Source: Muribaculum sp.
Lineage (GTDB): Bacteria; Bacteroidota; Bacteroidia; Bacteroidales; Muribaculaceae
NCBI GenBank assembly: GCA_023667055.1
Contig: JAMPAV010000001.1
Location: 312,716-376,715 of the forward strand
Length of the DNA: 64,000 bases
Direction: 5' to 3'
Shown here: one piece after another, positions 1 to 64,000 of the stretch
Layout: each line of letters starts with the position of its first letter
Position numbering within the stretch: position 1 is the stretch's first letter
Position numbers and translations under genes: made by a program
Notes under the pieces: model-generated
Told to the model about the DNA's origin: nothing
Databases searched by the model: none
What the model saw: only the letters and a program-made list of their open reading frames with translations

Positions 1-2461
1 TGAAATGCACCTCCGGCATCCTTATTGTCAGCAGATTCATGTTTTCAAACGCCTTTTCCGGAATCGACGGCAATGAAACGCTACAGAGATCAAGGTGACG
101 GGTGGATTTGAATCCCCTTATACAACCAAAATCTGAATCATTCAAGTTGCCATTAATCTTGACAGATTCATCGTTGGGTGAGCCACCACACCACTCAAAA
201 GCCTTCGACAAAGCGCCGGGGTCCTGAACATACACCTCGTCACCATTATAATATGAAGGCACGATGTAGGTTAAGACAGGACTGTTGTTCATGTTGTCAC
301 CAATAGCCACTGCCTTCACCGTGCAAAGTCCCGGAAGCACCACTTTTTTAGCATAGACATTGCTTCCAACACCGGGATTGCTTCCATCTATAGTATAATA
401 GATGACGGCATTCTCAGTGGCAGATGTCAATGTGATTGCATGACCATCGAAAGTTATCGTCGGTTGGGCGCAGGTGAATGAAGACGGCGAGTAGGACACC
501 ACTTCAGAATCGTTGAAACCATCGGCCACGGCAAATGCCTTGACAATACGGTTGTCGCTCAACGAGACCGGAGCTGTGTATCTCTGTGAATTCACACTCG
601 GCTCAGCACCACCAATCTCATAGTAGATGACACTTCCGGGGGTCTTGCATGTCATTGTCAATTTTCCATCAGCAAACGAAAATTCCGGAACATCAGCATT
701 AAACCAATCCACTGTGACCTCCGCAATGTCGGAGTCAATCTCACCGTCTTTTGAAGCCACAGCCCTATAGCGGGCGTTGCGATCAAGAAGAATCGGCGAA
801 CGATAGAGTGTGCTTCGGCTTGTTGGTGCAGAACCATCAGTGGTGTAATATATCGACGCCCCGCTGGTGATGGTTGACATTGTGAGGAGATTACCGTTGA
901 TGGTAAGCGTTGGAGTGCCACACTTCACATTCGAGATGTCGAGATAGAACTCGGCAATGTCGGAGTTGTTGTAGTTATCGCGTTTGGCCACGGCCTTGAC
1001 CGTACAATTGGACTGCATCGGAACAGCATCATTGTAGAGTTGTCCGTTGGTTTCGGGATTGGAACCGTCGATTGTGTAGTAGATCCGGCTTTCGGGAGTG
1101 GCACAGGTGATGTAGATTTTCAGATTTGCAAACTGAATCACGGGAGTATCGACCTTGTAAGAGTCTATCTTCAGAGTGGCGATATATGAGTCGGCATAAT
1201 CAGGAGCCTTTGCCACTGCCTTTATCTCAGCATTATGCTTCAACTCAAATGGGGCTGTGTAGCGGGTGCTTGTCTCATCTGGCATTGAGCCATCGAGAGT
1301 GTAATAGATTGCAGCATCGTCCTGAAGACAGGTCATGGTCACAACCTCGTTTTCATACTTGATTTCCGGTGTTGGGACTGCATTATTGGTAGTCATAAGT
1401 CGCAATCCGACTTGCTTTTCTGTATTTTCAGAATCAGTAACTGTATTGAAGATTATGCCATAGTATGTGCCGGCAGTAAGACTTTGAGATGCCGTTTTCT
1501 GCAAATTGTCAGATTTCAGAGTGGATTTCAGTTTGCCGTCCTTATCAAGTATCATCAAATCGAAAGATTGTGTCGAACGAAGGTAATATGTTCCATTTGC
1601 AGGAATCTCGAATTTTACTGCTTGGAAATCACCTTTAGACACCTTGCCGAGCAACACTGATTTCTGCAACCCAAGATATACCGGATCTCTTGTAACAGTA
1701 TATTCCTCCTGATAATCCTTGAATATCGGCATACTGAATTCGCCTGAGCTACTAATAAATTTCATCAAGAATTTAACATTAGTAGTTTGTGTCATACTCA
1801 CTTCCGATTCCGAAACAACGAAATTATTATTGAATACGATGCTTGACACATCTTTTATATCAGGAAGACTGATAGCAGTCGCATTCATTTCGTATTCCTT
1901 ACATGGTTCTATAGTGACATACTCTACAATGTCATTGAATGAATATTCATACCCAATAATAACATTGTCAGTTTCAGCATTACCGTTAGGGACTACAAAT
2001 AGAGAACTAAAGATGTTGCCCGCTTTTTTATTGCTGTTAAAAGCTCTGTAATTAAGAAAATGAATTCCAGGCTTCAATGCACTTATATCAACGACAAATG
2101 ATTGCGACTCTTCAGAGCTTGATATGAATGTTTTTGCATCATAATTGTAGTCAATCCAATATTCATAACCTGAAAGTTCATTCAAAGTTGTGGCATTTGA
2201 TGGTATGTTAAACATCCATGATTCGAAGTTGCCAAAGTTGCCATTATTATCAATTGCCCGATAATTTAGAAAATTCAATCCAGGTTCGAGTGAACGTACG
2301 TCTATTGACAATGTTTGACTTTCATTAGAATCGTCAACTGATATCTTATTTGCAATCTTGTCATTGAGCCAATATTCAAATCCTCTCAATTGCGCCGCCT
2401 TACCTTGAATAAAGGCAACCAACACAAATAAAGAATATATAAAGATTTTATATGGTTTCAT
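1..2461 (-). CDS. Secreted chitobiase-C-domain repeat protein with LRR start (3' end outside window)
   Basis: About 820 residues are visible and the frame stays open to the left edge, so the C terminus is missing. The ATG at 2461 is followed by a Sec signal peptide of about 22 residues. Residues 27-175 hold two full copies and a partial third of a motif of the form GYEYWxD...LNYRA. From about 360 to 730 there are five copies of a module with the core IYYTxDGSxP and a trailing Y-x-x-P, typical of the chitobiase/hexosaminidase C-terminal (CHB_HEX_C_1) domain. After about 755 the pattern IPEKAF..M..L...MP suggests the start of BspA-type leucine-rich repeats. It starts 9 bp after the stop of the beta-helix gene upstream, so the two are probably cotranscribed. 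Likely a cell-surface or exported protein; substrate unknown. Confidence 0.8.
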   Translation of the reverse strand, partial: MKPYKIFIYSLFVLVAFIQGKAAQLRGFEYWLNDKIANKISVDDSNESQTLSIDVRSLEPGLNFLNYRAIDNNGNFGNFESWMFNIPSNATTLNELSGYEYWIDYNYDAKTFISSSEESQSFVVDISALKPGIHFLNYRAFNSNKKAGNIFSSLFVVPNGNAETDNVIIGYEYSFNDIVEYVTIEPCKEYEMNATAISLPDIKDVSSIVFNNNFVVSESEVSMTQTTNVKFLMKFISSSGEFSMPIFKDYQEEYTVTRDPVYLGLQKSVLLGKVSKGDFQAVKFEIPANGTYYLRSTQSFDLMILDKDGKLKSTLKSDNLQKTASQSLTAGTYYGIIFNTVTDSENTEKQVGLRLMTTNNAVPTPEIKYENEVVTMTCLQDDAAIYYTLDGSMPDETSTRYTAPFELKHNAEIKAVAKAPDYADSYIATLKIDSYKVDTPVIQFANLKIYITCATPESRIYYTIDGSNPETNGQLYNDAVPMQSNCTVKAVAKRDNYNNSDIAEFYLDISNVKCGTPTLTINGNLLTMSTITSGASIYYTTDGSAPTSRSTLYRSPILLDRNARYRAVASKDGEIDSDIAEVTVDWFNADVPEFSFADGKLTMTCKTPGSVIYYEIGGAEPSVNSQRYTAPVSLSDNRIVKAFAVADGFNDSEVVSYSPSSFTCAQPTITFDGHAITLTSATENAVIYYTIDGSNPGVGSNVYAKKVVLPGLCTVKAVAIGDNMNNSPVLTYIVPSYYNGDEVYVQDPGALSKAFEWCGGSPNDESVKINGNLNDSDFGCIRGFKSTRHLDLCSVSLPSIPEKAFENMNLLTIRMPEVHF

Positions 2462-2470
2462 GAAATTAAT

Positions 2471-3406
2471 CTATTCAGCAGTAACTTTTAGACTGACGTT
2501 TAACACCTTATTTTGCATATCAAGTGAAATATTACTTTCTCTAACCTTCGGTACATTCAATTCAAGAGAATAAGGCGTTAAACCTCCATATTCACCAACA
2601 ATCGTTCCATCATTACCTAAATAACCATATTCTTCAAGAGTGTTCGCATCTGTTTCACAAGTCTTATTCTCATAACAATTTTTGGCAATACAAGTATTTT
2701 CGTTGATATTTGTATAGTTCCCAGTTAACAAGCAATTTGTAAAGTCACAATAGGTATATGGAGAGGTTCCATTAGCAGAAGAAGATCCATACAATATACA
2801 ATTAATAAAGTTACCTCTAACTGAATTTATATATATAGAATAGATATAACAATTCACAAAAGTCACAGGCCAGTCTTGATAATTAGGACTGAATGAACTA
2901 CCTGACTTCAGATAAGAATTTATTACAGTCATATCCTTTATGTAAGTTGAATAATCAAAATATCCCTTAATGTAACATCTGTCAAGTACAATATTTTTAT
3001 TGTTGACATTTACATTAAACTCCTTCATGTAACATTGTTTAATTGTTACTCCGGTCATGGATGTAGTTAAAGAAATGACATTGTCATAAAGATATACACC
3101 TTCCAATATAGTTTGAGTTAGTGTTGGCGTTCCAGAGATCGAAATGTTGACATCCCCGCCTACTTTTGTATTTTCACCTGTTCCACGAACAGTTATTTTC
3201 TTGTTAATTGTAAATCCCGGGAAACGACCTTCTGTGAGGAATATGGTATCTCCATCTACTGCTTTCGATATAGCAGTCACTATAGCACTTGAATCATAGT
3301 ATGTACATGTACCTTTATGCTGCAGGAGACATTTTGCTGTTGAGTCCGCAAAACTGGTGAGAGTGATACCTACTAAGCATAGGAAAAAAGTAAGAATACG
3401 TTTCAT
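2471..3406 (-). CDS. Secreted right-handed beta-helix-like protein
   Basis: This 311-residue protein starts with a clear signal peptide ending near SFA/DS. The body is a series of short beta-strand rungs rich in N, Y, T and C (for example INCILYG, FTNCLLTG), the look of a parallel beta-helix as in pectate-lyase-like and polymorphic surface proteins. Near the C terminus the motif GNDGTIVGEYGGLTPY matches a short element often seen at the end of Bacteroidetes beta-helix proteins. No catalytic site is recognisable. It is the first gene of a likely two-gene unit with the chitobiase-C repeat protein, which starts 9 bp downstream. Family assignment rests on the repeat pattern only. Confidence 0.75.
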   Translation of the reverse strand: MKRILTFFLCLVGITLTSFADSTAKCLLQHKGTCTYYDSSAIVTAISKAVDGDTIFLTEGRFPGFTINKKITVRGTGENTKVGGDVNISISGTPTLTQTILEGVYLYDNVISLTTSMTGVTIKQCYMKEFNVNVNNKNIVLDRCYIKGYFDYSTYIKDMTVINSYLKSGSSFSPNYQDWPVTFVNCYIYSIYINSVRGNFINCILYGSSSANGTSPYTYCDFTNCLLTGNYTNINENTCIAKNCYENKTCETDANTLEEYGYLGNDGTIVGEYGGLTPYSLELNVPKVRESNISLDMQNKVLNVSLKVTAE

Positions 3407-3560
3407 AATTATTGTTATTTTCAGTGTATTTATTTTATAGATAGATTGTTATAATATTACTATTTTTGCAATAATTTGCAAAACACAGATTATTACATCA
3501 ATGAATTGGGAATTTATTTTGGTCAAATTATGACTGATTCCTGTGTTTGAACTGTGTAGA

Positions 3561-5009
3561 TTATTTGCGTTTGATCATGTTGGGGCGGGTGATGTCATCA
3601 TCCTTTGGTTTTCCACCACCACCGATGAAGGATACCTGATCACTGTATGCCACACCTTTCTGATTGATGGCGTATGCACGGACATAATACCGGGTGCCGA
3701 TGGTAAGGGAATTGACTGTCGCCCCAAACGATGGGAAGACATTACACTGAACTTTATTGTCGGTGATGTCGGGCATAGACGTCGTCGAATAGCAGAACCC
3801 GCATTCCGATATCTCTCCATGTCCATCCGACATGATCTGTGCTTCAAATACTGCTGATGTCGATCCATCCTCTACCTTTATTGTGGTTGCTGACAAAATA
3901 GCCGGTTCGATGGCGAGTGTGTTCACAATTTTCTCCTCAGAATAAGCCACTCCAGATTCATTGATGGCGTATGCCCTTACATGATAGGAAGTGTTCTCAT
4001 CCAGTCCGGTTATAGTCTTCGTAAACGACCCACCCGAGGGTTTGCCACAGCTTATCTTAGCATCATTAACGGTTGGATTATCAGATTTTGAATAGCAGAA
4101 TCCGCATTCTGAGACAGTGCCATTACCGTTGCTGACGATTGACGAAGCCAAAGTTATATTGGAAACACCGATATCGTATGCGTCAAGCATACCCAATTCG
4201 GGGATACTAAGGATTGTCATGCTCCAGCCGTCGTGACTGTCGATCGCAGGCAGTTCCAGATAACCGGATACACCCGGATCAAGAATTCTTTGACGCATGG
4301 ATACGGAATAGAGCTGATTATCGTAGCCAACGTTTATATAGCGACTTGCATCCGGTTGGCAGCCATAAATGTATCTGGAATATCCGTCTTCTTCTATGCT
4401 GCATTCCACCGGAGTTTCGGTGGAAAGGAAATCAAGAGACGGAAAACTCATTTTATAATTCTGAATGATGCCCGAAACAGAAAAGCGCGTAAGAGCGGAA
4501 CTGTGAAATCTCAGACGACCAACCATGGGACATAACAAAGCAGTAACCTTTATTACAGATGCGCTTTTCTCACAACTTACATTTTCATCGCGATATATGG
4601 CGGTGTGAGAATCAAAAGTCAGGCCATCACTCCATTCCTGTGTGGCTCCATCTATAAAGACTGCAGTACCTGAGTACATCCCCGCCGGGAACTGTCCGTC
4701 GTAAGAAAGTTTCCATTCACTGTCTTCACCATTATATACAGCGCGGGCTGAGACAGCATTTGATTCGCCATCGAAAAGGCACAAAAATATACGGTCGCCA
4801 TTTTCCCAATTGTGGACTTCAGCACGTGTGTCATCACCTTGGAAGTTTTTCAGGGATAAGTCAAAGACAAACCGACATTCATCCGAAACTGTCTGTTGCG
4901 TAACTTCCTCAATGTTTTCACTACCGCATGAGGAGAATATAGTCAACGGTATCATCATTGCTGCCAGACGGAAAGTTGACTTAAGGAATCCATTTGTTGT
5001 CATCGCCAT
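3561..5009 (-). CDS. Lipoprotein with fimbrillin-like N-domain and two FN3-like modules
   Basis: 482 residues. The N terminus carries a lipoprotein signal with lipobox FSSC at about residues 25-28, so it is probably anchored to a membrane. Residues 40-270 have the pattern of Bacteroidetes fimbrillin-like domains (a strand-rich region with an ENGD..FL.LFDG stretch); this is weak. Residues 280-460 contain two homologous modules with the cores SECGFCYS and YHVRAYAIN..GVAYS, a FN3-like domain common in Bacteroidetes surface proteins. The start overlaps the end of the upstream lipoprotein gene by 29 nt (23 nt if the second in-frame ATG at 5003 is used), indicating translational coupling. The upstream protein ends with the same module type, so the two are probably paralogous partners. 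Confidence 0.8.
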   Translation of the reverse strand: MAMTTNGFLKSTFRLAAMMIPLTIFSSCGSENIEEVTQQTVSDECRFVFDLSLKNFQGDDTRAEVHNWENGDRIFLCLFDGESNAVSARAVYNGEDSEWKLSYDGQFPAGMYSGTAVFIDGATQEWSDGLTFDSHTAIYRDENVSCEKSASVIKVTALLCPMVGRLRFHSSALTRFSVSGIIQNYKMSFPSLDFLSTETPVECSIEEDGYSRYIYGCQPDASRYINVGYDNQLYSVSMRQRILDPGVSGYLELPAIDSHDGWSMTILSIPELGMLDAYDIGVSNITLASSIVSNGNGTVSECGFCYSKSDNPTVNDAKISCGKPSGGSFTKTITGLDENTSYHVRAYAINESGVAYSEEKIVNTLAIEPAILSATTIKVEDGSTSAVFEAQIMSDGHGEISECGFCYSTTSMPDITDNKVQCNVFPSFGATVNSLTIGTRYYVRAYAINQKGVAYSDQVSFIGGGGKPKDDDITRPNMIKRK

Positions 5010-6555
5010 AACCTTCTATGTTAATACTGTTGGAACTTGGGGTGCGGAAGGTGATTTCCGCGCCGTAGGATGTGCCCACTGAATTTGTAGCGTATGCCCT
5101 GACATGATACACCGTACTGGGCAGAAGTCCGGTCAGACTTGAATTGAATGATGTGAGTTTGTCGGCAGATCCGAGTTCAGTCTTTTGGTCATTGACGGTG
5201 GGATTCCCGGAAGTATTCCATACATGTCCGTATTGAATCACCTTGTCAACATTTCCAAGATTATCGATTGATCCCCCTATCACAGCACTTGTGTCTGTGA
5301 TGCCTGATACGTTGCCGGTAGAGACCGTTGCGAGTTTTGGAGTGCCCTTAGTAGTGAACGTCAGTTCCTCACCGTATGAAATTCCTTCCTGATTTTCAGC
5401 ATAAGCTCTCACGTAGTAGGTAGTGAGTTCAGTGAGATTAGATGCCTTGTATGAGAAATCCCTCGGATTCTTGCTGTCGCCGAGATTGCATTTGAATCCT
5501 GCATCAATAGTCGGGGCATTGGTAGTGGCCCAGCAGAAACCATGGCTTGTCACTTCCGAACTACCAACCCTTACGATGCTTCCGCGAAAATTGGCTGAAT
5601 TATAAGTGGCATCTTCGACCATGATGGTCGAAACCACCGGTTTCTCACGTGAAGGGATATTCATGGATACCGGTATTAAACTTTTCTGGTCAGAAACTGC
5701 TAATTCTATAGAGCCGTTATGGTCGCCTTCGGCAAGACCGGCACGATTTACGGACACAATGACATTGTCGGTTTTAGAAAAAGTTCCTGAAGTCTTTGAC
5801 AAATTTATCCACTGGTTTGATGTGGAAAGAGAGTAAGTGATGTCTCTTGTGCCGGTGTTGGTAAGGGTCAACGGCAAGGAACTTGTGACAGAACCGAAAT
5901 CAAGTTTTGTGGGAGAAAAACTGACATTGACACCTTGCACAGTCATCTTGACATTGACAATAGCGCTTCCGCCGCCTTCTGATGTTACAGTTATTGACTG
6001 GGTGTATTCCCCGGAATCAAGTCCGGTGCGGTCCACAGTCACCACAACCGAACTCTTTTCACTCGGATTAGTGACTCCGGATGTAGGATTGCATGAGAGC
6101 CAGGAAGCATTCTCAGTCAATTGCCATTTAAGCTCAGCCACACCAACATTACTGATTTCAAAAGGAAGAGTCGTTTTATCGCTATCAAAATCAAGCATAT
6201 TTGGCGAACATTGAAGTGTGCCGGTGGTAGAAGTCAGTTGAAAATCAGCAAAGGCATCCTGGCCTGCCTGGACAAAAACGTTTTTCTTGTCGGTCTTATA
6301 ACCGTTTTTACTTGCTGTGACAGTGTATTCCTTTGTTTCCAAATCTCTGAATTCAAATTTGCCATCAGCGCCGGTGCTTCTTGTTGTACCGGAAGGAGAA
6401 ATAGAAATGGATACGCCTGACAATGGCTCATTTGTTTTCGCATCTGTCACAGTGCCCGTAAGATTGCCGGTGGTGTCTATGATATCCTTTGTGCATGACA
6501 CTCCGGAAGCAAGCAAAACCACCGACAGAAGATAAAGCAATAGTGCGCGTTTCAT
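4981..6555 (-). CDS. Lipoprotein with carboxypeptidase-regulatory, BACON and FN3-like domains
   Basis: The start is placed at the ATG at 6555 (524 residues) because it begins a standard lipoprotein signal with lipobox GVSC; the open frame extends 36 codons further upstream without signal-peptide character. Domains in order: a CarboxypepD_reg beta-sandwich (about 27-110, G.VTDA.T..PL.GV), two BACON-like domains (about 115-200 and 205-295, with WLSCNPTSG and WINLSKTSG cores), then two FN3-like modules with HGFCWATT and YYVRAYAEN cores. BACON domains are linked to mucin or carbohydrate binding in Bacteroidetes. It overlaps the next lipoprotein gene. Its 5' side is the structured RNA unit, whose terminator ends about 70 bp before this ATG, so readthrough could feed this gene. 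Confidence 0.85.
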   Translation of the reverse strand: MKRALLLYLLSVVLLASGVSCTKDIIDTTGNLTGTVTDAKTNEPLSGVSISISPSGTTRSTGADGKFEFRDLETKEYTVTASKNGYKTDKKNVFVQAGQDAFADFQLTSTTGTLQCSPNMLDFDSDKTTLPFEISNVGVAELKWQLTENASWLSCNPTSGVTNPSEKSSVVVTVDRTGLDSGEYTQSITVTSEGGGSAIVNVKMTVQGVNVSFSPTKLDFGSVTSSLPLTLTNTGTRDITYSLSTSNQWINLSKTSGTFSKTDNVIVSVNRAGLAEGDHNGSIELAVSDQKSLIPVSMNIPSREKPVVSTIMVEDATYNSANFRGSIVRVGSSEVTSHGFCWATTNAPTIDAGFKCNLGDSKNPRDFSYKASNLTELTTYYVRAYAENQEGISYGEELTFTTKGTPKLATVSTGNVSGITDTSAVIGGSIDNLGNVDKVIQYGHVWNTSGNPTVNDQKTELGSADKLTSFNSSLTGLLPSTVYHVRAYATNSVGTSYGAEITFRTPSSNSINIEGYGDDNKWIP

Positions 6556-6625
6556 TAAGAAGTTAAGCGTAAAATTATGCGCTGTTCTCCTTACACGCGT
6601 TGTTATTGTTTCGATTAAACGACAT

Positions 6626-6665
6626 AAAAAAAGCGTGGAGAACCTACTTGTTGTCTGTTCCACGC
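6626..6665 (-). terminator. Intrinsic terminator of the structured RNA
   Basis: On the minus strand the arm GCGTGGA (6665-6659) pairs perfectly with TCCACGC (6639-6633) and is followed directly by seven T residues (6632-6626). The 5' arm overlaps the end of a competing 11-bp helix (6697-6707 with 6650-6660), so the terminator may be conditional. Confidence 0.75.
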
Positions 6666-7017
6666 ATCGGAGGCTCTAGCATTGCCTATTACAGTTGAAC
6701 AGACAACGTCAGAGCCCACGCCGGTAAGATATATATTTACCAACTGGATACTATGGACAATGCATCATTTCATAAAACAATGACATTTCCATGGTTCAAG
6801 AGGCATATATAATCACCCAATGGACATCTACCGTTGCCACATTCCATACTGTAATGTATCTTAAAATTTGCTAGATTTCCGATACGTAAAGAATGAAGCG
6901 TCAAGTAAACGCCTTTATAATATGTCGTGATTCTCAATTATCCCTCCCACTACCCGCTTCTTCAGTTTAGAAATCTTAACTGATGAAACTCGGCGTGGGC
7001 ATCTGATGCTGAGAATC
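6626..7017 (-). ncRNA. Large structured RNA candidate (family unassigned; 3' part 6S-like)
   Basis: A canonical promoter lies just upstream and an intrinsic terminator with seven T residues closes the unit, giving a transcript of about 390 nt. It has many perfect complementary pairs: 7010-7017 with 6929-6936 (8 bp), 6991-7000 with 6714-6723 (10 bp, long range), 6697-6707 with 6650-6660 (11 bp), 6711-6716 with 6672-6677 (6 bp), and a local hairpin GGTAA..TTACC near 6723-6741. The last 100 nt resemble 6S architecture: closing helix, open bubble, apical stem. It does not contain the conserved cores I know for tmRNA, RNase P RNA or SRP RNA. Promoter-and-terminator-bounded Bacteroidales RNAs such as the Bacteroidales-1 motif are another candidate family. 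It could also act as a leader of the lipoprotein gene. Confidence 0.55.
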
Positions 7018-7022
7018 CTTGG

Positions 7023-7053
7023 CAAAGTTACGTTTTTATTTTCAAATACGCAA
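7023..7053 (-). promoter_or_regulatory. Promoter of the structured RNA
   Basis: On the minus strand, TTG at 7053-7051 is followed by a 20-bp spacer and TAACTTTG at 7030-7023, an exact match to the Bacteroidetes housekeeping consensus TTTG-N19/20-TAnnTTTG. The start of transcription should be near 7016. Confidence 0.75.
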
Positions 7054-7151
7054 AAATTTCATTAAAATCTTAAAAATTTAACAATTATTTTGCAAGCAAT
7101 CTTCAAAACAACTTGGCAAAGTTTATTTATACATTCTTCGAAAGAATAAAT

Positions 7152-7259
7152 GGTGTCCTGCGGACACCTGTGATTGTGATTGATTGCCGGGTACACCTTC
7201 ACTGTGTTTCGGTGTACTCGGTTACTGATAAATCTGCCTCCTGCGGAGGCGACGGCAAT
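7152..7259. repeat. Cluster of nested hairpins after the cardiolipin synthase gene
   Basis: Two tight hairpins share the loop TGC: GGTGTCC/GGACACC (7152-7168) and GCCTCC/GGAGGC (7236-7250). Between them GTACACC (7191-7197) pairs with GGTGTAC (7211-7217), and ATTGCCG (7183-7189) pairs with CGGCAAT (7253-7259), enclosing the rest. It lies 3' of the cls stop and may end that transcript, although no T run follows. Confidence 0.5.
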
Positions 7260-7295
7260 TTGGTATATATTGTGATTCTATTATTCATTCATGAA

Positions 7296-8717
7296 TTAGA
7301 GGATTGGGGAGAACAGGCGGACGAGGGACTCGAGAATCTTCTTGCCAAGGGAGCGTTTTTTCCATTCCGATTTGGTAATCTTCCTGCAGGATTCGAGATC
7401 GCAGAAGAAGATGTCGCGCATTCGGCGGTTGACTGACTCGGAATAGATCAGAAGGTTTGCCTCAAAATTATTCTCAAAACTGCGGAAATCGAAATTGACA
7501 GATCCTGTAGTGACAAAATCATCATCCACTATCATTGTCTTTGCATGCAGCATGCCCGGAAGATAGAAGTATATCTTTATTCCGGCTTTAAGACAATCAT
7601 CAAGATAGGATCGGCTTCCATATCCAAGCAGAACGGAATCGGTATGTTCCGGTATCATTATCCTGACATCCACTCCTGACAAGGAAGCACCCTGCATCGC
7701 TTTCAAGAGGGCATCTGTAGGCAGAAAATATGGAGTCTGAATATATATCCTTTTCCTTGCTGAGGCTATTGCACTTTGAAAACAAAGCACGAGATTATTC
7801 CATGTGTCGGTAGGGCCTGACGTGACAAGTTGCATCGGCACATCACCTTCCTTCTCAAATTCACCTGGGATTGCAGTATTCAGATCATCCGTAGGTCTGA
7901 GGAAATTCCAATCCATATAGAAAGAATACAGCATCGACTCAATTATCGGGCCTTTCACCCGAAGATGTGTATCTCGCCAAATTCTTCCATCCTTTGCAAC
8001 CTCTACATAGCGATCAGCCACATTCATTCCCCCAATATATCCAATTTGCCCATCGATAACCGCAATCTTACGGTGATTACGCCAATTAATACGGTTTGCG
8101 AGCTTTCGGAATGTCACCTTGAAGAATGGGTGAGCATCAATGCCGAGTTCACGCATTTTTTGGAAAAACCTGTTTGGCGTTGAAAAGGACCCTACATGGT
8201 CATAAAGAATTCTCACCTTCACACCATCATTAACCTTTTCTGCAAGCAGATTGAGCAACTTATTGCCAAGCCGATCGTCATTATATATATAATATTGAAT
8301 ATAAATGAATTTCTTAGCCTTTCTTATATCTTCTTCAAGGCTTTGAAATTTATGCTTACCATCGGTGAAGATCTCAACTGAATTATCAGGATCGAGATGG
8401 GCATGACAAAGGTTATGGGCAAGTTTAATTTGATGTACTTGATTTTCATCGAGCAACGTACTTGCAAATTCATGCTGGGCAGATCTGGATTTACTAAGCA
8501 ATTGGCGTCGTACCCTATTGCTGACCATGGCCTTTCCTTTGAGGCTTCTGCCAAAGAAAAGATAAAATACTATCCCAACCACAGGCAAAAACAATAAAGC
8601 AAGAGTCCATGAAATAGCGCGAATAGGGTTCTTGTTCTCAGAAATCACCACGACTACGGATGAGAGAATAACAACGAAATACACTATTGTCAGAGTAAGA
8701 GAAATCCAGAAGTACAT
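7296..8717 (-). CDS. cls: Cardiolipin synthase (phospholipase D family)
   Basis: Joins two phosphatidylglycerol molecules into cardiolipin at the inner membrane. 473 residues, the usual length for the bacterial PLD-type enzyme. Two N-terminal membrane segments (about 5-25 and 35-57) precede two PLD catalytic motifs HxKx4D: His215/Lys217/Asp222, followed by GYIGG, and His391/Lys393/Asp398, followed by TTGSVNFD. Both motifs are intact. The start is 38 bp beyond the terminator of the ribosomal operon on the same strand; no separate promoter could be seen, so expression may depend on readthrough or on a poorly conserved promoter. Confidence 0.93.
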   Translation of the reverse strand: MYFWISLTLTIVYFVVILSSVVVVISENKNPIRAISWTLALLFLPVVGIVFYLFFGRSLKGKAMVSNRVRRQLLSKSRSAQHEFASTLLDENQVHQIKLAHNLCHAHLDPDNSVEIFTDGKHKFQSLEEDIRKAKKFIYIQYYIYNDDRLGNKLLNLLAEKVNDGVKVRILYDHVGSFSTPNRFFQKMRELGIDAHPFFKVTFRKLANRINWRNHRKIAVIDGQIGYIGGMNVADRYVEVAKDGRIWRDTHLRVKGPIIESMLYSFYMDWNFLRPTDDLNTAIPGEFEKEGDVPMQLVTSGPTDTWNNLVLCFQSAIASARKRIYIQTPYFLPTDALLKAMQGASLSGVDVRIMIPEHTDSVLLGYGSRSYLDDCLKAGIKIYFYLPGMLHAKTMIVDDDFVTTGSVNFDFRSFENNFEANLLIYSESVNRRMRDIFFCDLESCRKITKSEWKKRSLGKKILESLVRLFSPIL

Positions 8718-8755
8718 TTAGAAGAATGAATTATCAAGGAAACATAGGGAATCAT

Positions 8756-8808
8756 AAAAAAACAAGCAACCTGCATAGTACCGGCAATCAGTCGGCACCA
8801 TACAGGTT
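8756..8808 (-). terminator. Terminator at the end of the ribosomal protein operon
   Basis: On the minus strand an 18-bp stem (arms 8808-8791 and 8785-8768, three G-U pairs and one mismatch, 5-nt loop) is followed by GCTTG and seven T residues (8762-8756). It lies 47 bp after the rplQ stop and marks the end of the alpha cluster. Confidence 0.88.
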
Positions 8809-8855
8809 TACCTAATAAGATATGTGATGGCATAAGCCAATCATTAATCGGATTA

Positions 8856-9371
8856 TTACTCAGCGGCCGGAGTTTCAGCTGCAGGAGCCTCAGCTACAGG
8901 AGTTTCAGCGGCTGGAGTTTCGGCAGCGGGGGCAGTCTCAGCAGCTTTCTTGCCACCACGGCGGCTGCGACGGGTCTTAGTGGCCTTGGCAGCTTTTTCC
9001 TCAAGCATATTCTCGTTGAAGTCAACGAGCTCAATCATTGCCATCTCGGCGTTGTCGCCAAGACGATGACCGGTCTTGAGGATACGGGTGTAACCGCCCG
9101 GACGATCAGCAACCTTTTCAGCAACCACGCCAAAAAGTTCCTTGATAGCCTCTTTATTTTGGAGATAACTGAAGACAAGACGACGATTGCTCATGTCATC
9201 TTTCTTGCTGCGAGTGATAAGAGGCTCAGCATAAACGCGGAGCGCCTTAGCCTTAGCCAGAGTCGTAAAGATTCTCTTGTGCATGATAAGAGAGATAGCA
9301 AGGTTAGAGAGAAGCGCCTCGCGATGTCCCTTCTTACGGCTAAGGTGGTTGAATTTCTTATTATGTCTCAT
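8856..9371 (-). CDS. rplQ: Large ribosomal subunit protein L17, with alanine-rich tail
   Basis: L17 binds 23S rRNA near the exit tunnel. The first 118 or so residues are the conserved L17 fold ([20 protein letters not shown]). The remaining 50 or so form a basic linker ([11 protein letters not shown]) and a low-complexity tail of A-P-E-T repeats ([15 protein letters not shown]), so the 171-residue protein is much longer than the 116-130 usual in other phyla. Extended L17 tails are known in Bacteroidetes. Last gene of the alpha cluster, 8 bp behind rpoA, followed by a strong terminator. Confidence 0.97.
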
Positions 9372-9379
9372 CGTAGTGT

Positions 9380-10384
9380 TTATTCTTTATCTAATTTATA
9401 CTTTGAAATATCCATGCCGAACGAGAGGTTGTTGTTGGCAAGAAGTTCATCGAGTTCAGTAAGAGATTTCTTACCGAAGTTGCGGAACTTCAGAAGGTCG
9501 TTTTTCTGGAACTGAACGAGTTCGCCAAGAGTTTCAACCTCAGCGCTCTTCAAGCAGTTGAGAGCACGGACGCTAAGATCCATATCGACAAGTTTGCTTT
9601 TAAGAAGCTGACGCATCTTAAGCACTTCCTCATCGAATTCCTCGGGAGCCTCATCAGCGGGAGCCTCAAGAGAGATTTTTTCATCGCTGAAAAGCATGAA
9701 GTGATGGATCAAAATTTTAGCGGCCTCTTTTAGAGCATCTTTCGGAAGGATGGAGCCATCGGTTGTCACTTCGAGTATGAGTTTCTCGTAGTCGGTTTTC
9801 TGCTCTACGCGGAAATTCTCGACTGCATATTTCACGTTTTTTATAGGCGTGTAGATGGAGTCGACGGCTATGACGGCGGGATCTGCACCCATCGCGCGAA
9901 GCATCTCACGATTTTCATCGGCGGGAACCCAACCACGACCTTTATTGATGGAGAACTCCATGTTGAAAGAAGTGGAAGGATTAAGATTGCAAATCACCAA
10001 GTCGGGGTTGAGTACCTCAAAACCCGAAAGAGCTTTACCCAAGTCTCCTGCTTTCAATACATCAGTACCGGAAACGGATACTGTAGCTGTTTCCTCGTCG
10101 TGGTCTTCAGTGGTTTGCTTGAATCTCACCTGCTTCAGGTTAAGGATGATATTGGTAACATCTTCCCTAACACCAGGGATAGAATCGAGTTCATGAGCCA
10201 CACCATCTATACGAATAGAGCAAATAGCATATCCGCCGAGACTTGAAAGAAGAATTCTGCGGAGTGCGTTGCCGATAGTTTGGCCATATCCCGGTTCGAG
10301 AGGACGGAATTCGAATTTACCGAATTTTGAGTCCGCTTCAAGCATCAGGACCTTGTCGGGTTTTTGAAATGCTAATATTGACAT
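9380..10384 (-). CDS. rpoA: RNA polymerase alpha subunit
   Basis: Scaffold of RNA polymerase assembly and contact point for activators. 334 residues, normal length. The N-terminal dimerisation domain (about 1-230) contains [17 protein letters not shown], and the C-terminal domain (about 255-325) has the helix-hairpin-helix pattern [20 protein letters not shown] and FGKKSLTEL. The gene sits between rpsD (16-bp gap) and rplQ (8-bp gap), the standard alpha-operon order. Confidence 0.98.
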
Positions 10385-10400
10385 GGGTTACAATAGTTTA

Positions 10401-11006
10401 TTATTTAGAATAGAGCTCGACGATCAGCTGCTCCTTAATGTTCTCAGGAATATCCGCACGCTGGGGGAGGTGAAGGAACTTACCGCCCTTCACGCTTTCG
10501 TCCCATTCAATCCAGGGATATTTGCTGTGATTGAAGCCGGCCAGATTATCGGCTATCACTTCAAGAGACTTTGATTTTTCGCGAACAGCTACCACATCAC
10601 CCGGTTTAACCTGATATGAAGGAATGTTGACAACATCTCCGTTGACAGTGATGTGTTTGTGAAGAACAATCTGACGAGCAGCCGGACGTGAAGGAGCAAT
10701 ACCAAGACGATATACCACGTTGTCGAGACGGCTTTCGAGCAACTGAAGGAGCACCTCGCCGGTGATGCCTTTGGTGTGAGCGGCACGTTCGAAAAGGTTG
10801 CGGAACTGACGTTCAAGCACGCCATAGGTATATTTAGCTTTCTGCTTTTCCTTAAGCTGAGTGCCGTATTCAGAAGTCTTGCGGCGACGGTTGTTGCCAT
10901 GCTGACCCGGGGGATAATTCTTTTTGGTCAGAACTTTGTCTTCACCGAAGATGGCCTCGCCGAATTTACGAGCGATTTTAGTTTTTGGGCCTGTGTATCT
11001 TGCCAT
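10401..11006 (-). CDS. rpsD: Small ribosomal subunit protein S4
   Basis: Primary 16S rRNA binder that nucleates 30S assembly. 201 residues beginning [17 protein letters not shown]; the S4 RNA-binding domain is at about 93-155 ([19 protein letters not shown]). In other bacteria S4 represses its own operon. The gene is separated from rpsK by 152 bp, the third-longest gap within the superoperon, and that gap can fold, so an autoregulatory leader is possible. Confidence 0.98.
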
Positions 11007-11158
11007 TTTTTTAAATTCTTAGATGATTTGACTTTAATAAAAGAGTGTCAAAACAGAAGATCCATTCGATAGGCGCATCGCCCTTAGCGCAGCCGCGACC
11101 CCTCGAGAGGTAGAAAATCGTGAGGGTCATTCGCATTCAGGCGACACAACTGATATAA
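11007..11158 (-). promoter_or_regulatory. Structured gap between rpsK and rpsD
   Basis: This 152-bp spacer contains a GACCC...GGGTC stem with an inner hairpin CTCTCGAG, and a tight GGCG-ATG-CGCC hairpin on the minus strand. No promoter match was found. By position it is a candidate binding leader for S4 or another ribosomal protein, but that is inference. Confidence 0.35.
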
Positions 11159-11548
11159 TTAGACTCTTCTTCTCTTAGGAGGACGACATCCGTTGTGCGG
11201 AAGCGGAGTAACATCGACAATTTCGACTACTTCAATTCCGGCACCATGTACTGTACGGATTGCTGATTCGCGACCATTGCCCGGACCCTTGACATAGGCC
11301 TTCACCTTGCGGAGGCCGAGGTCGTAAGCAACTTTTGCACAGTCCTGTGCAGCCATCTGGGCAGCATAGGGAGTATTTTTCTTACTACCGCGGAAGCCCA
11401 TCTTACCTGCTGAAGACCAAGATATCACCTGACCTTCAGAGTTGGCTAAGCACACGATAATGTTGTTGAAGGAAGAGTGTACGTGGAGCTGACCCATAGC
11501 GTCAACCTTGACATTTCTCTTCTTCGCTGCGACTGTCTTTTTTGCCAT
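11159..11548 (-). CDS. rpsK: Small ribosomal subunit protein S11
   Basis: Platform protein of the 30S subunit near the mRNA exit. 129 residues with the conserved [14 protein letters not shown] and the C-terminal [17 protein letters not shown]. Located 9 bp after rpsM. Length and termini are normal. Confidence 0.98.
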
Positions 11549-11557
11549 AATTTATAA

Positions 11558-11938
11558 TTATTTAGTAGCTTTCTTCTTGTTAGCAACAGTTTTCTTGCGG
11601 CCCTTGCGAGTACGAGCATTGTTTTTTGTGCTCTGACCTCTGACGGGAAGGCCAAGACGATGGCGGATGCCACGATAGCAACCGATATCCATCAGACGCT
11701 TGATGTTGAGTTGGATTTCACTACGGAGGTCACCTTCCACCTTATATTCGGTCTGGATAACTTCACGCACAGCAGCAGCCTGGTCATCGGTCCAATCCTG
11801 AACCTTTATAATACCATCTACACCTGCCTTTTTAAGGATAGTAGAAGCTGCACTACGGCCAATGCCATAGATATATGTGAGGGCGATATCTCCTCTTTTG
11901 TTTTGCGGCAAATCAACGCCGACTATACGTACTGCCAT
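11558..11938 (-). CDS. rpsM: Small ribosomal subunit protein S13
   Basis: Head protein of the 30S subunit that contacts the P-site tRNA and the B1 bridges. 126 residues starting [20 protein letters not shown], with a helix-hairpin-helix at about 14-60 and the basic tail [18 protein letters not shown]. First ribosomal gene of the alpha cluster proper, 33 bp after rpmJ. Confidence 0.98.
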
Positions 11939-11971
11939 AATTGAGTTATTACGTTTTTAGTGCGTGGGGCA

Positions 11972-12088
11972 TTAGCCCTGGCGCTGTTTGAGTTTAGGGT
12001 TCTTTTTGTTGATTACGTACAATCTTCCTTTACGACGCACTATCTTGCTGTCGGGAGTGCGCTTTTTGATTGATGCTCTAACTTTCAT
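11972..12088 (-). CDS. rpmJ: Large ribosomal subunit protein L36 (zinc-free form)
   Basis: A 38-residue frame starts at 12088 with [19 protein letters not shown] and ends KLKQRQG, which is unmistakably L36. The CxxC...C...H zinc site of the classic protein is lost (T, S and other residues stand there), so this is the C-minus form that does not bind zinc. It lies between infA (14-bp gap) and rpsM (33 bp), its usual place. Confidence 0.96.
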
Positions 12089-12102
12089 ATAATGTTTCGT
12101 TT

Positions 12103-12321
12103 TTATTTGTAACGGAATGCGATTCTGCCCTTGGAAAGGTCGTAGGGAGACATCTCCACTTTCACCTTATCGCCCGGAAGAATCTTGATATAGTGCATTC
12201 TCATCTTGCCTGAGATATGAGCTGTGATTTCGTGGCCATTCTCAAGTTCCACCTTAAACATAGCGTTGCTCAGTGCTTCAAGAATCACACCATCCTGTTC
12301 GATTGCTGCCTGTTTTGCCAT
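12103..12321 (-). CDS. infA: Translation initiation factor IF-1
   Basis: Single OB-fold (S1-like) factor that blocks the A site during 30S initiation. 72 residues starting [20 protein letters not shown] and ending [10 protein letters not shown], with [26 protein letters not shown] in between. It is 24 bp after map and 14 bp before rpmJ, the conserved map-infA-rpmJ order. Confidence 0.98.
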
Positions 12322-12345
12322 ATAATGATAATTGACGTATAAAAA

Positions 12346-13128
12346 TCAGAAATTCCTGTCGCCAAGTGAATTTTGAATATAATCGAAGGTGGTCAGTATT
12401 TCGGGCTTATCCTCGGTGATAAGGATAGTATGCTCGAAATGAGCCGACGGTTTACGGTCTTTGGTGCGTGTCTGCCATCCGTCTTTTTCAAAGACAATGT
12501 TTTTAGAGCCCATGTTGATCATCGGCTCAATGCAAATGCACATTCCCGGCTTCAGCATCGGTCCGATGCCGCGTCTTCCGTAGTTTGGAATCTCAGGGTC
12601 CTCATGCATCGACTTGCCAATGCCATGTCCGCACATTTCTCTTACCACTGAATATCCGTGATGCTCGCAGAAGGACTGGACTGCATTGCTGACATCGCCA
12701 ACACGCTTGCCTGCCTTGGCGGCTGCAATCCCCTTGTAAAGGGAATCCTTAGTCGTCACGAGCAATTCCATAACCTTCGGATCTATATCACCCACTGCAA
12801 AGGTATAGCAAGAATCGCCGTTGAATCCATTTAGTTCGGCCACGCAGTCAGTGCCGACAATGTCGCCTTCCTTCAGAACGTACTGAGAGGGGAAACCATG
12901 GACAACAGTCTCATTGACCTCAATGCAGAGAGTGCCGGGGAAACCATGATAGCCGAGGCAAGCGGGTTTACCCCCGTTGTCAAGGATATACTCCCTTGCC
13001 ACAGTATCGAGTTGCTTGGTGGTGACACCCGGTTTTATCCATTTGGCCACCTCGCCGAGAGTGCGACTCACAAGGTCGGAGGCCAAACGCACCAATTCGA
13101 TTTCTTCTTCTGTCTTGATAAAAATCAT
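12346..13128 (-). CDS. map: Methionine aminopeptidase, type I
   Basis: Removes the initiator methionine from nascent proteins in the cytoplasm. 260 residues. The pita-bread fold motifs are present: GDIVGTDCVAELNGFNGDS with two metal-binding aspartates, the metal histidine in CGHGIGKSMHE, CIEPM with a metal glutamate, and a final FEHT. No N-terminal SH3-like extension, hence type Ia. It follows secY by 28 bp. Confidence 0.97.
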   Translation of the reverse strand: MIFIKTEEEIELVRLASDLVSRTLGEVAKWIKPGVTTKQLDTVAREYILDNGGKPACLGYHGFPGTLCIEVNETVVHGFPSQYVLKEGDIVGTDCVAELNGFNGDSCYTFAVGDIDPKVMELLVTTKDSLYKGIAAAKAGKRVGDVSNAVQSFCEHHGYSVVREMCGHGIGKSMHEDPEIPNYGRRGIGPMLKPGMCICIEPMINMGSKNIVFEKDGWQTRTKDRKPSAHFEHTILITEDKPEILTTFDYIQNSLGDRNF

Positions 13129-13156
13129 TTCTGAAATCTATAACACTTGAAAGCAA

Positions 13157-14491
13157 TCAATAACCCGGTCCACCGGCGCGGCCTTGAATTCTTGTGCCCT
13201 TCATCAAGCCATCGTAATGACGCATGAGCAGATGACCTTCAACAATGCGAAGAGTGTCGAGGATCACACCAACCATGATAAGCAGGGAAGTGCCGCCAAA
13301 GAAAGAGGCGAAGCTACGGTTAACACCTAACACGTATGCAATAGCAGGCATCACGGCAACAATTCCGAGGAAAATGGAACCGGGCAAAGTGATACGCGAC
13401 ATTATAGAGTCGAGATAATCAACGGTCGGTTTGCCGGGTTTGACACCGGGGATAAAACCATTATTACGCTTCATATCCTCCGCCATCTGGGCAGGACGAA
13501 CTGTTATTGCGGTATAGAAATAAGTGAAGGCCACAATCATCAGGAAGTAGATGATATTGTATGTCCAGCCATACATGTCAGTAAGAGCACCAACAAAACC
13601 GGTCTGGTTGGGACTGAATCCTGCCAGTGTGATAGGAATGAACATGATAGCCTGGGCAAAGATAATAGGCATAACGCCTGCGGCATTCACTTTGAGCGGG
13701 ATATACTGACGGACGCCACCATACTGTCTGTTGCCAACAATTTTCTTGGCGTATTGCACGGGCACCTTGCGCACACCTTGCACGAGAAGCACCGCACCGG
13801 CTATAACAGCGAGAAGGATCACAATTTCCACAAGGAAAAGCACAAGACCACCGCCGGCTGAATTAAGCAGACGACCTGTGAATTCCTCGAAGAAAGCCTG
13901 TGGCAGACGAGCAATGATACCGATCAGAATTATGAATGAAATACCATTGCCGACACCCTTCTGGTCGATTCTTTCACCGAGCCACATGATAAACATGGAA
14001 CCGGCGGCGAGCACCACAGTCATGAACGCCATGGTGTACCAGGGAAGATTGACGATGCCACCGGCAGCCTGGATCTGATATTTCAGATTGACCAGATAGG
14101 CCGGACCCTGAAGCAACAGAATCAGGACAGTGAGATAACGAGTATATTGATTCAATTTCATTCTTCCGCTCTCGCCCTCGCGCTGCATCTTCTGGAATGA
14201 AGGGAGCACCATGCCGAGCAACTGGATCACGATCGACGCAGTGATATAGGGCATGATACCGAGAGCAAAGATCGAAGCCTGAGAGAAAGCGCCACCCGAG
14301 AACATGTCGAGAAGCTGCATCAAGCCGTCGGAAGTGAAATTTTTGAGTGCCATGAGGTCGTTGGGGTCGATACCCGGAAGAACCACATAGCATCCGAAGC
14401 GATAGATAATCACGAGAAGCAGCGTGATGCCAATTCTCTTACGGAGATCTTCTACGCTCCAGATATCTTTAACAGTTTGAGTAAATCCCAT
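13157..14491 (-). CDS. secY: Protein translocase subunit SecY
   Basis: Channel-forming subunit of the Sec translocon. 444 residues with ten hydrophobic segments; recognisable blocks are LQLLDMFSGGAFSQASIFALGIMPYI near the plug and QKGVGNGIS in the loop after TM4-5, and the conserved PGxxPG segment IPGVKPGKPT. Between rplO (11-bp gap) and map (28-bp gap), as in most bacteria. Confidence 0.98.
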   Translation of the reverse strand: MGFTQTVKDIWSVEDLRKRIGITLLLVIIYRFGCYVVLPGIDPNDLMALKNFTSDGLMQLLDMFSGGAFSQASIFALGIMPYITASIVIQLLGMVLPSFQKMQREGESGRMKLNQYTRYLTVLILLLQGPAYLVNLKYQIQAAGGIVNLPWYTMAFMTVVLAAGSMFIMWLGERIDQKGVGNGISFIILIGIIARLPQAFFEEFTGRLLNSAGGGLVLFLVEIVILLAVIAGAVLLVQGVRKVPVQYAKKIVGNRQYGGVRQYIPLKVNAAGVMPIIFAQAIMFIPITLAGFSPNQTGFVGALTDMYGWTYNIIYFLMIVAFTYFYTAITVRPAQMAEDMKRNNGFIPGVKPGKPTVDYLDSIMSRITLPGSIFLGIVAVMPAIAYVLGVNRSFASFFGGTSLLIMVGVILDTLRIVEGHLLMRHYDGLMKGTRIQGRAGGPGY

Positions 14492-14502
14492 TTTACAGAA
14501 AG

Positions 14503-14949
14503 TTATAATTTGATTACAGATCCACCGGCGGCGGTGATAGCGGCCTCAGCAGTTTTGGAGAAGGCGTTAGCCTCCACCTCAAGTTTGTGGGTCAGCTCGC
14601 CTTTGCCAAGAATCTTAACGAGAGTGTTCTTGGGCACGAGACCGGCTTCACGGAGGTCGGCAACTGTAATCTTCTCGAGATTCTTGGCAGCAGCCAAAGT
14701 TTCGAGAGCATCAATATTGAGTGCTTTATATTCGACTCTGTTGATATTGTTGAAGCCGAACTTAGGCACGCGGCGCTGAAGAGGCATCTGGCCACCTTCA
14801 AAACCAATTTTGCGTTTGTAGCCTGAGCGAGACTTAGCGCCTTTGTGGCCACGGGTGGAAGTGCCACCGAAGCCGGAGCCGGGGCCGCGACCAATTCTTT
14901 TCACACCCTTGTTGCTTCCGGGTGCCGGTTGGAGATTATGAAGTTCCAT
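14503..14949 (-). CDS. rplO: Large ribosomal subunit protein L15
   Basis: Late 50S assembly protein. 148 residues when started at the ATG at 14949 (MELHNLQPAPGSNKGVKRIG); the frame can be extended four codons upstream, but the conserved L15 N terminus begins here. The glycine-rich segment GRGPGSGFGGTSTRGHKG and the C-terminal LEVEANAFSKTAEAAI are standard. Gaps are 14 bp to rpmD and 11 bp to secY. Confidence 0.97.
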   Translation of the reverse strand: MELHNLQPAPGSNKGVKRIGRGPGSGFGGTSTRGHKGAKSRSGYKRKIGFEGGQMPLQRRVPKFGFNNINRVEYKALNIDALETLAAAKNLEKITVADLREAGLVPKNTLVKILGKGELTHKLEVEANAFSKTAEAAITAAGGSVIKL

Positions 14950-14963
14950 TGGAAAAATCAAAT

Positions 14964-15143
14964 TTAAAGTTTTGTTACTTCTACAAGGTGATGAACGGCC
15001 TTTACCATACCCATAATAGCCGGGTTGTCTTCTTTGACTACAGTGTGGTTCATTTTTCTGAGGCCGAGCGCGTCAAGAGTGCGTTTCTGCACAGCCGGAC
15101 AATTGATGCGGCTTTTGATTTGCTTAATTGCTATTTGTGCCAT
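14964..15143 (-). CDS. rpmD: Large ribosomal subunit protein L30
   Basis: A 59-residue frame from the ATG at 15143 to the TAA at 14964 reads MAQIAIKQIKSRINCPAVQK...LDALGLRKMNHTV...VHHLVEVTKL, the compact bacterial L30. It sits between rpsE (8-bp gap) and rplO (14-bp gap), its conserved position. Confidence 0.97.
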   Translation of the reverse strand: MAQIAIKQIKSRINCPAVQKRTLDALGLRKMNHTVVKEDNPAIMGMVKAVHHLVEVTKL

Positions 15144-15151
15144 GTCGGATA

Positions 15152-15670
15152 TTATTTGCCGTTAAACACTTTTTCAACAGATACGCCACGGTTCTGTGCC
15201 ACCTGTGCCGGGCTGCGGAGTTCGGCGAGAGCGGCAATTGTGGCCTTCACAAGGTTGTGAGGGTTGGAAGAGCCCTTTGACTTAGCAAGTACATCGGTGA
15301 TACCAACGGACTCAAGCACGGCACGCATAGCGCCACCTGCCTTCACACCGGTACCCTCGGAAGCCGGGCGAAGGAAAATACGGCTGCCACCGAATTTAGC
15401 TTCCTGCTCGTGAGGAATTGTGCCATTGTGTACCGGAACACGTATGAGATTCTTTTTGGCAGTCTCCACGCCTTTGGCGATTGCAGCCTGGACTTCATTA
15501 GCCTTGCCGAGGCCCCAGCCGATAACACCGTTTTCGTTGCCTACAACTACGATAGCAGCAAAGCTGAATGCGCGACCGCCCTTTGTGACCTTAGTGACGC
15601 GGTTGATTGCAACCAGGCGGTCTTTCAGGTCGAGATCATTGGTAGATTTAACTCTATTATTCTTTGCCAT
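15152..15670 (-). CDS. rpsE: Small ribosomal subunit protein S5
   Basis: 30S protein involved in accuracy and helicase activity at mRNA entry. 172 residues with the N-terminal double-stranded RNA-binding domain (about 15-80: [31 protein letters not shown]) and the C-terminal domain with [15 protein letters not shown]. Normal length and order, 9 bp after rplR. Confidence 0.98.
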
Positions 15671-15679
15671 GACTTACGA

Positions 15680-16021
15680 TTAAAATTTAAGACCGGCCTT
15701 GCGTGCTGCGTCGGCCAAAGATTTAACACGACCGTGGAAGAGATAGCCGTTACGGTCAAAAACTACTTCAGTGATACCCCTTTCCTGGGCCTTCTTGGCG
15801 ATTTCCTCGCCAACCTTAGCGGCGATTTCTGTCTTGGTGCCTTCAGCGATACCCTTTGAGGAAGCAGCCACGAGAGTTGCGCCGGCGAGGTCGTCGATCA
15901 CCTGGACATAAATAGCCTTATTGGAGCGGAACACGCTCATTCTTGGGCGCTGAGCGGTGCCGGAAATTTTGCCACGTATGCGGGCTTTGATTTTATTTCT
16001 TCTATCTATTTTGGTTACCAT
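15680..16021 (-). CDS. rplR: Large ribosomal subunit protein L18
   Basis: 5S rRNA-binding protein. 113 residues, with [17 protein letters not shown] near the start and [20 protein letters not shown] at the end, the 5S-binding fold. A shorter basic N terminus than in E. coli, as usual in Bacteroidetes. 13 bp after rplF. Confidence 0.97.
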
Positions 16022-16034
16022 AACTTCCTAAGGA

Positions 16035-16589
16035 TTATTTAGCGTTGGCAGACTTGCCGGACTTGCGGCGGATGATTTCACCTACAAACTTGATACCCTT
16101 GCCCTTGTAAGGTTCAGGCTTACGAAGCGAGCGGATCTTGGCGCAAACCTGTCCGAGGAGCTGCTTGTCGCTTGATTCGAGAATGATAAGGGGGTTCTTG
16201 TTACGCTCTGACTTTGCTTCCACCTTTATTTCCAGAGGAAGTTTGATGAAAATAGCGTGAGAATAACCGAGAGAAAGTTCGAGGACCTGACCGGTGGCAG
16301 TGGCACGGTAGCCAACACCTACGAGTTCCATTTCCTTCTTGTAGCCTTCAGATACGCCTACCACCATGTTGTGGATAAGAGCGCGATACAGACCGTGAAG
16401 AGCACGGTGTTCACGTTCGTCGTCGGGGCGAGTCACATGGATATGTCCGTCGGCCACTTCAACTTTGATATCAGGATTTATTTCTTGAGAAAGAGTGCCT
16501 TTTGGGCCTTTCACAGTAACCACGTTGTCTTTTACAGTCACTTCCACCTTTGCGGGAAGTTCGATTGGAGCTTTACCTATTCTTGACAT
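16035..16589 (-). CDS. rplF: Large ribosomal subunit protein L6
   Basis: Two-domain protein at the base of the factor-binding stalk. 184 residues starting MSRIGKAPIELPAKVEVTVK; the C-terminal signature PEPYKGKGI is present at about 157-165. Located 18 bp after rpsH and 13 bp before rplR. Confidence 0.98.
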   Translation of the reverse strand: MSRIGKAPIELPAKVEVTVKDNVVTVKGPKGTLSQEINPDIKVEVADGHIHVTRPDDEREHRALHGLYRALIHNMVVGVSEGYKKEMELVGVGYRATATGQVLELSLGYSHAIFIKLPLEIKVEAKSERNKNPLIILESSDKQLLGQVCAKIRSLRKPEPYKGKGIKFVGEIIRRKSGKSANAK

Positions 16590-16607
16590 AATTAAATCCT
16601 CCTTTCA

Positions 16608-17006
16608 TTAGCAAACGTAGCATAAAACTTCGCCACCGATCTTAAGTTCGGAGGCAGCCTTGTTGGTCATCACACCCTTTGAAGTGGAGAGGATTGCGAT
16701 TCCGAGGCCGTTGAGCACACGGGGCATGTCCTTATAACCGGTGTATTGACGGAGACCGGGACGGGAAACGCGTTTCAGAGCCTTGATGGCGTTTACCTTA
16801 TCGACCGGATCATACTTAAGGGCAATCTTGATAGTGCCCGATGGAGTGGGACCTTCCATGAACTTATAGTTCAGGATGTAGCCCTGTTCGAAAAGGATCT
16901 TGGTGATCTCTTTCTTCATTTTCGAAGACGGAACTTCCACCACACGGTGACCCGCATGGATGGCGTTGCGCAGTCTTGTCAAATAATCTGCAATTGGATC
17001 AGTCAT
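16608..17006 (-). CDS. rpsH: Small ribosomal subunit protein S8
   Basis: 16S-binding assembly protein, and in enterobacteria the repressor of the spc operon. The start is taken at 17006 (MTDPIADYLTRLRNA, 132 residues); the frame extends 22 codons further upstream, but that part is not S8-like and contains a promoter element. The C-terminal STSKGVMTNKAASELKIGGE is canonical. It is the first gene after an intergenic region of 257 bp with a terminator, two promoter matches and a long palindrome, so it probably heads its own transcript. Confidence 0.97.
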   Translation of the reverse strand: MTDPIADYLTRLRNAIHAGHRVVEVPSSKMKKEITKILFEQGYILNYKFMEGPTPSGTIKIALKYDPVDKVNAIKALKRVSRPGLRQYTGYKDMPRVLNGLGIAILSTSKGVMTNKAASELKIGGEVLCYVC

Positions 17007-17059
17007 TTGTTGTTTTGTTTTAAATTGATTCAGATTTACCGAACAATATTTAATACTCT

Positions 17060-17091
17060 CAAAGTTAAGCACAGGTTGTGCAATTGCACAA
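17060..17091 (-). promoter_or_regulatory. Second possible promoter of rpsH
   Basis: On the minus strand, TTG at 17091-17089 and TAACTTTG at 17067-17060 are 21 bp apart. The -33 part lies inside the palindrome at 17067-17100, so a bound factor could block it. Weaker evidence than for the promoter at 17110-17140. Confidence 0.5.
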
Positions 17092-17100
17092 TCTGCGCTT
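17067..17100. repeat. 34-bp near-perfect palindrome in the rpsH leader
   Basis: The core TTGTGCAATTGCACAA (17076-17091) is a perfect 16-bp palindrome, and the flanks continue (CAG/CTG, AAGC/GCTT) so that 15 of 17 position pairs match. It follows the promoter at 17110-17140 directly and overlaps a second one. It could be an operator or a leader hairpin. Confidence 0.65.
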
Positions 17101-17109
17101 AAACCGATG

Positions 17110-17140
17110 CAAAATTAGTAAAAAATCACGTCATACACAA
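17110..17140 (-). promoter_or_regulatory. Internal promoter upstream of rpsH
   Basis: On the minus strand, TTG at 17140-17138, a 20-bp spacer and TAATTTTG at 17117-17110 fit the Bacteroidetes consensus exactly. It would give a leader of about 95 nt before rpsH. Confidence 0.72.
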
Positions 17141-17202
17141 GAATTAGAAGCGTATTCTCAGTGAATTAGATACTAAATTAACATTATTTAATATTATTTA
17201 AC

Positions 17203-17234
17203 AAAAAGAGTCAAACCTTTTAGGGCTTGACTCT
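17203..17234 (-). terminator. Terminator-like hairpin between rpsN and rpsH
   Basis: On the minus strand a 10-bp stem with one G-U pair (arms 17233-17224 and 17217-17208, 6-nt loop) is followed by five T residues (17207-17203). It begins 30 bp after the rpsN stop, an unusual place, in the middle of the superoperon. Confidence 0.7.
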
Positions 17235-17263
17235 TCATCTATTAATGAAATTAGCAATCTTAA

Positions 17264-17566
17264 TTACCAGCTTGCCTTCTTCACACCGGGAATTAGACCG
17301 GCGGAAGCCATCTCACGGAACTGGATACGGGAAATACCAAACTGACGGATGTATCCCTTCGGACGACCAGTCATCATGCAACGGTTGTGCAGACGTACGC
17401 GCGAAGCGTTCTTGGGGAGTTTCTGAAGTTTGGTAAGAGCCTCATAGTCGATGTTGCCTTCAGCATCGGCGAGAGCAGCCTTCTTGAGGGCAGCTTTCTT
17501 TTCAGCGTATTTGGCAACCATCTTTGCACGCTTCACTTCGCGTGCTTTCATTGATTCCTTAGCCAT
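17264..17566 (-). CDS. rpsN: Small ribosomal subunit protein S14 (long, zinc-free form)
   Basis: 16S head protein. 100 residues, the length of the long C-minus form; the zinc-binding CxxC pairs of the short form are absent. The conserved end [20 protein letters not shown] and KKASW is intact. 5 bp after rplE. It is followed by a terminator-like hairpin. Confidence 0.97.
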
Positions 17567-17571
17567 ATCTC

Positions 17572-18123
17572 TTATTTGTTATCAGTTTTGAAAGGAAGTC
17601 CGAACTTCTTGAGAAGAGCAAAACCTTCGGCGTCAGTCTTGGCAGATGTCACGAAAGTGATGTTCATACCCTGGAGTTTGGGGACATTGTCGATATTAAT
17701 CTCTGGGAAAATGATCTGCTCGGTGATGCCGAGGGTATAGTTGCCACGGCCATCGAGCTTTGAGTTGATACCCTTGAAGTCACGGATACGTGGAAGAGCC
17801 ACGCGGATGAGTCTTTCAAGGAACTCATACATTTTCTCTCTGCGAAGAGTAACCATCACGCCGATGGGCATTTTCTTACGCAGCTTGAAGTTAGAGATAT
17901 CCTTTCTTGAGAGAGTAGGCACAGCCTTCTGGCCAGTGATTGCAGTGATTTCATTGAGAGCAGTCTCAATCAGTTTCTTGTCTTGCGTTGCAGCGCCGAG
18001 ACCCTGGTTGATGACGATTTTCTCAAGACGGGGCACCTGCATCGGTGTGGTATAATTGAACTCCTTGGTGAGTTCGGGAGCGATTCTCTCTTTATACTCC
18101 TTAGCTAATGTAGTTGCACTCAT
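17572..18123 (-). CDS. rplE: Large ribosomal subunit protein L5
   Basis: 5S rRNA-binding protein of the central protuberance. The ATG at 18123 (183 residues, [18 protein letters not shown]) shares one base with the rplX stop (TGATG), so translation is coupled; a GTG one codon upstream is the only alternative. Core motifs include [22 protein letters not shown] and the C-terminal LLKKFGLPF. Confidence 0.97.
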
Positions 18124-18443
18124 CACTTAATCTCCTCTCCTGATTTTTTGGAAATACGAACTAACTTACCATTCTCATCTCTCTTGTGAGCCACACGGGT
18201 GGGTTTGCCACTTTTGGGGTCAACGAGATTCAGATTGGAAACGTGAACAGGGGCTTCCATTTTCACGATACCGCCCTGAGGATGCTTAGCACTCGGTTTG
18301 GTGCTCTTTGACACGATATTGACGCCTTCTACGATAGCGCGGTTTTTCTTTACCAGGACCTCGAGTACACGTCCTGTCTTGCCCTTGTCGTCGCCGGCAT
18401 TGACAAAAACAGTGTCACCTTTCTTTATATGAAGTTTTGACAT
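18123..18443 (-). CDS. rplX: Large ribosomal subunit protein L24
   Basis: Initiator of 50S assembly. 106 residues with the KOW motif near the start ([20 protein letters not shown]) and [22 protein letters not shown]. It lies 21 bp after rplN and overlaps rplE by one base. Confidence 0.98.
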
Positions 18444-18464
18444 GATTATAATCTTTTATATTGA

Positions 18465-18830
18465 TTAAAGTACCTCGGGAGCCAGGGAAACGATCTTCAT
18501 GTTAGTTGCACGGAGTTCACGGGCAACGGGGCCGAAGATACGAGTACCACGGATTTCGCCGGCATTATTGAGGAGCACGCAGGCATTGTCGTCGAAGCGG
18601 ATGTAGCTTCCGTCGGGTCTGCGGATTTCCTTTTTAGTTCTCACAACGACAGCTTTAGAAACTGTACCTTTCTTTACATCGGAAGATGGGATGGTGCTTT
18701 TCACAGTCACCACGATGATATCACCTACCGAAGCATAACGGCGGCCGGTGCCACCAAGCACATGGATGCAGAGTGCTTCCTTCGCACCGCTGTTGTCAGC
18801 TACTGTGAGGCGTGATTCAGTCTGTATCAT
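18465..18830 (-). CDS. rplN: Large ribosomal subunit protein L14
   Basis: 50S protein at the subunit interface. 121 residues starting [18 protein letters not shown], with the family signature ending [11 protein letters not shown]. Located 2 bp after rpsQ, so the two are probably translationally coupled. Confidence 0.98.
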
Positions 18831-18832
18831 AG

Positions 18833-19093
18833 TTACTTAACTTTTTCGATAATTTCAACAAGTCTCCATCTCTTAGTTTTGCTCAAAGGACGAGTTTCCA
18901 TAAGGCGGACGGTATCGCCTACGGAACACTCATTTTTTTCGTCGTGAGCGTGGTATTTCTTTGTCTTGTTGACAAACTTACCATAGATTGGGTGCTTTTC
19001 CTTCCACTTGATTTCGACAGTGATAGTCTTGTCGCACTTGTTGCTGGAAACAACCCCAATTCTTTCTTTTCTCAGATTTCTCTTGATTTCCAT
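18833..19093 (-). CDS. rpsQ: Small ribosomal subunit protein S17
   Basis: OB-fold 16S-binding protein. 86 residues; [20 protein letters not shown] at the start, and [20 protein letters not shown] in the centre with the conserved GD.V...E.RPLSK. Between rpmC (29-bp gap) and rplN (2-bp gap). Confidence 0.98.
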
Positions 19094-19122
19094 TTTCTTT
19101 GGATGTTGTTAGAAGGGGATTA

Positions 19123-19338
19123 TTACTTAGCAGAAGATTCAGCCGCAGCGGCGATTTCCTTCTGGCGCAGCACTGTCTTCAATCGAGCGATATCGCGGCG
19201 ATCTTTGGTGATCTTGGCGGGATTGTCGATGGGAGAGATCGCGTGCGCTACTTTCAATTCACGATAAGCCTTCTCTGAAGCCTCAATCTGGGCTTTCAAT
19301 TCCTGAATGCTTAATTCCTTGATTTCTTCCTTTTTCAT
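19123..19338 (-). CDS. rpmC: Large ribosomal subunit protein L29
   Basis: Two-helix protein at the exit tunnel. 71 residues starting MKKEEIKELSIQELKAQIEA, with NPAKITKDRRDIARLKTVL. It stands 214 bp behind rplP, the second-longest gap in the superoperon. Confidence 0.97.
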   Translation of the reverse strand: MKKEEIKELSIQELKAQIEASEKAYRELKVAHAISPIDNPAKITKDRRDIARLKTVLRQKEIAAAAESSAK

Positions 19339-19552
19339 AGGTGTTATAAAATATTTATAGGATAATCATAAATGGTGATATCCAATCATAATAAACGGCC
19401 GGATTTAAGAAATATTGCCTACTTGCACAAAAAAAATTGAAATTCGGCGTATTTCATATATATTCGACACGGCAACGGCGAAGTTGCCGTGTCAGAAATT
19501 ATCAAGCAGTTTATCGGCGTTACGGCTAAAGCCGCAACATCCATACCGGCTA
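19339..19552 (-). promoter_or_regulatory. Structured gap between rplP and rpmC
   Basis: The 214-bp spacer holds a perfect 11-bp hairpin, GACACGGCAAC (19466-19476) with GTTGCCGTGTC (19483-19493), and near 19525 a second one around GGCTAAAGCC. No T run follows and no TAnnTTTG promoter was found. It may be a leader for rpmC-rpsQ or an RNA-processing site. Confidence 0.45.
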
Positions 19553-19984
19553 TCAGAGAGCCTGGGCGGGATCGTAGTCGCGGCGAACCACAAACTTAGT
19601 AGTCACAGGAAGTTTCTGGGCTGCGAGGCGAAGAGCTTCTTTAGCTACATCGAACGGAACACCTTCAACTTCAATCAGGATACGTCCGGGAGTGACAGGC
19701 GCCACAAAACCTTCAGGATTACCTTTACCTTTACCCATTCGGACTTCGGCAGGTTTTTTAGTGATAGGTTTATCAGGGAAAATGCGTATCCAGATCTGAC
19801 CTTGACGCTGCATGTAGCGAGTAACAGCGATACGTGCAGCCTCAATCTGACGGCCGGTGATCCATTTCGACTCGAGTGTCTTGATTCCGAATGAGCCGAA
19901 TGCGAGCTGATTGCCACGCTGAGCCTCACCCTTCATTCTGCCTTTTTGCGAACGGCGGAATTTGGTTTTCTTAGGTTGTAACAT
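19553..19984 (-). CDS. rplP: Large ribosomal subunit protein L16
   Basis: 50S protein near the A-site tRNA elbow. 143 residues starting [19 protein letters not shown], with the conserved [11 protein letters not shown], and [16 protein letters not shown] around the usual hydroxylated arginine region. 15 bp after rpsC. Confidence 0.98.
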
Positions 19985-19999
19985 ATTCAGAGTCTACTT

Positions 20000-20737
20000 T
20001 TATTGACGATTGTTGTTTTTCTTATTGCGGAAACCGCCGCGACGGCGATCCTCGCGGGCCGGGCGACCTGATTCCTTCTGTCCGACAGCGTAGGAAGGAG
20101 TCAGTTCTTTCTTGCCATAGATTTCACCACGGCAGATCCAGACCTTGATACCGATAATGCCGACCTTTGTGAGAGCCTCAACAAGGGCATAATCGATGTC
20201 GGCGCGAAGAGTGTGAAGAGGAGTACGACCCTCCTTGAACATTTCCGAGCGAGCCATTTCAGCGCCATTCAGACGACCTGACACCTGAACCTTGATACCC
20301 TCGGCACCCATGCGCATTGTAGAGGCGATGGCCATCTTCACGGCACGGCGATAAGCAACCTTGCCCTCAATCTGGCGGGCGATGTTGGTAGCCACGATTT
20401 CAGCATCAAGTTCCGGACGCTTGATCTCATAGATATTGATCTGCACGTCCTTGTCGGTGATCTTCTTAAGTTCTTCCTTAAGAGCGTCAACATCCTTACC
20501 ACCCTTACCGATAATCATACCGGGGCGGGAAGTGCAGACAGTGACAGTGACCATCTTGAGAGTGCGTTCGATAATAATTTTTGAAACGCTTGCCTTAGCA
20601 AGACGAGTGCGAAGGTATTTACGGATTTTGGAATCCTCAAGGAGGGTAGCACCGTATTTCTTTCCGCCAAACCAGTTTGAGTCCCAACCGCGGATTACAC
20701 CGAGACGGTTGCTGATTGGATTAACTTTCTGTCCCAT
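20000..20737 (-). CDS. rpsC: Small ribosomal subunit protein S3
   Basis: mRNA-entry protein of the 30S subunit. 245 residues: KH domain (about 40-110) with [18 protein letters not shown], and the C-terminal domain with [12 protein letters not shown] and [15 protein letters not shown]. The tail ([19 protein letters not shown]-like) is basic and low complexity. Gap of 8 bp to rplV. Confidence 0.98.
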
Positions 20738-20745
20738 CTTGCAAA

Positions 20746-21147
20746 TTATTTATCGTTGTTAAAAGTATCCACGAACAGAGTCACGTGGTTAGAGCGTTTG
20801 CGAATTCTGTATCCGCGGCCCTGCGGAGCCGGACGGAGACGTTTGAGCATGGGAGCTGCATCTACGAACACAGTCTTAACATAGAGTTCGCCGGCTTCAG
20901 CCTTACGGCCATTTTTCTCTTCCCAGTTAGCAATGGCAGAGCGGAGGAGTTTTTCCACCTTGCGGGCAGCTTCCTTATTTGAAAATTTCAGTATGCCAAG
21001 CGCTTTGAAGGCTTCCTGACCACGCACCATATCTACGACGAGACGCATTTTGCGGGGTGAAGAAGGAACATTGCGCAGCTTAGCGAAATATTCGGATTTG
21101 CGTGCAGCCTTTATAGCGTCGGCTGCTTCTCTTTTTCTTAAACCCAT
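20746..21147 (-). CDS. rplV: Large ribosomal subunit protein L22
   Basis: Lines the exit tunnel constriction, where macrolide resistance mutations arise. 133 residues with [20 protein letters not shown] near the start, and the beta-hairpin region ending [20 protein letters not shown]. 32 bp after rpsS. Confidence 0.98.
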
Positions 21148-21179
21148 TGTATTAAAAACTATTTATGGTGTGATAGGCC

Positions 21180-21449
21180 TTATTTCTTTTTGTTGCCGGC
21201 ATGACCGCGGAAAGTACGGGTAAGGGCAAATTCGCCAAGCTTATGGCCGACCATGTTTTCTGTGACATAGACGGGGATAAACTTGTTGCCGTTGTGCACG
21301 GCGAAAGTGTGGCCGACGAAATCGGGAGAAATCATTGAAGCGCGGCTCCAAGTCTTGATGACCGATTTCTTGCCGGACTCATCCATAGCAGCCACTTTCT
21401 TTTCGAGCTTAACGCTAATGAAAGGTCCTTTCTTTAATGAACGACTCAT
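21180..21449 (-). CDS. rpsS: Small ribosomal subunit protein S19
   Basis: 30S head protein. 89 residues beginning [19 protein letters not shown], with [20 protein letters not shown] and the signature [16 protein letters not shown]. 23 bp after rplB. Confidence 0.98.
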
Positions 21450-21472
21450 AGTTGATGTCTTGATTTAGGAGA

Positions 21473-22345
21473 TTACTTCTTACGTCTTTCAATGATGTAC
21501 TTCGAAGAGTGTTTCTTCTTGTTGCGAGTCTTAAGACCCTTAGCGTAGAGGCCAGTGCGGCTACGGGGATGACCACCTGACTGACGGCCTTCACCACCAC
21601 CCATTGGGTGATCCACAGGGTTCATAACGACACCGCGGTTGTGAGGGCGGCGGCCGAGCCAACGGCTACGTCCGGCCTTACCTGACTGCTCGAGGGCATG
21701 GTCGGAGTTGCCGACAACGCCTACTGTAGCGCGGCAAGAGAGAAGCACCTTGCGAGTTTCACCTGAAGGAAGTTTGATGATAGCGTAGTTTCCTTCACGA
21801 GAAGTCAGCTGAGCGAATGTACCGGCAGAGCGAACCATAGCTGCACCCTGGCCGGGACGAAGTTCAATACAATGGATAAGAGTACCTACGGGTATCTTAG
21901 CAAGCGGAAGAGCATTGCCTACCTCGGGGGCCACGTCTTCACCACTGACAACTTTCTGGCCTACCTCAAGACCGTTGGGTGCGAGGATATAAGCCTTTGA
22001 GCCGTCAACGTAGTAAAGGAGAGCCACTCGTGCTGAACGGTTAGGATCATACTCAATGCTTTTCACTACGGCTTCAACGCCATCGTAGTTTCTCTTGAAA
22101 TCGATGAGACGCAATTTTCTCTTATGGCCACCGCCACGATAGCGAGTGGAAAGTTCACCGCTTGTGTTGCGGCCACCGGTAGAACGTTTACCGATAGTAA
22201 GAGATTTTTCCGGTGCGTTAGCAGTGGATTTGCGCACGATTTTATTTCCATCGGCATCAAAACCGAGGAATTCTTCGCGCTTGAACACACCGATAATCTT
22301 GTGTCTTTGGCCCGGAGTAGTGGGCTTGAATTTTTTAACTGCCAT
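21473..22345 (-). CDS. rplB: Large ribosomal subunit protein L2, with N-terminal insertion
   Basis: Peptidyl-transferase-centre protein needed for subunit joining. 290 residues, about 15 more than the usual 274. The start [21 protein letters not shown] and the rest ([20 protein letters not shown], with the catalytic-region histidine) are canonical. The extra residues lie between about 22 and 45, a segment reading [20 protein letters not shown] that other L2 proteins known to me do not have. Frame and codon use are continuous, so it is a true insertion, not a frameshift. 5 bp after rplW. Confidence 0.97.
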
Positions 22346-22350
22346 TTCTT

Positions 22351-22641
22351 TTAGATGTTGCTGTAGTAGTCAATAGTCTGACCGTCGGCCACAGTGACGT
22401 ATGCTTTCTTGAAAGCTGGTTTCTGGCCACGGATGATACCTGCACGGGTGTAGCGCTGTTTGCGCTTGCCGGCATAAACACAAGTGCTGACATTAGTCAC
22501 GCGGACATTGTAGAGCTGCTCCACAAGGTCTTTGATCTGAAACTTGTTGGCTTCGGGAGACACGGCAAACACGTAGCAATTCTCCTTTTCGCTGAGGGCG
22601 GTAGCCTTTTCAGTCATGAGAGGTTTGATATTGATATCCAT
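22351..22641 (-). CDS. rplW: Large ribosomal subunit protein L23
   Basis: Docking site for trigger factor and SRP at the tunnel exit. 96 residues: [20 protein letters not shown] at the start, [18 protein letters not shown] in the middle, and a C terminus [10 protein letters not shown]. Between rplD (18 bp) and rplB (5 bp). Confidence 0.97.
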
Positions 22642-22659
22642 TCTTCGATCTCCTAAAGT

Positions 22660-23292
22660 TTAAAATTCGTTGCAGATATTCACGCTGTCTTCAGTGAGAA
22701 GGATAGCGTCGGTGTTGAGCACTGTGAAAGCGTTAAGGTCTTTAGCCTGAGCCATAAGTGCATTAGGCACGTTGCGGACAGACAGAAGCACGTTTCTATC
22801 GTTGTCAGCGAAAACGAGAAGCACCTTCTTGTCTTCAAGCTTGAAGCTCTTGGCAAGGTTCATGTAGCTCTTGGTCTTCGGAGCATCGAAAGTGAAATTC
22901 TCCACCACAATCACCTTCTGGTCGTTGAGACGAGAAGTTAGAGCTATACGACGCGCGAGAGCCTTCTGCTTCTTGTTGAGTTTTGTACGATAGTCACGGG
23001 GACGCGGACCGAAAACTGTGCCACCACCACGGAGAAGCGGAGAGTTGATGTCGCCACGGCGAGCGCCACCGCCGCCCTTCTGGCGACCAAGCTTACGGGT
23101 AGAACCGGAAACCTCGCTGCGCTCCTTTGACTTGTGGGTGCCCTGGCGCTGGTTGCCGAGATACTGTTTAACGTCGAGATAGAGAGTATGTTCAGCGTTT
23201 CCTGCAGTGAGGTCGCGACCAAACACTTCGTCGTTGAGGACTACTTTACGTCCGGTGTCTTCACCTTTGATATTAAAAACTGCTACTTCCAT
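22660..23292 (-). CDS. rplD: Large ribosomal subunit protein L4
   Basis: Tunnel protein; in E. coli it also attenuates the S10 operon. 210 residues with the extended tunnel loop [20 protein letters not shown] and [17 protein letters not shown]. The start codon shares one base with the rplC stop (TAATG), indicating coupling. Confidence 0.98.
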
Positions 23293-23909
23293 TATTCCTC
23301 TACTATAACGATTGAACCTTTAGCTCCGGGGATGGAACCTTTGATGACTAAGAGATTGTGCTCAGGAAGCACTTTGATGACCTGAAGATTCTGAACAGTG
23401 ACACGCTCGTTGCCCATTTGGCCCGCCATGCGGAGACCTTTGAACACCTTTGCAGGATACGAACAAGCACCGATAGAACCGGGGGCACGAAGACGGTTGT
23501 GCTGACCATGGGTAGCCTGGCCAACGCCGCCGAAGCCATGGCGCTTTACGACGCCCTGGAAGCCTTTACCCTTTGAGGTACCGACAACATCTACAAAAGA
23601 ACCTTCCTGGAAGAGGTCAACAGTGAGAGTCTGACCCAATTCGGGAAGAGTTGCAAAAGACTTGAACTCGGCCAAGTGTCTCTGGGGAGCCACTCCAGCT
23701 TTCTTGAAGTGACCGGCTTCCGGCTTGTTGGTGTGCTTTTCAGTTTTTTCCTGAAAACCTACCTGGACAGCCTCGTAGCCGTCGCTCTCAAGGGTCTTTA
23801 CTTGAGTGACAACGCAGGGACCAACTTCGATAACAGTGCACGGCACATTCTTGCCGTCGGCACTGAAAACGGATGTCATTCCGATTTTTTTTCCTAATAA
23901 TCCTGGCAT
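23292..23909 (-). CDS. rplC: Large ribosomal subunit protein L3
   Basis: Early 50S assembly protein reaching to the peptidyl-transferase centre. 205 residues starting [20 protein letters not shown], with the signature region [19 protein letters not shown] and the TGHQ-like segment [15 protein letters not shown]. It lies 59 bp after rpsJ, behind an 11-bp hairpin. Confidence 0.98.
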
Positions 23910-23932
23910 TTCTTTGTTGTTTATTAAGTTTC

Positions 23933-23959
23933 GTTCAGTCCGCCTGCAGCGGACTGAAC
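23933..23959. repeat. Perfect 11-bp hairpin between rpsJ and rplC
   Basis: GTTCAGTCCGC (23933-23943) and GCGGACTGAAC (23949-23959) are exact reverse complements around the loop CTGCA. It is on the transcribed spacer of 59 bp, without T run; a leader or processing structure is possible. Confidence 0.6.
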
Positions 23960-23968
23960 TTCTGGAAA

Positions 23969-24274
23969 TTATACTTTGATGCTAACGTCAACTCCGGAAG
24001 GGAGTTCGAGTTTCATAAGGGCATCTACAGTCTTGGTGGTGCTTCCATCGATGTCAATAAGACGCTGATAGCTGCAGAGCTGGAACTGTTCGCGAGATTT
24101 CTTGTTGACGAAAGTCGAGCGGTTGACGGTGAAGATGCGTTTGTGAGTGGGCAGTGGAATTGGGCCCTTGACTACAGCGCCGGTAGACTTCACTGTCTTT
24201 ACGATCTTCTCAGCTGACTTGTCAACGAGATTGTGATCGTAGCTCTTCAGTTTGATTCTAATTTTTTGGCTCAT
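23969..24274 (-). CDS. rpsJ: Small ribosomal subunit protein S10
   Basis: 30S head protein and, with NusB, a transcription antitermination factor. 101 residues: [20 protein letters not shown] at the start and [20 protein letters not shown] in the middle. It follows fusA by 19 bp with no tuf gene between them, as is usual in Bacteroidetes. Confidence 0.98.
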
Positions 24275-24293
24275 ATTATTGAAGATACTTTAA

Positions 24294-26417
24294 TTACTTG
24301 ATGAGGTCCACACGGCCGTTGCATTCTGTGAGCACAGCCTTGGCAATTGAGTTGGAGACTTCAGCATAATGGCTGAAAGACATGGTAGAAGTGGCACGGC
24401 CGGAAGTGATGGTACGCAGAGCTGTCACATAGCCGAACATCTCAGCGAGAGGAGCCTTTGCCTTCACGATGCGAGCACCGCTGCGGCTTGTCTCCATGCC
24501 CTCAACCTGACCACGGCGTTTGTTAAGGTCACCGATCACGTCACCCATAGACTCTTCCGGAGTCACAACCTCTACAGCCATGATAGGCTCCATGAGGACA
24601 GGACCTGCCTTTTCGCTGCCATGCTTGAAGCCCTGGATAGCCACAAGTTCGAATGAGAGCTGGTCGGAGTCAACCGGGTGGAAAGAACCATCGAGAAGGG
24701 TAACCTTCAGGCGTTCCACCGGATATCCGGCAAGCACACCATTCTTCATAGCAGTCTGGAAGCCCTTCTGCACGGAAGGAATGTATTCCTTAGGCACGTT
24801 GCCACCCTTGACCTCATCCACAAATTGGAGACTTCCTACAAAATCCTCATCGGCTGGTTCCATACGGAAGATGATGTCGGCGAATTTACCACGGCCACCG
24901 GTCTGCTTCTTGAATACCTCGCGGCCCTCGAATGCCTTGGTGATAGCCTCCTTGTATGTAACCTGGGGACGGCCCTGATTACATTCAACCTTGAACTCAC
25001 GGCGGAGACGGTCGATAATGATATCGAGGTGAAGCTCACCCATACCGCTGATGACGGTCTGACCTGTTTCCTCGTTAGTCTCAACGCGGAATGTCGGGTC
25101 TTCCTCGGCGAGTTTCTGAAGACCAACGCCAAGCTTGTCGAGGTCTTTCTGAGTCTTAGGTTCTACAGCGATACCGATTACGGGATCGGGGAATTCCATA
25201 GCCTCAAGCACGATAGGAGCATTTTCGTCGCAGAGAGTGTCGCCGGTGCGGATATCCTTGAAACCTACACCTGCGCCAATATCGCCGCAACCGATGCGTT
25301 CCATCGGGTTCTGCTTGTTGGAGTGCATCTGGAAAAGACGGGAGATACGTTCCTTCTTGCCGCTTCGGCTGTTGAGGCAGTAGCTACCGGCATCAATGTT
25401 GCCAGAATAAACACGGAAGAACACAAGGCGACCTACATACGGGTCTGTGGCAATCTTGAATGCAAGCGCACACATCGGAGCCTCAGGAGAAGGATCACGG
25501 GTGATGATCTCATCCGGATCATCCACAGCGTGACCTTCAACAGCACCGCTGTCTTCGGGAGAAGGAAGATAAGCGCAGACAGCATCAAGAAGCGTCTGAA
25601 CACCCTTGTTCTTAAAAGAAGAACCGCAGATCATCGGGTTGATTTCCATGGCAAGTGTACCCTTGCGGATAGCTGCCTTGATTTCATCAACTGTGATAGA
25701 AGAAGGATCCTCGAAATATTTCTCCATGAGAGCCTCGTCAAGTTCGGCGAGAGTCTCCAGCATCTTGTCGCGGTACTGTTCAGCCTCCTCGAGCAGGTTG
25801 GCCGGAATTTCCTCCACGGAATATTCAGCGCCCATGCTCTCGTCGTGCCAGAAGATAGCCTTCATTATCACAAGGTCGATTACTCCCTTGAAGGTTTCCT
25901 CAGCACCGATTGGGAGCTGGATAGGAAGTGGATTAGCGCCGAGCACGTCCTTCACCTGACGGCAAACCTCAAGGAAGTTTGCGCCGGAGCGGTCCATTTT
26001 GTTGACATAACCGATACGGGGCACGTTGTATTTGTCAGCCTGGCGCCAAACGGTCTCAGACTGGGGCTCAACGCCGCCAACGGCGCAGAAAGTAGCGACA
26101 GCGCCATCGAGCACACGGAGAGAACGTTCCACCTCTACAGTGAAGTCAACGTGTCCCGGAGTGTCGATGAGGTTAATCTTATATTTGTTGTCTTTATAGT
26201 TCCAGAACGTAGTGGTGGCAGCGGAAGTGATTGTGATACCGCGTTCCTGCTCCTGCTCCATCCAGTCCATAGTAGCGGCGCCATCGTGTACCTCACCTAT
26301 TTTGTGAGTAAGGCCAGTATAGAAAAGGATACGTTCGGAAGTGGTCGTCTTACCGGCATCGATATGAGCCATGATGCCGATATTGCGGGTTAACTGAAGA
26401 TTATCGTGTTTAGCCAT
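24294..26417 (-). CDS. fusA: Elongation factor G
   Basis: GTPase that drives translocation. 707 residues, a full five-domain EF-G. G1 is AHIDAGKT (17-24), then DTPGHVDFT (G3), NKMD (G4), [11 protein letters not shown] (switch I), and the domain IV and V motifs RGGGKFADI-like ([10 protein letters not shown]) and [11 protein letters not shown]. Its GTPase histidine in PGH is present. In the str cluster, 12 bp after rpsG. A long open frame on the opposite strand is a codon-bias artefact. Confidence 0.98.
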
Positions 26418-26429
26418 TTTGAAATCTTA

Positions 26430-26906
26430 TTAGAATCTGAAATGTGCGAATGCGCGGTTGGCCTCAGCCATACGGTGCATGTCTTCCTTGCGCTTGAAGG
26501 CGCCGCCCTGGTCGTTGAAAGCGTCAACTATTTCGGCAGCGAGTTTGTCGGCCATAGTCTTACCGCCACGTTTGCGGGCATAAATGATAAGATTCTTCAT
26601 AGAGATTGACTCCTTGCGGTCGGCGCGGATTTCGGTGGGGACCTGGAAAGTGGCGCCACCCACACGGCGCGATTTCACTTCGACCTGGGGAGTAACGTTC
26701 TCGAGGGCTTTTTTCCAGATTTCGAGAGCGCTTTTCTCCTCGTTGGGGAGTTTAGACTTCACGATGTCGAGTGCGGTGTAGAAGATAGTGTAAGAGGTGT
26801 TCTTCTTTCCGTCGTACATGAGGTGATTGACAAACTTGGTCACTCTCACGTCGTGAAAAACGGGATCAGGGAGGATCACACGTTTTTTCGGTTTAGCTTT
26901 TCTCAT
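26430..26906 (-). CDS. rpsG: Small ribosomal subunit protein S7
   Basis: Nucleates the 30S head. The start is set at 26906 ([19 protein letters not shown], 158 residues), the conserved N terminus; the open frame extends 16 codons upstream without similarity. Motifs: [35 protein letters not shown], and the end [16 protein letters not shown] 159-bp spacer separates it from rpsL. Confidence 0.97.
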
Positions 26907-27065
26907 TGCTGAATGTTTAAGTTTTGATTTTGGCTGCTTGGGTAAAAACTTCAACGCACTTTGGGAACTCCTCGCGGAGCGCCGGATGGGCGTTTACTCA
27001 ACCATTAAGCTGTCAAAGAATCAAAAACCGGTTAAAGATAAATGATTACTTAGATTGACAGCGGA
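26907..27065 (-). promoter_or_regulatory. Candidate autoregulatory spacer between rpsL and rpsG
   Basis: The 159-bp gap contains an 8-bp pairing GCTGTCAA/TTGACAGC (27062-27055 with 27016-27009) that closes a loop directly after the rpsL stop, and a CTCC-GCGA-GGAG hairpin with a GNRA-type loop nearer to rpsG. In E. coli S7 binds the rpsL-rpsG spacer to repress translation, so a similar role is plausible. No promoter consensus seen. Confidence 0.4.
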
Positions 27066-27449
27066 TTATTTTTTAGCTGCCTTAGGACGCTTCGCACCGT
27101 ATTTGGAACGACGCTGAGTGCGGCCCTGCACACCTGCGGTGTCGAGAGTGCCACGAACGATGTGGTAGCGAACACCCGGAAGGTCTTTGACACGACCGCC
27201 GCGCACCATCACGATAGAGTGTTCCTGAAGGTTGTGACCTTCGCCCGGGATGTAAGAGTTCACTTCCTTACCATTGGTGAGGCGAACACGAGCCACCTTA
27301 CGCATAGCCGAGTTAGGCTTCTTGGGGGTGGTGGTGTAAACACGCACGCACACGCCACGGCGCTGGGGGCAAGAATCCAAGGCGGGAGACTTGCTCTTAT
27401 CGACAAGTGCTACGCGACCTTTTCTTACTAATTGCTGAATTGTAGGCAT
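27066..27449 (-). CDS. rpsL: Small ribosomal subunit protein S12
   Basis: Decoding-centre protein and the target of streptomycin resistance mutations. 127 residues: [12 protein letters not shown] start, [20 protein letters not shown] around the decoding lysine (the wild-type-like KPNS is present), and [17 protein letters not shown] with the second resistance region. First gene of the superoperon, with a promoter about 120 bp upstream. Confidence 0.98.
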
Positions 27450-27571
27450 TTTAGTTGATTAAAATTTAAAAATATCTATTCTCTGTTTTATTGTTATCAA
27501 AATTAGCACCAACCGATTAATTATTAATCCATTAGCGTTACTTACGAGCATATTTTGACCTTTTTCGACTG

Positions 27572-27602
27572 CAAAGTTACAAAATTTCAGTGAATTATGC
27601 AA
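27572..27602 (-). promoter_or_regulatory. Main promoter of the str-S10-spc-alpha superoperon
   Basis: On the minus strand, TTG at 27602-27600, a 20-bp spacer and TAACTTTG at 27579-27572. Predicted start near 27565, with a leader of about 115 nt before rpsL. Confidence 0.8.
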
Positions 27603-27652
27603 ATTATTTTCAGTTTTTCGTGTGAGAGAAAAAGAAACTGCAAGGAAGCCGT

Positions 27653-29338
27653 CTATTTGTAGAGTTTGTCGATAGTGGGAGAAGTTGTCTCGTATTGTGG
27701 CATGACGTAGCCGATTCTGCTACCTTTATAAGTGGGGTCTGCACTATAAAATTTGATACCTTCTGTGTTATAATACCGCCCTGTCACAGGATCATTGACA
27801 GCGACAGCAACGCTTTCATGCCCCGGATATTGAATCAACTGACAGGGGAGATCGAAAGCATTCCAAATGAGATAGGACATGAACATTGCCCTGTCCTCAC
27901 AGTCGTTGTATTCGTAAAGAAAGTTTTCCTCAAAGAAGTATGGTTTCTCGAAAATGTGCCAATCCTGGTCGCTTTTATATTTGAACTGGTAGTGACAAAG
28001 AGACATGAGAGCGTTGACGGCATCCTTTCGGCTCATCCCCCCAAGCTGATCGCGCACCTGAGCCGTAATGCTTTCCCTCAAATTGAAATCAAGCCAAGAA
28101 GAAGCGAAGTCGCCATTGGGCATCTGAGGGTAACGATACAACATAGCCTTAAGATTTTCATTTACGACACCCTTCAAGGTCAGGAAATCATTTGACAAAG
28201 AAAACTCCACCGGCTTAACCGGTAGCACAAGACCGGCAATCCTAAGGTCGGATGTCTTTCCTATAGCCTCAGATGTCATGGCGCAGGTGCGGAATGTCAG
28301 CGGCTCCCCTTTTTTGCGTTGATAGCCTTCAGGAAAAAGGACTGTATATTTCCTGCCGTTGTCGTCAGGTAAAGACAAGGATGAATATACAACCTTCTGG
28401 TCGAATGGCATCATAACAGTGAGAATATCGTTTGCCATCAACAGACGCACATCATATCCCATGTTGGAAAGCAAGAAATGCACAGCCGACATTCTTGCGC
28501 TCAGATCAGAATCCTGAAACCGCTGATTGACATAAGCCTCGACAAGACGAAAGGTAAGATAACCATTCAGGCCATGCTGACGGGCAAGGCCAAAGAGCTG
28601 ACGAGCTGTTTCAATACCGCCTGACTGACCCGCCATCATTTTCCAATGGGTGCCGGTCTGCATAAAGCCTTCAAATTCCTTCAATATTTCAAGCGGATAT
28701 TCAAGTATATACGCTTTCATTCCGTAGAAATCGAAGAAAAATTTGTTGTGAGAATCAGGAATGCTATCGCCAAAATTAATCAAGCCACACTCCCCAGGCA
28801 AAGGAAGCGGTTTCTGTCCGGGCAGAGGGCCGAACAGAAATTCAGGATCCGGAATGTTGTAAGCCGACATTTCGAAATTGCTCTTATTTTGCCCGGACTC
28901 AGAAGAAAACAAATTGCTGTTGAAGTCATCCGCAATACTTTTTTTATTCAACAAAGCCGGTGTGGGAAAATTATCATCAGCCTTTGGCACGCCTCCAGGC
29001 GCGGCAACCGGATTTACCGCCGGAAGACTTAATCCGTTCAATTGAATCCCGGGATCATAATTCCCGGCCATGTTTGTTTCATTAGCTTCTATTTCGATAA
29101 ATTCCGGCAGTTCTTTTGGTTTTGGCTCAGTATATGGGCTTTCCGGTTCCATGATAGGCTCGAATTCGTGCCATTCTCCGTTGAGGAAATCGTCGTAATG
29201 CTCAAGGATACGAGACTTGAACTTGGAATAATCACTGAAAATCTGCTGCCGGAACTGATTGAAACTTGCGAGAGGACTCTCGGCATTTACCGCCAGGCCC
29301 CCCAATAAAACACATAAAAGAGTGATCCGATTGCGCAT
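27653..29338 (-). CDS. Secreted transglutaminase-like protein
   Basis: 561 residues with a signal peptide (MRNRITLLCVLLGGLAVNAES). Residues 30-170 are proline- and acid-rich and probably a flexible linker. The C-terminal 150 residues have the transglutaminase/papain-like fold with the triad Cys480 (YNDCEDRA), His507 (YPGHESVAV) and Asp534 (ADPTY). Members act as proteases or transamidases on peptides; activity here is inferred. It is transcribed divergently from the DUF4384-barrel-caspase operon, with 267 bp between the starts, and a TAAATTTG -7 element stands at 29429-29422, 84 bp upstream. The pairing with a caspase operon suggests a shared periplasmic or surface process. Confidence 0.82.
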   Translation of the reverse strand: MRNRITLLCVLLGGLAVNAESPLASFNQFRQQIFSDYSKFKSRILEHYDDFLNGEWHEFEPIMEPESPYTEPKPKELPEFIEIEANETNMAGNYDPGIQLNGLSLPAVNPVAAPGGVPKADDNFPTPALLNKKSIADDFNSNLFSSESGQNKSNFEMSAYNIPDPEFLFGPLPGQKPLPLPGECGLINFGDSIPDSHNKFFFDFYGMKAYILEYPLEILKEFEGFMQTGTHWKMMAGQSGGIETARQLFGLARQHGLNGYLTFRLVEAYVNQRFQDSDLSARMSAVHFLLSNMGYDVRLLMANDILTVMMPFDQKVVYSSLSLPDDNGRKYTVLFPEGYQRKKGEPLTFRTCAMTSEAIGKTSDLRIAGLVLPVKPVEFSLSNDFLTLKGVVNENLKAMLYRYPQMPNGDFASSWLDFNLRESITAQVRDQLGGMSRKDAVNALMSLCHYQFKYKSDQDWHIFEKPYFFEENFLYEYNDCEDRAMFMSYLIWNAFDLPCQLIQYPGHESVAVAVNDPVTGRYYNTEGIKFYSADPTYKGSRIGYVMPQYETTSPTIDKLYK

Positions 29339-29421
29339 GGTGTAATAGTAAAAGTTTCTTTATATTTATATGGTCAAGCGTTGGCTTGGCAAGGCATGCA
29401 ATCTGCCTTGTTAACGATTTG

Positions 29422-29429
29422 CAAATTTA
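29422..29429 (-). promoter_or_regulatory. Possible -7 element of the transglutaminase-like gene
   Basis: TAAATTTG on the minus strand matches TAnnTTTG. The best TTG upstream is only 17 bp away, so the promoter is less certain than others in this window. Confidence 0.4.
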
Positions 29430-29511
29430 CAAATAATTTTTGAAAACAAGAAATATAAGTATGCAAACACTATATTTTTTGGTTTATTTTGCTTTCTTTT
29501 TACAATTTTGG

Positions 29512-29542
29512 TTTGAGTTTACAATTAAATTTGTTAATTTTG
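29512..29542 (+). promoter_or_regulatory. Promoter of the DUF4384-barrel-caspase operon
   Basis: TTTG at 29512-29515, a 19-bp spacer and TAATTTTG at 29535-29542. Predicted start near 29550, 56 nt before the chosen ATG at 29606. Confidence 0.78.
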
Positions 29543-29605
29543 CAGACTGAAAGAGAAGATAGAGGGGTCTAATGATTAGACTTGCAGATTATAAATTTTC
29601 CATTC

Positions 29606-30499
29606 ATGACAAAAAAGACTAACTATAAGGCACCAATAGGCTTTGCTGTCGCATCCATATTACTGTTTGGCATTGGCCAGGCCCGGGCCCAGCGCACAGC
29701 AACTGTATCAGCAAAATATGATTATGTGCTCGGAGAGAACGACAATGTCACCATCCGGCAGGCCAAACTAAAGGCATTGGATATGGCAAGATCGGAAGCC
29801 ATAAAGAATGAATTCGGCATGCTCGTGGCTTCCGACTTCATCAACACCGAGGTCGGGGCCAACGACGAATTCAGTTCTTATTATATGGCAGAGACCTCAA
29901 CCTCAGTGAAGGGGGAATGGCTTGGCGATGAATCCGAGCCAAAAGTTGAGATGATGCTTGATCCGAACGGAGATTTGCATTTCATAGCTGAAGTGAAGGG
30001 AAAGGCGAGGGAAATAGTAAGGGCAAAGACAGACTTGAAATGGTCGGTACAAAGGGTTGCAGGAGGAAGGAAAACAGATGCCGATGAATTTGACAACAAA
30101 GAGCGGTTCTACATAAACTTCAAATCGCCCGCCGACGGATACCTTGCAGTGTATCTCATCACAGGAGATGATGACACATCATGTCTTCTCCCCTACCGCA
30201 GCGACACAAGCGGACGTTTTGAAGTCAAGGGTGGCGAAGAATATGCATTGTTTGACAAGAGTCTGAACCCCAAGGCCGATTACTACAGATTCAGCACCCA
30301 ATTGCCAAGAGAGTCAAACCAACTTGTAGTGCTTTATTCACCCCATCCATTTACAAAGTGCACCGACACAAGCAAGGATCCCAAAAGGCCCAACGTCCTA
30401 AGCCAAAAAGATTTCGCAAAATGGCTTCTGAAGATGCAGCGGGCAGACAATGAACTTGTGGTGAACAAGAAGTGGGTGACAATCAATGGTACGGAGTAA
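29606..30499 (+). CDS. Secreted LPP20-like/DUF4384 protein
   Basis: The ATG at 29606 (297 residues) is preferred because it opens a signal peptide ending near ARAQ; an in-frame ATG eight codons earlier adds no signal character. Residues 45-150 look like the LPP20/FlgP-like fold (TIRQAKLKALDMARSEAIKN followed by a strand-rich part). Residues about 160-265 match DUF4384 (FYINFKSPADGYLAVYLITG...LLPYRS...Y.LF), a domain often fused or adjacent to caspase-like peptidases in Bacteroidetes and Proteobacteria. First gene of a three-gene operon, 19 bp before the beta-barrel gene. Likely periplasmic; possibly an adaptor or substrate of the downstream caspase. Confidence 0.8.
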   Translation: MTKKTNYKAPIGFAVASILLFGIGQARAQRTATVSAKYDYVLGENDNVTIRQAKLKALDMARSEAIKNEFGMLVASDFINTEVGANDEFSSYYMAETSTSVKGEWLGDESEPKVEMMLDPNGDLHFIAEVKGKAREIVRAKTDLKWSVQRVAGGRKTDADEFDNKERFYINFKSPADGYLAVYLITGDDDTSCLLPYRSDTSGRFEVKGGEEYALFDKSLNPKADYYRFSTQLPRESNQLVVLYSPHPFTKCTDTSKDPKRPNVLSQKDFAKWLLKMQRADNELVVNKKWVTINGTE

Positions 30500-30518
30500 A
30501 CAACAATAATCAACATAT

Positions 30519-31469
30519 ATGAAAAAGACTTTACTATCATGTATTTTTTTCGCATCAGCAATGATCGCGAATGCCCAGGGCAGAGTCAGCAATGAGACAC
30601 TGATTCTCGACGCTGCGGAAGACACAACGCAGGTCACAACTATAGCTGACATCATCGACATCCAAGAGCGTGTCACCACACAGAACTCAAATGCCGCCCA
30701 CAAAAAAAATGTATGGGGAAGAAAGACATACCTTAATCTTTCCTATATGATGAGCGCATCGCTCAACCCAAGCGAAAAAATAGACTTGGGATATGACAAA
30801 ATCAACAACGGAATAGTACCCAACTTCAAGGCTGACAAGGGAGTCGCATTGCAAATCGGCCACAGCTACGCCCTCCATAAAAAGCCAATAGCAAATGTGG
30901 TGCAATTCAACATTGACTACACATTCATCGACTTAAGTGCGGTCCAATACAAAAAAGAGAAAGGAGACAAACTCTACGACAGTAGCAACACTTGGGAACT
31001 TCCGAAGGAAAACCAGTACAGCCGAACTGAAACCCGCCAATATATTCCATGGGCTCTTGAGAAATGGGATTTCAATTACGGAATGAACTTAGGGCCGTCG
31101 ATAACAATTGCGCCTTTCACCTATCTCAGCGGCGTACCCGGACTTCACTACATGAAACTGAAAGCATATTACCACATCGGCTATCAGGTGGGCGTAATGT
31201 ATATTAAGAACGACAAAAAGGCAGACGTGGCTTACACACAGTCGGAAAATCAATATGTCTCAGATTATCAAGACAACCTTAAGCTCAACTTCAGCCATGG
31301 ACTCACACAGAGTTTCGGGTTCAACTTGTCGTGGAAAGTGATTGGCGTGGGATATGAGACAAGATGGGACAAAAGGACTTACATGAGTGTGACACCGAGC
31401 ATCTTCGGCGACAAGGACTATAAATTCAAAGGCAACAGCAGCAGAGTATATATCCAATTCTGTTACTAA
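30519..31469 (+). CDS. Outer-membrane beta-barrel protein of unknown function
   Basis: 316 residues with a signal peptide (MKKTLLSCIFFASAMIANAQ). From about 70 the sequence alternates polar and aromatic residues in short strands (TYLNLSYMMSASLNP, VVQFNIDYTFIDLS, FGFNLSWKVIGVGYETRW) and ends in SSRVYIQFCY, an aromatic C terminus typical of barrels inserted by BamA. I do not recognise the family. Middle gene of the operon with the DUF4384 protein and the LRR-caspase (53-bp gap), so it may anchor or export them. Confidence 0.72.
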   Translation: MKKTLLSCIFFASAMIANAQGRVSNETLILDAAEDTTQVTTIADIIDIQERVTTQNSNAAHKKNVWGRKTYLNLSYMMSASLNPSEKIDLGYDKINNGIVPNFKADKGVALQIGHSYALHKKPIANVVQFNIDYTFIDLSAVQYKKEKGDKLYDSSNTWELPKENQYSRTETRQYIPWALEKWDFNYGMNLGPSITIAPFTYLSGVPGLHYMKLKAYYHIGYQVGVMYIKNDKKADVAYTQSENQYVSDYQDNLKLNFSHGLTQSFGFNLSWKVIGVGYETRWDKRTYMSVTPSIFGDKDYKFKGNSSRVYIQFCY

Positions 31470-31522
31470 CCTGACTTCGGCAAGTTAATCACAAACATTG
31501 ACAAACAATACAAAGCAAAAAT

Positions 31523-33043
31523 ATGATGAAACATCACATAATAACATTGGTTTTGATTGCGTGCGGCTTTATAAGCGGAATGGCGCAGTCAGTGACATCC
31601 CCCATGGAGGGAAATTGCGGCGACGACTGCAAATGGTCGTTTGACGGCTACACATTGACCATCTCCAATACCAACAAAAAGGGTCTGACAGTGGCAATGA
31701 ATGAATATGACACAAAAAAACTTATTGCACCCTGGAAGAAGAAAAAACTTGATGTCAGGAAAGTGACTATAAAGCCCGGTGTCACATCAATTGGCAGCTG
31801 TGCCTTTGCCAACCTTCCCAACCTTCAGGAAGTGGAATTTGAAGGCACAGACCTGAACCGCATTGGATGGGGAGCATTTTTGAATTGCGACCACCTGCGC
31901 ACAATTTCACTGCCTATCAACGTAAAGAACATCGAGACCATAGCTTTTGCCAACTGCGATGCACTTACATCGGTGTCAATTCCCGACCAATGTAGAGTTG
32001 GAGACCAGGCATACGTGTCGTGCGACAACCTTAAGAGTATCGAAATGAGTCCGACATCGATATTGGGTCATTACGTCTTTGCAGGAGAGGCTGAAATAGA
32101 CGGCAAGCCACGCCACACACTTTATACCGGTGAAGTACGCAAGGTGCCGGCATACGTCAATGCAGAAAACTGCAATGAATTTGGTTTGTCGCCGACATCA
32201 ATTGAAAAGGCTACTTCAAAATATATGACAGAGGTGGATTACGACTACAAGACATCACATGTAGATTCTGAACTCCCGATGTCGTTTTATGCGCGCAAGA
32301 ACACATACGCGCTTGTGATTGGCAACCAGAACTACCGATTTGTGTCGGACGTGCCCTATGCTATTCATGATGCCCGTGTATTTGCAGACTACTGCAAGAA
32401 GACACTTGGCATACCGGCAGCAAACGTGCACATTACTGAAGATGCCACAAAGCAGATGATACTTGAAGAAGAGCTTGAAGACTGGGTTGGCAAGATAAAG
32501 GATAGAGACCAAAGTGCACTCATAGTATATTATGCCGGGCATGGAGTGCCTGACACAAAAGATGGCAACAAGGCATATCTGCTTCCAACAGATGTGCGCG
32601 GCACAAGCCCGCAGAGAGGAATTGCGCTTGATGAATTCTATCGCAGAATAGGTGATCTTGGTTTCAATCAGACCACAGTTTTCCTCGATGCATGTTTCAG
32701 TGGAGTCAACCGCGAAAACAACGGCGTGACCGAGGGTCTTAGAGCTGTGGAAATAGATGTTGACGACACGGCGCTCACCAATGGCAACATGGTGGTATTC
32801 TCAGCAGCCCAAGGCAACGAGACAGCGCAGGGATATCCTGAAGAAGGACATGGTCTGTTCACATATTATCTTCTGAAATCCCTGAGAGATTCCAACGGAG
32901 TGATATCGCTCGGAGGACTGGCAGATAAAATCACCAGCGGAGTCACGACAACAGCACCGCAGATGAAGATGAAAAAGAATCAGACACCAAGCACTAACGC
33001 ATCTGAGAATCTTGGAGACAACTGGCGCAATCTTCGTTTCTGA
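31523..33043 (+). CDS. Secreted caspase-family peptidase with BspA-type leucine-rich repeats
   Basis: 506 residues: signal peptide (1-22), BspA-like LRR_5 repeats (about 85-185, with AFANLPNLQEVEFEGT and AFLNCDHLRTISLP), a linker, and a C14 caspase/metacaspase domain (about 260-500). The catalytic histidine is His340 (VYYAGHG) and the cysteine Cys391 (VFLDACFSG), both in intact motifs, and YALVIGNQNY is the first strand. LRR modules usually bind proteins, so the protease may be directed to a partner or host surface. Last gene of the operon; a long bidirectional terminator follows 11 bp after the stop. No prodomain cleavage site could be predicted. Confidence 0.9.
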   Translation: MMKHHIITLVLIACGFISGMAQSVTSPMEGNCGDDCKWSFDGYTLTISNTNKKGLTVAMNEYDTKKLIAPWKKKKLDVRKVTIKPGVTSIGSCAFANLPNLQEVEFEGTDLNRIGWGAFLNCDHLRTISLPINVKNIETIAFANCDALTSVSIPDQCRVGDQAYVSCDNLKSIEMSPTSILGHYVFAGEAEIDGKPRHTLYTGEVRKVPAYVNAENCNEFGLSPTSIEKATSKYMTEVDYDYKTSHVDSELPMSFYARKNTYALVIGNQNYRFVSDVPYAIHDARVFADYCKKTLGIPAANVHITEDATKQMILEEELEDWVGKIKDRDQSALIVYYAGHGVPDTKDGNKAYLLPTDVRGTSPQRGIALDEFYRRIGDLGFNQTTVFLDACFSGVNRENNGVTEGLRAVEIDVDDTALTNGNMVVFSAAQGNETAQGYPEEGHGLFTYYLLKSLRDSNGVISLGGLADKITSGVTTTAPQMKMKKNQTPSTNASENLGDNWRNLRF

Positions 33044-33054
33044 ATTAGCCGGTT

Positions 33055-33117
33055 GATAATGTCATTACATAATAAGGGCAGGCTTTTGGCCTGCCCTTAT
33101 TATGTAATGACATTATC
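33055..33117. terminator. Bidirectional terminator with a perfect 29-bp stem
   Basis: Arms 33055-33083 and 33089-33117 are exact reverse complements with a 5-base loop; A-rich and T-rich ends in both arms give U runs in both directions. It separates the convergent caspase and cdaA genes and overlaps the cdaA stop by two bases. Confidence 0.85.
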
Positions 33118-33886
33118 AGTCAAAAACAGAGAAAAGATGCTTTTCAAGGTCTGTGCTGGTGATCTTTGTGGTCAGCACTCCATCTTTTGCCACAGAAATG
33201 TTGCCTGTCTCCTCACTGACCACAATACACAGGGCATCGGTCGATTGGCTCATGCCAAGCGCAGCTCGGTGACGCAAGCCGAGATGCTTCGGCAGATTCA
33301 TGTCATGGCTAACAGGGAGAATACACCCTACCGAGACTATACGTCTTCTCGCTATTATCATGGCCCCATCATGAAGAGGGGAATTCTTGAAGAATATATT
33401 TTCAATCAGGCGGGTATTGATGCTTGCGTCTATGATGTCGCCGGTACGCTCATAGTCATCAAGAGGAACTTTCCTTTGGAAACATATCAAAGCACCGGTT
33501 TTTGATTTTGACATTGACATGCAGGCATATACCACTGCCATTACGAGGGAATGGTAGGTGGCTCTCTCTTCTTGCTGGTTGTGGGAGAAAATACGTTTTA
33601 GCTGCTTTATGTGTCCCCGCGAGCCGATGTCGATAAGAAAACGTTTTATCTGGTCCTGAAAGAGAATCACAAGTATGATGAGCCCGATGCTCATGAATTT
33701 ATCGAGAATCGTGCCCGTGAGACGCATGTCGAGGATTTCTGCTGCAATGACCCATACAAGGATGAAGAGAAGCACACCATAAAACAGGCTGAGAGTGCCG
33801 CTGCTTTTCATCACCTTATAAAGATAGAAAAGAAGTGCGCCTACTATGAGGATGTCGAGAATGTCTTTAATGCCGAAGGATATCAT
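33116..33886 (-). CDS. cdaA: Diadenylate cyclase CdaA
   Basis: Makes the second messenger c-di-AMP from two ATP at the inner membrane. 256 residues: three N-terminal membrane segments (about 8-25, 33-53, 60-78), then a DAC domain with the DGA motif at 173-175 (LHDGAMII) and RHR at 205-207 (GLRHRAALG). The layout is that of CdaA/YbbP. It is downstream of folP across a 48-bp heptamer array; in Bacteroidetes folP-cdaA pairs are common. c-di-AMP usually controls potassium and osmotic balance. Confidence 0.95.
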   Translation of the reverse strand: MISFGIKDILDILIVGALLFYLYKVMKSSGTLSLFYGVLLFILVWVIAAEILDMRLTGTILDKFMSIGLIILVILFQDQIKRFLIDIGSRGHIKQLKRIFSHNQQEERATYHSLVMAVVYACMSMSKSKTGALICFQRKVPLDDYERTGDIIDASINTRLIENIFFKNSPLHDGAMIIARRRIVSVGCILPVSHDMNLPKHLGLRHRAALGMSQSTDALCIVVSEETGNISVAKDGVLTTKITSTDLEKHLFSVFD

Positions 33887-33934
33887 TAGTTGTTAGTTGT
33901 CAGTTGTTAGTTGTTAGTTGTCGGCTGTCAGTTT
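33885..33934. repeat. TTGTCAG/TTGTTAG heptamer array
   Basis: About seven units of a 7-bp repeat (TTGTTAG, TTGTCAG, then decayed forms) fill the gap between folP and cdaA, and continue into the last codons of folP. Confidence 0.8.
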
Positions 33935-34792
33935 TCAGTAGTCGGCTATTGATTGCGGGGTTGGCAGGAAGGGCATTGTCACCGTGAGGGCTTGCTTTGC
34001 CGCTGCCACATCATGCACTCTTAAAATGTCGGCACCTTTGAGAAGAGCCACCGTGTTTAGAGCGATTGTGCCGGGGAGAGCGTCGGCAGGGGTTATTCCG
34101 AGTGGCCGCCAGATCATCGATTTGCGCGACACGCCTACCAATAACGGTAGTCCTATTTTCACAAATTCCTCAAGATCCGTCATCAATTGATAATTTTGCT
34201 CTGTGGTTTTCGCAAAACCGAATCCGGGGTCCACAATTATGTCGCAAACGCCGCGCTGTCGCAATTCGCGAATACGGAATGCAAGTTCTGTGATGACACT
34301 CGCTGTTGACCGTTCGCAATTGCCGGTTGTCAATTCCGGATTTGGTAGCTGCTCCGACGGGTGATTGTGGGTTAAGATGTAAGGGACATGCAGGGCGGCT
34401 ATCGTGTCGAACATGTCCGGGTCTGAACCACCGGAAATATCGTTGACAATGTCGGCACCGGCCTCAATACATTTGCGGCCGACATTGGCACGGAAAGTGT
34501 CGATGGATATTATCGCATCCCTCCATTCACGCCGGGTGATTTCAATGGCCGACTCAAGGCGTTGCAACTCTGAAAGTGCATCCACCGGTTTGGAACCCGG
34601 ACGAGTGCTGCATGCTCCAATATCTATGATGTCGGCACCTTCATCGCGAATCTGCCTTACTCTTGCCGCAATTGCCGCATTGTCTTGTGCGCGACATCCG
34701 TCATAGAAAGAATCGGGTGTAGCGTTCAGGATACCCATTATTTTCGGGGTGTCAAGTTCATAAAGGCGGCCGCGTATATTAAGGGTTCTCAT
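33935..34792 (-). CDS. folP: Dihydropteroate synthase
   Basis: Joins pterin pyrophosphate and p-aminobenzoate in folate synthesis; the sulfonamide target. The ATG at 34792 gives 285 residues beginning MRTLNIRGRLYELDTPKIMG; the frame continues 73 codons further but into the rplS promoter region. Motifs: GILNATPDSFYDG (pterin-binding loop), GACSTRPGS, SIDTFRANVG, DIVNDISGGS, DPGFGFAKTTEQN, and VGVSRKSMI. All are intact. The last codons and the TGA lie in decayed TTGTCAG repeats. Confidence 0.95.
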   Translation of the reverse strand: MRTLNIRGRLYELDTPKIMGILNATPDSFYDGCRAQDNAAIAARVRQIRDEGADIIDIGACSTRPGSKPVDALSELQRLESAIEITRREWRDAIISIDTFRANVGRKCIEAGADIVNDISGGSDPDMFDTIAALHVPYILTHNHPSEQLPNPELTTGNCERSTASVITELAFRIRELRQRGVCDIIVDPGFGFAKTTEQNYQLMTDLEEFVKIGLPLLVGVSRKSMIWRPLGITPADALPGTIALNTVALLKGADILRVHDVAAAKQALTVTMPFLPTPQSIADY

Positions 34793-34863
34793 TATAAGGT
34801 ATATTTTATAGACGATATTGGGTTCATGGTATTCAATCACCATAAGGCGCGAATAAGTAATTG

Positions 34864-34871
34864 CAAAATTA
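34864..34871 (-). promoter_or_regulatory. Possible -7 element of folP
   Basis: TAATTTTG on the minus strand, 72 bp before the folP start and back to back with the rplS promoter. The -33 region (TTTCG) is weak. Confidence 0.45.
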
Positions 34872-34878
34872 ATAAAAA

Positions 34879-34910
34879 TTTGGCGGTTAGCGAAATTTTT
34901 TGTAATTTTG
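34879..34910 (+). promoter_or_regulatory. Promoter of rplS
   Basis: TTTG at 34879-34882, a 20-bp spacer and TAATTTTG at 34903-34910. Predicted leader of about 95 nt before the rplS ATG. Confidence 0.75.
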
Positions 34911-35010
34911 CACTCGGTTTTGCAATCGCTGGCAAGAATGGCGCGAGAGAAGTGCCGTGAAAAAGGATACTTGTTATGTTGCAAAAATAATTTAAACACC
35001 TTATAACACA

Positions 35011-35373
35011 ATGGATTTAATCAAAGTAGTGGAGGAAGCATTTGCAACCCCCAAGAAAGAATTCGATCAGTTTGGTCCCGGCGACACAGTGACAGTGGCT
35101 TACCGTATCAAGGAGGGTAACAAGGAGCGTATCCAGCAGTATCGTGGCGTGGTAATCCGCATTTCCGGCCATCAGGAAAAGAAGCGCTTCACAGTGCGCA
35201 AGATTTCCGATGGTATCGGTGTAGAACGTATCTTCCCGATTGAGTCACCGTTTATCGAATCTATCACTGTCAACAAACATGGTAAGGTTCGTCGCGCAAA
35301 ACTTTATTATCTGCGCAATCTCACCGGCAAGAAGGCTCGCATCAAAGAGCGCTTCGTGAAGAAGGACAAATAA
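35011..35373 (+). CDS. rplS: Large ribosomal subunit protein L19
   Basis: 50S protein at the subunit interface. 120 residues: MDLIKVVEEAF start, GDTVTVAYRIKEGNKERIQQ, YRGVVIRISG, and the signature GVERIFPIESPFIESI with KVRRAKLYYLR. It is monocistronic here: its own promoter upstream and an intrinsic terminator 22 bp after the stop, so rsgA may be read by leakage or from an unseen promoter. Confidence 0.97.
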   Translation: MDLIKVVEEAFATPKKEFDQFGPGDTVTVAYRIKEGNKERIQQYRGVVIRISGHQEKKRFTVRKISDGIGVERIFPIESPFIESITVNKHGKVRRAKLYYLRNLTGKKARIKERFVKKDK

Positions 35374-35395
35374 TCCTCAAGCAACAAAAGAGAAT

Positions 35396-35427
35396 AAAAA
35401 TCGGACGAAAAAAATCGTCCGATTTTT
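35396..35427 (+). terminator. Terminator of rplS
   Basis: A perfect 13-bp stem (35396-35408 with 35415-35427) with a 6-A loop and a 3' arm ending in five T residues. The A-rich 5' arm makes it functional in the other direction too. Confidence 0.88.
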
Positions 35428-35438
35428 GTTATATAGAT

Positions 35439-36431
35439 ATGGCAAAGAAAGAAAAGCGACAAAAAGTGACATTGACAGGGGATGCGCATCAAGGAGTGGT
35501 AGTGAGAACCACAGGCAGTGCATACGAGGTTCGTCTTGAAGAAGGTGAGCTTGTGACGGCTGTCATAAAGGGTAACTTCAGAATTAAGGGTATCCGCACC
35601 ACAAACCCTGTGGCTGTCGGCGATCATGTCAAAGTAGTTAGGGCCACCGACGATGTATGGTATATAACGGAAATTATGCCACGGCGAAACTACATCATAC
35701 GCAGGGCATCCAACCTCTCTAAGGAGTCGCATATACTTGCCGCCAACATCGACAAAGCCTTCCTGGTGGTGACACTTCGGGATCCGGAAGTGCCTCTGAC
35801 ATTCATCGACCGTTTCCTTGCCACTGCCGAAGCCTACCGCATTCCGGCCAACCTTATTCTTAACAAATGCGACCTCTGGGATGAAGAGGACAAGGAACTT
35901 GCCGAGGGCATGAGATATCTGTACGACAGCATCGGCTATCCCACTCTGACAGTGTCTGCAGTCACCGGCGAAGGTCTTGACTCCTTGCAAGATGCCACCA
36001 AAGACAAGGTAAGCCTTATGGCAGGCAACAGCGGTGTTGGGAAATCAACCCTTATAAATGCCCTGATTCCGGGGGCAAACCTCAAGACGGGCGAAATCTC
36101 CGACCTTTACCGTACGGGCACACACACCACCACTTTTTCGGAAATGCTCAGTCTGCCATACGGAGGGGAGATTATTGATATCCCCGGCGTGAGAAGTTTT
36201 GGCACGATAGATTTCACTGTGGAAGACACCGGACATTTCTTTCCGGAGATATTCAAGGAGTCGCGCAATTGCAAATACAGTGATTGCCGGCACATTAATG
36301 AGCCTGGCTGCGCTGTGCGTGATGCCGTGGAAAATCATCGCATTTCCGAGTCAAGATATGCTTCATATATGAGCATACTTGAAGAGGTATTGGCCGGAAA
36401 TTCCGACAAATACCGTAAGGGGAATAAGTGA
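35439..36431 (+). CDS. rsgA: Ribosome small subunit-dependent GTPase RsgA
   Basis: Late-acting 30S maturation GTPase. 330 residues: N-terminal OB fold (about 15-80), then a circularly permuted GTPase domain with G4 NKCD (142-145) before G1 GNSGVGKST (196-204) and G3 DIPG (247-250), and a C-terminal zinc site Cys278, Cys283, His285, Cys291. All landmark residues are present. It starts 12 bp after the rplS terminator, and its stop is followed directly by a TTGTCAG heptamer array. Confidence 0.97.
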   Translation: MAKKEKRQKVTLTGDAHQGVVVRTTGSAYEVRLEEGELVTAVIKGNFRIKGIRTTNPVAVGDHVKVVRATDDVWYITEIMPRRNYIIRRASNLSKESHILAANIDKAFLVVTLRDPEVPLTFIDRFLATAEAYRIPANLILNKCDLWDEEDKELAEGMRYLYDSIGYPTLTVSAVTGEGLDSLQDATKDKVSLMAGNSGVGKSTLINALIPGANLKTGEISDLYRTGTHTTTFSEMLSLPYGGEIIDIPGVRSFGTIDFTVEDTGHFFPEIFKESRNCKYSDCRHINEPGCAVRDAVENHRISESRYASYMSILEEVLAGNSDKYRKGNK

Positions 36432-36433
36432 TT

Positions 36434-36475
36434 TAGTTGTCAGTTGTCAGTTTTTAGTTGTCAGTTGTCAGTTTT
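36434..36475. repeat. TTGTCAG heptamer array behind rsgA
   Basis: About six units of the 7-bp repeat TTGTCAG with one TTTTTAG variant, starting three bases after the rsgA stop. Same family as 33885-33934. Confidence 0.8.
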
Positions 36476-36494
36476 GGGATGGGTGGACAAAGGG

Positions 36495-37079
36495 CTAATG
36501 CCGAGGTTGCTGCCTTAGCCATTCGGTGGCTGTGAGGGCGAGCTGGTCATACCATTCTTCGCCGAAACGGCGAATGAGTGGCTCGCGGAGGAATTCATAT
36601 ACGTGGATTCCCTTTTTTCTGCCCAGTATTTCAGCACATTTGCATATTTTCCAGCGATGATAGTTTACTGCGGTCATCCCTCCCACATTTTTGAGCCTTA
36701 TCGGATAAAGGCTGCAGCTGATTGGCTTGAAAAATTCAGTCTTTCCTTCGCGTCGCAGACTTTCAAGAAGACACAGGCATTTACCTCCCGGAGCATAAAA
36801 AGTGAAAATGCAGTCTTTGCCATTTACAATGCTTGTGACAAGATCGCCTTCCTCATCAATATATGATGCTCCCTGTTCCAATGCCACAGCCCGTGCAGCA
36901 GGCGTCATCAATGGCACGAGTTTTGGAAGCTGGTCATTAAGTTTGTCGGCTTCCTCAAGCGTGAGGGGAGCCCCGGCATCGCCCTCTATGCAGCATTCTC
37001 CAAGACAAGTGTCAAGGTCACATTCAAAAAAACTCTCTATCAAGTCAAGAGAGACAAGGGTATCGCTGATTTGTATCAA
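36495..37079 (-). CDS. DUF3109 family cysteine-rich protein
   Basis: 194 residues, cytoplasmic. Several cysteines form a probable metal or iron-sulfur site: FECDLDTCLGECC near the start (Cys20, Cys25, Cys29, Cys30), KDCIFTF and GGKCLC in the middle, SCSLYPIR and KICKCAE later. The pattern matches the DUF3109/YkgJ-type clusters found in Bacteroidetes; the function is unknown. It follows the T9SS plug gene with a gap of 137 bp that contains MITE copy A and TTAAGAG repeats. Confidence 0.88.
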   Translation of the reverse strand: MIQISDTLVSLDLIESFFECDLDTCLGECCIEGDAGAPLTLEEADKLNDQLPKLVPLMTPAARAVALEQGASYIDEEGDLVTSIVNGKDCIFTFYAPGGKCLCLLESLRREGKTEFFKPISCSLYPIRLKNVGGMTAVNYHRWKICKCAEILGRKKGIHVYEFLREPLIRRFGEEWYDQLALTATEWLRQQPRH

Positions 37080-37086
37080 TGGTTTT

Positions 37087-37222
37087 TTAAGAGTTAAGAG
37101 TTAAGAGTAATGTCGCTAAATTAGCACTGTATTAAGGGGCTTGAAGCCCCTTACACAGGAGGAAAACCGATGATTTCGGTGATTAATTTAGTGACATTAG
37201 AGTTAAGAGTTAAGAGTTAAGG
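37087..37222. repeat. TTAAGAG heptamer array interrupted by MITE copy A
   Basis: Three units of TTAAGAG precede the 92-bp element (37108-37199) and three more follow it, up to the stop codon of the DUF5103 gene, whose TAA is formed by the array. Confidence 0.85.
37108..37199. mobile_element. MITE-like element, copy A
   Basis: A 92-bp unit with terminal inverted repeats (16 bp, 15 matching: TAATGTCGCTAAATTA and the complement of TAATTTAGTGACATTA). Inside are an AAGGGGCT/AGCCCCTT hairpin and a CCGA/TCGG hairpin. Copy B at 49140-49231 differs at one base. Taking the element as ending at 37198, the flanks show the 11-bp direct repeat AGAGTTAAGAG, though the array makes this ambiguous here. It has no coding capacity for a transposase. 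Confidence 0.75.
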
Positions 37223-38446
37223 GGTGAGGAGGGAGTCGGATATAAGTCGCGAATAGCGTGCTCCGGTTGGCCTGTACCAGACCTGAATATGATATTCATT
37301 TCTGGTCTCATATTTGTCGCCTTCTATGACCGATGAATCGGGAGCTGGCTCGCCTTTACGCGGAATTGCCACATAGCGGTAGTTGTAGCTGCCCTGTTTC
37401 AAAGGCATTTCAAGACGATATGTTCCTGAAGAGTAGTCGTAGTGCATGCGGTTGTTGTCTCCATATTCATAGCCGGTAAATTCTCCGGCTACATACACAT
37501 CGGCACCCGGAATATCCGGAGCGTCAAGAGTGAAGTGCACTGTGATGTAGTCAGCGCCAAGGTTGGAGTCTGAGGAATTGTATTCTCTCACCAGAAACCG
37601 ACCTTGCTGTGTCTGGTCATAACTGTATTCCGAATCTGCACGTTCCCGGTCTGCAGTGAGCCATACATGATAGTTCTTTCCCATGTATCGCATGGAGTCC
37701 ACGTGCATGTCATTGTAGTTGACACGTATGCTCTCGAAACGACGAAACTCATTGCCGGCCTTGAAAATCAATTGGGGTAGATGACTGTAGCATAAAGCCT
37801 TACCATCCATACGGGATGGCGTGGTCAATTTGCGTTCGGATGCAGGGTCGCTGTTTTGGGAGGCAAGAACTGTTATGTCTGTGTAAGGGTCGTCAATTCT
37901 GACATCAGTAGGCACAACCTCAAGTTCGAGTTGTTGCCATTCAGTATTCGTGCCCCTGTCGGTGCGGGTGGTGACGGATCCTCTCACCTGTGCAACCTGC
38001 TCAGTGATTGAAAAACGAGCCTCTCCCAGGACCGTGTCTGTATCATCACGATTGAAAATCTCCACTATATAATTGCCCGAAACCTTTGGGTTGATGTGCT
38101 CATTGGGAATAAACAATTGATAATTGACATAATGCACAAAAGTGTTGCTACTGTAGGCCCAGTCGTCGATATCCGCTATGTTGAAGCTGTCGAGATAGTC
38201 AGATTCAAGAAGCCTTGATGGTTTCCAGTCGGGTCCGCAATGAACAAGACGATACTGGAGATCGGAGTAGTCTTCAGTCCATTCGTCGAAATTGATTGAG
38301 ATCCGCTCATCACTGCCGAGGCGTATAACAGGCGGCGACATGAAATTGTCTTCCTTCATGACCTTCATGGAGTGGAACTGCGATGCCTTGGCGCAATTGC
38401 CGAGGCATACCAATATGACTGCTATTAATACAGCAAGATTTCTCAT
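37217..38446 (-). CDS. DUF5103 protein, type IX secretion plug domain
   Basis: 409 residues with a signal peptide ending near AKAS. Conserved features of DUF5103 are present: SPPVIRLGSDERISINFDEW, YRLVHCGPDWKPSRL, YVNYQLFIPNEHINPKVSGNY, and the C-terminal ANIY-like domain ADVYVAGEFTGY...Y.YRLEMPLKQGSYNYRYV. This family contains the plug that closes the SprA translocon of T9SS. The gene overlaps the GH3 gene by 4 bp (ATGA) and is presumably cotranscribed. Three T9SS-like cargo proteins are encoded just upstream on the same strand. Confidence 0.9.
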   Translation of the reverse strand: MRNLAVLIAVILVCLGNCAKASQFHSMKVMKEDNFMSPPVIRLGSDERISINFDEWTEDYSDLQYRLVHCGPDWKPSRLLESDYLDSFNIADIDDWAYSSNTFVHYVNYQLFIPNEHINPKVSGNYIVEIFNRDDTDTVLGEARFSITEQVAQVRGSVTTRTDRGTNTEWQQLELEVVPTDVRIDDPYTDITVLASQNSDPASERKLTTPSRMDGKALCYSHLPQLIFKAGNEFRRFESIRVNYNDMHVDSMRYMGKNYHVWLTADRERADSEYSYDQTQQGRFLVREYNSSDSNLGADYITVHFTLDAPDIPGADVYVAGEFTGYEYGDNNRMHYDYSSGTYRLEMPLKQGSYNYRYVAIPRKGEPAPDSSVIEGDKYETRNEYHIQVWYRPTGARYSRLISDSLLTP

Positions 38447-40998
38447 AAGGTAACGGATACAGACTGTGTGCGGTCGGACGAGCCACCGAATGAAATTTCA
38501 TATTCACCGGGGGTGAAAAGCACTTCACCCGCTGCTTCGTTGTAGAAAGAAAACGCGTCCTTGTCAAGCGCAAACTCAACATTGCGGGTCTCACCCTTCT
38601 TGAGATTTATGCGTCGGAATCCTTTGAGGGTCTTGTTGATGGATTTGTCAGCCTTGTTTTTCAGATACACCTGGACCACTTCGTCGCCATCCATCGCTCC
38701 TGAATTCTTAACATCAAAAGTCAAAGACACGGAATTGTCAGTGCTGTTTACGGTTGCTGACGGATTGGAATATTCAAAGTCAGTGTAGCTGAGACCATGT
38801 CCGAAGGCATAAAGCGGTTTCTCGGTCATGAAGCGATATGTACGCCCTTCCATACTGTAGTCCTGATAATCGGGAAGCTGAGCATCATTGCGGTAGAACG
38901 TCACCGGAAGGCGGCCGGCCGGATTATACGCTCCGTAGAGTGTCTCGGCCACTGCGCGGCCCCCGGCCTCACCCGGATACCATGCCTGCATAATCGCATC
39001 GCAGATGGAGTCTTCCGGTGCAAGGGCAATAGCACTTCCTGAACAATTTACAAACACCACTTTCTTGCCCTCTTTCTTGAGCTTCGCAAGCAAATTGCGC
39101 TGCACTGTCGGGAGTTCTATGGTCTCCCGGTCACCATCTCTGAACCCTTCCACTGTCACGGGCATTTCCTCTCCCTCCAAGGCTGCGGATATCCCTCCGG
39201 CGAAAATCACGACATCGGCGTCACCGCAATCAGTATCGTAGTCGAGAGCCTGACCGAAGTCAAATTTCAGAGTGGCCACCGATGGCCTGTCGTGGGAATA
39301 TTGTATCTCAATGTCGTATTTCTTCCCTTTTTCAGCATCAAGTATGTAGGTATAGTCGAGAGTAGGATTAGACCCGTATGATTTCATCACTCTCTCGCCA
39401 TTTATGTTCAACGCCTTAAACCCACGGTCGGCATTCATGGCTATGATATATTTGCCAGACTCGTCAGGAGTAAACTCTGTCTGGAAGATTGCGGAGAAAT
39501 TCTCGAGATCCACATTGGGGGCGAACACAGTGGCTCCACCATTGCTCTTGTTGATGGGAGAAGTGAGAGTCTCAGTTGCCACCGGATTACCTTCATAGTT
39601 GAGATTGTTCCAGTATCTGACAGACACCCCGGGCGTTCCTTTGCTTTCAAGCTGACTGAAAACTGAACTGAAATTCTTGTTCTCCACAAAATCGCAACCC
39701 TTGAGATAGGGCGCATCCGGATTGAAATCGCGGATACCTTCAAGAATACTGATTGTGTGAAGCGGAAATCCGTTGTAATTGCCCCATTGCATCACGGTGT
39801 CGTTGGCATTAGGTCCCATCACGACAACCTTGGAATTGACCGGCAGCGGAAGGACTCCATTGTTTTTTAGCAAAGTCATCGACTTGCGCGCGGCATCAAG
39901 AGCGAGAGCCTTATGCTCAGGAGTGCAGATGTCTTTTTCTCCAAGAGAATTATACTCACAGTCCGGGTCATTGAATATTTCTCCAAGCTGGAATCTGGTC
40001 TCAAGAAGACGCATCAGGCTCCGGTCGATATCCTCTTTGCCAAGCAGTCCCTTCTCCAGGGCTTCTTTAAGTCCGATATAACTTGACCCACATTCAAGGT
40101 CTGTACCTGAAACCACGGCATCTGCGCTTGCCTCTACCTGAGAAGGATGTGTGGCATGGGCATCCGGACGATAAAAATCACGTATGGCCCAGCAGTCGGA
40201 CACTATAATCTTGTCGTAGCCCCACTTGTTGCGTAGTATGTCGTTGAGAAGACGCTTGTTGCTGCAGCAGGGCTCTCCTTCCACACGGTTGTAGGCACAC
40301 ATCACCTGGCCGACGTTGGCATCCACAAGAGTCTTGAACGATGGCAGATATGTGTCCCACAGGTCGCGCGGGTCAATGTCTTTCGCATCGAAGGAGTGAC
40401 GGTTCCATTCCGGACCGCTGTGCACCGCATAGTGCTTTGCGCATGCTATGGTTTTCATATATTTGGAATCGGCAGGACCCTGAAGTCCTTCCACCACTGC
40501 CTTTCCAAGCACAGATGTCAGATACGGGTCTTCACCGTATGTTTCCTGTCCCCTACCCCACCTTGGGTCGCGGAAGATATTTACGTTGGGAGTCCAGAAA
40601 GTCAGTCCCTGATAGCGAAGATGTTCATTGTCGCCCACAACGTTGTACTTTGCGCGAGCCTCATCGCTAACTGCGTCAAAAACATTATATAAGAGGGGTG
40701 CATCAAAAGTGGCGGCCAATCCGATTGCCTGCGGAAACACGGTGGCATGACCATTACGCCCGATTCCATGCAATGCCTCGTTCCACCAGTTGTAGCGTTT
40801 GATGCCAAGGCGTTCTATTGCCGGAGAATCATCCATCATCATGGAAATTTTTTCTTCCATGGTCAGTTCTTTAAGAAGAGACTCCGCACGCTGTTTCGGC
40901 GAGAGATTCGGGTTTTTATAATCTTGCGCATGGAGAGAATAAGTTGTACCCCCTAACATGGCTGCTGATATTGCTATTGCGGCAAATAGATGCTTCAT
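38443..40998 (-). CDS. GH3 family beta-glycosidase (beta-xylosidase/beta-glucosidase type), secreted
   Basis: 851 residues with a signal peptide (to about 24). The GH3 N-domain (about 30-300) carries RWGRGQETYGEDPYL, KHYAVHSGPE and the nucleophile Asp268 in IIVSDCW. A PA14-like insert (about 440-590; FTPDESGKYIIAMNADRGFK) splits the C-terminal domain, which continues with AWYPGEAGGRAVAETLYG, and an FN3-like domain closes the protein (YLKNKADKSINKTLKGF). The insert and the motif CAYNRVEGEPCC resemble xylan-1,4-beta-xylosidases. Exact substrate not decided. First gene of a unit with DUF5103; a promoter lies 82 bp upstream. Confidence 0.93.
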   Translation of the reverse strand: MKHLFAAIAISAAMLGGTTYSLHAQDYKNPNLSPKQRAESLLKELTMEEKISMMMDDSPAIERLGIKRYNWWNEALHGIGRNGHATVFPQAIGLAATFDAPLLYNVFDAVSDEARAKYNVVGDNEHLRYQGLTFWTPNVNIFRDPRWGRGQETYGEDPYLTSVLGKAVVEGLQGPADSKYMKTIACAKHYAVHSGPEWNRHSFDAKDIDPRDLWDTYLPSFKTLVDANVGQVMCAYNRVEGEPCCSNKRLLNDILRNKWGYDKIIVSDCWAIRDFYRPDAHATHPSQVEASADAVVSGTDLECGSSYIGLKEALEKGLLGKEDIDRSLMRLLETRFQLGEIFNDPDCEYNSLGEKDICTPEHKALALDAARKSMTLLKNNGVLPLPVNSKVVVMGPNANDTVMQWGNYNGFPLHTISILEGIRDFNPDAPYLKGCDFVENKNFSSVFSQLESKGTPGVSVRYWNNLNYEGNPVATETLTSPINKSNGGATVFAPNVDLENFSAIFQTEFTPDESGKYIIAMNADRGFKALNINGERVMKSYGSNPTLDYTYILDAEKGKKYDIEIQYSHDRPSVATLKFDFGQALDYDTDCGDADVVIFAGGISAALEGEEMPVTVEGFRDGDRETIELPTVQRNLLAKLKKEGKKVVFVNCSGSAIALAPEDSICDAIMQAWYPGEAGGRAVAETLYGAYNPAGRLPVTFYRNDAQLPDYQDYSMEGRTYRFMTEKPLYAFGHGLSYTDFEYSNPSATVNSTDNSVSLTFDVKNSGAMDGDEVVQVYLKNKADKSINKTLKGFRRINLKKGETRNVEFALDKDAFSFYNEAAGEVLFTPGEYEISFGGSSDRTQSVSVTL

Positions 40999-41079
40999 GC
41001 GATTTACTGAAAGGCTAATGACGTTATGAATTAAGCAACATAATATAATTGTTGCTGAACAAAAATTTATTTATTTTTG

Positions 41080-41110
41080 CAAATATAGCATTTTTCTGAA
41101 TAATATGCAA
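41080..41110 (-). promoter_or_regulatory. Promoter of the GH3-DUF5103 unit
   Basis: On the minus strand, TTG at 41110-41108, a 20-bp spacer and TATATTTG at 41087-41080, matching the Bacteroidetes consensus. Predicted start near 41073, about 75 nt before the GH3 ATG. Confidence 0.75.
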
Positions 41111-41139
41111 ATATCCCATAGAAAAACTCACCGACAAGC

Positions 41140-41171
41140 AATCAGGGCACGCAATTTTGCGTGCCCTGATT
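41140..41171 (-). terminator. Terminator hairpin after the Omp28-domain gene
   Basis: Perfect 15-bp stem (41140-41154 with 41157-41171) with a 2-base nominal loop, 36 bp after the stop at 41208. No clear T run, but its strength and place suggest transcript ending. A weaker hairpin GAGACAGCC/GGCTATCTC stands between it and the stop. Confidence 0.65.
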
Positions 41172-41207
41172 AGTAAAAGTAGGACTGAGAGATAGCCGCA
41201 GGCTGTC

Positions 41208-44200
41208 TCAGAGAAGAATCTTGTGATGGCGCACACCGTCGGCAGTGCGCACAATGACAATTGCAATGCCATGGTTATTGTCAACATCGAGCGAAACGGT
41301 GTCAACACCGGCAGCAGTTGCAATCTTCATGCCATCGAGCGTATATATCTCCACTTCGAGATCACCGGGATATGACACACTGACATAGCCATTAGCTGCA
41401 GTCATCGAATAGAAATCTGAATTGATTGCATCTACAGCGGAGTCTTTTCCGGTATAGCAACGGTTGGCATTCAGAATCTTGCCCGATTCCGAGTCGATGA
41501 GCATCGCAGTCACGTGAGTCTTGTCGATATCGGCAATCGACTGAGGAGCAAGCACCTTCATCTGCACTGTATATGGCACGCCGGCCTTGATTGAAGAAGG
41601 AAGAAGACCTCCCGTACCATTGAAAGTGTTGCCTTCCCAATTGCGAAGCACGTTGTGATAATAGTAAAGATTATTGTTGCGGTTGTAGATGCCGTTGGCA
41701 CCCCATTCGCCAAGAACAGCTTGGTCGTGGGCCACACCGTTGCTCTGAACGCCTCTCAGGTCATCCTCGCAAAGTTCCACCAGCATGTTAATGTTGGCGT
41801 TTTCCATGTCGAGAGCATAAGTCACCTGAATGTCAGCGATACAATATGTGCCATCGTAAGCCACCGACTTCACCTCGATATCAGCCGGAGCCATCACCTC
41901 GAGTTCAGCCACCACATGATCATACCATACATCCGCATTCTTATATACATAATTGTTGGAAGCATCGGTTGACATTGGGGAAATAATATTCTGTCCACGG
42001 TTGATTCTCGCTGTGGGAGCAGCCGACATTCCGAGGTTTGAGGTCAGAGCCTGTACCTTTTCATTGTTGAAGTTGTCACCGGGATAAGAGTGGAGTTCTA
42101 TGGGAAGTACCAGTCCGGGGAAGTCTTTCTGTATCCATTCGAGGGCAGCGTGTCCCAGCGGACAGAACTGGCAGCCCTGACCGGTGTATTCCTCAATCAC
42201 AACCTTCTTTGAGGTCTCAATGGCAAGATTGGACACAGCGCCGCTTACAGACTGAGTGACGTCGCCCATTGTCACATTGAGTTTGTATTTATTTTCCTTA
42301 CCGACAGTGAGCGGCAACATACGGGGCATTTTGAAATCAAGCTTCCAACCTTTGGATGCTACGACATCGGCATCAGTGAGTGTGGAGACCATGTTGCCGT
42401 CGGCATCCGCAAGCTCGATGGTATAACCCTTGTAGGATTCAGTCTCGCTCAACACCTGAAGTTGACCGGCAACCTCCATTTCAGATTTGGCCACAGCAGT
42501 GGTCGGAGTCAGATTGAGGACAGCAAACTTCATGTCCATGGCAATCTTCACGTCATCAAGGAACACGGCAGACTTGTTGCGGTTTTCATTCACGAAAGCC
42601 ACATAGATATTCTTACCGGCATACTTTGACAGCGACAATATATTGTCACGCCAATCTCCCGTCAGGAGTTCCTCGCTTTCACCCGGGGTCTGCTCCTCAT
42701 CGTAAATCTTCTCTCCATAAAGACGGAAATTATTGACAATGGAAGTTGTGAGTGTGGTATAAATATCATCTGTTGCATATACATACACAGCGAGATGGTC
42801 GCCGACATTGCGATAGCTCTGCGACTTGAACGAGAGATATGTAGATTCGTCAGAAATGTTGAGTATTGGGGTCACCAACCATGCATCGGCCTTACCCGGG
42901 TTCTTGAACATGGAGTGGGAAGCCACACTTTGACCAATGGCTGTTTCATTTTCCATGACTTGAAGCCAAGGCATACCTGCAGTGAAACCCCATCCGGCCA
43001 CAAGGTCGATAGGCTCTTGCTCAGGCTCGCCATCATAGACCATCCACTTGTTGGTCAGGCCCTCGTCAAAATCATCCTCAAACAGCACGCCATCCAAACC
43101 GGGACCTTCGGGAAGATAACTGCCTACATATTTAATGAGAATTTCTTCATTTGGATCTGCACCGGAGATATCAGACACAGTGCCTGCAGGAATGACAATT
43201 TCATAATTCGAACCAAATGCAAGACGCTGTTCAAGAAGAGGATAGATACTGAGCACATCACCGGTGATTGAGCCGCTCAGCACTGCAATCGGATCTCTCT
43301 TGCCTTCACTGTCGAGAAGATAAAGCATCATAGGATTCTTGCTGTCTTCCACCACTGCCACATCTGAATTGAATCTTATGCTGACAGGATTGGAGTTGGC
43401 ATTGATGCGCGAAACCTCCGAACCACTTACCGGAGATATAGTGACCGGAGCCACAGGAGCATCCGGGCGACCTTTGTACGACACACGTATTTCATCGTTC
43501 TTACACTCGGAATCACCCTCAAGCGAGACTATTCCGGCGGGGAAGACCACAGTATAATTCTTGCCTTCCTCAAGACGGCGATTGCGGAATATGGCTGTCA
43601 CCGTTCTCGGATTGCCGGCATCCTTGGCAAGCGATATCGAATTGGCCACCACATTGCCAGACTGGTCAAGAAGCGAGACTGCATTATACTGGCCAAGCAC
43701 ATCAATATTGCGGTCGAAAGTCACCTTCACCTCGCGGAGGTTGGCAAACGAAGAATTGTTGACCGGAGTGGCGTAATAGTTGCCAAGCATATTGAAATCC
43801 TTCACAATCTCCGGAAGCGGAACAGGGAGCTTGATAAGATAAGACATGTAGGGGCTTGCAGAGTAGTCAGAAGCAAGAAGAGTGAGGCCATCATTTGAGA
43901 CATTGGTGAATGTGCCCGTAAGGCCAAGGCCGTCATGGGCATACTGCTGTTCCCAGTCGATATTCCACAGTTGCTGGGCCACCACGCCAAAGTCATACCA
44001 GTACTTGCCGGTCTTGAAATACCAGTCGCGCATCGGGCCTTCGTATGACTTTGAGGCATATATGGTGCCAAGAGGGTCTGCCATGCCCGACGTGTAACCG
44101 GTGGATTCCGGCACTACCGTATAGGTCTTGTTGTCGCAGTCGTAATAGAAAATACCCGATTCATCTGTGACTGAATAGAGCTCACCACACATTTGGTGGG

Positions 44201-45011
44201 TGTCACCTACAAAGTTGCCGGGATTGGCATAAAGCACACCCTCCACATTACGGTTGAACGTGTATTGGTTGCCATTCTCAATAACTTCCATACCGACACC
44301 ACACCAAGTCTTATTGTTCATGTCGTAAATGAAAGTCCAGCAATCATCGGGGTATGAGAAATTGACCATACCTGAGAAGTATGCGCCGTCGGTTGATATG
44401 TCACCTGCATAGAGCTGCTGCACCATATTGTCGAGCGTACCGGTGGTAGAAGAAAGATTCGGACCTATCGGCTTTGGAAGGTTGGCGGGAGTTATATCCT
44501 TGGGAGTTTCACCCGAGAGATCCCAGACACGCATGGTGGCAAACATGCCGTCGCCAAGGCGAACGGTGCCGATAGCCAATTTGCCATCGGGAGTGATGCG
44601 CTCTATGGTGCCGGCCTTATACTGATGTTTGTTTTCAACCTCCTCCCACTTCCGCGTGGAAGAGCGCCAGATAGCCGGAAGGTCGTTGTAGCTTCCCACC
44701 ACTATGCTGCCGTCGTTGGTGACATCGTTAGCCGTCATCACGGCGATTGAGCCAGCCTCCTCCTCAGTGAAGAGATAGGTCATCTTCTTGGATGTTACGT
44801 CGTATAGACGAGGGAATGTATAGGCACCATCCACAACCTGCGATTTGCCGTAGCCCACGGCCCAGAGGCCGTTGTCGGAGATTCTTTCAAGCGAACCTCC
44901 GTAGGAATTGTCAGACACCGCCATGATATCAGGAGCCGGCTGGGTTGTGGCAGCCTGGATCGAGACACTTGTCAGCAGTGTCGCAAAAAATAGACACACA
45001 TTTCGATTCAT
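41208..45011 (-). CDS. Large secreted protein with Omp28/thioredoxin-like module and T9SS-like tail
   Basis: 1267 residues with a signal peptide (about 1-20). Order of regions: N-terminal repeat region resembling a beta-propeller (GLWAVGYGKSQ, DGSIVVGSYND, to about 400); two bacterial Ig-like domains with VKVTFDRNID and IRFNSDVAVV cores (about 405-610); a choice-of-anchor J-like domain (FEDDFDEGLTNKWMVYDG, about 620-790); an Omp28-type thioredoxin-like domain with Cys947 and Cys950 in GQGCQFCPLG (about 930-1180); and a C-terminal sorting domain (YTLDGMKIATA...GIAIVIVRTADG). Probably exported through T9SS. Third gene of a likely three-gene unit. Confidence 0.85.
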   Translation of the reverse strand: MNRNVCLFFATLLTSVSIQAATTQPAPDIMAVSDNSYGGSLERISDNGLWAVGYGKSQVVDGAYTFPRLYDVTSKKMTYLFTEEEAGSIAVMTANDVTNDGSIVVGSYNDLPAIWRSSTRKWEEVENKHQYKAGTIERITPDGKLAIGTVRLGDGMFATMRVWDLSGETPKDITPANLPKPIGPNLSSTTGTLDNMVQQLYAGDISTDGAYFSGMVNFSYPDDCWTFIYDMNNKTWCGVGMEVIENGNQYTFNRNVEGVLYANPGNFVGDTHQMCGELYSVTDESGIFYYDCDNKTYTVVPESTGYTSGMADPLGTIYASKSYEGPMRDWYFKTGKYWYDFGVVAQQLWNIDWEQQYAHDGLGLTGTFTNVSNDGLTLLASDYSASPYMSYLIKLPVPLPEIVKDFNMLGNYYATPVNNSSFANLREVKVTFDRNIDVLGQYNAVSLLDQSGNVVANSISLAKDAGNPRTVTAIFRNRRLEEGKNYTVVFPAGIVSLEGDSECKNDEIRVSYKGRPDAPVAPVTISPVSGSEVSRINANSNPVSIRFNSDVAVVEDSKNPMMLYLLDSEGKRDPIAVLSGSITGDVLSIYPLLEQRLAFGSNYEIVIPAGTVSDISGADPNEEILIKYVGSYLPEGPGLDGVLFEDDFDEGLTNKWMVYDGEPEQEPIDLVAGWGFTAGMPWLQVMENETAIGQSVASHSMFKNPGKADAWLVTPILNISDESTYLSFKSQSYRNVGDHLAVYVYATDDIYTTLTTSIVNNFRLYGEKIYDEEQTPGESEELLTGDWRDNILSLSKYAGKNIYVAFVNENRNKSAVFLDDVKIAMDMKFAVLNLTPTTAVAKSEMEVAGQLQVLSETESYKGYTIELADADGNMVSTLTDADVVASKGWKLDFKMPRMLPLTVGKENKYKLNVTMGDVTQSVSGAVSNLAIETSKKVVIEEYTGQGCQFCPLGHAALEWIQKDFPGLVLPIELHSYPGDNFNNEKVQALTSNLGMSAAPTARINRGQNIISPMSTDASNNYVYKNADVWYDHVVAELEVMAPADIEVKSVAYDGTYCIADIQVTYALDMENANINMLVELCEDDLRGVQSNGVAHDQAVLGEWGANGIYNRNNNLYYYHNVLRNWEGNTFNGTGGLLPSSIKAGVPYTVQMKVLAPQSIADIDKTHVTAMLIDSESGKILNANRCYTGKDSAVDAINSDFYSMTAANGYVSVSYPGDLEVEIYTLDGMKIATAAGVDTVSLDVDNNHGIAIVIVRTADGVRHHKILL

Positions 45012-45038
45012 GATGAAATAAAATTTAAAATTGTTGGT

Positions 45039-45068
45039 AGCCGGAAAGCGGTTCAGGGCTTTCCGGCT
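45039..45068 (-). repeat. Perfect 11-bp hairpin in the spacer before the Omp28-domain gene
   Basis: AGCCGGAAAGC (45039-45049) and GCTTTCCGGCT (45058-45068) are exact reverse complements with an 8-base loop, 27 bp before the ATG. No T run of note follows; it could affect translation or mRNA processing. Confidence 0.6.
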
Positions 45069-45077
45069 TATATTCGT

Positions 45078-45135
45078 ATCTCAAGATGCAACATGATGAA
45101 TCATGATATCTCAAGATGCAACATGATGAATCATG
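45078..45135. repeat. Two tandem copies of a 30-bp unit
   Basis: The unit begins ATCTCAAGATGCAACATGAT and ends GAATCATGAT; the second copy is cut 2 bp short. Its CATGATGAATCATGAT part also occurs at 51074-51089. Confidence 0.85.
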
Positions 45136-45138
45136 GCC

Positions 45139-47205
45139 TTATTTAACCACGAGCTTCTTGCCGTTGAAGATATAGATGCCTGCCGGGAGAGCATTGACAT
45201 CAGCTTCAGAAGCATTGCGGAGCACTACCTTGCCGTCAACACTATATACATTTCCGTTGGCAGCCACAGCCTCTACAGATTCCACACCTGATCCTTCACC
45301 GATGATGAATGTATATACGAGTTCGTCGCTTGCATGACCTGCCTCTCCCATTTCCATATCGTAGGTTTCATCGCAGAATGCACCCTTGGCAACTGTGAAC
45401 TTATAAGTACCCTTCTCTTTAATCGGAGTTGAGAATGTGAATGTGTATTCTGTCGGGTTGAACCAATCATTGTCAATAGCAGGCTCGGAAGTGTAGATTA
45501 CTTCTGCTACGCTTGAAGTATTGACGAGTGTTGCTACCGGAGCACCTATCGACATCGGATAGAAAGTGGTGTCGCTGAATGTGAGTACTACATTGCTGAT
45601 TTCAGATACAGTAGAGCCATCGGCAGGAGTTACTGAAGCCGGCACCAAGTCGAAGGTTGCACCTGATGGAGCCTCACCATTGTCAACGATGTATGCGAAG
45701 GTTGTCACCTTGTTAGTAGAGCCATCAAATTCCTCTCCAAGTGCGAAATACCATTTCGGGATGATAAGCACGTAGTTGCCTGAAGTGGTTATTGGATCGA
45801 ATGTCCACTTCATCTGCTTGCTGTTGCCTCCCACTGCTTCAGGAACGCCAAGAGTACGGATCTGCGCACCATGCATGTCGCAAATGCGGGCCGGCTCTGT
45901 AGCATTCCAGCTGTATGCCATCACGAGATCATCGGAGTTGCCAACCACGATTTCAGAAAGAGACTGCAATGTGGCGCCGGCTTCGGGAGCCACTGATACG
46001 AGATCGGGATAACCGATGGTGGTCTCGTATGTCACTCTGTAGGTGAAGTCATCGGTGGGATATCCGCCATTGCCTTTAAGAGTAAGACCATCCATGTCTT
46101 TTGTCACGATGTAGAAGGATGCCTCTCCGGTCATATTCTTGGCAATGCTCGGATACACCACAAATTCCCAGATTGTGGCATATCCGTCGCCATTTTCATC
46201 GTTGAGAGGATTGAAGTGGCCGGCCTCCGGAGTGTCACCCTGTGCCCTGTGGTAGATGAAAGAAAATGGACGAACCTCACCGGAATAAGTCACGGTGAAC
46301 ATAGCCTGCTCCACTGTCTCAATCTCATATATTGACTCATCGGGAGATACTGACTCATATACGTATGGGCTGTATTCGGTGCCGGGGGTCAGACCCTCAA
46401 AGAAGATTGAGGTCTCGAGTTCCTTCGACTTCTCGATTGAGATGCTGTTGGGATATTGGTTTGTGTCAGGATTGTAGCCGATTCCGCAGAAGGTGAGTTT
46501 CATCTCATATTTCTGGCCTTTGATGAGTTTCTGGTCGGGACCGCCGATTGTGATATAAAGTCCGTTGGTCCACATATCATCAAGTTTGCCATCGTTGCGG
46601 TTCGGGTCAATGCGGTTTTCACTACCCTGATAGATCCATTCCGGAGCATCCGGATTTGTTACGTCCCAAAGTTCCCAGCCGATATAATTCACGGCGGCAT
46701 CATCTGAAGTGACGAAAGTCACCTTGTTGAGAGCTTCAGCACCAATTGCTGCCACACCGGAGCCGCTGGCCGGATTTGAAGAAACAAGTGTGATCTGAGG
46801 GAAAGAGCCGCCTGACGCGAGGTCGGGGTCGTTGAGCACGTAGGTGGCTGTGAGTTTTTCACAAGGTTCGCCATCCACAAGCAGAGAACCGGCGGGAATC
46901 ACCAATTCATATTCGCCATTGTCAACTATATCGTTGGAATCGAAATTGACAATTATGGCCATTCCCATAAAGTCCTTGAAGGTTGTGCTGTTGAGCATGT
47001 CGCCTGTCTCAAGACACTCAAGGGTAGCCTTCGCACCGTCAGCCACAGTGTAGGATCCGCTTGCGGAGAGATTGAAAGTGTCGAAATACTGCTTGTTGTC
47101 AAGCGTTGACCCTGGGACCGGATTTGTCACGGTCACCGTGGGAGCGGCCATGGCAGCTACTGAAGCTGCGAAGATGGCGCACGAGGTAAGTAATGATTTA
47201 AGCAT
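45139..47205 (-). CDS. Secreted Ig-like repeat protein with T9SS-like tail
   Basis: 688 residues with a signal peptide ending AAMAA. Four or so beta-sandwich repeats can be seen with cores such as VTVTNPVPGSTLDNKQY, ITLVSSNPASGSGVAAI, LVSVAPEAGATLQSLSE and ASVTPADGSTVSEISNVVLTF, each followed by G-x-Y-x-L-x-I-P. The last 50 residues (VYSVDGKVVLRNAS...ALPAGIYIFNGKKLVVK) form a typical T9SS type A C-terminal signal. No enzyme motif seen. It lies between two other T9SS-like cargo genes; the tail is nearly identical to that of the upstream neighbour. Confidence 0.82.
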   Translation of the reverse strand: MLKSLLTSCAIFAASVAAMAAPTVTVTNPVPGSTLDNKQYFDTFNLSASGSYTVADGAKATLECLETGDMLNSTTFKDFMGMAIIVNFDSNDIVDNGEYELVIPAGSLLVDGEPCEKLTATYVLNDPDLASGGSFPQITLVSSNPASGSGVAAIGAEALNKVTFVTSDDAAVNYIGWELWDVTNPDAPEWIYQGSENRIDPNRNDGKLDDMWTNGLYITIGGPDQKLIKGQKYEMKLTFCGIGYNPDTNQYPNSISIEKSKELETSIFFEGLTPGTEYSPYVYESVSPDESIYEIETVEQAMFTVTYSGEVRPFSFIYHRAQGDTPEAGHFNPLNDENGDGYATIWEFVVYPSIAKNMTGEASFYIVTKDMDGLTLKGNGGYPTDDFTYRVTYETTIGYPDLVSVAPEAGATLQSLSEIVVGNSDDLVMAYSWNATEPARICDMHGAQIRTLGVPEAVGGNSKQMKWTFDPITTSGNYVLIIPKWYFALGEEFDGSTNKVTTFAYIVDNGEAPSGATFDLVPASVTPADGSTVSEISNVVLTFSDTTFYPMSIGAPVATLVNTSSVAEVIYTSEPAIDNDWFNPTEYTFTFSTPIKEKGTYKFTVAKGAFCDETYDMEMGEAGHASDELVYTFIIGEGSGVESVEAVAANGNVYSVDGKVVLRNASEADVNALPAGIYIFNGKKLVVK

Positions 47206-47247
47206 AATATCTAATTGTTAAATTAGGAATTGTCTTCTTGGAGAAAA

Positions 47248-48909
47248 TCATCTTACGACGATTTTCTTGCCATTGAAAATATAAATACCCTTATCGAGGG
47301 TTGATATCCGGCTACTGGTTGCCGAGCGAAGCACACACTTGCCGGTGATATCGAACACATCTGCCACCGTCGCCGAATCATCAGCACCGATGCCATCCAC
47401 TCCGGATTCACCGCTTATGTATTCTCCCCTGACGTCGTTGGCATGGTCAAGGCCATCTGCACACACAAGACCTTTCATATACACCATCATTTCAGAACCG
47501 GAATCTGCGGTGAATTCAGGCAAGCTGAAGTTGAACAGCATGTCATCGCCATTTGCAGAATAGGAGTCAACAGTCACCACAATATTGTCTTTGCCTACAG
47601 ATGCCATTTTGGCAACACCATTCTCAATATAGTCGATGCAGATGTCATCGAAACGTATTTTCGATCCGTTCATTACCCATATTTCCATTTCCTGACCCGG
47701 CTTGAGCGCAGTGCCTCGGGCCGGAGTGAAATCTGCCGCGATTGAATATTGCAGCTCGTTTATTGTGTAGGATGTCGAGAAACCGGTAGGGTTGGAAATC
47801 ATACCGGTATATGCACGCTGCCCGTCGGGAGTAGTGACACCGGTATATGACACGAAAAACGCGTATGGCAACTGTGTGGGGTCAGCTCCGGGAAGCATGT
47901 CGATGCGGCGACGCAATTTGCCGGAAAAATCAAACGAAACCACCGAGCCATCAATCACACCCTGCACACTTTCGTTATACAGGCCAAGGTCAAGGTTGTC
48001 GGGGTTTCCGTAGGTGACCTGTGCCAGAGGTTTGGCTTCGGGATCAATGTCTCGGTCAAACACCAACTGCATCTTTGAAGCCTCATCGCCGGAAAAGTAA
48101 TAGGAATAAAACGGATTGTCGGTCAGTTTCTGAGAGAAACCACGAGTCTCGACAAGTTCTGCAGGTTTGGCATCCACAGTGAAATCAATCTCAAGTCTGC
48201 CGTTCTCCCCGAGTTTGTTGTCGGGATTTGTGGCATCCTTAATCTGCAGAACGCGGAGGGTCATGGTGTCGCCATCCTTAAGATGTCCCTGGTGATAGAA
48301 ATTCATCACTACATCGTTGACATCAAATGAAACGGTTGCATTGCTCACCACCGGGGCCAATTGCGACCTTTCTCCATTGGCAATAAGGAAACAGTTGCCC
48401 ACAGTGACAGGATAATTGAAATCAAGGTCGATGCGATAGCTGCGGCTTGCCGAAAACTTTCCATTATAATAATACGGAGATTCGGGATTGACCGAAGGCG
48501 ACGAATCGACGAGTTCAATCTTGGTGTCGCCCTCACGTATCACGAGCGTTGTTGCCATGATTGTCATATTTGCGAAAATATAGTATGTGTGGCCTGCCTC
48601 AAGTTTCTGATAGCTTATAAGCTGACCACCGGCGGTATATGAATGCGAACCTTCCACTATATCGCTTTCCCCGTGCGCGGCTGATGAATAAAGAGTAAGC
48701 GGACTTGCCGACCACAGAAACTTAACCGGGCCGGTGACAGTGGGGGTGTAATGTGCAATTACAGTCTTATACTCCGGAAACTGATATGTCTCGTCCGGTA
48801 AAAGCTCGCCAAGATCCACTGTTTCTGCCTTTACAGACAGCGAGTTAAATGCCATAAGGCAAAGCGTGAAGATTAGCGCGAAAGCACTGGATTTGTAGAT
48901 ATGTCTCAT
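47248..48909 (-). CDS. Secreted beta-sandwich protein with T9SS-like tail
   Basis: The ATG at 48909 (553 residues) opens a signal peptide (MRHIYKSSAFALIFTLCLMA); the frame extends 22 codons upstream, but through a promoter-leader hairpin. The body is strand-rich with Ig-like cores (FSASRSYRIDLDFNYPVTVG, SKMQLVFDRDIDPEA). The end (VFDITGKCVLRSA...LDKGIYIFNGKKIVVR) is a T9SS type A-like sorting signal. First gene of the three-gene unit down to 41208, with a canonical promoter and an attenuator-like hairpin just before the start codon. Confidence 0.8.
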   Translation of the reverse strand: MRHIYKSSAFALIFTLCLMAFNSLSVKAETVDLGELLPDETYQFPEYKTVIAHYTPTVTGPVKFLWSASPLTLYSSAAHGESDIVEGSHSYTAGGQLISYQKLEAGHTYYIFANMTIMATTLVIREGDTKIELVDSSPSVNPESPYYYNGKFSASRSYRIDLDFNYPVTVGNCFLIANGERSQLAPVVSNATVSFDVNDVVMNFYHQGHLKDGDTMTLRVLQIKDATNPDNKLGENGRLEIDFTVDAKPAELVETRGFSQKLTDNPFYSYYFSGDEASKMQLVFDRDIDPEAKPLAQVTYGNPDNLDLGLYNESVQGVIDGSVVSFDFSGKLRRRIDMLPGADPTQLPYAFFVSYTGVTTPDGQRAYTGMISNPTGFSTSYTINELQYSIAADFTPARGTALKPGQEMEIWVMNGSKIRFDDICIDYIENGVAKMASVGKDNIVVTVDSYSANGDDMLFNFSLPEFTADSGSEMMVYMKGLVCADGLDHANDVRGEYISGESGVDGIGADDSATVADVFDITGKCVLRSATSSRISTLDKGIYIFNGKKIVVR

Positions 48910-48931
48910 ATTTAAGTTAGTTTTTAATTGT

Positions 48932-48973
48932 AAAAAAGTCGCCCACGCGTCAAGATATTGCAGCGTGAGCGAC
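48932..48973 (-). terminator. Promoter-proximal attenuator-like hairpin
   Basis: On the minus strand an 11-bp stem (48973-48963 with 48948-48938, one G-U pair, 14-nt loop) is followed by six T residues (48937-48932). It starts about 3 nt after the predicted transcription start and ends 22 bp before the ATG at 48909. Confidence 0.72.
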
Positions 48974-48982
48974 AATTTTGCC

Positions 48983-49013
48983 CAAAGTTACAAATATGAG
49001 GGCAAATATGCAA
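48983..49013 (-). promoter_or_regulatory. Promoter of the T9SS-cargo unit
   Basis: On the minus strand, TTG at 49013-49011, a 20-bp spacer and TAACTTTG at 48990-48983. Predicted start near 48976. Confidence 0.78.
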
Positions 49014-49055
49014 ATAATTTGCATTAAAAATGCAAAATTTTTTTTAAATAACCTA

Positions 49056-49139
49056 AGTTTAGGGTTTAGAGTTTAGGGTTTAGTTTATCAGTAGAATCCA
49101 CCTATGGCCAAACTAACCCTTAACCCTAAACCTAAACTC
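49056..49139. repeat. Facing TTTAGGG and CCCTAAA heptamer blocks
   Basis: Heptamers TTTAGGG/TTTAGAG (49056-49085) face a reversed block CCCTTAA/CCCTAAA (49116-49139) across about 30 bp of unique sequence, forming a long inverted repeat next to MITE copy B. Confidence 0.75.
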
Positions 49140-49231
49140 TAATGTCGCTAAATTAGCATTGTATTAAGGGGCTTGAAGCCCCTTACACAGGAGGAAAACC
49201 GATGATTTCGGTGATTAATTTAGTGACATTA
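49140..49231. mobile_element. MITE-like element, copy B
   Basis: 91 of 92 bases match copy A at 37108-37199, in the same orientation. The direct repeat AACCTAAACTC (11 bp) stands on both sides if the element ends at 49230, which reads like a target-site duplication and is less repetitive than for copy A. Confidence 0.78.
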
Positions 49232-49262
49232 ACCTAAACTCTTAACTCTTAACTCTTAACTC

Positions 49263-50993
49263 TTAAACCGGTGCGAGACCGCGTCGACGCCATTCGGGGA
49301 GAGCGTTGTGGTCGCGTACTATGGTGTTTGCCAGCAAGACTGCCTTAGAAATGTGGTCGCAGATATTCTTCTCTCCGATGAGATTCACAATGTTGGATTT
49401 CATCAGCACCTCATACACATTCGGCTGCACTCCCGAAAGGACAACCTTTATACCTTCCTGATGCGAAGACTTGATGAGGGTCTCGAGATTGTGGATACCC
49501 GTTGAGTCGATGAAAGGCACCTTTCGCATACGTATGATTCTCACGAGCGGCTTGTCCTTCATCGAAGAGCGCATCAGCTCATCAAACTTTGTGGCGATGC
49601 CGAAGAAGAACGGACCGTCGATCTCATACACCGACACACCCTTTTCCACATGAAGCACCTCATGCGAATGCACCTCGGTGCCCTCGGCCACGTCGAGTTG
49701 ACGGCTATAGACCTTGATTTCTGCATTTTCAGTGACACGACGCAGGAACATCACCATTGCGAGCAGCAATCCAATCTCAATGGCAATCGTCAGGTCGAAA
49801 ATCACGGTCAGCACCATGGTGACAATCAGCACTGAGAAATCACCCTTGGGATTGTGTGAAATAGCCCTCACAGTGCGCCAGCCACTCATGTTGTAGGCCA
49901 CCACCATCAGCACAGCCGCCAGACATGCCATCGGCACAAGGTTGATGAGCGGCATGAGAAATAGATATATGAGGAGAAGCACCACAGCGTGAATCATGCC
50001 GGCGAGGGGTGAGCGGCCACCGTTGGTGATGTTGGTCATGGTGCGGGCAATGGCACCTGTCACCGGTATGCCGCCGAAGAGCGGGGTGATGATGTTGGCG
50101 ATTCCTTGACCGAAAAGTTCGGTGTTGGAGTTGGTGCGTGAGCCGGTGATACCGTCGGCTACGGTGGCTGAGAGCAGCGACTCGATAGCGCCGAGCATGG
50201 CGATGGTGAATGCCGACGGAAGCAAGGCATTTATCATGGCCATGTTGACGCTGAAACCATGGGGCAGCGGAATCTCAGCTTTCATGTCGCCGAAACGGTC
50301 GCCGATGGTCTCCACATGGAAACCGGCAACCAAAGACCCCATCAGCCAGCACCCGGCAGTGATTATAATGATTGCGATGAGCGCACCCGGCAGTTTCTTG
50401 GAGATTTTTGGAGTGAGGGTGATGATAAGGAGAGATACCACACCCACAGCCAGAGTAATCAGGTCGATGCGCGAGAAATTCGAGAAATACACTCCCCACT
50501 TTGAAATGAAATCACCGGGGAGATTGGTGAGTCCCAGGCCGAAGAAATCGTTGATCTGCGTGGAGAAGATTGTAAGCGCGATACCCGCTGTGAAACCGAC
50601 CACTATTGGATAAGGGATGAACTTGATTACCGTGCCGAGATGGAACACCCCCATCAGCACAAGAATCAGTCCGGCCATAATGGTGGCCACAGCAAGTCCG
50701 GCGAGTCCGAACTGCTGGATGATGTTATAGACGATGATGATGAAAGCACCCGTGGGACCGCCGATCTGCACGGAGTTGCCGCCGAAAGCGGAGACAAGAA
50801 AACCGCCTATGATGGCAGTGACAAGACCCACGGAGGGTGACACGCCCGAAGCGATGGCGAAAGCGATGGCAAGCGGCAACGCCACGATGCCCACTACAAT
50901 GCCCGCGATGAGGTCGGACTTGAACCTTGACGCGGAGTAATCTTTCCACATCGAAAACGACTTCGGGTGGAAATCCAATGCATTTAGATTCAT
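49263..50993 (-). CDS. SulP-family inorganic anion transporter with STAS domain
   Basis: The ATG at 50993 gives 576 residues beginning MNLNALDFHPKSFSMWKDYS; the frame extends 11 codons upstream. Ten or more membrane segments (about 25-430) include the family motif GIVALPLAIAFAIASGVSPSVGL and GGNSVQIGGPTGAFIII, followed by a C-terminal cytoplasmic STAS domain (about 440-555; FIDSTGIHNLETLI around the usual phosphorylatable serine). SulP members move sulfate, bicarbonate or dicarboxylates; the substrate cannot be read from sequence. Its stop codon is made by the adjoining CTCTTAA array. Downstream of the GlmU-like gene by 198 bp. Confidence 0.93.
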   Translation of the reverse strand: MNLNALDFHPKSFSMWKDYSASRFKSDLIAGIVVGIVALPLAIAFAIASGVSPSVGLVTAIIGGFLVSAFGGNSVQIGGPTGAFIIIVYNIIQQFGLAGLAVATIMAGLILVLMGVFHLGTVIKFIPYPIVVGFTAGIALTIFSTQINDFFGLGLTNLPGDFISKWGVYFSNFSRIDLITLAVGVVSLLIITLTPKISKKLPGALIAIIIITAGCWLMGSLVAGFHVETIGDRFGDMKAEIPLPHGFSVNMAMINALLPSAFTIAMLGAIESLLSATVADGITGSRTNSNTELFGQGIANIITPLFGGIPVTGAIARTMTNITNGGRSPLAGMIHAVVLLLIYLFLMPLINLVPMACLAAVLMVVAYNMSGWRTVRAISHNPKGDFSVLIVTMVLTVIFDLTIAIEIGLLLAMVMFLRRVTENAEIKVYSRQLDVAEGTEVHSHEVLHVEKGVSVYEIDGPFFFGIATKFDELMRSSMKDKPLVRIIRMRKVPFIDSTGIHNLETLIKSSHQEGIKVVLSGVQPNVYEVLMKSNIVNLIGEKNICDHISKAVLLANTIVRDHNALPEWRRRGLAPV

Positions 50994-51060
50994 AATAAAT
51001 TTTAATAAACGGACATGTCGATTCATGTCGAGACATGCCCAAACCTGTAGAAACTTGATA

Positions 51061-51106
51061 TATCATGGTTCACCATGATGAATCATGATGCATCATGTTG
51101 AATCAT
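51061..51106. repeat. ATCATG-type palindromic repeats
   Basis: Successive short palindromes around ATCATG (for example CATGATGAATCATGAT at 51074-51089) in the gap before the SulP gene. The same 16-mer occurs twice, the second shortened, in 45078-45135. Confidence 0.65.
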
Positions 51107-51111
51107 GAAAA

Positions 51112-51201
51112 AACTTAACCCTTACCCCTTAACTCTTACCCCTTAACTCTTATCTCTTAACTCTTAACCCTTAACCCTTAACTCTTAACCCTTAACTCTT
51201 A
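51112..51201. repeat. CTCTTAA/CCCTTAA heptamer array
   Basis: About 12 units of a 7-bp repeat, alternating CTCTTAA, CCCTTAA and CCCTTAC, fill the region up to and into the last three codons of the GlmU-like gene. Confidence 0.85.
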
Positions 51202-52391
51202 AGATGCGAAGCATACTCAAAGATCTGGTCGAAGATAAGGCGGTCGAGGTCGGAGATGGAGACATTGCGGCGTGCCATTACCCTCTCGGCGATGGTCAGA
51301 AACCGCTTCATGGGCACGTCGGCAAACCCGCCGTTAGCGCTACCCTCCAGGAAACTGGGCACGAAAGCACGGGGGAAACCTGAGCCGTAGATGTTGACAC
51401 CGACACCAATCACAGTAGCGGTGTTGAGCATCACGTTTATGCCGAGTTTTGTGTGGTCGCCGATTATTGGCCCGCAGAATTGCAGTTCGGTGCGTGCGAA
51501 TGAGCGTAGTCTATAGTTCCAAAGGCGAATCTTGGAGTAATCGTTTTTGAGATTGGAGCAATTCACCCCGGCTCCGATGTTGCACCACTCCCCTACCACA
51601 GCATTTCCGAGGTATCCGTCGTGCGCCTTGTTGGAGTAACCGAATATCACCGAATTGTCAATCTCGCCTCCCACCTTCACGTATGGGCCGAAAGTGCTGC
51701 CGCCATATAGTTTCGCTCCCATGCGGGCCTTGGAGTGGTCGCAGAAAGCGATGGGCCCCCTTACGCAGCATCCCTCCATTATAGCGGCATCCTTACCTAT
51801 ATATATAGGGCCATCCTTTAGATTGATGATGGCACCCTCCACTTCGGCACCCTCCTCAAGGAAAATCATCGGGTTGCCTTCGGCATCGACGAGACTTCCC
51901 AACACTTTGTTGGAGTCGGAAAGCGGTTGGGATTTTCTGCCGGCTGTCATTCTCCTGAAGTCTTCGACAAGCACAGATGGATTCATGAGGAAAACGTCAT
52001 ACACATGGCGGAGATGACGGATATCTTCCTCAAATACATCAATGAAATTTCTGTCTTCAAGGTCGCGGAGACCACCACGGAATGCGAGCGGACGGTCCTC
52101 ACACACTATAGCCGCACCTTTTTTTAAGGAGAGAATCCGGGCGGCGATATCCTCGTCGGGCACCACGGTGCCTGAGATGAAGAGCATCTCCTCCGTTTCG
52201 TCGTCGGGCTGGCCAAAGCGGGCGCGAAGGAAATCGACGGGGAGGGCATGGAGTTCGTCGTCAGGAAGGAATGTGCTCCATTTTTCGCGGATGGTGGTTA
52301 TGCCGACGCGAAAGTCACAGATGGGACGTGTGAACGACAAAGGAAGGAGGTCGGCGTGGTCGTCGCGATTGTCGAAGAGTACTACTTTCAT
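51192..52391 (-). CDS. GlmU-like sugar nucleotidyltransferase/acyltransferase-type protein
   Basis: 399 residues. The N-terminal third (MKVVLFDNRDDHADLLPLSFTRPICDFRVG) is an atypical nucleotidyltransferase-like domain without a clear GxGTRM loop. The C-terminal half (about 190-370) is a left-handed beta-helix with hexapeptide repeats (GPIYIGKDAAIMEGCCVRG, ICGPIIGDHTKLGINVML-like), as in GlmU. The combination is that of the GlmU family proteins annotated widely in Bacteroidetes. It may act on sugar-1-phosphates for cell-envelope polysaccharides. Its last codons (LKS and TAA) are encoded by the heptamer array behind it. Confidence 0.85.
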   Translation of the reverse strand: MKVVLFDNRDDHADLLPLSFTRPICDFRVGITTIREKWSTFLPDDELHALPVDFLRARFGQPDDETEEMLFISGTVVPDEDIAARILSLKKGAAIVCEDRPLAFRGGLRDLEDRNFIDVFEEDIRHLRHVYDVFLMNPSVLVEDFRRMTAGRKSQPLSDSNKVLGSLVDAEGNPMIFLEEGAEVEGAIINLKDGPIYIGKDAAIMEGCCVRGPIAFCDHSKARMGAKLYGGSTFGPYVKVGGEIDNSVIFGYSNKAHDGYLGNAVVGEWCNIGAGVNCSNLKNDYSKIRLWNYRLRSFARTELQFCGPIIGDHTKLGINVMLNTATVIGVGVNIYGSGFPRAFVPSFLEGSANGGFADVPMKRFLTIAERVMARRNVSISDLDRLIFDQIFEYASHLKS

Positions 52392-52483
52392 TTCTTTGGT
52401 TTAAGGTTTAGGGCTTAACGTTTATTTTATCGGAAAGAGGACTTAAACCCGGTTGATCTCTTACCTGATTTCTTATGAAAGTG

Positions 52484-52514
52484 CAAAATTAGTTAAAAAA
52501 AACTAACTGAGCAA
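52484..52514 (-). promoter_or_regulatory. Promoter of the GlmU-like gene
   Basis: On the minus strand, TTG at 52514-52512, a 20-bp spacer and TAATTTTG at 52491-52484. Predicted start near 52477, 86 nt before the ATG. Confidence 0.75.
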
Positions 52515-52732
52515 AAAATCCGCCAATTTTCACCTTCATACATTTTATTTTGCAAAAGTTGAAATGTCTAATTGTAAAGGCCTCGTGCAGTATGAAATCG
52601 GTTCGGCCGACGAATTTGCATTCGCTGCAATCGACTGGTCTGCCGACCTGAAACTTCAGGTGAGTGTGGACCTCAATGGTGGCACCGACTATACCTCCGT
52701 ATATGACTCCACTATCAGTGCCGTTCCCTATT

Positions 52733-52766
52733 GCGGCGGCGGGGAGCGGAGGCTTCCCAGCCGCTG
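52733..52766. repeat. 34-bp GC-rich palindromic repeat, copy 1
   Basis: Begins GCGGCGGCG and ends GCCGCTG, able to form a hairpin around GGCTTCCC; 31 of 34 bases match copy 2 at 53451-53484. Confidence 0.7.
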
Positions 52767-52801
52767 CACCAGTCTGCTTCGGTGAGAGAATCACGGAACC
52801 G

Positions 52802-52953
52802 GCACAGAACGGGCCGGAGGCCGTCACAGAACTCGCACATATGAAGTTGTCAGTTGTCAGTGCACAGCGGCTCGGAGGCCGCCGCTCCATACCGCTGCAT
52901 GAACTCTAATCCCTCACGGGATCAGAAGGGTCACGGAACGCCTCGCGCACCAA
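52802..52953. repeat. 152-bp direct repeat, copy 1
   Basis: About 149 of 152 bases match 53203-53354. It contains a GCGGCTCGGAGG/CCGCCGCTCC hairpin region (52867-52899), a TTGTCAGTTGTCAG pair and a CCCTCACGGG hairpin. The 33-bp core also occurs in frame inside tamB (60493-60525). Confidence 0.85.
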
Positions 52954-53202
52954 TGACCCCGGCGACTATGCACCGACTGAAATTCAACACCAATAATCTC
53001 AACTCATACTTCACCGAATAACTCGTCCAGCGTTCTGTGCCGGTTCCGGTTTCCGTGAGGAAACCAGAGGTCTGTGAAAAAAAAGTGAGCATCAAGTGTA
53101 AGAGTTCTGTGATAATTCCGTGAAAATAAGTTCTGTGCCGGTTCCGTGAATAAAAGATTTTAATCGGAAAAGTATTATGCTTCGGTGTGGAATCACAGAA
53201 CA

Positions 53203-53354
53203 GCACAGAACGTGCCGGAGGCCGTCACAGAACTCGCACAGATGAAGTTGTCAGTTGTCAGTGCACAGCGGCTCGGAGGCCGCCGCTCCATACCGCTGCA
53301 TGAACTCTAATCCCTCACGGGATCAGAAGGGTCACGGAACGCCTTGCGCACCAA
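53203..53354. repeat. 152-bp direct repeat, copy 2
   Basis: Second copy, exactly 401 bp to the right of copy 1 and in the same orientation. Homology continues weakly for about 25 bp to the left. Confidence 0.85.
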
Positions 53355-53450
53355 AGACCTCGGTAAAAAGGTTCTGTGATAAATCCGTGAAAAACAATTC
53401 CGTGCCAGTTCCGTGAATAAAAAATCCAGCCATCTGCAGCGCTACGATTT

Positions 53451-53484
53451 GCGGCGGCGAGGAGCGGCGGCTTCCCGGCCGCTG
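53451..53484. repeat. 34-bp GC-rich palindromic repeat, copy 2
   Basis: Second copy of the element at 52733-52766; AGCGGC and GCCGCT arms around GGCTTCCCG are perfectly paired here. Confidence 0.7.
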
Positions 53485-53740
53485 TAAAAATTACGTAAGT
53501 TTTTATATGTTGAAAATGAACCAATAGCGGGGCGAGCGTGTTGTATTGGTGAGAAGACAAGAAAGCCGATGACGGAGACGTCCGGAATCGGATGACAAAC
53601 ATAAAAAAAGATGGATGCCAATCAGAATTCTCCAAAGGCGCGATGCCTTTCAGCAGATTTCAGATCAAAGGGCAAAATTCAAGAATCAGGGAGGACACCA
53701 CAGTGCCCTCCCCTTTCTTTTCTACGAAACTGCTGTGTTT

Positions 53741-53810
53741 TCTTGGGTACGCTTGGGTACTCCTGTTTACGCTTGTTTACACTTGTTTACGCTTGTTTAT
53801 ACTTGATATA
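53741..53810. repeat. Seven 10-bp tandem units
   Basis: Units of the type GCTTGTTTAC (first two GCTTGGGTAC-like, last one decayed) repeat with an exact 10-bp period just behind the stop of the TamA-like gene. Confidence 0.85.
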
Positions 53811-53820
53811 TTGTCTATGG

Positions 53821-56169
53821 TCAGAAGGGGTAGCCGATGGCGAGGTGCACCGCGAAGGCATCACGGAAAGCCACGTTGAAGTAATGGCCCGTGCCATTGC
53901 TATATGGCGTATGAAGCCCATAACCCACGTCAAGTCGCAATACCAGCATATCCAGGTCGTAGCGCAGTCCCGCGCCCGTGCCGAGCGCAAGATCCTTCAG
54001 GAAAGTCCGTCCGCAAAGCTTACCGCCCGGTCGCAACGGATCCTCCTTCAGAAGCCATATATTACCCGTGTCGATAAAAGCCGCCCCATGCAGGTCGCCG
54101 GCAATCGGAAAACGATACTCCGCATTAAACTCAAACTTGAAAGTACCCGTCTGGTCAAAATAACCGTTGACCTGATTACGCGGAGCCCGGTAGCTGCCCG
54201 GACCTATGGAGCGCACCGTGAAGGCACGGATGGAATTGGCGCCACCGATATAGAACTGCTCCGAATAGGGCACTTCCTTGGAGTTTCCGTAGGCATGTTC
54301 CGCACCAAGCAGCGCACGCATCACGAGCCACTGGTCCTGCTTCGGGAAGAGACGATGATTCCATACGAGCTGCGCCTGTCCCTTGACAAACTGCGAGAAA
54401 GGAGTACCGAAGAGTTTCTTCACCCCCTTCACTCCGCAGAGGCGGTAAATTCCATCAAAGAGATTGCCCGCCTCCGTGAAAGTTGCGGAGAAAGTCAACT
54501 GATTGTTTTGCTCGCGCTCAAACCATCGGTCGTATGTATATGTATAACTCAACTGCGGGATAAACCGGCTTTCAAAACTGAGAGCCACAGCCGGATTCTG
54601 CATCATGATTGAATCAAAGGTGTGGGTGGTGTGGATAAGCTTGTTATATACCAGTTTGAAAGGAGTGAACGAATTGACGGCATGTCTTGTGGCCCTCCAC
54701 TCGTAGGTGATGCCAAGGTTGAACTCCGCCAATTTGAAATATTTCGGACGGTTCAGCACCGAGCCGCCGAGCGAGATAGTGGTCCAGTTGAGGTCGCGTT
54801 GTGAACGAGGGATAAACTTCGGGGCAAGAAGACGCGGAAAGGCCAGCGACGACTGAATGCCAAACTCGTATGAATTGAAGACGCTTGAGCGGTCGCGGCC
54901 CGTCTGCCACTCATAGTCGGCATTTAGCGAGACGGAGAGTTTTTCGGCCCCGCCGAAGATATTGTTGTGTGAGAACGTACCCACCAGTCCCGGCCCAATG
55001 TAGGAATTGGACTTGGAGGTGGCGTTGAGTTCAAGCGAGACCTCCATAGGGCGGTCGTATCTGGCAGTGATATACACGTCCATGAGCGGATTCGCAGCCG
55101 AAGTGTCGGCAGGCACCGGCTGAATCTCAATGTTGGAGAAGATGCCGAGACGCGCCAGACGTGTCTGCGTGCGGTCCATGTCGCGTACAGAAAAGACTCG
55201 TCCCTCGCGGAATGTGATGCACTCCGGAATCATCGACTTGCGTACGCGCTGCGGACGCATGATGATCAGCTTCCCCTTGTCGGTCTGCAACGTGTCGGGG
55301 GTGCCGTCCTTGTAGCGTTCGTTGCGCAGCAGGATGGTGACGATGTTGTTGGTCTTATATTTGTTGCGGGCGAGAGCCGGCATATTGTCGATGAAATCCA
55401 TCTTCATGGCCACTTTATGAGGAGTCATGAAAGTGTCGGCAAGAAACTCGATGTATTCTGGCCTGAAATAGTAGTAGCCACGGTTGCGAAGATGATTGGC
55501 GATGTTCACACGCAGCGAGGAGAGCGAATCTACACAGAATATGGCACCTTTCTGAAACCATGCGCTTTTCCGTGCGAGCGAGTCGATGAAATGCGACATT
55601 GAGTCGTTCGGGCGGTTAATATACTGAATGCTGTCGATGCGGTAGGGTGATGATATGTCGAATGTGTAGGCTATTGAGGCCTTCTTGTCGTTTTTCTTGT
55701 CGGGTATCAGCTCGTAGGAGGCAGTGGACCCGAAATAACCGTTGTCACCGAGGATCTGCTCCACCATCTTCATCCTTTGGTTGGCGCGGACATCGGAAAT
55801 AAGCACCGGTTCGCTGCCGAGCCAGTTGTAGATCCATTTCTTTACACCTTTCACCGAATCAGTCCAGTTGTTGTAGAGCCAGAGACCGACGGGGAAAGGA
55901 TATCGGAACTTTGAGTATGGATATAGCAGCGGCGTGGCGTTGTTGGGACGCACCGCGACTGCCTGGTTGAGGTCGGAGAGCAACGCCGCCGGGATCTTCT
56001 CATCGTCGGTGGGGTTGACCTTGATATTCTTCACACCCGTGTATAGCACCTCCCCATCTCCCAGACGCTTGGTGGTGGAGCAGGCGGCGCCGCCGGCTAT
56101 GCCGGCTGCGCAAACAATAAGTAATAAACAATGAGTAATGAGTATGTGGAGCTTGGATCTATTTGTCAT
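53821..56169 (-). CDS. BamA/TamA-family outer-membrane protein (lipobox-bearing)
   Basis: The ATG at 56169 (782 residues) opens a signal sequence with lipobox GAAC (MTNRSKLHILITHCLLLIVC...), so the N terminus may be lipidated, as in Bacteroidetes TamA-like proteins; the frame extends 22 codons upstream. POTRA-like regions (about 40-360; VEQILGDNGYFGSTASYEL, RIDSIQYINR, RLARLGIFSNIEIQPV) precede a C-terminal Omp85 barrel (about 370-782) that ends HLAIGYPF, with an aromatic last residue, and contains the conserved RAF-type motif SIRAFTVRSIGPGSYR. It overlaps the end of tamB by 11 bp. The pair probably inserts or transports envelope components. Confidence 0.92.
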   Translation of the reverse strand: MTNRSKLHILITHCLLLIVCAAGIAGGAACSTTKRLGDGEVLYTGVKNIKVNPTDDEKIPAALLSDLNQAVAVRPNNATPLLYPYSKFRYPFPVGLWLYNNWTDSVKGVKKWIYNWLGSEPVLISDVRANQRMKMVEQILGDNGYFGSTASYELIPDKKNDKKASIAYTFDISSPYRIDSIQYINRPNDSMSHFIDSLARKSAWFQKGAIFCVDSLSSLRVNIANHLRNRGYYYFRPEYIEFLADTFMTPHKVAMKMDFIDNMPALARNKYKTNNIVTILLRNERYKDGTPDTLQTDKGKLIIMRPQRVRKSMIPECITFREGRVFSVRDMDRTQTRLARLGIFSNIEIQPVPADTSAANPLMDVYITARYDRPMEVSLELNATSKSNSYIGPGLVGTFSHNNIFGGAEKLSVSLNADYEWQTGRDRSSVFNSYEFGIQSSLAFPRLLAPKFIPRSQRDLNWTTISLGGSVLNRPKYFKLAEFNLGITYEWRATRHAVNSFTPFKLVYNKLIHTTHTFDSIMMQNPAVALSFESRFIPQLSYTYTYDRWFEREQNNQLTFSATFTEAGNLFDGIYRLCGVKGVKKLFGTPFSQFVKGQAQLVWNHRLFPKQDQWLVMRALLGAEHAYGNSKEVPYSEQFYIGGANSIRAFTVRSIGPGSYRAPRNQVNGYFDQTGTFKFEFNAEYRFPIAGDLHGAAFIDTGNIWLLKEDPLRPGGKLCGRTFLKDLALGTGAGLRYDLDMLVLRLDVGYGLHTPYSNGTGHYFNVAFRDAFAVHLAIGYPF

Positions 56170-59100
56170 CGTCGGAAGGATTTTGAGGATTAGGGTCATT
56201 AGGGTCCTTAGAGTCTTTAAGGTCTTTAAGGTCATCAGGGGCTTGGATGGAGTCGTTGGGGGCCGGGACTTCCACCTTCTTCGGCTTCTTCCAAAGCTTG
56301 CTGAGCCCGAAGTGTGTGATTTCGGTGAAGTATGCCAGGCGGCGGCGCAGATTCAGGCCGACACCGGTCTCCGTGATCTCACCCTCTAAGATGCTCTCAA
56401 AACCGGTATGGCGAAAGAGTTTCGCATTCAGACTCATATTGTTGGTCTGCTTGAGGATGTACTCGAAAGCTATGTCGCTGATAAGATTCTGCTGGAAATT
56501 CTCGTCGGCGGAGGCATCGGTGGAGTAATTTCCACCCACAAGTATCTTAAACCGATTGTTTATCAGCGATTTCGACACCTGATATGAGTAAGATGTCGTG
56601 GTGGAGGTGTTTCCATTAGTGCCTTGCTCATACTGATCCACGCCGAAATTGATATCCACACCCTTGATGTTGTTGGCGGCAAAGGCATTGAGGCGCGAGG
56701 TGAGGAAACTGTAAAGCTGACCGGTGACCATGTTGCCCTTCACCGACTTCGCACCGGGTCCCGTGTAGCTGCCTGTGATCAGCAGGTTCATCGCCTGCTG
56801 CTGCCGCTGTTCGGCTGTCATCGACTGCAGTTCGTTGCTGATGCTCATGTCGTCGTTGGTGGAGAGGTCAAACACCACCGAAGGCGCGGAGAGTGTGTTG
56901 CCGATGTTGAGCGAGACTATGAAGTTGACAAGGCTGGTGTTGCCGTTCATCTGCACGTTGGTCTTCATCTCGTCGGAGGCCTTTATGTCGAGCATCGGGT
57001 TGAGGATATCACCGTTCCAGGTGATGTGGCTGTCGCGGTCAAACTCAAACGACTTCCGTCCCACCACCGGTATGGAATAGTTGGCATATCCGGTTCCGGT
57101 GTAGAGAGTGCCGTTGAGCCTCATGTCGCCCATGTAGTTTTGGAAATAATTGAGTGTGCCGGAAGGGTTGCACTCTATCTTTCCGCCGCCGGTCACAATG
57201 TCGCCGGTTATGTTGACCGCCACCTGTGCGCCCTGTGATATGGTCGCCTTGGCTGTGATGCGCATGGAGAGCGATGAGGAAAGGGAATCCTTCTGCGCCA
57301 CGAGTGTGGAGTCGGCGAAGTTGACGAAGCGGACCACGTCATCGGTTCCGGACTGCCCCGACAGCATATCGGAGCCACCCATCATCAGGTTGTAGGTGAC
57401 GTCGGTAGTGGGCAGAATGTCGAGCATGGCGTCGATGTTCATGCGCGACATCGGGCCGGTCACGTCGGCGTTGAGATCCACAAAGAGATCGCCGGTGATG
57501 TCACCCTTGCTCTTCTTCCCCCCCACGAGCTGCATGTTCTTCGCATTGGCGTTGAGGTCGAGCAATATGTTGGTGAATTTGGAGGCATCCACTGTGCCGT
57601 TGATGTAGAGGGGATTGTCGTTGACGGCGGAGATGTTGAAGTTGTCAAACTTCAGGACGTTGTCGGCCACCACGATCGGTTCGCTGCCAAGTCGCAGAGT
57701 GGTGCCGAGCATATTGACATATACCCCGATTGAATCGCTCGATATGCTTCCGTTGAGGAGTGGCGCGGTGAAAGTGCCGCTCATGGCCATGTTGCCGTTG
57801 AGCGAGCCTGAGAGACTCATGGTGTTGGTCGGCATGAAGGCGTTGGCTATGGAGAGTGGGAACTTTGTAAGCTCGAGGGTTAGCCGCTCCGCAATCATGC
57901 TTCCACCGGGGTTGATGGTGTCCGGGGCAAGGAGAAACTGTATGGCTGCGGCTTCCTTTTCGTTGACCAGAAAACCGATTTTGCCGCCGCTGCGTCCCTT
58001 GTTGCCCATGCCTGCGGCGAGGGTCAGCGATAGGTCTCCCACCTGCTTGCGGTCATAGACAAGGTCGGAGACATCCAGCGAACCCTTTCCTATGAGGGCC
58101 TTGCCGTTGTAGCTGACGTTTATGTCGGAGTTGACGTTGGCGGTCAGCGGCGGGGCATTGAGCGACATCTGCAGGAAGTCCTGTACGCGGATGTTCTTCA
58201 GATTGAGGTGTAGCGACTCGCCGCCGTCGGCGGTGTCTTCCGAGCGCAGCAGTATGCTGCTTTGGTCGCTGCTTGCCTCAAGGTTGGCGTTGATGCGCTT
58301 TTTTTCGAAATCCACATCGATATAGTTGTCGAGGTTGAATCTCCAGGGGAGATAGGCGATGGTGGCCTTGAGGGGGGTGAAGCGCAGGGAGACGATGGAG
58401 TCGGCGAGAGAGGCCGTGAAACCCACCCTGTAGCCCATTTTCTTCTTTATGTTGTGTTGCACGAGGTATGCCGAGAGACGGTTGTCGCCGAGGTATCCGC
58501 TGAGGTTCACGTCGGCGAACTCGTCCATCACTCCGGGGCGGTTGCCAAGGTGCACCTGATAGTCGATGAGTTGGCCGCGCGATTTCAATCCGAGGGTGAT
58601 TGTGTCGAGTTGGGTGGTGCCTGACCGGAGCGACATCAGGAGCATGTTGCCCTGCAAGAGGGAGTCCTTCTTCAGGTCAAGGTTGAAGGTGCCAAACTGC
58701 ATGCCTGACGACCCGAGGAATTCGTTGACGATTCCCTTGCCATCCACGTCGGCTTTCAGTGTGAAGGGAGGGAGTTTCGACTCTATGCCGGCGACATCCA
58801 CGCGTTTTTCATCCATCATCTTTGGAATCTGAGCCGAGACATCGGAAAAGGCTATGATTAGGTTTTGCAGACCGGATGCGGCGAGGAAACTTACAGATGT
58901 GCCGCGGGCATCAAGGTCGCATTGTGTGTGGTCGGCATCGGCATTCAGCCGCAGTGTCGCGCCTCTCGGCAGAATGAGGTCCTGGTCGGGAAGATGCCAG
59001 TCGATGTTGTCGGCTGTCAGTGTCACGTCATAGTTCCAGGTGCGGGGGGCTGCGTTTCCGGTGATACGGACGCGTCCGGTTCCGTTGCTTGCAGTTGGCG

Positions 59101-61294
59101 ACAAACCCAAGGCCATGAGGTCGAGATTGCGAATGTCGGCCACAAGGTCGGCCTGATAAAAGTCCTCCCCTATCGTGCCGCGACCCGCTATGTTGAAGTT
59201 AAGCGGGGTTGAGAAGGAGTTGGCATCGATGGTGAAGGCTCCGTTTTGGAGTGTGGCTTCCAGGTCGATATTTTTAAGCGACTGGTGATTATAGATGAAA
59301 TTGTCAAGATTGAGTTTTATATCGGTGTGCGCATTCTTCTTCTCGGGGTTGAAACCAGCTCCGGTTGCATATAGCGTTGCGGTGAGCGGACCCATTATTG
59401 TGTCGCCCATGAATGCGCCGACATTGAGGTTTCTGACGTTGACGTTGGCCTCATAGCGTTCGGAGTTCATACCCACCTTGCCATTGCCCACCACACTTCC
59501 GAGAGGGGTGGCGAGCGTGAAGTCGGCGGCATAGTTTTCGCCGGAAACGGAGGCGTTGCCCTTGACCGACAGTTGGGGGATATTGATGCCGGGGGCTTCT
59601 ACGAAGTTCTTTATGACGGAAGGCTTCTGGAGTTCGCCTTCGAATTTCAGGTTTGCGATTAGATTTTTGAGATCGATCACGCCGGCGGATGCTTTGATGC
59701 CCGAAGGCGAGCCTTCGGGAACAGAACGGCTTCGCGCTTTTGTGGCTACTAAATTTTTGGCTTTGCCGCTGGCACGCAGCGAGATGACTCCGGGGATCTT
59801 CACGTCGAATGCGCTTATATCGGCATCGCCAAGGCTTCCTGAAGCCAATATTTTAGCATTGACGGGTGATGATGCGGGAATAACCGAAGTGTAGGCCTTT
59901 AAGTCGGGCATGAAGGCGTTGATGTCGCTGACTCCGATTGAGGCATCCACATCCACGTCGAGAAGTGCGGATGGCAACATCTCCATCAGTGCGTTTGGTA
60001 TGGCTGCAGTGGCGGCGATGCGAGAGTTTGGGGTCTTGATGAGGAAATCCTTAAGCATCATGCCGGCGGAGTCCATTGAGAAGACACCGTGGGATTCCGG
60101 CAAGAGTTGGAGAATTTTGAATTTTGAATTTTGAATTTTGAATTGGGAGAATTTTGAATTTTGAATTTTAAATTTTGAATTGTTTTTTTTGGGTAGGGAT
60201 TCGGAGAGGAGGAGGGAGCCGGAGAGGGTGGAAATGGGGAGGGAGATATCGGTGCCGGCATTGCGGAAGTTTTCGAGGGTGATTGAGAGATTGGAGGCGC
60301 GGATGTCGGAGGGGTTGAAACCGGCTGCTGCCGGTGCACCCTGCACCGCGTAGCGGGCTTCATAACCTGCAAGCGAGACCTTGCCGATTTCAATTATCAT
60401 TGGGGGAGCTGCCGGGGCAGCAACATTTTCACCCGAAAGCGAGCTTTCGGGAACAGAACGGCTTCGCGCTTCCGAACCATTTGCTTCTTGCTGCGGCTCG
60501 GAGACCGCCGCTCCATTCTGCTGCAGATCCGGGGAGAGCATTTGGGCGAGGCCCGTGGTGGCAGAGATGGAGTCGATGCTGATGCGGTTCTTGCCGAGGT
60601 CGATGATGCCGTTGGCAAGCGACACCTGACGTGAGGTGAAGAGGAGGGTGTCGATGGTAGGAGGCATCGACATGACAAACTTTATGTTGTCGAGGGATAG
60701 TTTTTTAGCCTTTAAGAGAAAAGGGGTGGAACTTTCGGAAGTGTCTTTTTCCGCTGTCTTTGAGGGGTCCATGGCGAGGGAGATGATGCCATCCTTTAGA
60801 TAAGCGTCGTTGAGGTCGATGGTGCTTGTGGAGAGGTTAGCGCTCGACTTGTCATCGATTCTGAGCAGACCGGCATTGATGGTCATGAGCATGGAAGAGT
60901 CCGGACTCAGCATACGGTAGTATGCATCGACGAGTTTCAACTCGTTGATCTGAGCGTCGAGATGAAGGAGCGGGAGGAGTTTGACATCGGCGATAACCTC
61001 TTTAGCAAGGACCATGGTGTCGCCTGTGGCCTCGATGATAGCCACATCCTTCAGTGATATGTCGAGGGGGAATTTGAGACGGAATCTTTCAATTCCGATT
61101 TTCATGCCGGTTTTGTCGGCGACAATACCGGAAGCTGTCCTGACGAGGAAATCCTGCACAGGAGGGATATAGAGAAGTATTGGGAGGATAATAATGACGG
61201 CGATGATGCAAAGGATTGTCTTGCCAATCCTTCGCAACCATTTGTGGTGTTTTGTTGGGGCTCCGGCAGGGTTATCGGGAGTCGGGGGCTGCAT
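56159..61294 (-). CDS. tamB: Translocation and assembly module protein TamB
   Basis: The ATG at 61294 (1711 residues) is used because a membrane anchor follows (about 26-46, TILCIIAVIIILPILLYI); the frame extends 28 codons upstream past the promoter. The long body is AsmA-like beta-taco repeats (GMKIGIERFRLKFPLDISLKDV), and the last 400 residues carry the DUF490/TamB domain (GGKIECNPSGTLNYFQNYMGDMRLNGTLY, MSISNELQSMTAEQRQQQAMNLLI). TamB with an Omp85 partner moves lipids or proteins between membranes. Odd: three in-frame repeat insertions (59700-59739, 60432-60525, 60111-60181) and a D-L-K/D-P-N tail encoded by 9-bp repeats that ends at the tamA start. Confidence 0.93.
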   Translation of the reverse strand: MQPPTPDNPAGAPTKHHKWLRRIGKTILCIIAVIIILPILLYIPPVQDFLVRTASGIVADKTGMKIGIERFRLKFPLDISLKDVAIIEATGDTMVLAKEVIADVKLLPLLHLDAQINELKLVDAYYRMLSPDSSMLMTINAGLLRIDDKSSANLSTSTIDLNDAYLKDGIISLAMDPSKTAEKDTSESSTPFLLKAKKLSLDNIKFVMSMPPTIDTLLFTSRQVSLANGIIDLGKNRISIDSISATTGLAQMLSPDLQQNGAAVSEPQQEANGSEARSRSVPESSLSGENVAAPAAPPMIIEIGKVSLAGYEARYAVQGAPAAAGFNPSDIRASNLSITLENFRNAGTDISLPISTLSGSLLLSESLPKKNNSKFKIQNSKFSQFKIQNSKFKILQLLPESHGVFSMDSAGMMLKDFLIKTPNSRIAATAAIPNALMEMLPSALLDVDVDASIGVSDINAFMPDLKAYTSVIPASSPVNAKILASGSLGDADISAFDVKIPGVISLRASGKAKNLVATKARSRSVPEGSPSGIKASAGVIDLKNLIANLKFEGELQKPSVIKNFVEAPGINIPQLSVKGNASVSGENYAADFTLATPLGSVVGNGKVGMNSERYEANVNVRNLNVGAFMGDTIMGPLTATLYATGAGFNPEKKNAHTDIKLNLDNFIYNHQSLKNIDLEATLQNGAFTIDANSFSTPLNFNIAGRGTIGEDFYQADLVADIRNLDLMALGLSPTASNGTGRVRITGNAAPRTWNYDVTLTADNIDWHLPDQDLILPRGATLRLNADADHTQCDLDARGTSVSFLAASGLQNLIIAFSDVSAQIPKMMDEKRVDVAGIESKLPPFTLKADVDGKGIVNEFLGSSGMQFGTFNLDLKKDSLLQGNMLLMSLRSGTTQLDTITLGLKSRGQLIDYQVHLGNRPGVMDEFADVNLSGYLGDNRLSAYLVQHNIKKKMGYRVGFTASLADSIVSLRFTPLKATIAYLPWRFNLDNYIDVDFEKKRINANLEASSDQSSILLRSEDTADGGESLHLNLKNIRVQDFLQMSLNAPPLTANVNSDINVSYNGKALIGKGSLDVSDLVYDRKQVGDLSLTLAAGMGNKGRSGGKIGFLVNEKEAAAIQFLLAPDTINPGGSMIAERLTLELTKFPLSIANAFMPTNTMSLSGSLNGNMAMSGTFTAPLLNGSISSDSIGVYVNMLGTTLRLGSEPIVVADNVLKFDNFNISAVNDNPLYINGTVDASKFTNILLDLNANAKNMQLVGGKKSKGDITGDLFVDLNADVTGPMSRMNIDAMLDILPTTDVTYNLMMGGSDMLSGQSGTDDVVRFVNFADSTLVAQKDSLSSSLSMRITAKATISQGAQVAVNITGDIVTGGGKIECNPSGTLNYFQNYMGDMRLNGTLYTGTGYANYSIPVVGRKSFEFDRDSHITWNGDILNPMLDIKASDEMKTNVQMNGNTSLVNFIVSLNIGNTLSAPSVVFDLSTNDDMSISNELQSMTAEQRQQQAMNLLITGSYTGPGAKSVKGNMVTGQLYSFLTSRLNAFAANNIKGVDINFGVDQYEQGTNGNTSTTTSYSYQVSKSLINNRFKILVGGNYSTDASADENFQQNLISDIAFEYILKQTNNMSLNAKLFRHTGFESILEGEITETGVGLNLRRRLAYFTEITHFGLSKLWKKPKKVEVPAPNDSIQAPDDLKDLKDSKDPNDPNPQNPSDDDK
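59700..59739. repeat. In-frame palindromic element in tamB, copy 1
   Basis: 40 bp with a CCCGAAGG/CCTTCGGG stem and the segment AACAGAACGGCTTCGCGC. In the tamB frame it encodes ARSRSVPEGSPSG. Confidence 0.75.
60111..60181. repeat. In-frame GAATTTT heptamer array in tamB
   Basis: About ten units of GAATTTT and variants within the coding sequence; because 7 is not a multiple of 3, they read as a 7-residue peptide repeat (KIQNSKF-type). Confidence 0.85.
60432..60471. repeat. In-frame palindromic element in tamB, copy 2
   Basis: 38 of 40 bases match copy 1; both changes fall on opposite positions of one stem pair (G-C replaced by A-T), so the hairpin is kept. Encodes ARSRSVPESSLSG. Confidence 0.75.
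60493..60525. repeat. In-frame copy of the intergenic GC-rich repeat
   Basis: 30 of 33 bases match the hairpin core of the 152-bp repeats at 52867-52899, here coding for part of QQNGAAVSEPQQ in TamB. Confidence 0.7.
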
Positions 61295-61334
61295 ACCATC
61301 TTTGACGGTATTTTTATCTTGTGAATCCAAAATG

Positions 61335-61342
61335 CAAAAGTA
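61335..61342 (-). promoter_or_regulatory. Possible -7 element of tamB
   Basis: TACTTTTG on the minus strand matches TAnnTTTG, 41 bp before the chosen ATG. A TTTG stands about 23 bp upstream, somewhat too far for the consensus. Confidence 0.45.
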
Positions 61343-61413
61343 TTTAGTTAGATATATTGGATTAACAAAAGTAGTCACTATAGAGTTTACTCCCCCCTAT
61401 CATTTTCAGACAA

Positions 61414-61443
61414 TAAAAGCGCGACCCCGCTGGGGCCGCGCTT
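61414..61443 (-). terminator. Terminator after the giant repeat protein gene
   Basis: On the minus strand an 11-bp stem (61442-61432 with 61428-61418, one mismatch pair, 3-base loop) is followed by TTTTATT. It lies 34 bp behind the stop at 61477. Confidence 0.83.
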
Positions 61444-61476
61444 CCTATTGTAGTAGTATGTATGTGGTTGCTGTGG

Positions 61477-64000
61477 TTACTTCACCATGACCTTCTCGCG
61501 TTCGCCGTTCTTGCGGACAATCACGTTCACCTCACCCTGCACGAGGTTGAAGTGGCGCTTGCCGTCGAGTGTGAAGATCATCACCTCACCGTTCTCGATC
61601 TCAACCATCGATACGCCGCTCTTCACAGCGTTTGCGAGCATCTCGTCGATCATCTTGCGGATTGCGTCAGCGTCGAAGTTGTACTTGAAGAGACCTGCCT
61701 CAGCCACTGCCTCGAGAGCTGCGTCAGCACCAGCCTTGGCAGCGTTGATTGCGTTGTTGATTTCAGTTGCTTCTGCGAAGTAGTCGTATGTCGGATATTC
61801 AGTGATGATGGACTCACGGGCAGCCTCGAACTGTGCCTGTAGTGACTCGATCACTGTCATCACCACGTTGTAGCTGTCCTCGTTGTATGTCACGCGGGCT
61901 GCCTCGGCGTTGTCGGCGAGTGCGTCGATTGCCTCGTAGAGAGGTACCACGTCAACAGTGTAGTCGAAGTTACCCTCGTTTTCAACAGCAGCGTAAGCAG
62001 CGTCAGCAGCAGCCTTCACAGCGTCGATCTTAGCCTGTACGGCTGCGTTAGCGTCCGGATCGGAGAAGATGGCGAGGTTAGCCTTGATGTCGGCAACAGT
62101 CTCATCGAAGTAAGCCTGAACCTCTGCGAGTGTCGAGAGCACTGCGTTGTAGGCGGCCTCATTGGCAGCCTTGCGGGCGTCCTCAACCTCCTGGTCATGC
62201 TTAGCCTTGGCCTCAGCGTCGGTGAGCAGTTTGTTGATTGCAGCGTTCAGAGCGTCAGCGTCGAGTTCGTAGTCGAAGCGGCCTTCCTCAGCCACAGCAG
62301 CGTAAGCAGCGTCAGCAGCAGCCTTGGCAGCATCGATCTGTGCCTGTACGGCAGCGTTTGCGTCAGCGTCAACGTATGCCGGATATTCGCTCTCAACCTG
62401 AGCCACAACATCGTTGTAGTGGTTCTGGATCTCGGCGAGTGCCTCGAGCACTGCGTTGTATGCTGCCTCGTTGGCAGCCTTGCGTGCTGCCTCGGCGGCG
62501 TCAGCGTCAGCCTTGTCCTGAGCAGCCTTGGCATCCTCGAGCATCTTGGCGATGTCAGCCTTAACAGCAGTACCGTCAACCGCGTAGTCGAAGAGACCTT
62601 CTTTCTCAACAGCAGCGAGAGCAGCGTCAGCAGCAGCCTTCAGAGCGTTGATCTTGGTCTGGATGGCGTCGATGGCAGCGGCAGCGTCATAAGCCGGGTA
62701 AGCCTTAACGTCCTCAGCAGCCTTGTCGAGTTCAGCCTGGAGGGCAGCGATGTCGTTGAGAGCCTTCTCGTATGCAGCCTTGTTGGCAGCCACACGTTCA
62801 GCCTCGTCAGCGGCAGCCTTGTCGGCGGCAGCCTTCTTGTCCTGTGCGTCCTTGAGGAGTGCGTCGATCTCAGCGTCGAGAGCGTCAGCGTCGAGCGGAG
62901 AAGCGTAGCGACCAGCCTCCTTGACAGCAGCGTAAGCCTCCTCAACCTTAGTGTTGGCAGCGTTGATGTCGGAGAGAACCTTAGCCTCAGCCTTCACGTC
63001 AACGTAGTCAGCGTAGTTAGCCTCGATGTCCTCGATGGTAGCGTTATACTTCTTAAGGAGTGCGTCGATAGCAGCCTTGTCAGCGTCGTAGTCAGCCTTG
63101 TTGGCTTCCTGACGGGCAGCCTCGGCAGCGGCAGCGTCATCAGCTGCAGCCTTGGCGGCGATAGCCTCAGCGAGGATGTCGTCGATAGCCTGGTCGAGCG
63201 GACGGTTGTCGAATGTATAGTCGAAGTTGCCGGCCTTCTCGACAGCAGCGAGAGCGTTGTCAGCACCATCCTGAGCGGCGTTGATACCGTCCTGAACAGT
63301 AGCGATGGCGTCCTTGTCCTCATAACCGCTGTAGTTGGCAGCGATGTCAGCCTTCACAGCGTCGAGGTGAGCCTGAACCTTGGCGATCTCGGCGCAGACA
63401 GCGTCGTAAGCAGCCTTGTTGGCAGCAACGCGGTCAGCCTCAGCCTTGTCCTCGGCAGCCTTCTTGGCAGCCTCAGCCTGGGTGTAGAGGTCGTTGATTG
63501 CGTCGGTGATAGCATTTACGGGAACCACAAATGTGTATTCACCACCCTCGTTCATAGCCTTGTTGTATGCGTCCACAACCTGGTTCTGAGCCTGGTTGAT
63601 CATTTCCTGAACCTCAGTAGCGGCGTCACCGTCGAGATAACCCGGAAGGTCGGTAGTGATCTTATTGACCATGGCAGTGAGAGCGTCCTGGAGGTCGTTG
63701 ACCTGAGCGAGAGCCTGTTCGTAAGCTGCCTGCACGCGGGCGAGACGTTCCTGCTCTGCCTTGTCGTCGGCTGCCTTCTTGTCGGCGATTGCCTTGTTGA
63801 GGAGGGCGTCGATAGCGTTGGTCAGGGCCTCAGCCGGTACAGTGTAGCTGAATGTACCCTCATTGGCGACAGCGTCGAGAGCGGCCTTGGCTGCTGCCTT
63901 GGCTGCGTCGATCTGAGCCTGAACGTTCTGCTCGGCTGCCTTGTCCTCGTAGTCGGCGTAGTCGGTCTGGATGGTCTTGACTGTTGCGTTGTAGTGGTTC
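61477..64000 (-). CDS. Giant alanine-rich coiled-coil repeat protein with T9SS-like tail (5' end outside window)
   Basis: The frame is open to the right edge; 840 residues are visible. Eight repeats of about 104-107 residues occur (the first incomplete), each with an NxAAY...LA.VQ helix, a YPxYxDxxA turn, a QxxIDAAKAAADAAYAAV helix and a short FDYxxD strand. Composition is dominated by A, D, K and E, as in elongated helical rods. The last 50 residues (VEIENGEVMIFTLDGKRHF...GEREKVMVK) look like a T9SS sorting signal, so the protein is probably displayed on the cell surface. Adjacent repeats 6 and 7 are most alike at DNA level, suggesting recent duplication and a risk of assembly collapse. A terminator follows. 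Confidence 0.85.
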   Translation of the reverse strand, partial: NHYNATVKTIQTDYADYEDKAAEQNVQAQIDAAKAAAKAALDAVANEGTFSYTVPAEALTNAIDALLNKAIADKKAADDKAEQERLARVQAAYEQALAQVNDLQDALTAMVNKITTDLPGYLDGDAATEVQEMINQAQNQVVDAYNKAMNEGGEYTFVVPVNAITDAINDLYTQAEAAKKAAEDKAEADRVAANKAAYDAVCAEIAKVQAHLDAVKADIAANYSGYEDKDAIATVQDGINAAQDGADNALAAVEKAGNFDYTFDNRPLDQAIDDILAEAIAAKAAADDAAAAEAARQEANKADYDADKAAIDALLKKYNATIEDIEANYADYVDVKAEAKVLSDINAANTKVEEAYAAVKEAGRYASPLDADALDAEIDALLKDAQDKKAAADKAAADEAERVAANKAAYEKALNDIAALQAELDKAAEDVKAYPAYDAAAAIDAIQTKINALKAAADAALAAVEKEGLFDYAVDGTAVKADIAKMLEDAKAAQDKADADAAEAARKAANEAAYNAVLEALAEIQNHYNDVVAQVESEYPAYVDADANAAVQAQIDAAKAAADAAYAAVAEEGRFDYELDADALNAAINKLLTDAEAKAKHDQEVEDARKAANEAAYNAVLSTLAEVQAYFDETVADIKANLAIFSDPDANAAVQAKIDAVKAAADAAYAAVENEGNFDYTVDVVPLYEAIDALADNAEAARVTYNEDSYNVVMTVIESLQAQFEAARESIITEYPTYDYFAEATEINNAINAAKAGADAALEAVAEAGLFKYNFDADAIRKMIDEMLANAVKSGVSMVEIENGEVMIFTLDGKRHFNLVQGEVNVIVRKNGEREKVMVK

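Follow-up and report, generated by a model that had tools for sequence, protein, structure and literature searches.

A candidate envelope two-protease locus of Muribaculum sp., related to a larger operon of Bacteroidales

Most discussion of bacterial caspases treats them as cytoplasmic effectors of cell death or conflict. Gingipains, which act outside the cell, also belong to the caspase clan. The fimbrillins of Porphyromonas gingivalis are lipoproteins that are cut at the surface by Arg-gingipains, and this processing is required (PMC5954841). In published surveys, WD40, CHASE2 and DUF4384 domains are associated with bacterial caspase homologues, and OmpA genes occur in their operons (PMC3501461, PMC7475262). 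Orthocaspases cleave after positively charged residues (PMC6426788). Another class of bacterial cysteine proteases is represented by LapG (BTLCP) of Pseudomonas and Legionella and by DvhG of Desulfovibrio. LapG is periplasmic and calcium-dependent, has a Cys-His-Asp triad and an Asp-Cys-Glu motif, and its partners are LapD and a giant adhesin. DvhG is calcium-dependent and is inactivated by mutation of the Asp-Cys-Glu motif (D316/C317/E318; PMC13090378).

The locus described here, located in a window of 64,000 nucleotides (the whole stretch of DNA that was analysed), resembles each of these systems in part. Its caspase belongs to the same peptidase family as the surveyed homologues (orthocaspases/metacaspases, Peptidase_C14), and the associated domains overlap, but here the domains are separate predicted exported proteins, arranged in a fixed operon together with a LapG-like protease. 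A caspase-clan cysteine protease predicted outside the cell and, in Bacteroides operons, fimbrillin-like lipoproteins recall the gingipain maturation of type V pilins. Gingipains, however, are of family C25 and type IX-secreted, whereas the window caspase is of family C14. The transglutaminase-like (TG-like) protein of the window has LapG as its nearest solved fold and possesses the same triad and motif and is likewise predicted to be exported, yet it has a long N-terminal extension and is only ~11% identical to LapG. It matches no Pfam family at E up to 1 and no NCBIfam family and is therefore not filed as a LapG/BTLCP member. Its partners are a caspase and a DUF4384 protein rather than LapD and an adhesin; among the operon genes scanned no LapD-type c-di-GMP receptor was found, a CHASE2 protein being present instead. 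The sequence-only reading knew of no described system with this set of genes, and the open-access papers searched on bacterial caspases with DUF4384, CHASE2 or transglutaminase likewise gave none. They contain no description of the operon either, which makes it provisionally undescribed within that literature.

The features of the locus are as follows.

27653..29338, minus strand: candidate cysteine protease of the TG-like (LapG-like) type, 561 aa; intact ORF, member of the operon TG clade
29512..29542, plus strand: Bacteroidetes-type promoter TTTG-N19-TAATTTTG of the DUF4384-barrel-caspase unit; consensus match only
29606..30499, plus strand: DUF4384 protein, 297 aa, predicted exported; from family alignment and caspase linkage
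30519..31469, plus strand: predicted 8-stranded OmpA/NspA-like outer-membrane barrel, 316 aa, N-terminal helix 25-66; from predicted structure
31523..33043, plus strand: predicted exported caspase homologue (Peptidase_C14) with BspA-type LRR, 506 aa, His340/Cys391; from profile matches and alignments

All four ORFs were found uninterrupted where they had been reported. For the DUF4384 gene the listed TTG start at 29582 adds eight codons before the ATG at 29606. The genes of the plus-strand unit are separated by 19 bp (DUF4384-barrel) and 53 bp (barrel-caspase). This unit and the TG-like gene diverge from a common region of 267 bp. The latter gene is on the opposite strand, thus co-expression with the plus-strand unit is not assured. 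The promoter match lies 63 bp upstream of the DUF4384 ATG, and its pattern occurs nine times in the window (1.3 expected). Scans of the region for sigma-70 promoters and terminators gave little or no enrichment over shuffled sequence, and no RNA features were found within the window. The unit is flanked by housekeeping genes, with ribosomal and fusA genes on one side and cdaA and folP on the other. The gene of the CdaA-type c-di-AMP cyclase (33116-33886) is convergent with the caspase gene at a distance of 72 bp and is followed by folP; both are probably chance neighbours. Farther away in the window, an Omp85-family gene adjoins a TamB gene, the usual TAM pair (53821-61378).

Each of the four N-termini resembles a type I signal peptide by eye. 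A crude hydrophobicity test was passed by 94 of 101 TG-like, 61 of 65 DUF4384 and 58 of 71 caspase proteins, compared to 358 of 768 flanking ORFs. The earlier assignment of signal peptides to all four proteins is thus retained by eye and, for the TG-like, DUF4384 and caspase families, by this crude test. Judged from these N-termini, all four window proteins are probably exported.

Linkage was evaluated in 149 genomes of the same family (Muribaculaceae) with a distance limit of 7 kb. The chance expectation assumes random placement in 2.5-Mb genomes, and the gene lists were transcribed by hand. A caspase gene is found within the limit for 53 of 55 DUF4384 genes (0.6 expected), 35 of 71 TG-like genes (0.7 expected) and 26 of 29 genes encoding a beta-propeller protein (under 1 expected). 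Furthermore, a caspase is present in all 44 genomes that hold this DUF4384 protein. The known association of DUF4384 proteins with caspase-like peptidases applies here, and DUF4384 gains an almost obligate partner. The window barrel family, on the other hand, is near a caspase in only three loci. The objection that the genes might not co-occur in other genomes is thus countered for the caspase, DUF4384 and TG-like genes, which are linked beyond chance, while this barrel is no conserved partner. The gene neighbourhoods support a real and widely conserved module of three predicted exported proteins. Half of the TG-like genes in the 149 genomes have no caspase nearby. The TG family also occurs alone in other Bacteroidales and thus has caspase-independent functions as well. 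Stand-alone homologues of ~880 aa with C-terminal SBBP-like repeats (by eye) are present in other Bacteroidales families, mostly without a nearby caspase (L189-L192, L200, L204). Just left of the window, a second TG-like gene of the stand-alone type is located behind two genes for small secreted proteins, LPP20-like by eye (L091:13034-13657, 12172-13095, 10650-12221).

The window locus corresponds, as a rearranged paralogue, to a larger Bacteroidales operon with all genes on one strand; the CHASE2, propeller and TPR-caspase genes of that operon were lost or split in this genome. The parent operon encodes a beta-propeller protein, a TPR-caspase of ~870 aa, a DUF4384 protein, a secreted protein of ~210 aa and a TG-like protein, in some cases preceded by a CHASE2 protein and a secreted protein of ~280 aa. 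This order was found in Muribaculaceae, Bacteroides, Phocaeicola, Rikenellaceae and Alistipes records, mostly metagenome-assembled. The ~210 aa protein has no consistent Pfam match. The ~280 aa protein was suspected by eye to be a FecR, an identity that Pfam does not support. Phylogenetic analysis of 104 TG-like proteins places those of the operon type in a single clade with 71 members (SH-aLRT 100). A caspase is within 7 kb for 58 of these 71, and several of the others are cut by contig ends. The window protein and two of the other three TG-like proteins of the genome are inside this clade; the fourth belongs to the stand-alone type known from other Bacteroidales, where some members are fused to C-terminal repeats. 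The window locus has linked caspase, DUF4384 and TG-like genes, the last from the operon clade. Three genes of the four-gene set represent the conserved module, and the set as such is a derived form of the larger operon.

The ancestral site is preserved in relatives with the order pullulanase, propeller, caspase, DUF4384, ~210 aa protein, TG-like, ~100 aa protein and TypA (L111, L113). In the window genome this site reads pullulanase, ~210 aa protein, TG-like, ~100 aa protein and TypA, the middle genes being gone (L091). No profile match to the propeller gene was obtained in the window genome (assembly 94% complete), although the same profile matches 26 of 149 relatives. Across the phylum the propeller protein was found in none of 395 searched, mostly from other classes, compared to 26/149 in the family and 9/393 in the order. 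The TPR-caspase was not found in the window genome either, both caspases of which are short. A second reduced unit (L092) consists of DUF4384, caspase, another barrel and TG-like genes, and the module genes are scattered over three loci in total. The relative G063 carries the DUF4384-barrel-LRR-caspase arrangement of the window in tandem with a second DUF4384 gene and a second caspase gene (L093), the product of the latter being 91% identical to the operon type. As this tandem suggests, the window unit is most likely the product of a duplication inside the operon, followed by relocation.

The best reading of a conserved, linked module of predicted exported proteins is an envelope proteolytic system. 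An even chance is given to the reading of the window locus as an envelope two-protease module that descends from the conserved operon through duplication and rearrangement. The position of CHASE2 at the head of the parent operon also fits regulated-proteolysis signalling, in which CHASE2 would sense a ligand and the envelope caspase and the LapG-like protease would cut a membrane regulator or adhesin rather than carry out routine maturation of surface proteins. LapG itself is a regulated periplasmic protease (PMC4359373). Signalling is nevertheless unlikely. Many operons, as well as the examined loci of the window genome, lack CHASE2 and the ~280 aa gene, and no regulator adjoins the window unit.

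The window caspase matches Peptidase_C14 (Pfam) with 67.4 bits (cut-off 21.4) and LRR_5 with 75.6 bits. The sequence-only reading described its His340/Cys391 dyad as intact. Both residues are invariant across 15 aligned relatives, and a His-Cys dyad is present in all 86 caspase domains. LRR-caspases recur in 14 of 86 rows, corresponding to four changes on the tree. Assignment to the EACC1-associated caspases was rejected, as NCBIfam NF047832 ("caspase, EACC1-associated type") reaches 72 bits, below the family cut-off of 140 bits. No EACC1 partner was named among the neighbours of the window caspase. Bacterial conflict systems use caspase homologues as effectors (PMC8195603), and the window caspase matches the caspase profile of PADLOC. 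Killing of the cell by the caspase, as part of a cell-death or anti-phage system, is nevertheless distinctly improbable. All proteins of the unit look exported, the unit is set among housekeeping genes, and in a PADLOC search of the four proteins the caspase alone matched, with no partner genes.

The DUF4384 protein of the window scores 21.8 bits with the Pfam profile (cut-off 27), and a relative in the same operon position reaches 29.2 bits. The family aligns end to end.

The TG-like protein consists of a signal peptide (by eye), a conserved N-terminal helix with Trp56, a disordered linker (~95-163) and a conserved domain that holds the DCED motif (479-482), His507 and Asp534. The proposed triad Cys480/His507/Asp534 is confirmed, with Cys480 kept in 103 of 104 relatives and His507 and Asp534 in all 104. 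In the same set Asp479 is present in 103, Glu481 in 102 and Asp482 in 104. Part of these relatives was fetched with a pattern containing DCEDR, which biases the set. The unbiased evidence is therefore the alignment of 26 sequences from whole-genome searches, in which conservation of triad and motif is the same. No credible solved relative was found by sequence. The structural model (pLDDT 80, pTM 0.80) is closest to LapG (4u65_E; Z 10.1, 137 residues, 3.8 Å), followed by a putative cysteine protease, pseudomurein endo-isopeptidases and transglutaminases (Z ~8 to 9). Foldseek alone gives only E = 0.01, indicating a common fold and not a proven family. The Asp-Cys-Glu calcium motif of LapG corresponds to D479-C480-E481 in the window sequence, accompanied by H507 and D534.

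A cross-linking transglutaminase that ties substrates to one another or to the barrel would also possess a Cys-His-Asp triad, and human transglutaminases align to the model at Z ~8. LapG ranks above them, although by small differences in Z, and its calcium motif is conserved. Nearest fold and motif together favour proteolysis, so that cross-linking has a low probability and the protein is more likely a protease, as far as model and alignment indicate. Of the "envelope proteolytic or cross-linking system" suggested before, the proteolytic half is the better reading.

The window barrel has no Pfam match. In the AlphaFold2 model (pLDDT 77.7, pTM 0.69) eight long strands follow a helix of 42 residues, and the closest structures are OmpA and NspA (Z 16). 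8-stranded barrels of the OmpA type have no protein-sized pore. Thus, the suggested function as an exit route is rejected as unlikely, whereas that of an anchor is possible with the OmpA-sized, 8-stranded model. A single conserved barrel family was likewise rejected, because hhalign found no relation between the window barrel and that of the second caspase locus of the genome and because the family is so seldom near a caspase. Unrelated small barrel-type proteins of different families fill the equivalent slot in other operons.

Compared to the G063 copy, the caspase (pN/pS 0.20/0.74), the DUF4384 protein (0.28/0.82) and the barrel (0.41/0.73) of the window are under purifying selection. For caspase and DUF4384 dS is saturated, and pN and pS are therefore reported instead of dN/dS. 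The least probable explanation, a decaying operon remnant without function, could account for the missing propeller and TPR-caspase genes and the spread over three loci, but the genes have no stop codons and intact catalytic triads, pN is far under pS and a consensus promoter is present.

In the envelope two-protease reading, the barrel would sit in the outer membrane and hold or organise the complex. Substrates may be recruited and presented by the DUF4384 protein and by the LRR, the place of which is taken by TPR in the parent operon. The caspase would cleave exported proteins, probably after Arg or Lys by analogy with other orthocaspases. The LapG-like protein may act as a calcium-dependent protease on the same surface substrates, or be activated by caspase cleavage of its disordered linker. 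In the parent operon, the CHASE2 membrane protein could provide the input signal. Surface lipoproteins or pilin-like proteins are the likely substrates, in line with the way gingipains mature the type V pilins of Porphyromonas. That the caspases process such proteins, including activity, substrates and order of action, is inferred from genomic context and analogy. A more far-reaching version is tentative and somewhat unlikely. It proposes an extracytoplasmic caspase cascade in gut Bacteroidales, in which a sensor-headed operon encodes an envelope caspase that activates the LapG-like protease, and the two proteases together mature or release pili or surface lipoproteins. In the window genome this cascade would have been rearranged into two reduced caspase loci that differ in their barrels.

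If the two-protease reading is correct, with a conserved exported caspase and a LapG-like protease paired in Muribaculaceae, Bacteroides and Rikenellaceae, caspases would have a part in the everyday shaping of the cell surface. For gut Bacteroidales that have no gingipains, the pair would in addition be a candidate for the processing of surface lipoproteins and type V pilins.

Two distant Bacteroidales have proteins in which the C-terminal, weakly OmpA-like domain of the propeller protein is joined directly to a caspase domain (L211:3549-5750, L212:2823-4193). The L211 fusion is a lipoprotein and is followed by a DUF4384 gene. These fusions support partnership and envelope attachment. Additionally, the propeller protein and the TPR-caspase have a region of ~150 aa in common. 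In four Bacteroides-type operons (L150, L160, L164, L171), fimbrillin-like (PF13149) lipoproteins and a CarboxypepD_reg protein of ~260 aa are encoded between caspase and DUF4384. The fimbrillin-like lipoproteins hint at possible substrates. Muribaculaceae operons showed no fimbrillin-like genes, however, and a single insertion may be the origin of all four loci. In the operon of one relative, an L,D-transpeptidase (YkuD) gene is located between the caspase and TG-like genes (L023:1010-1480).
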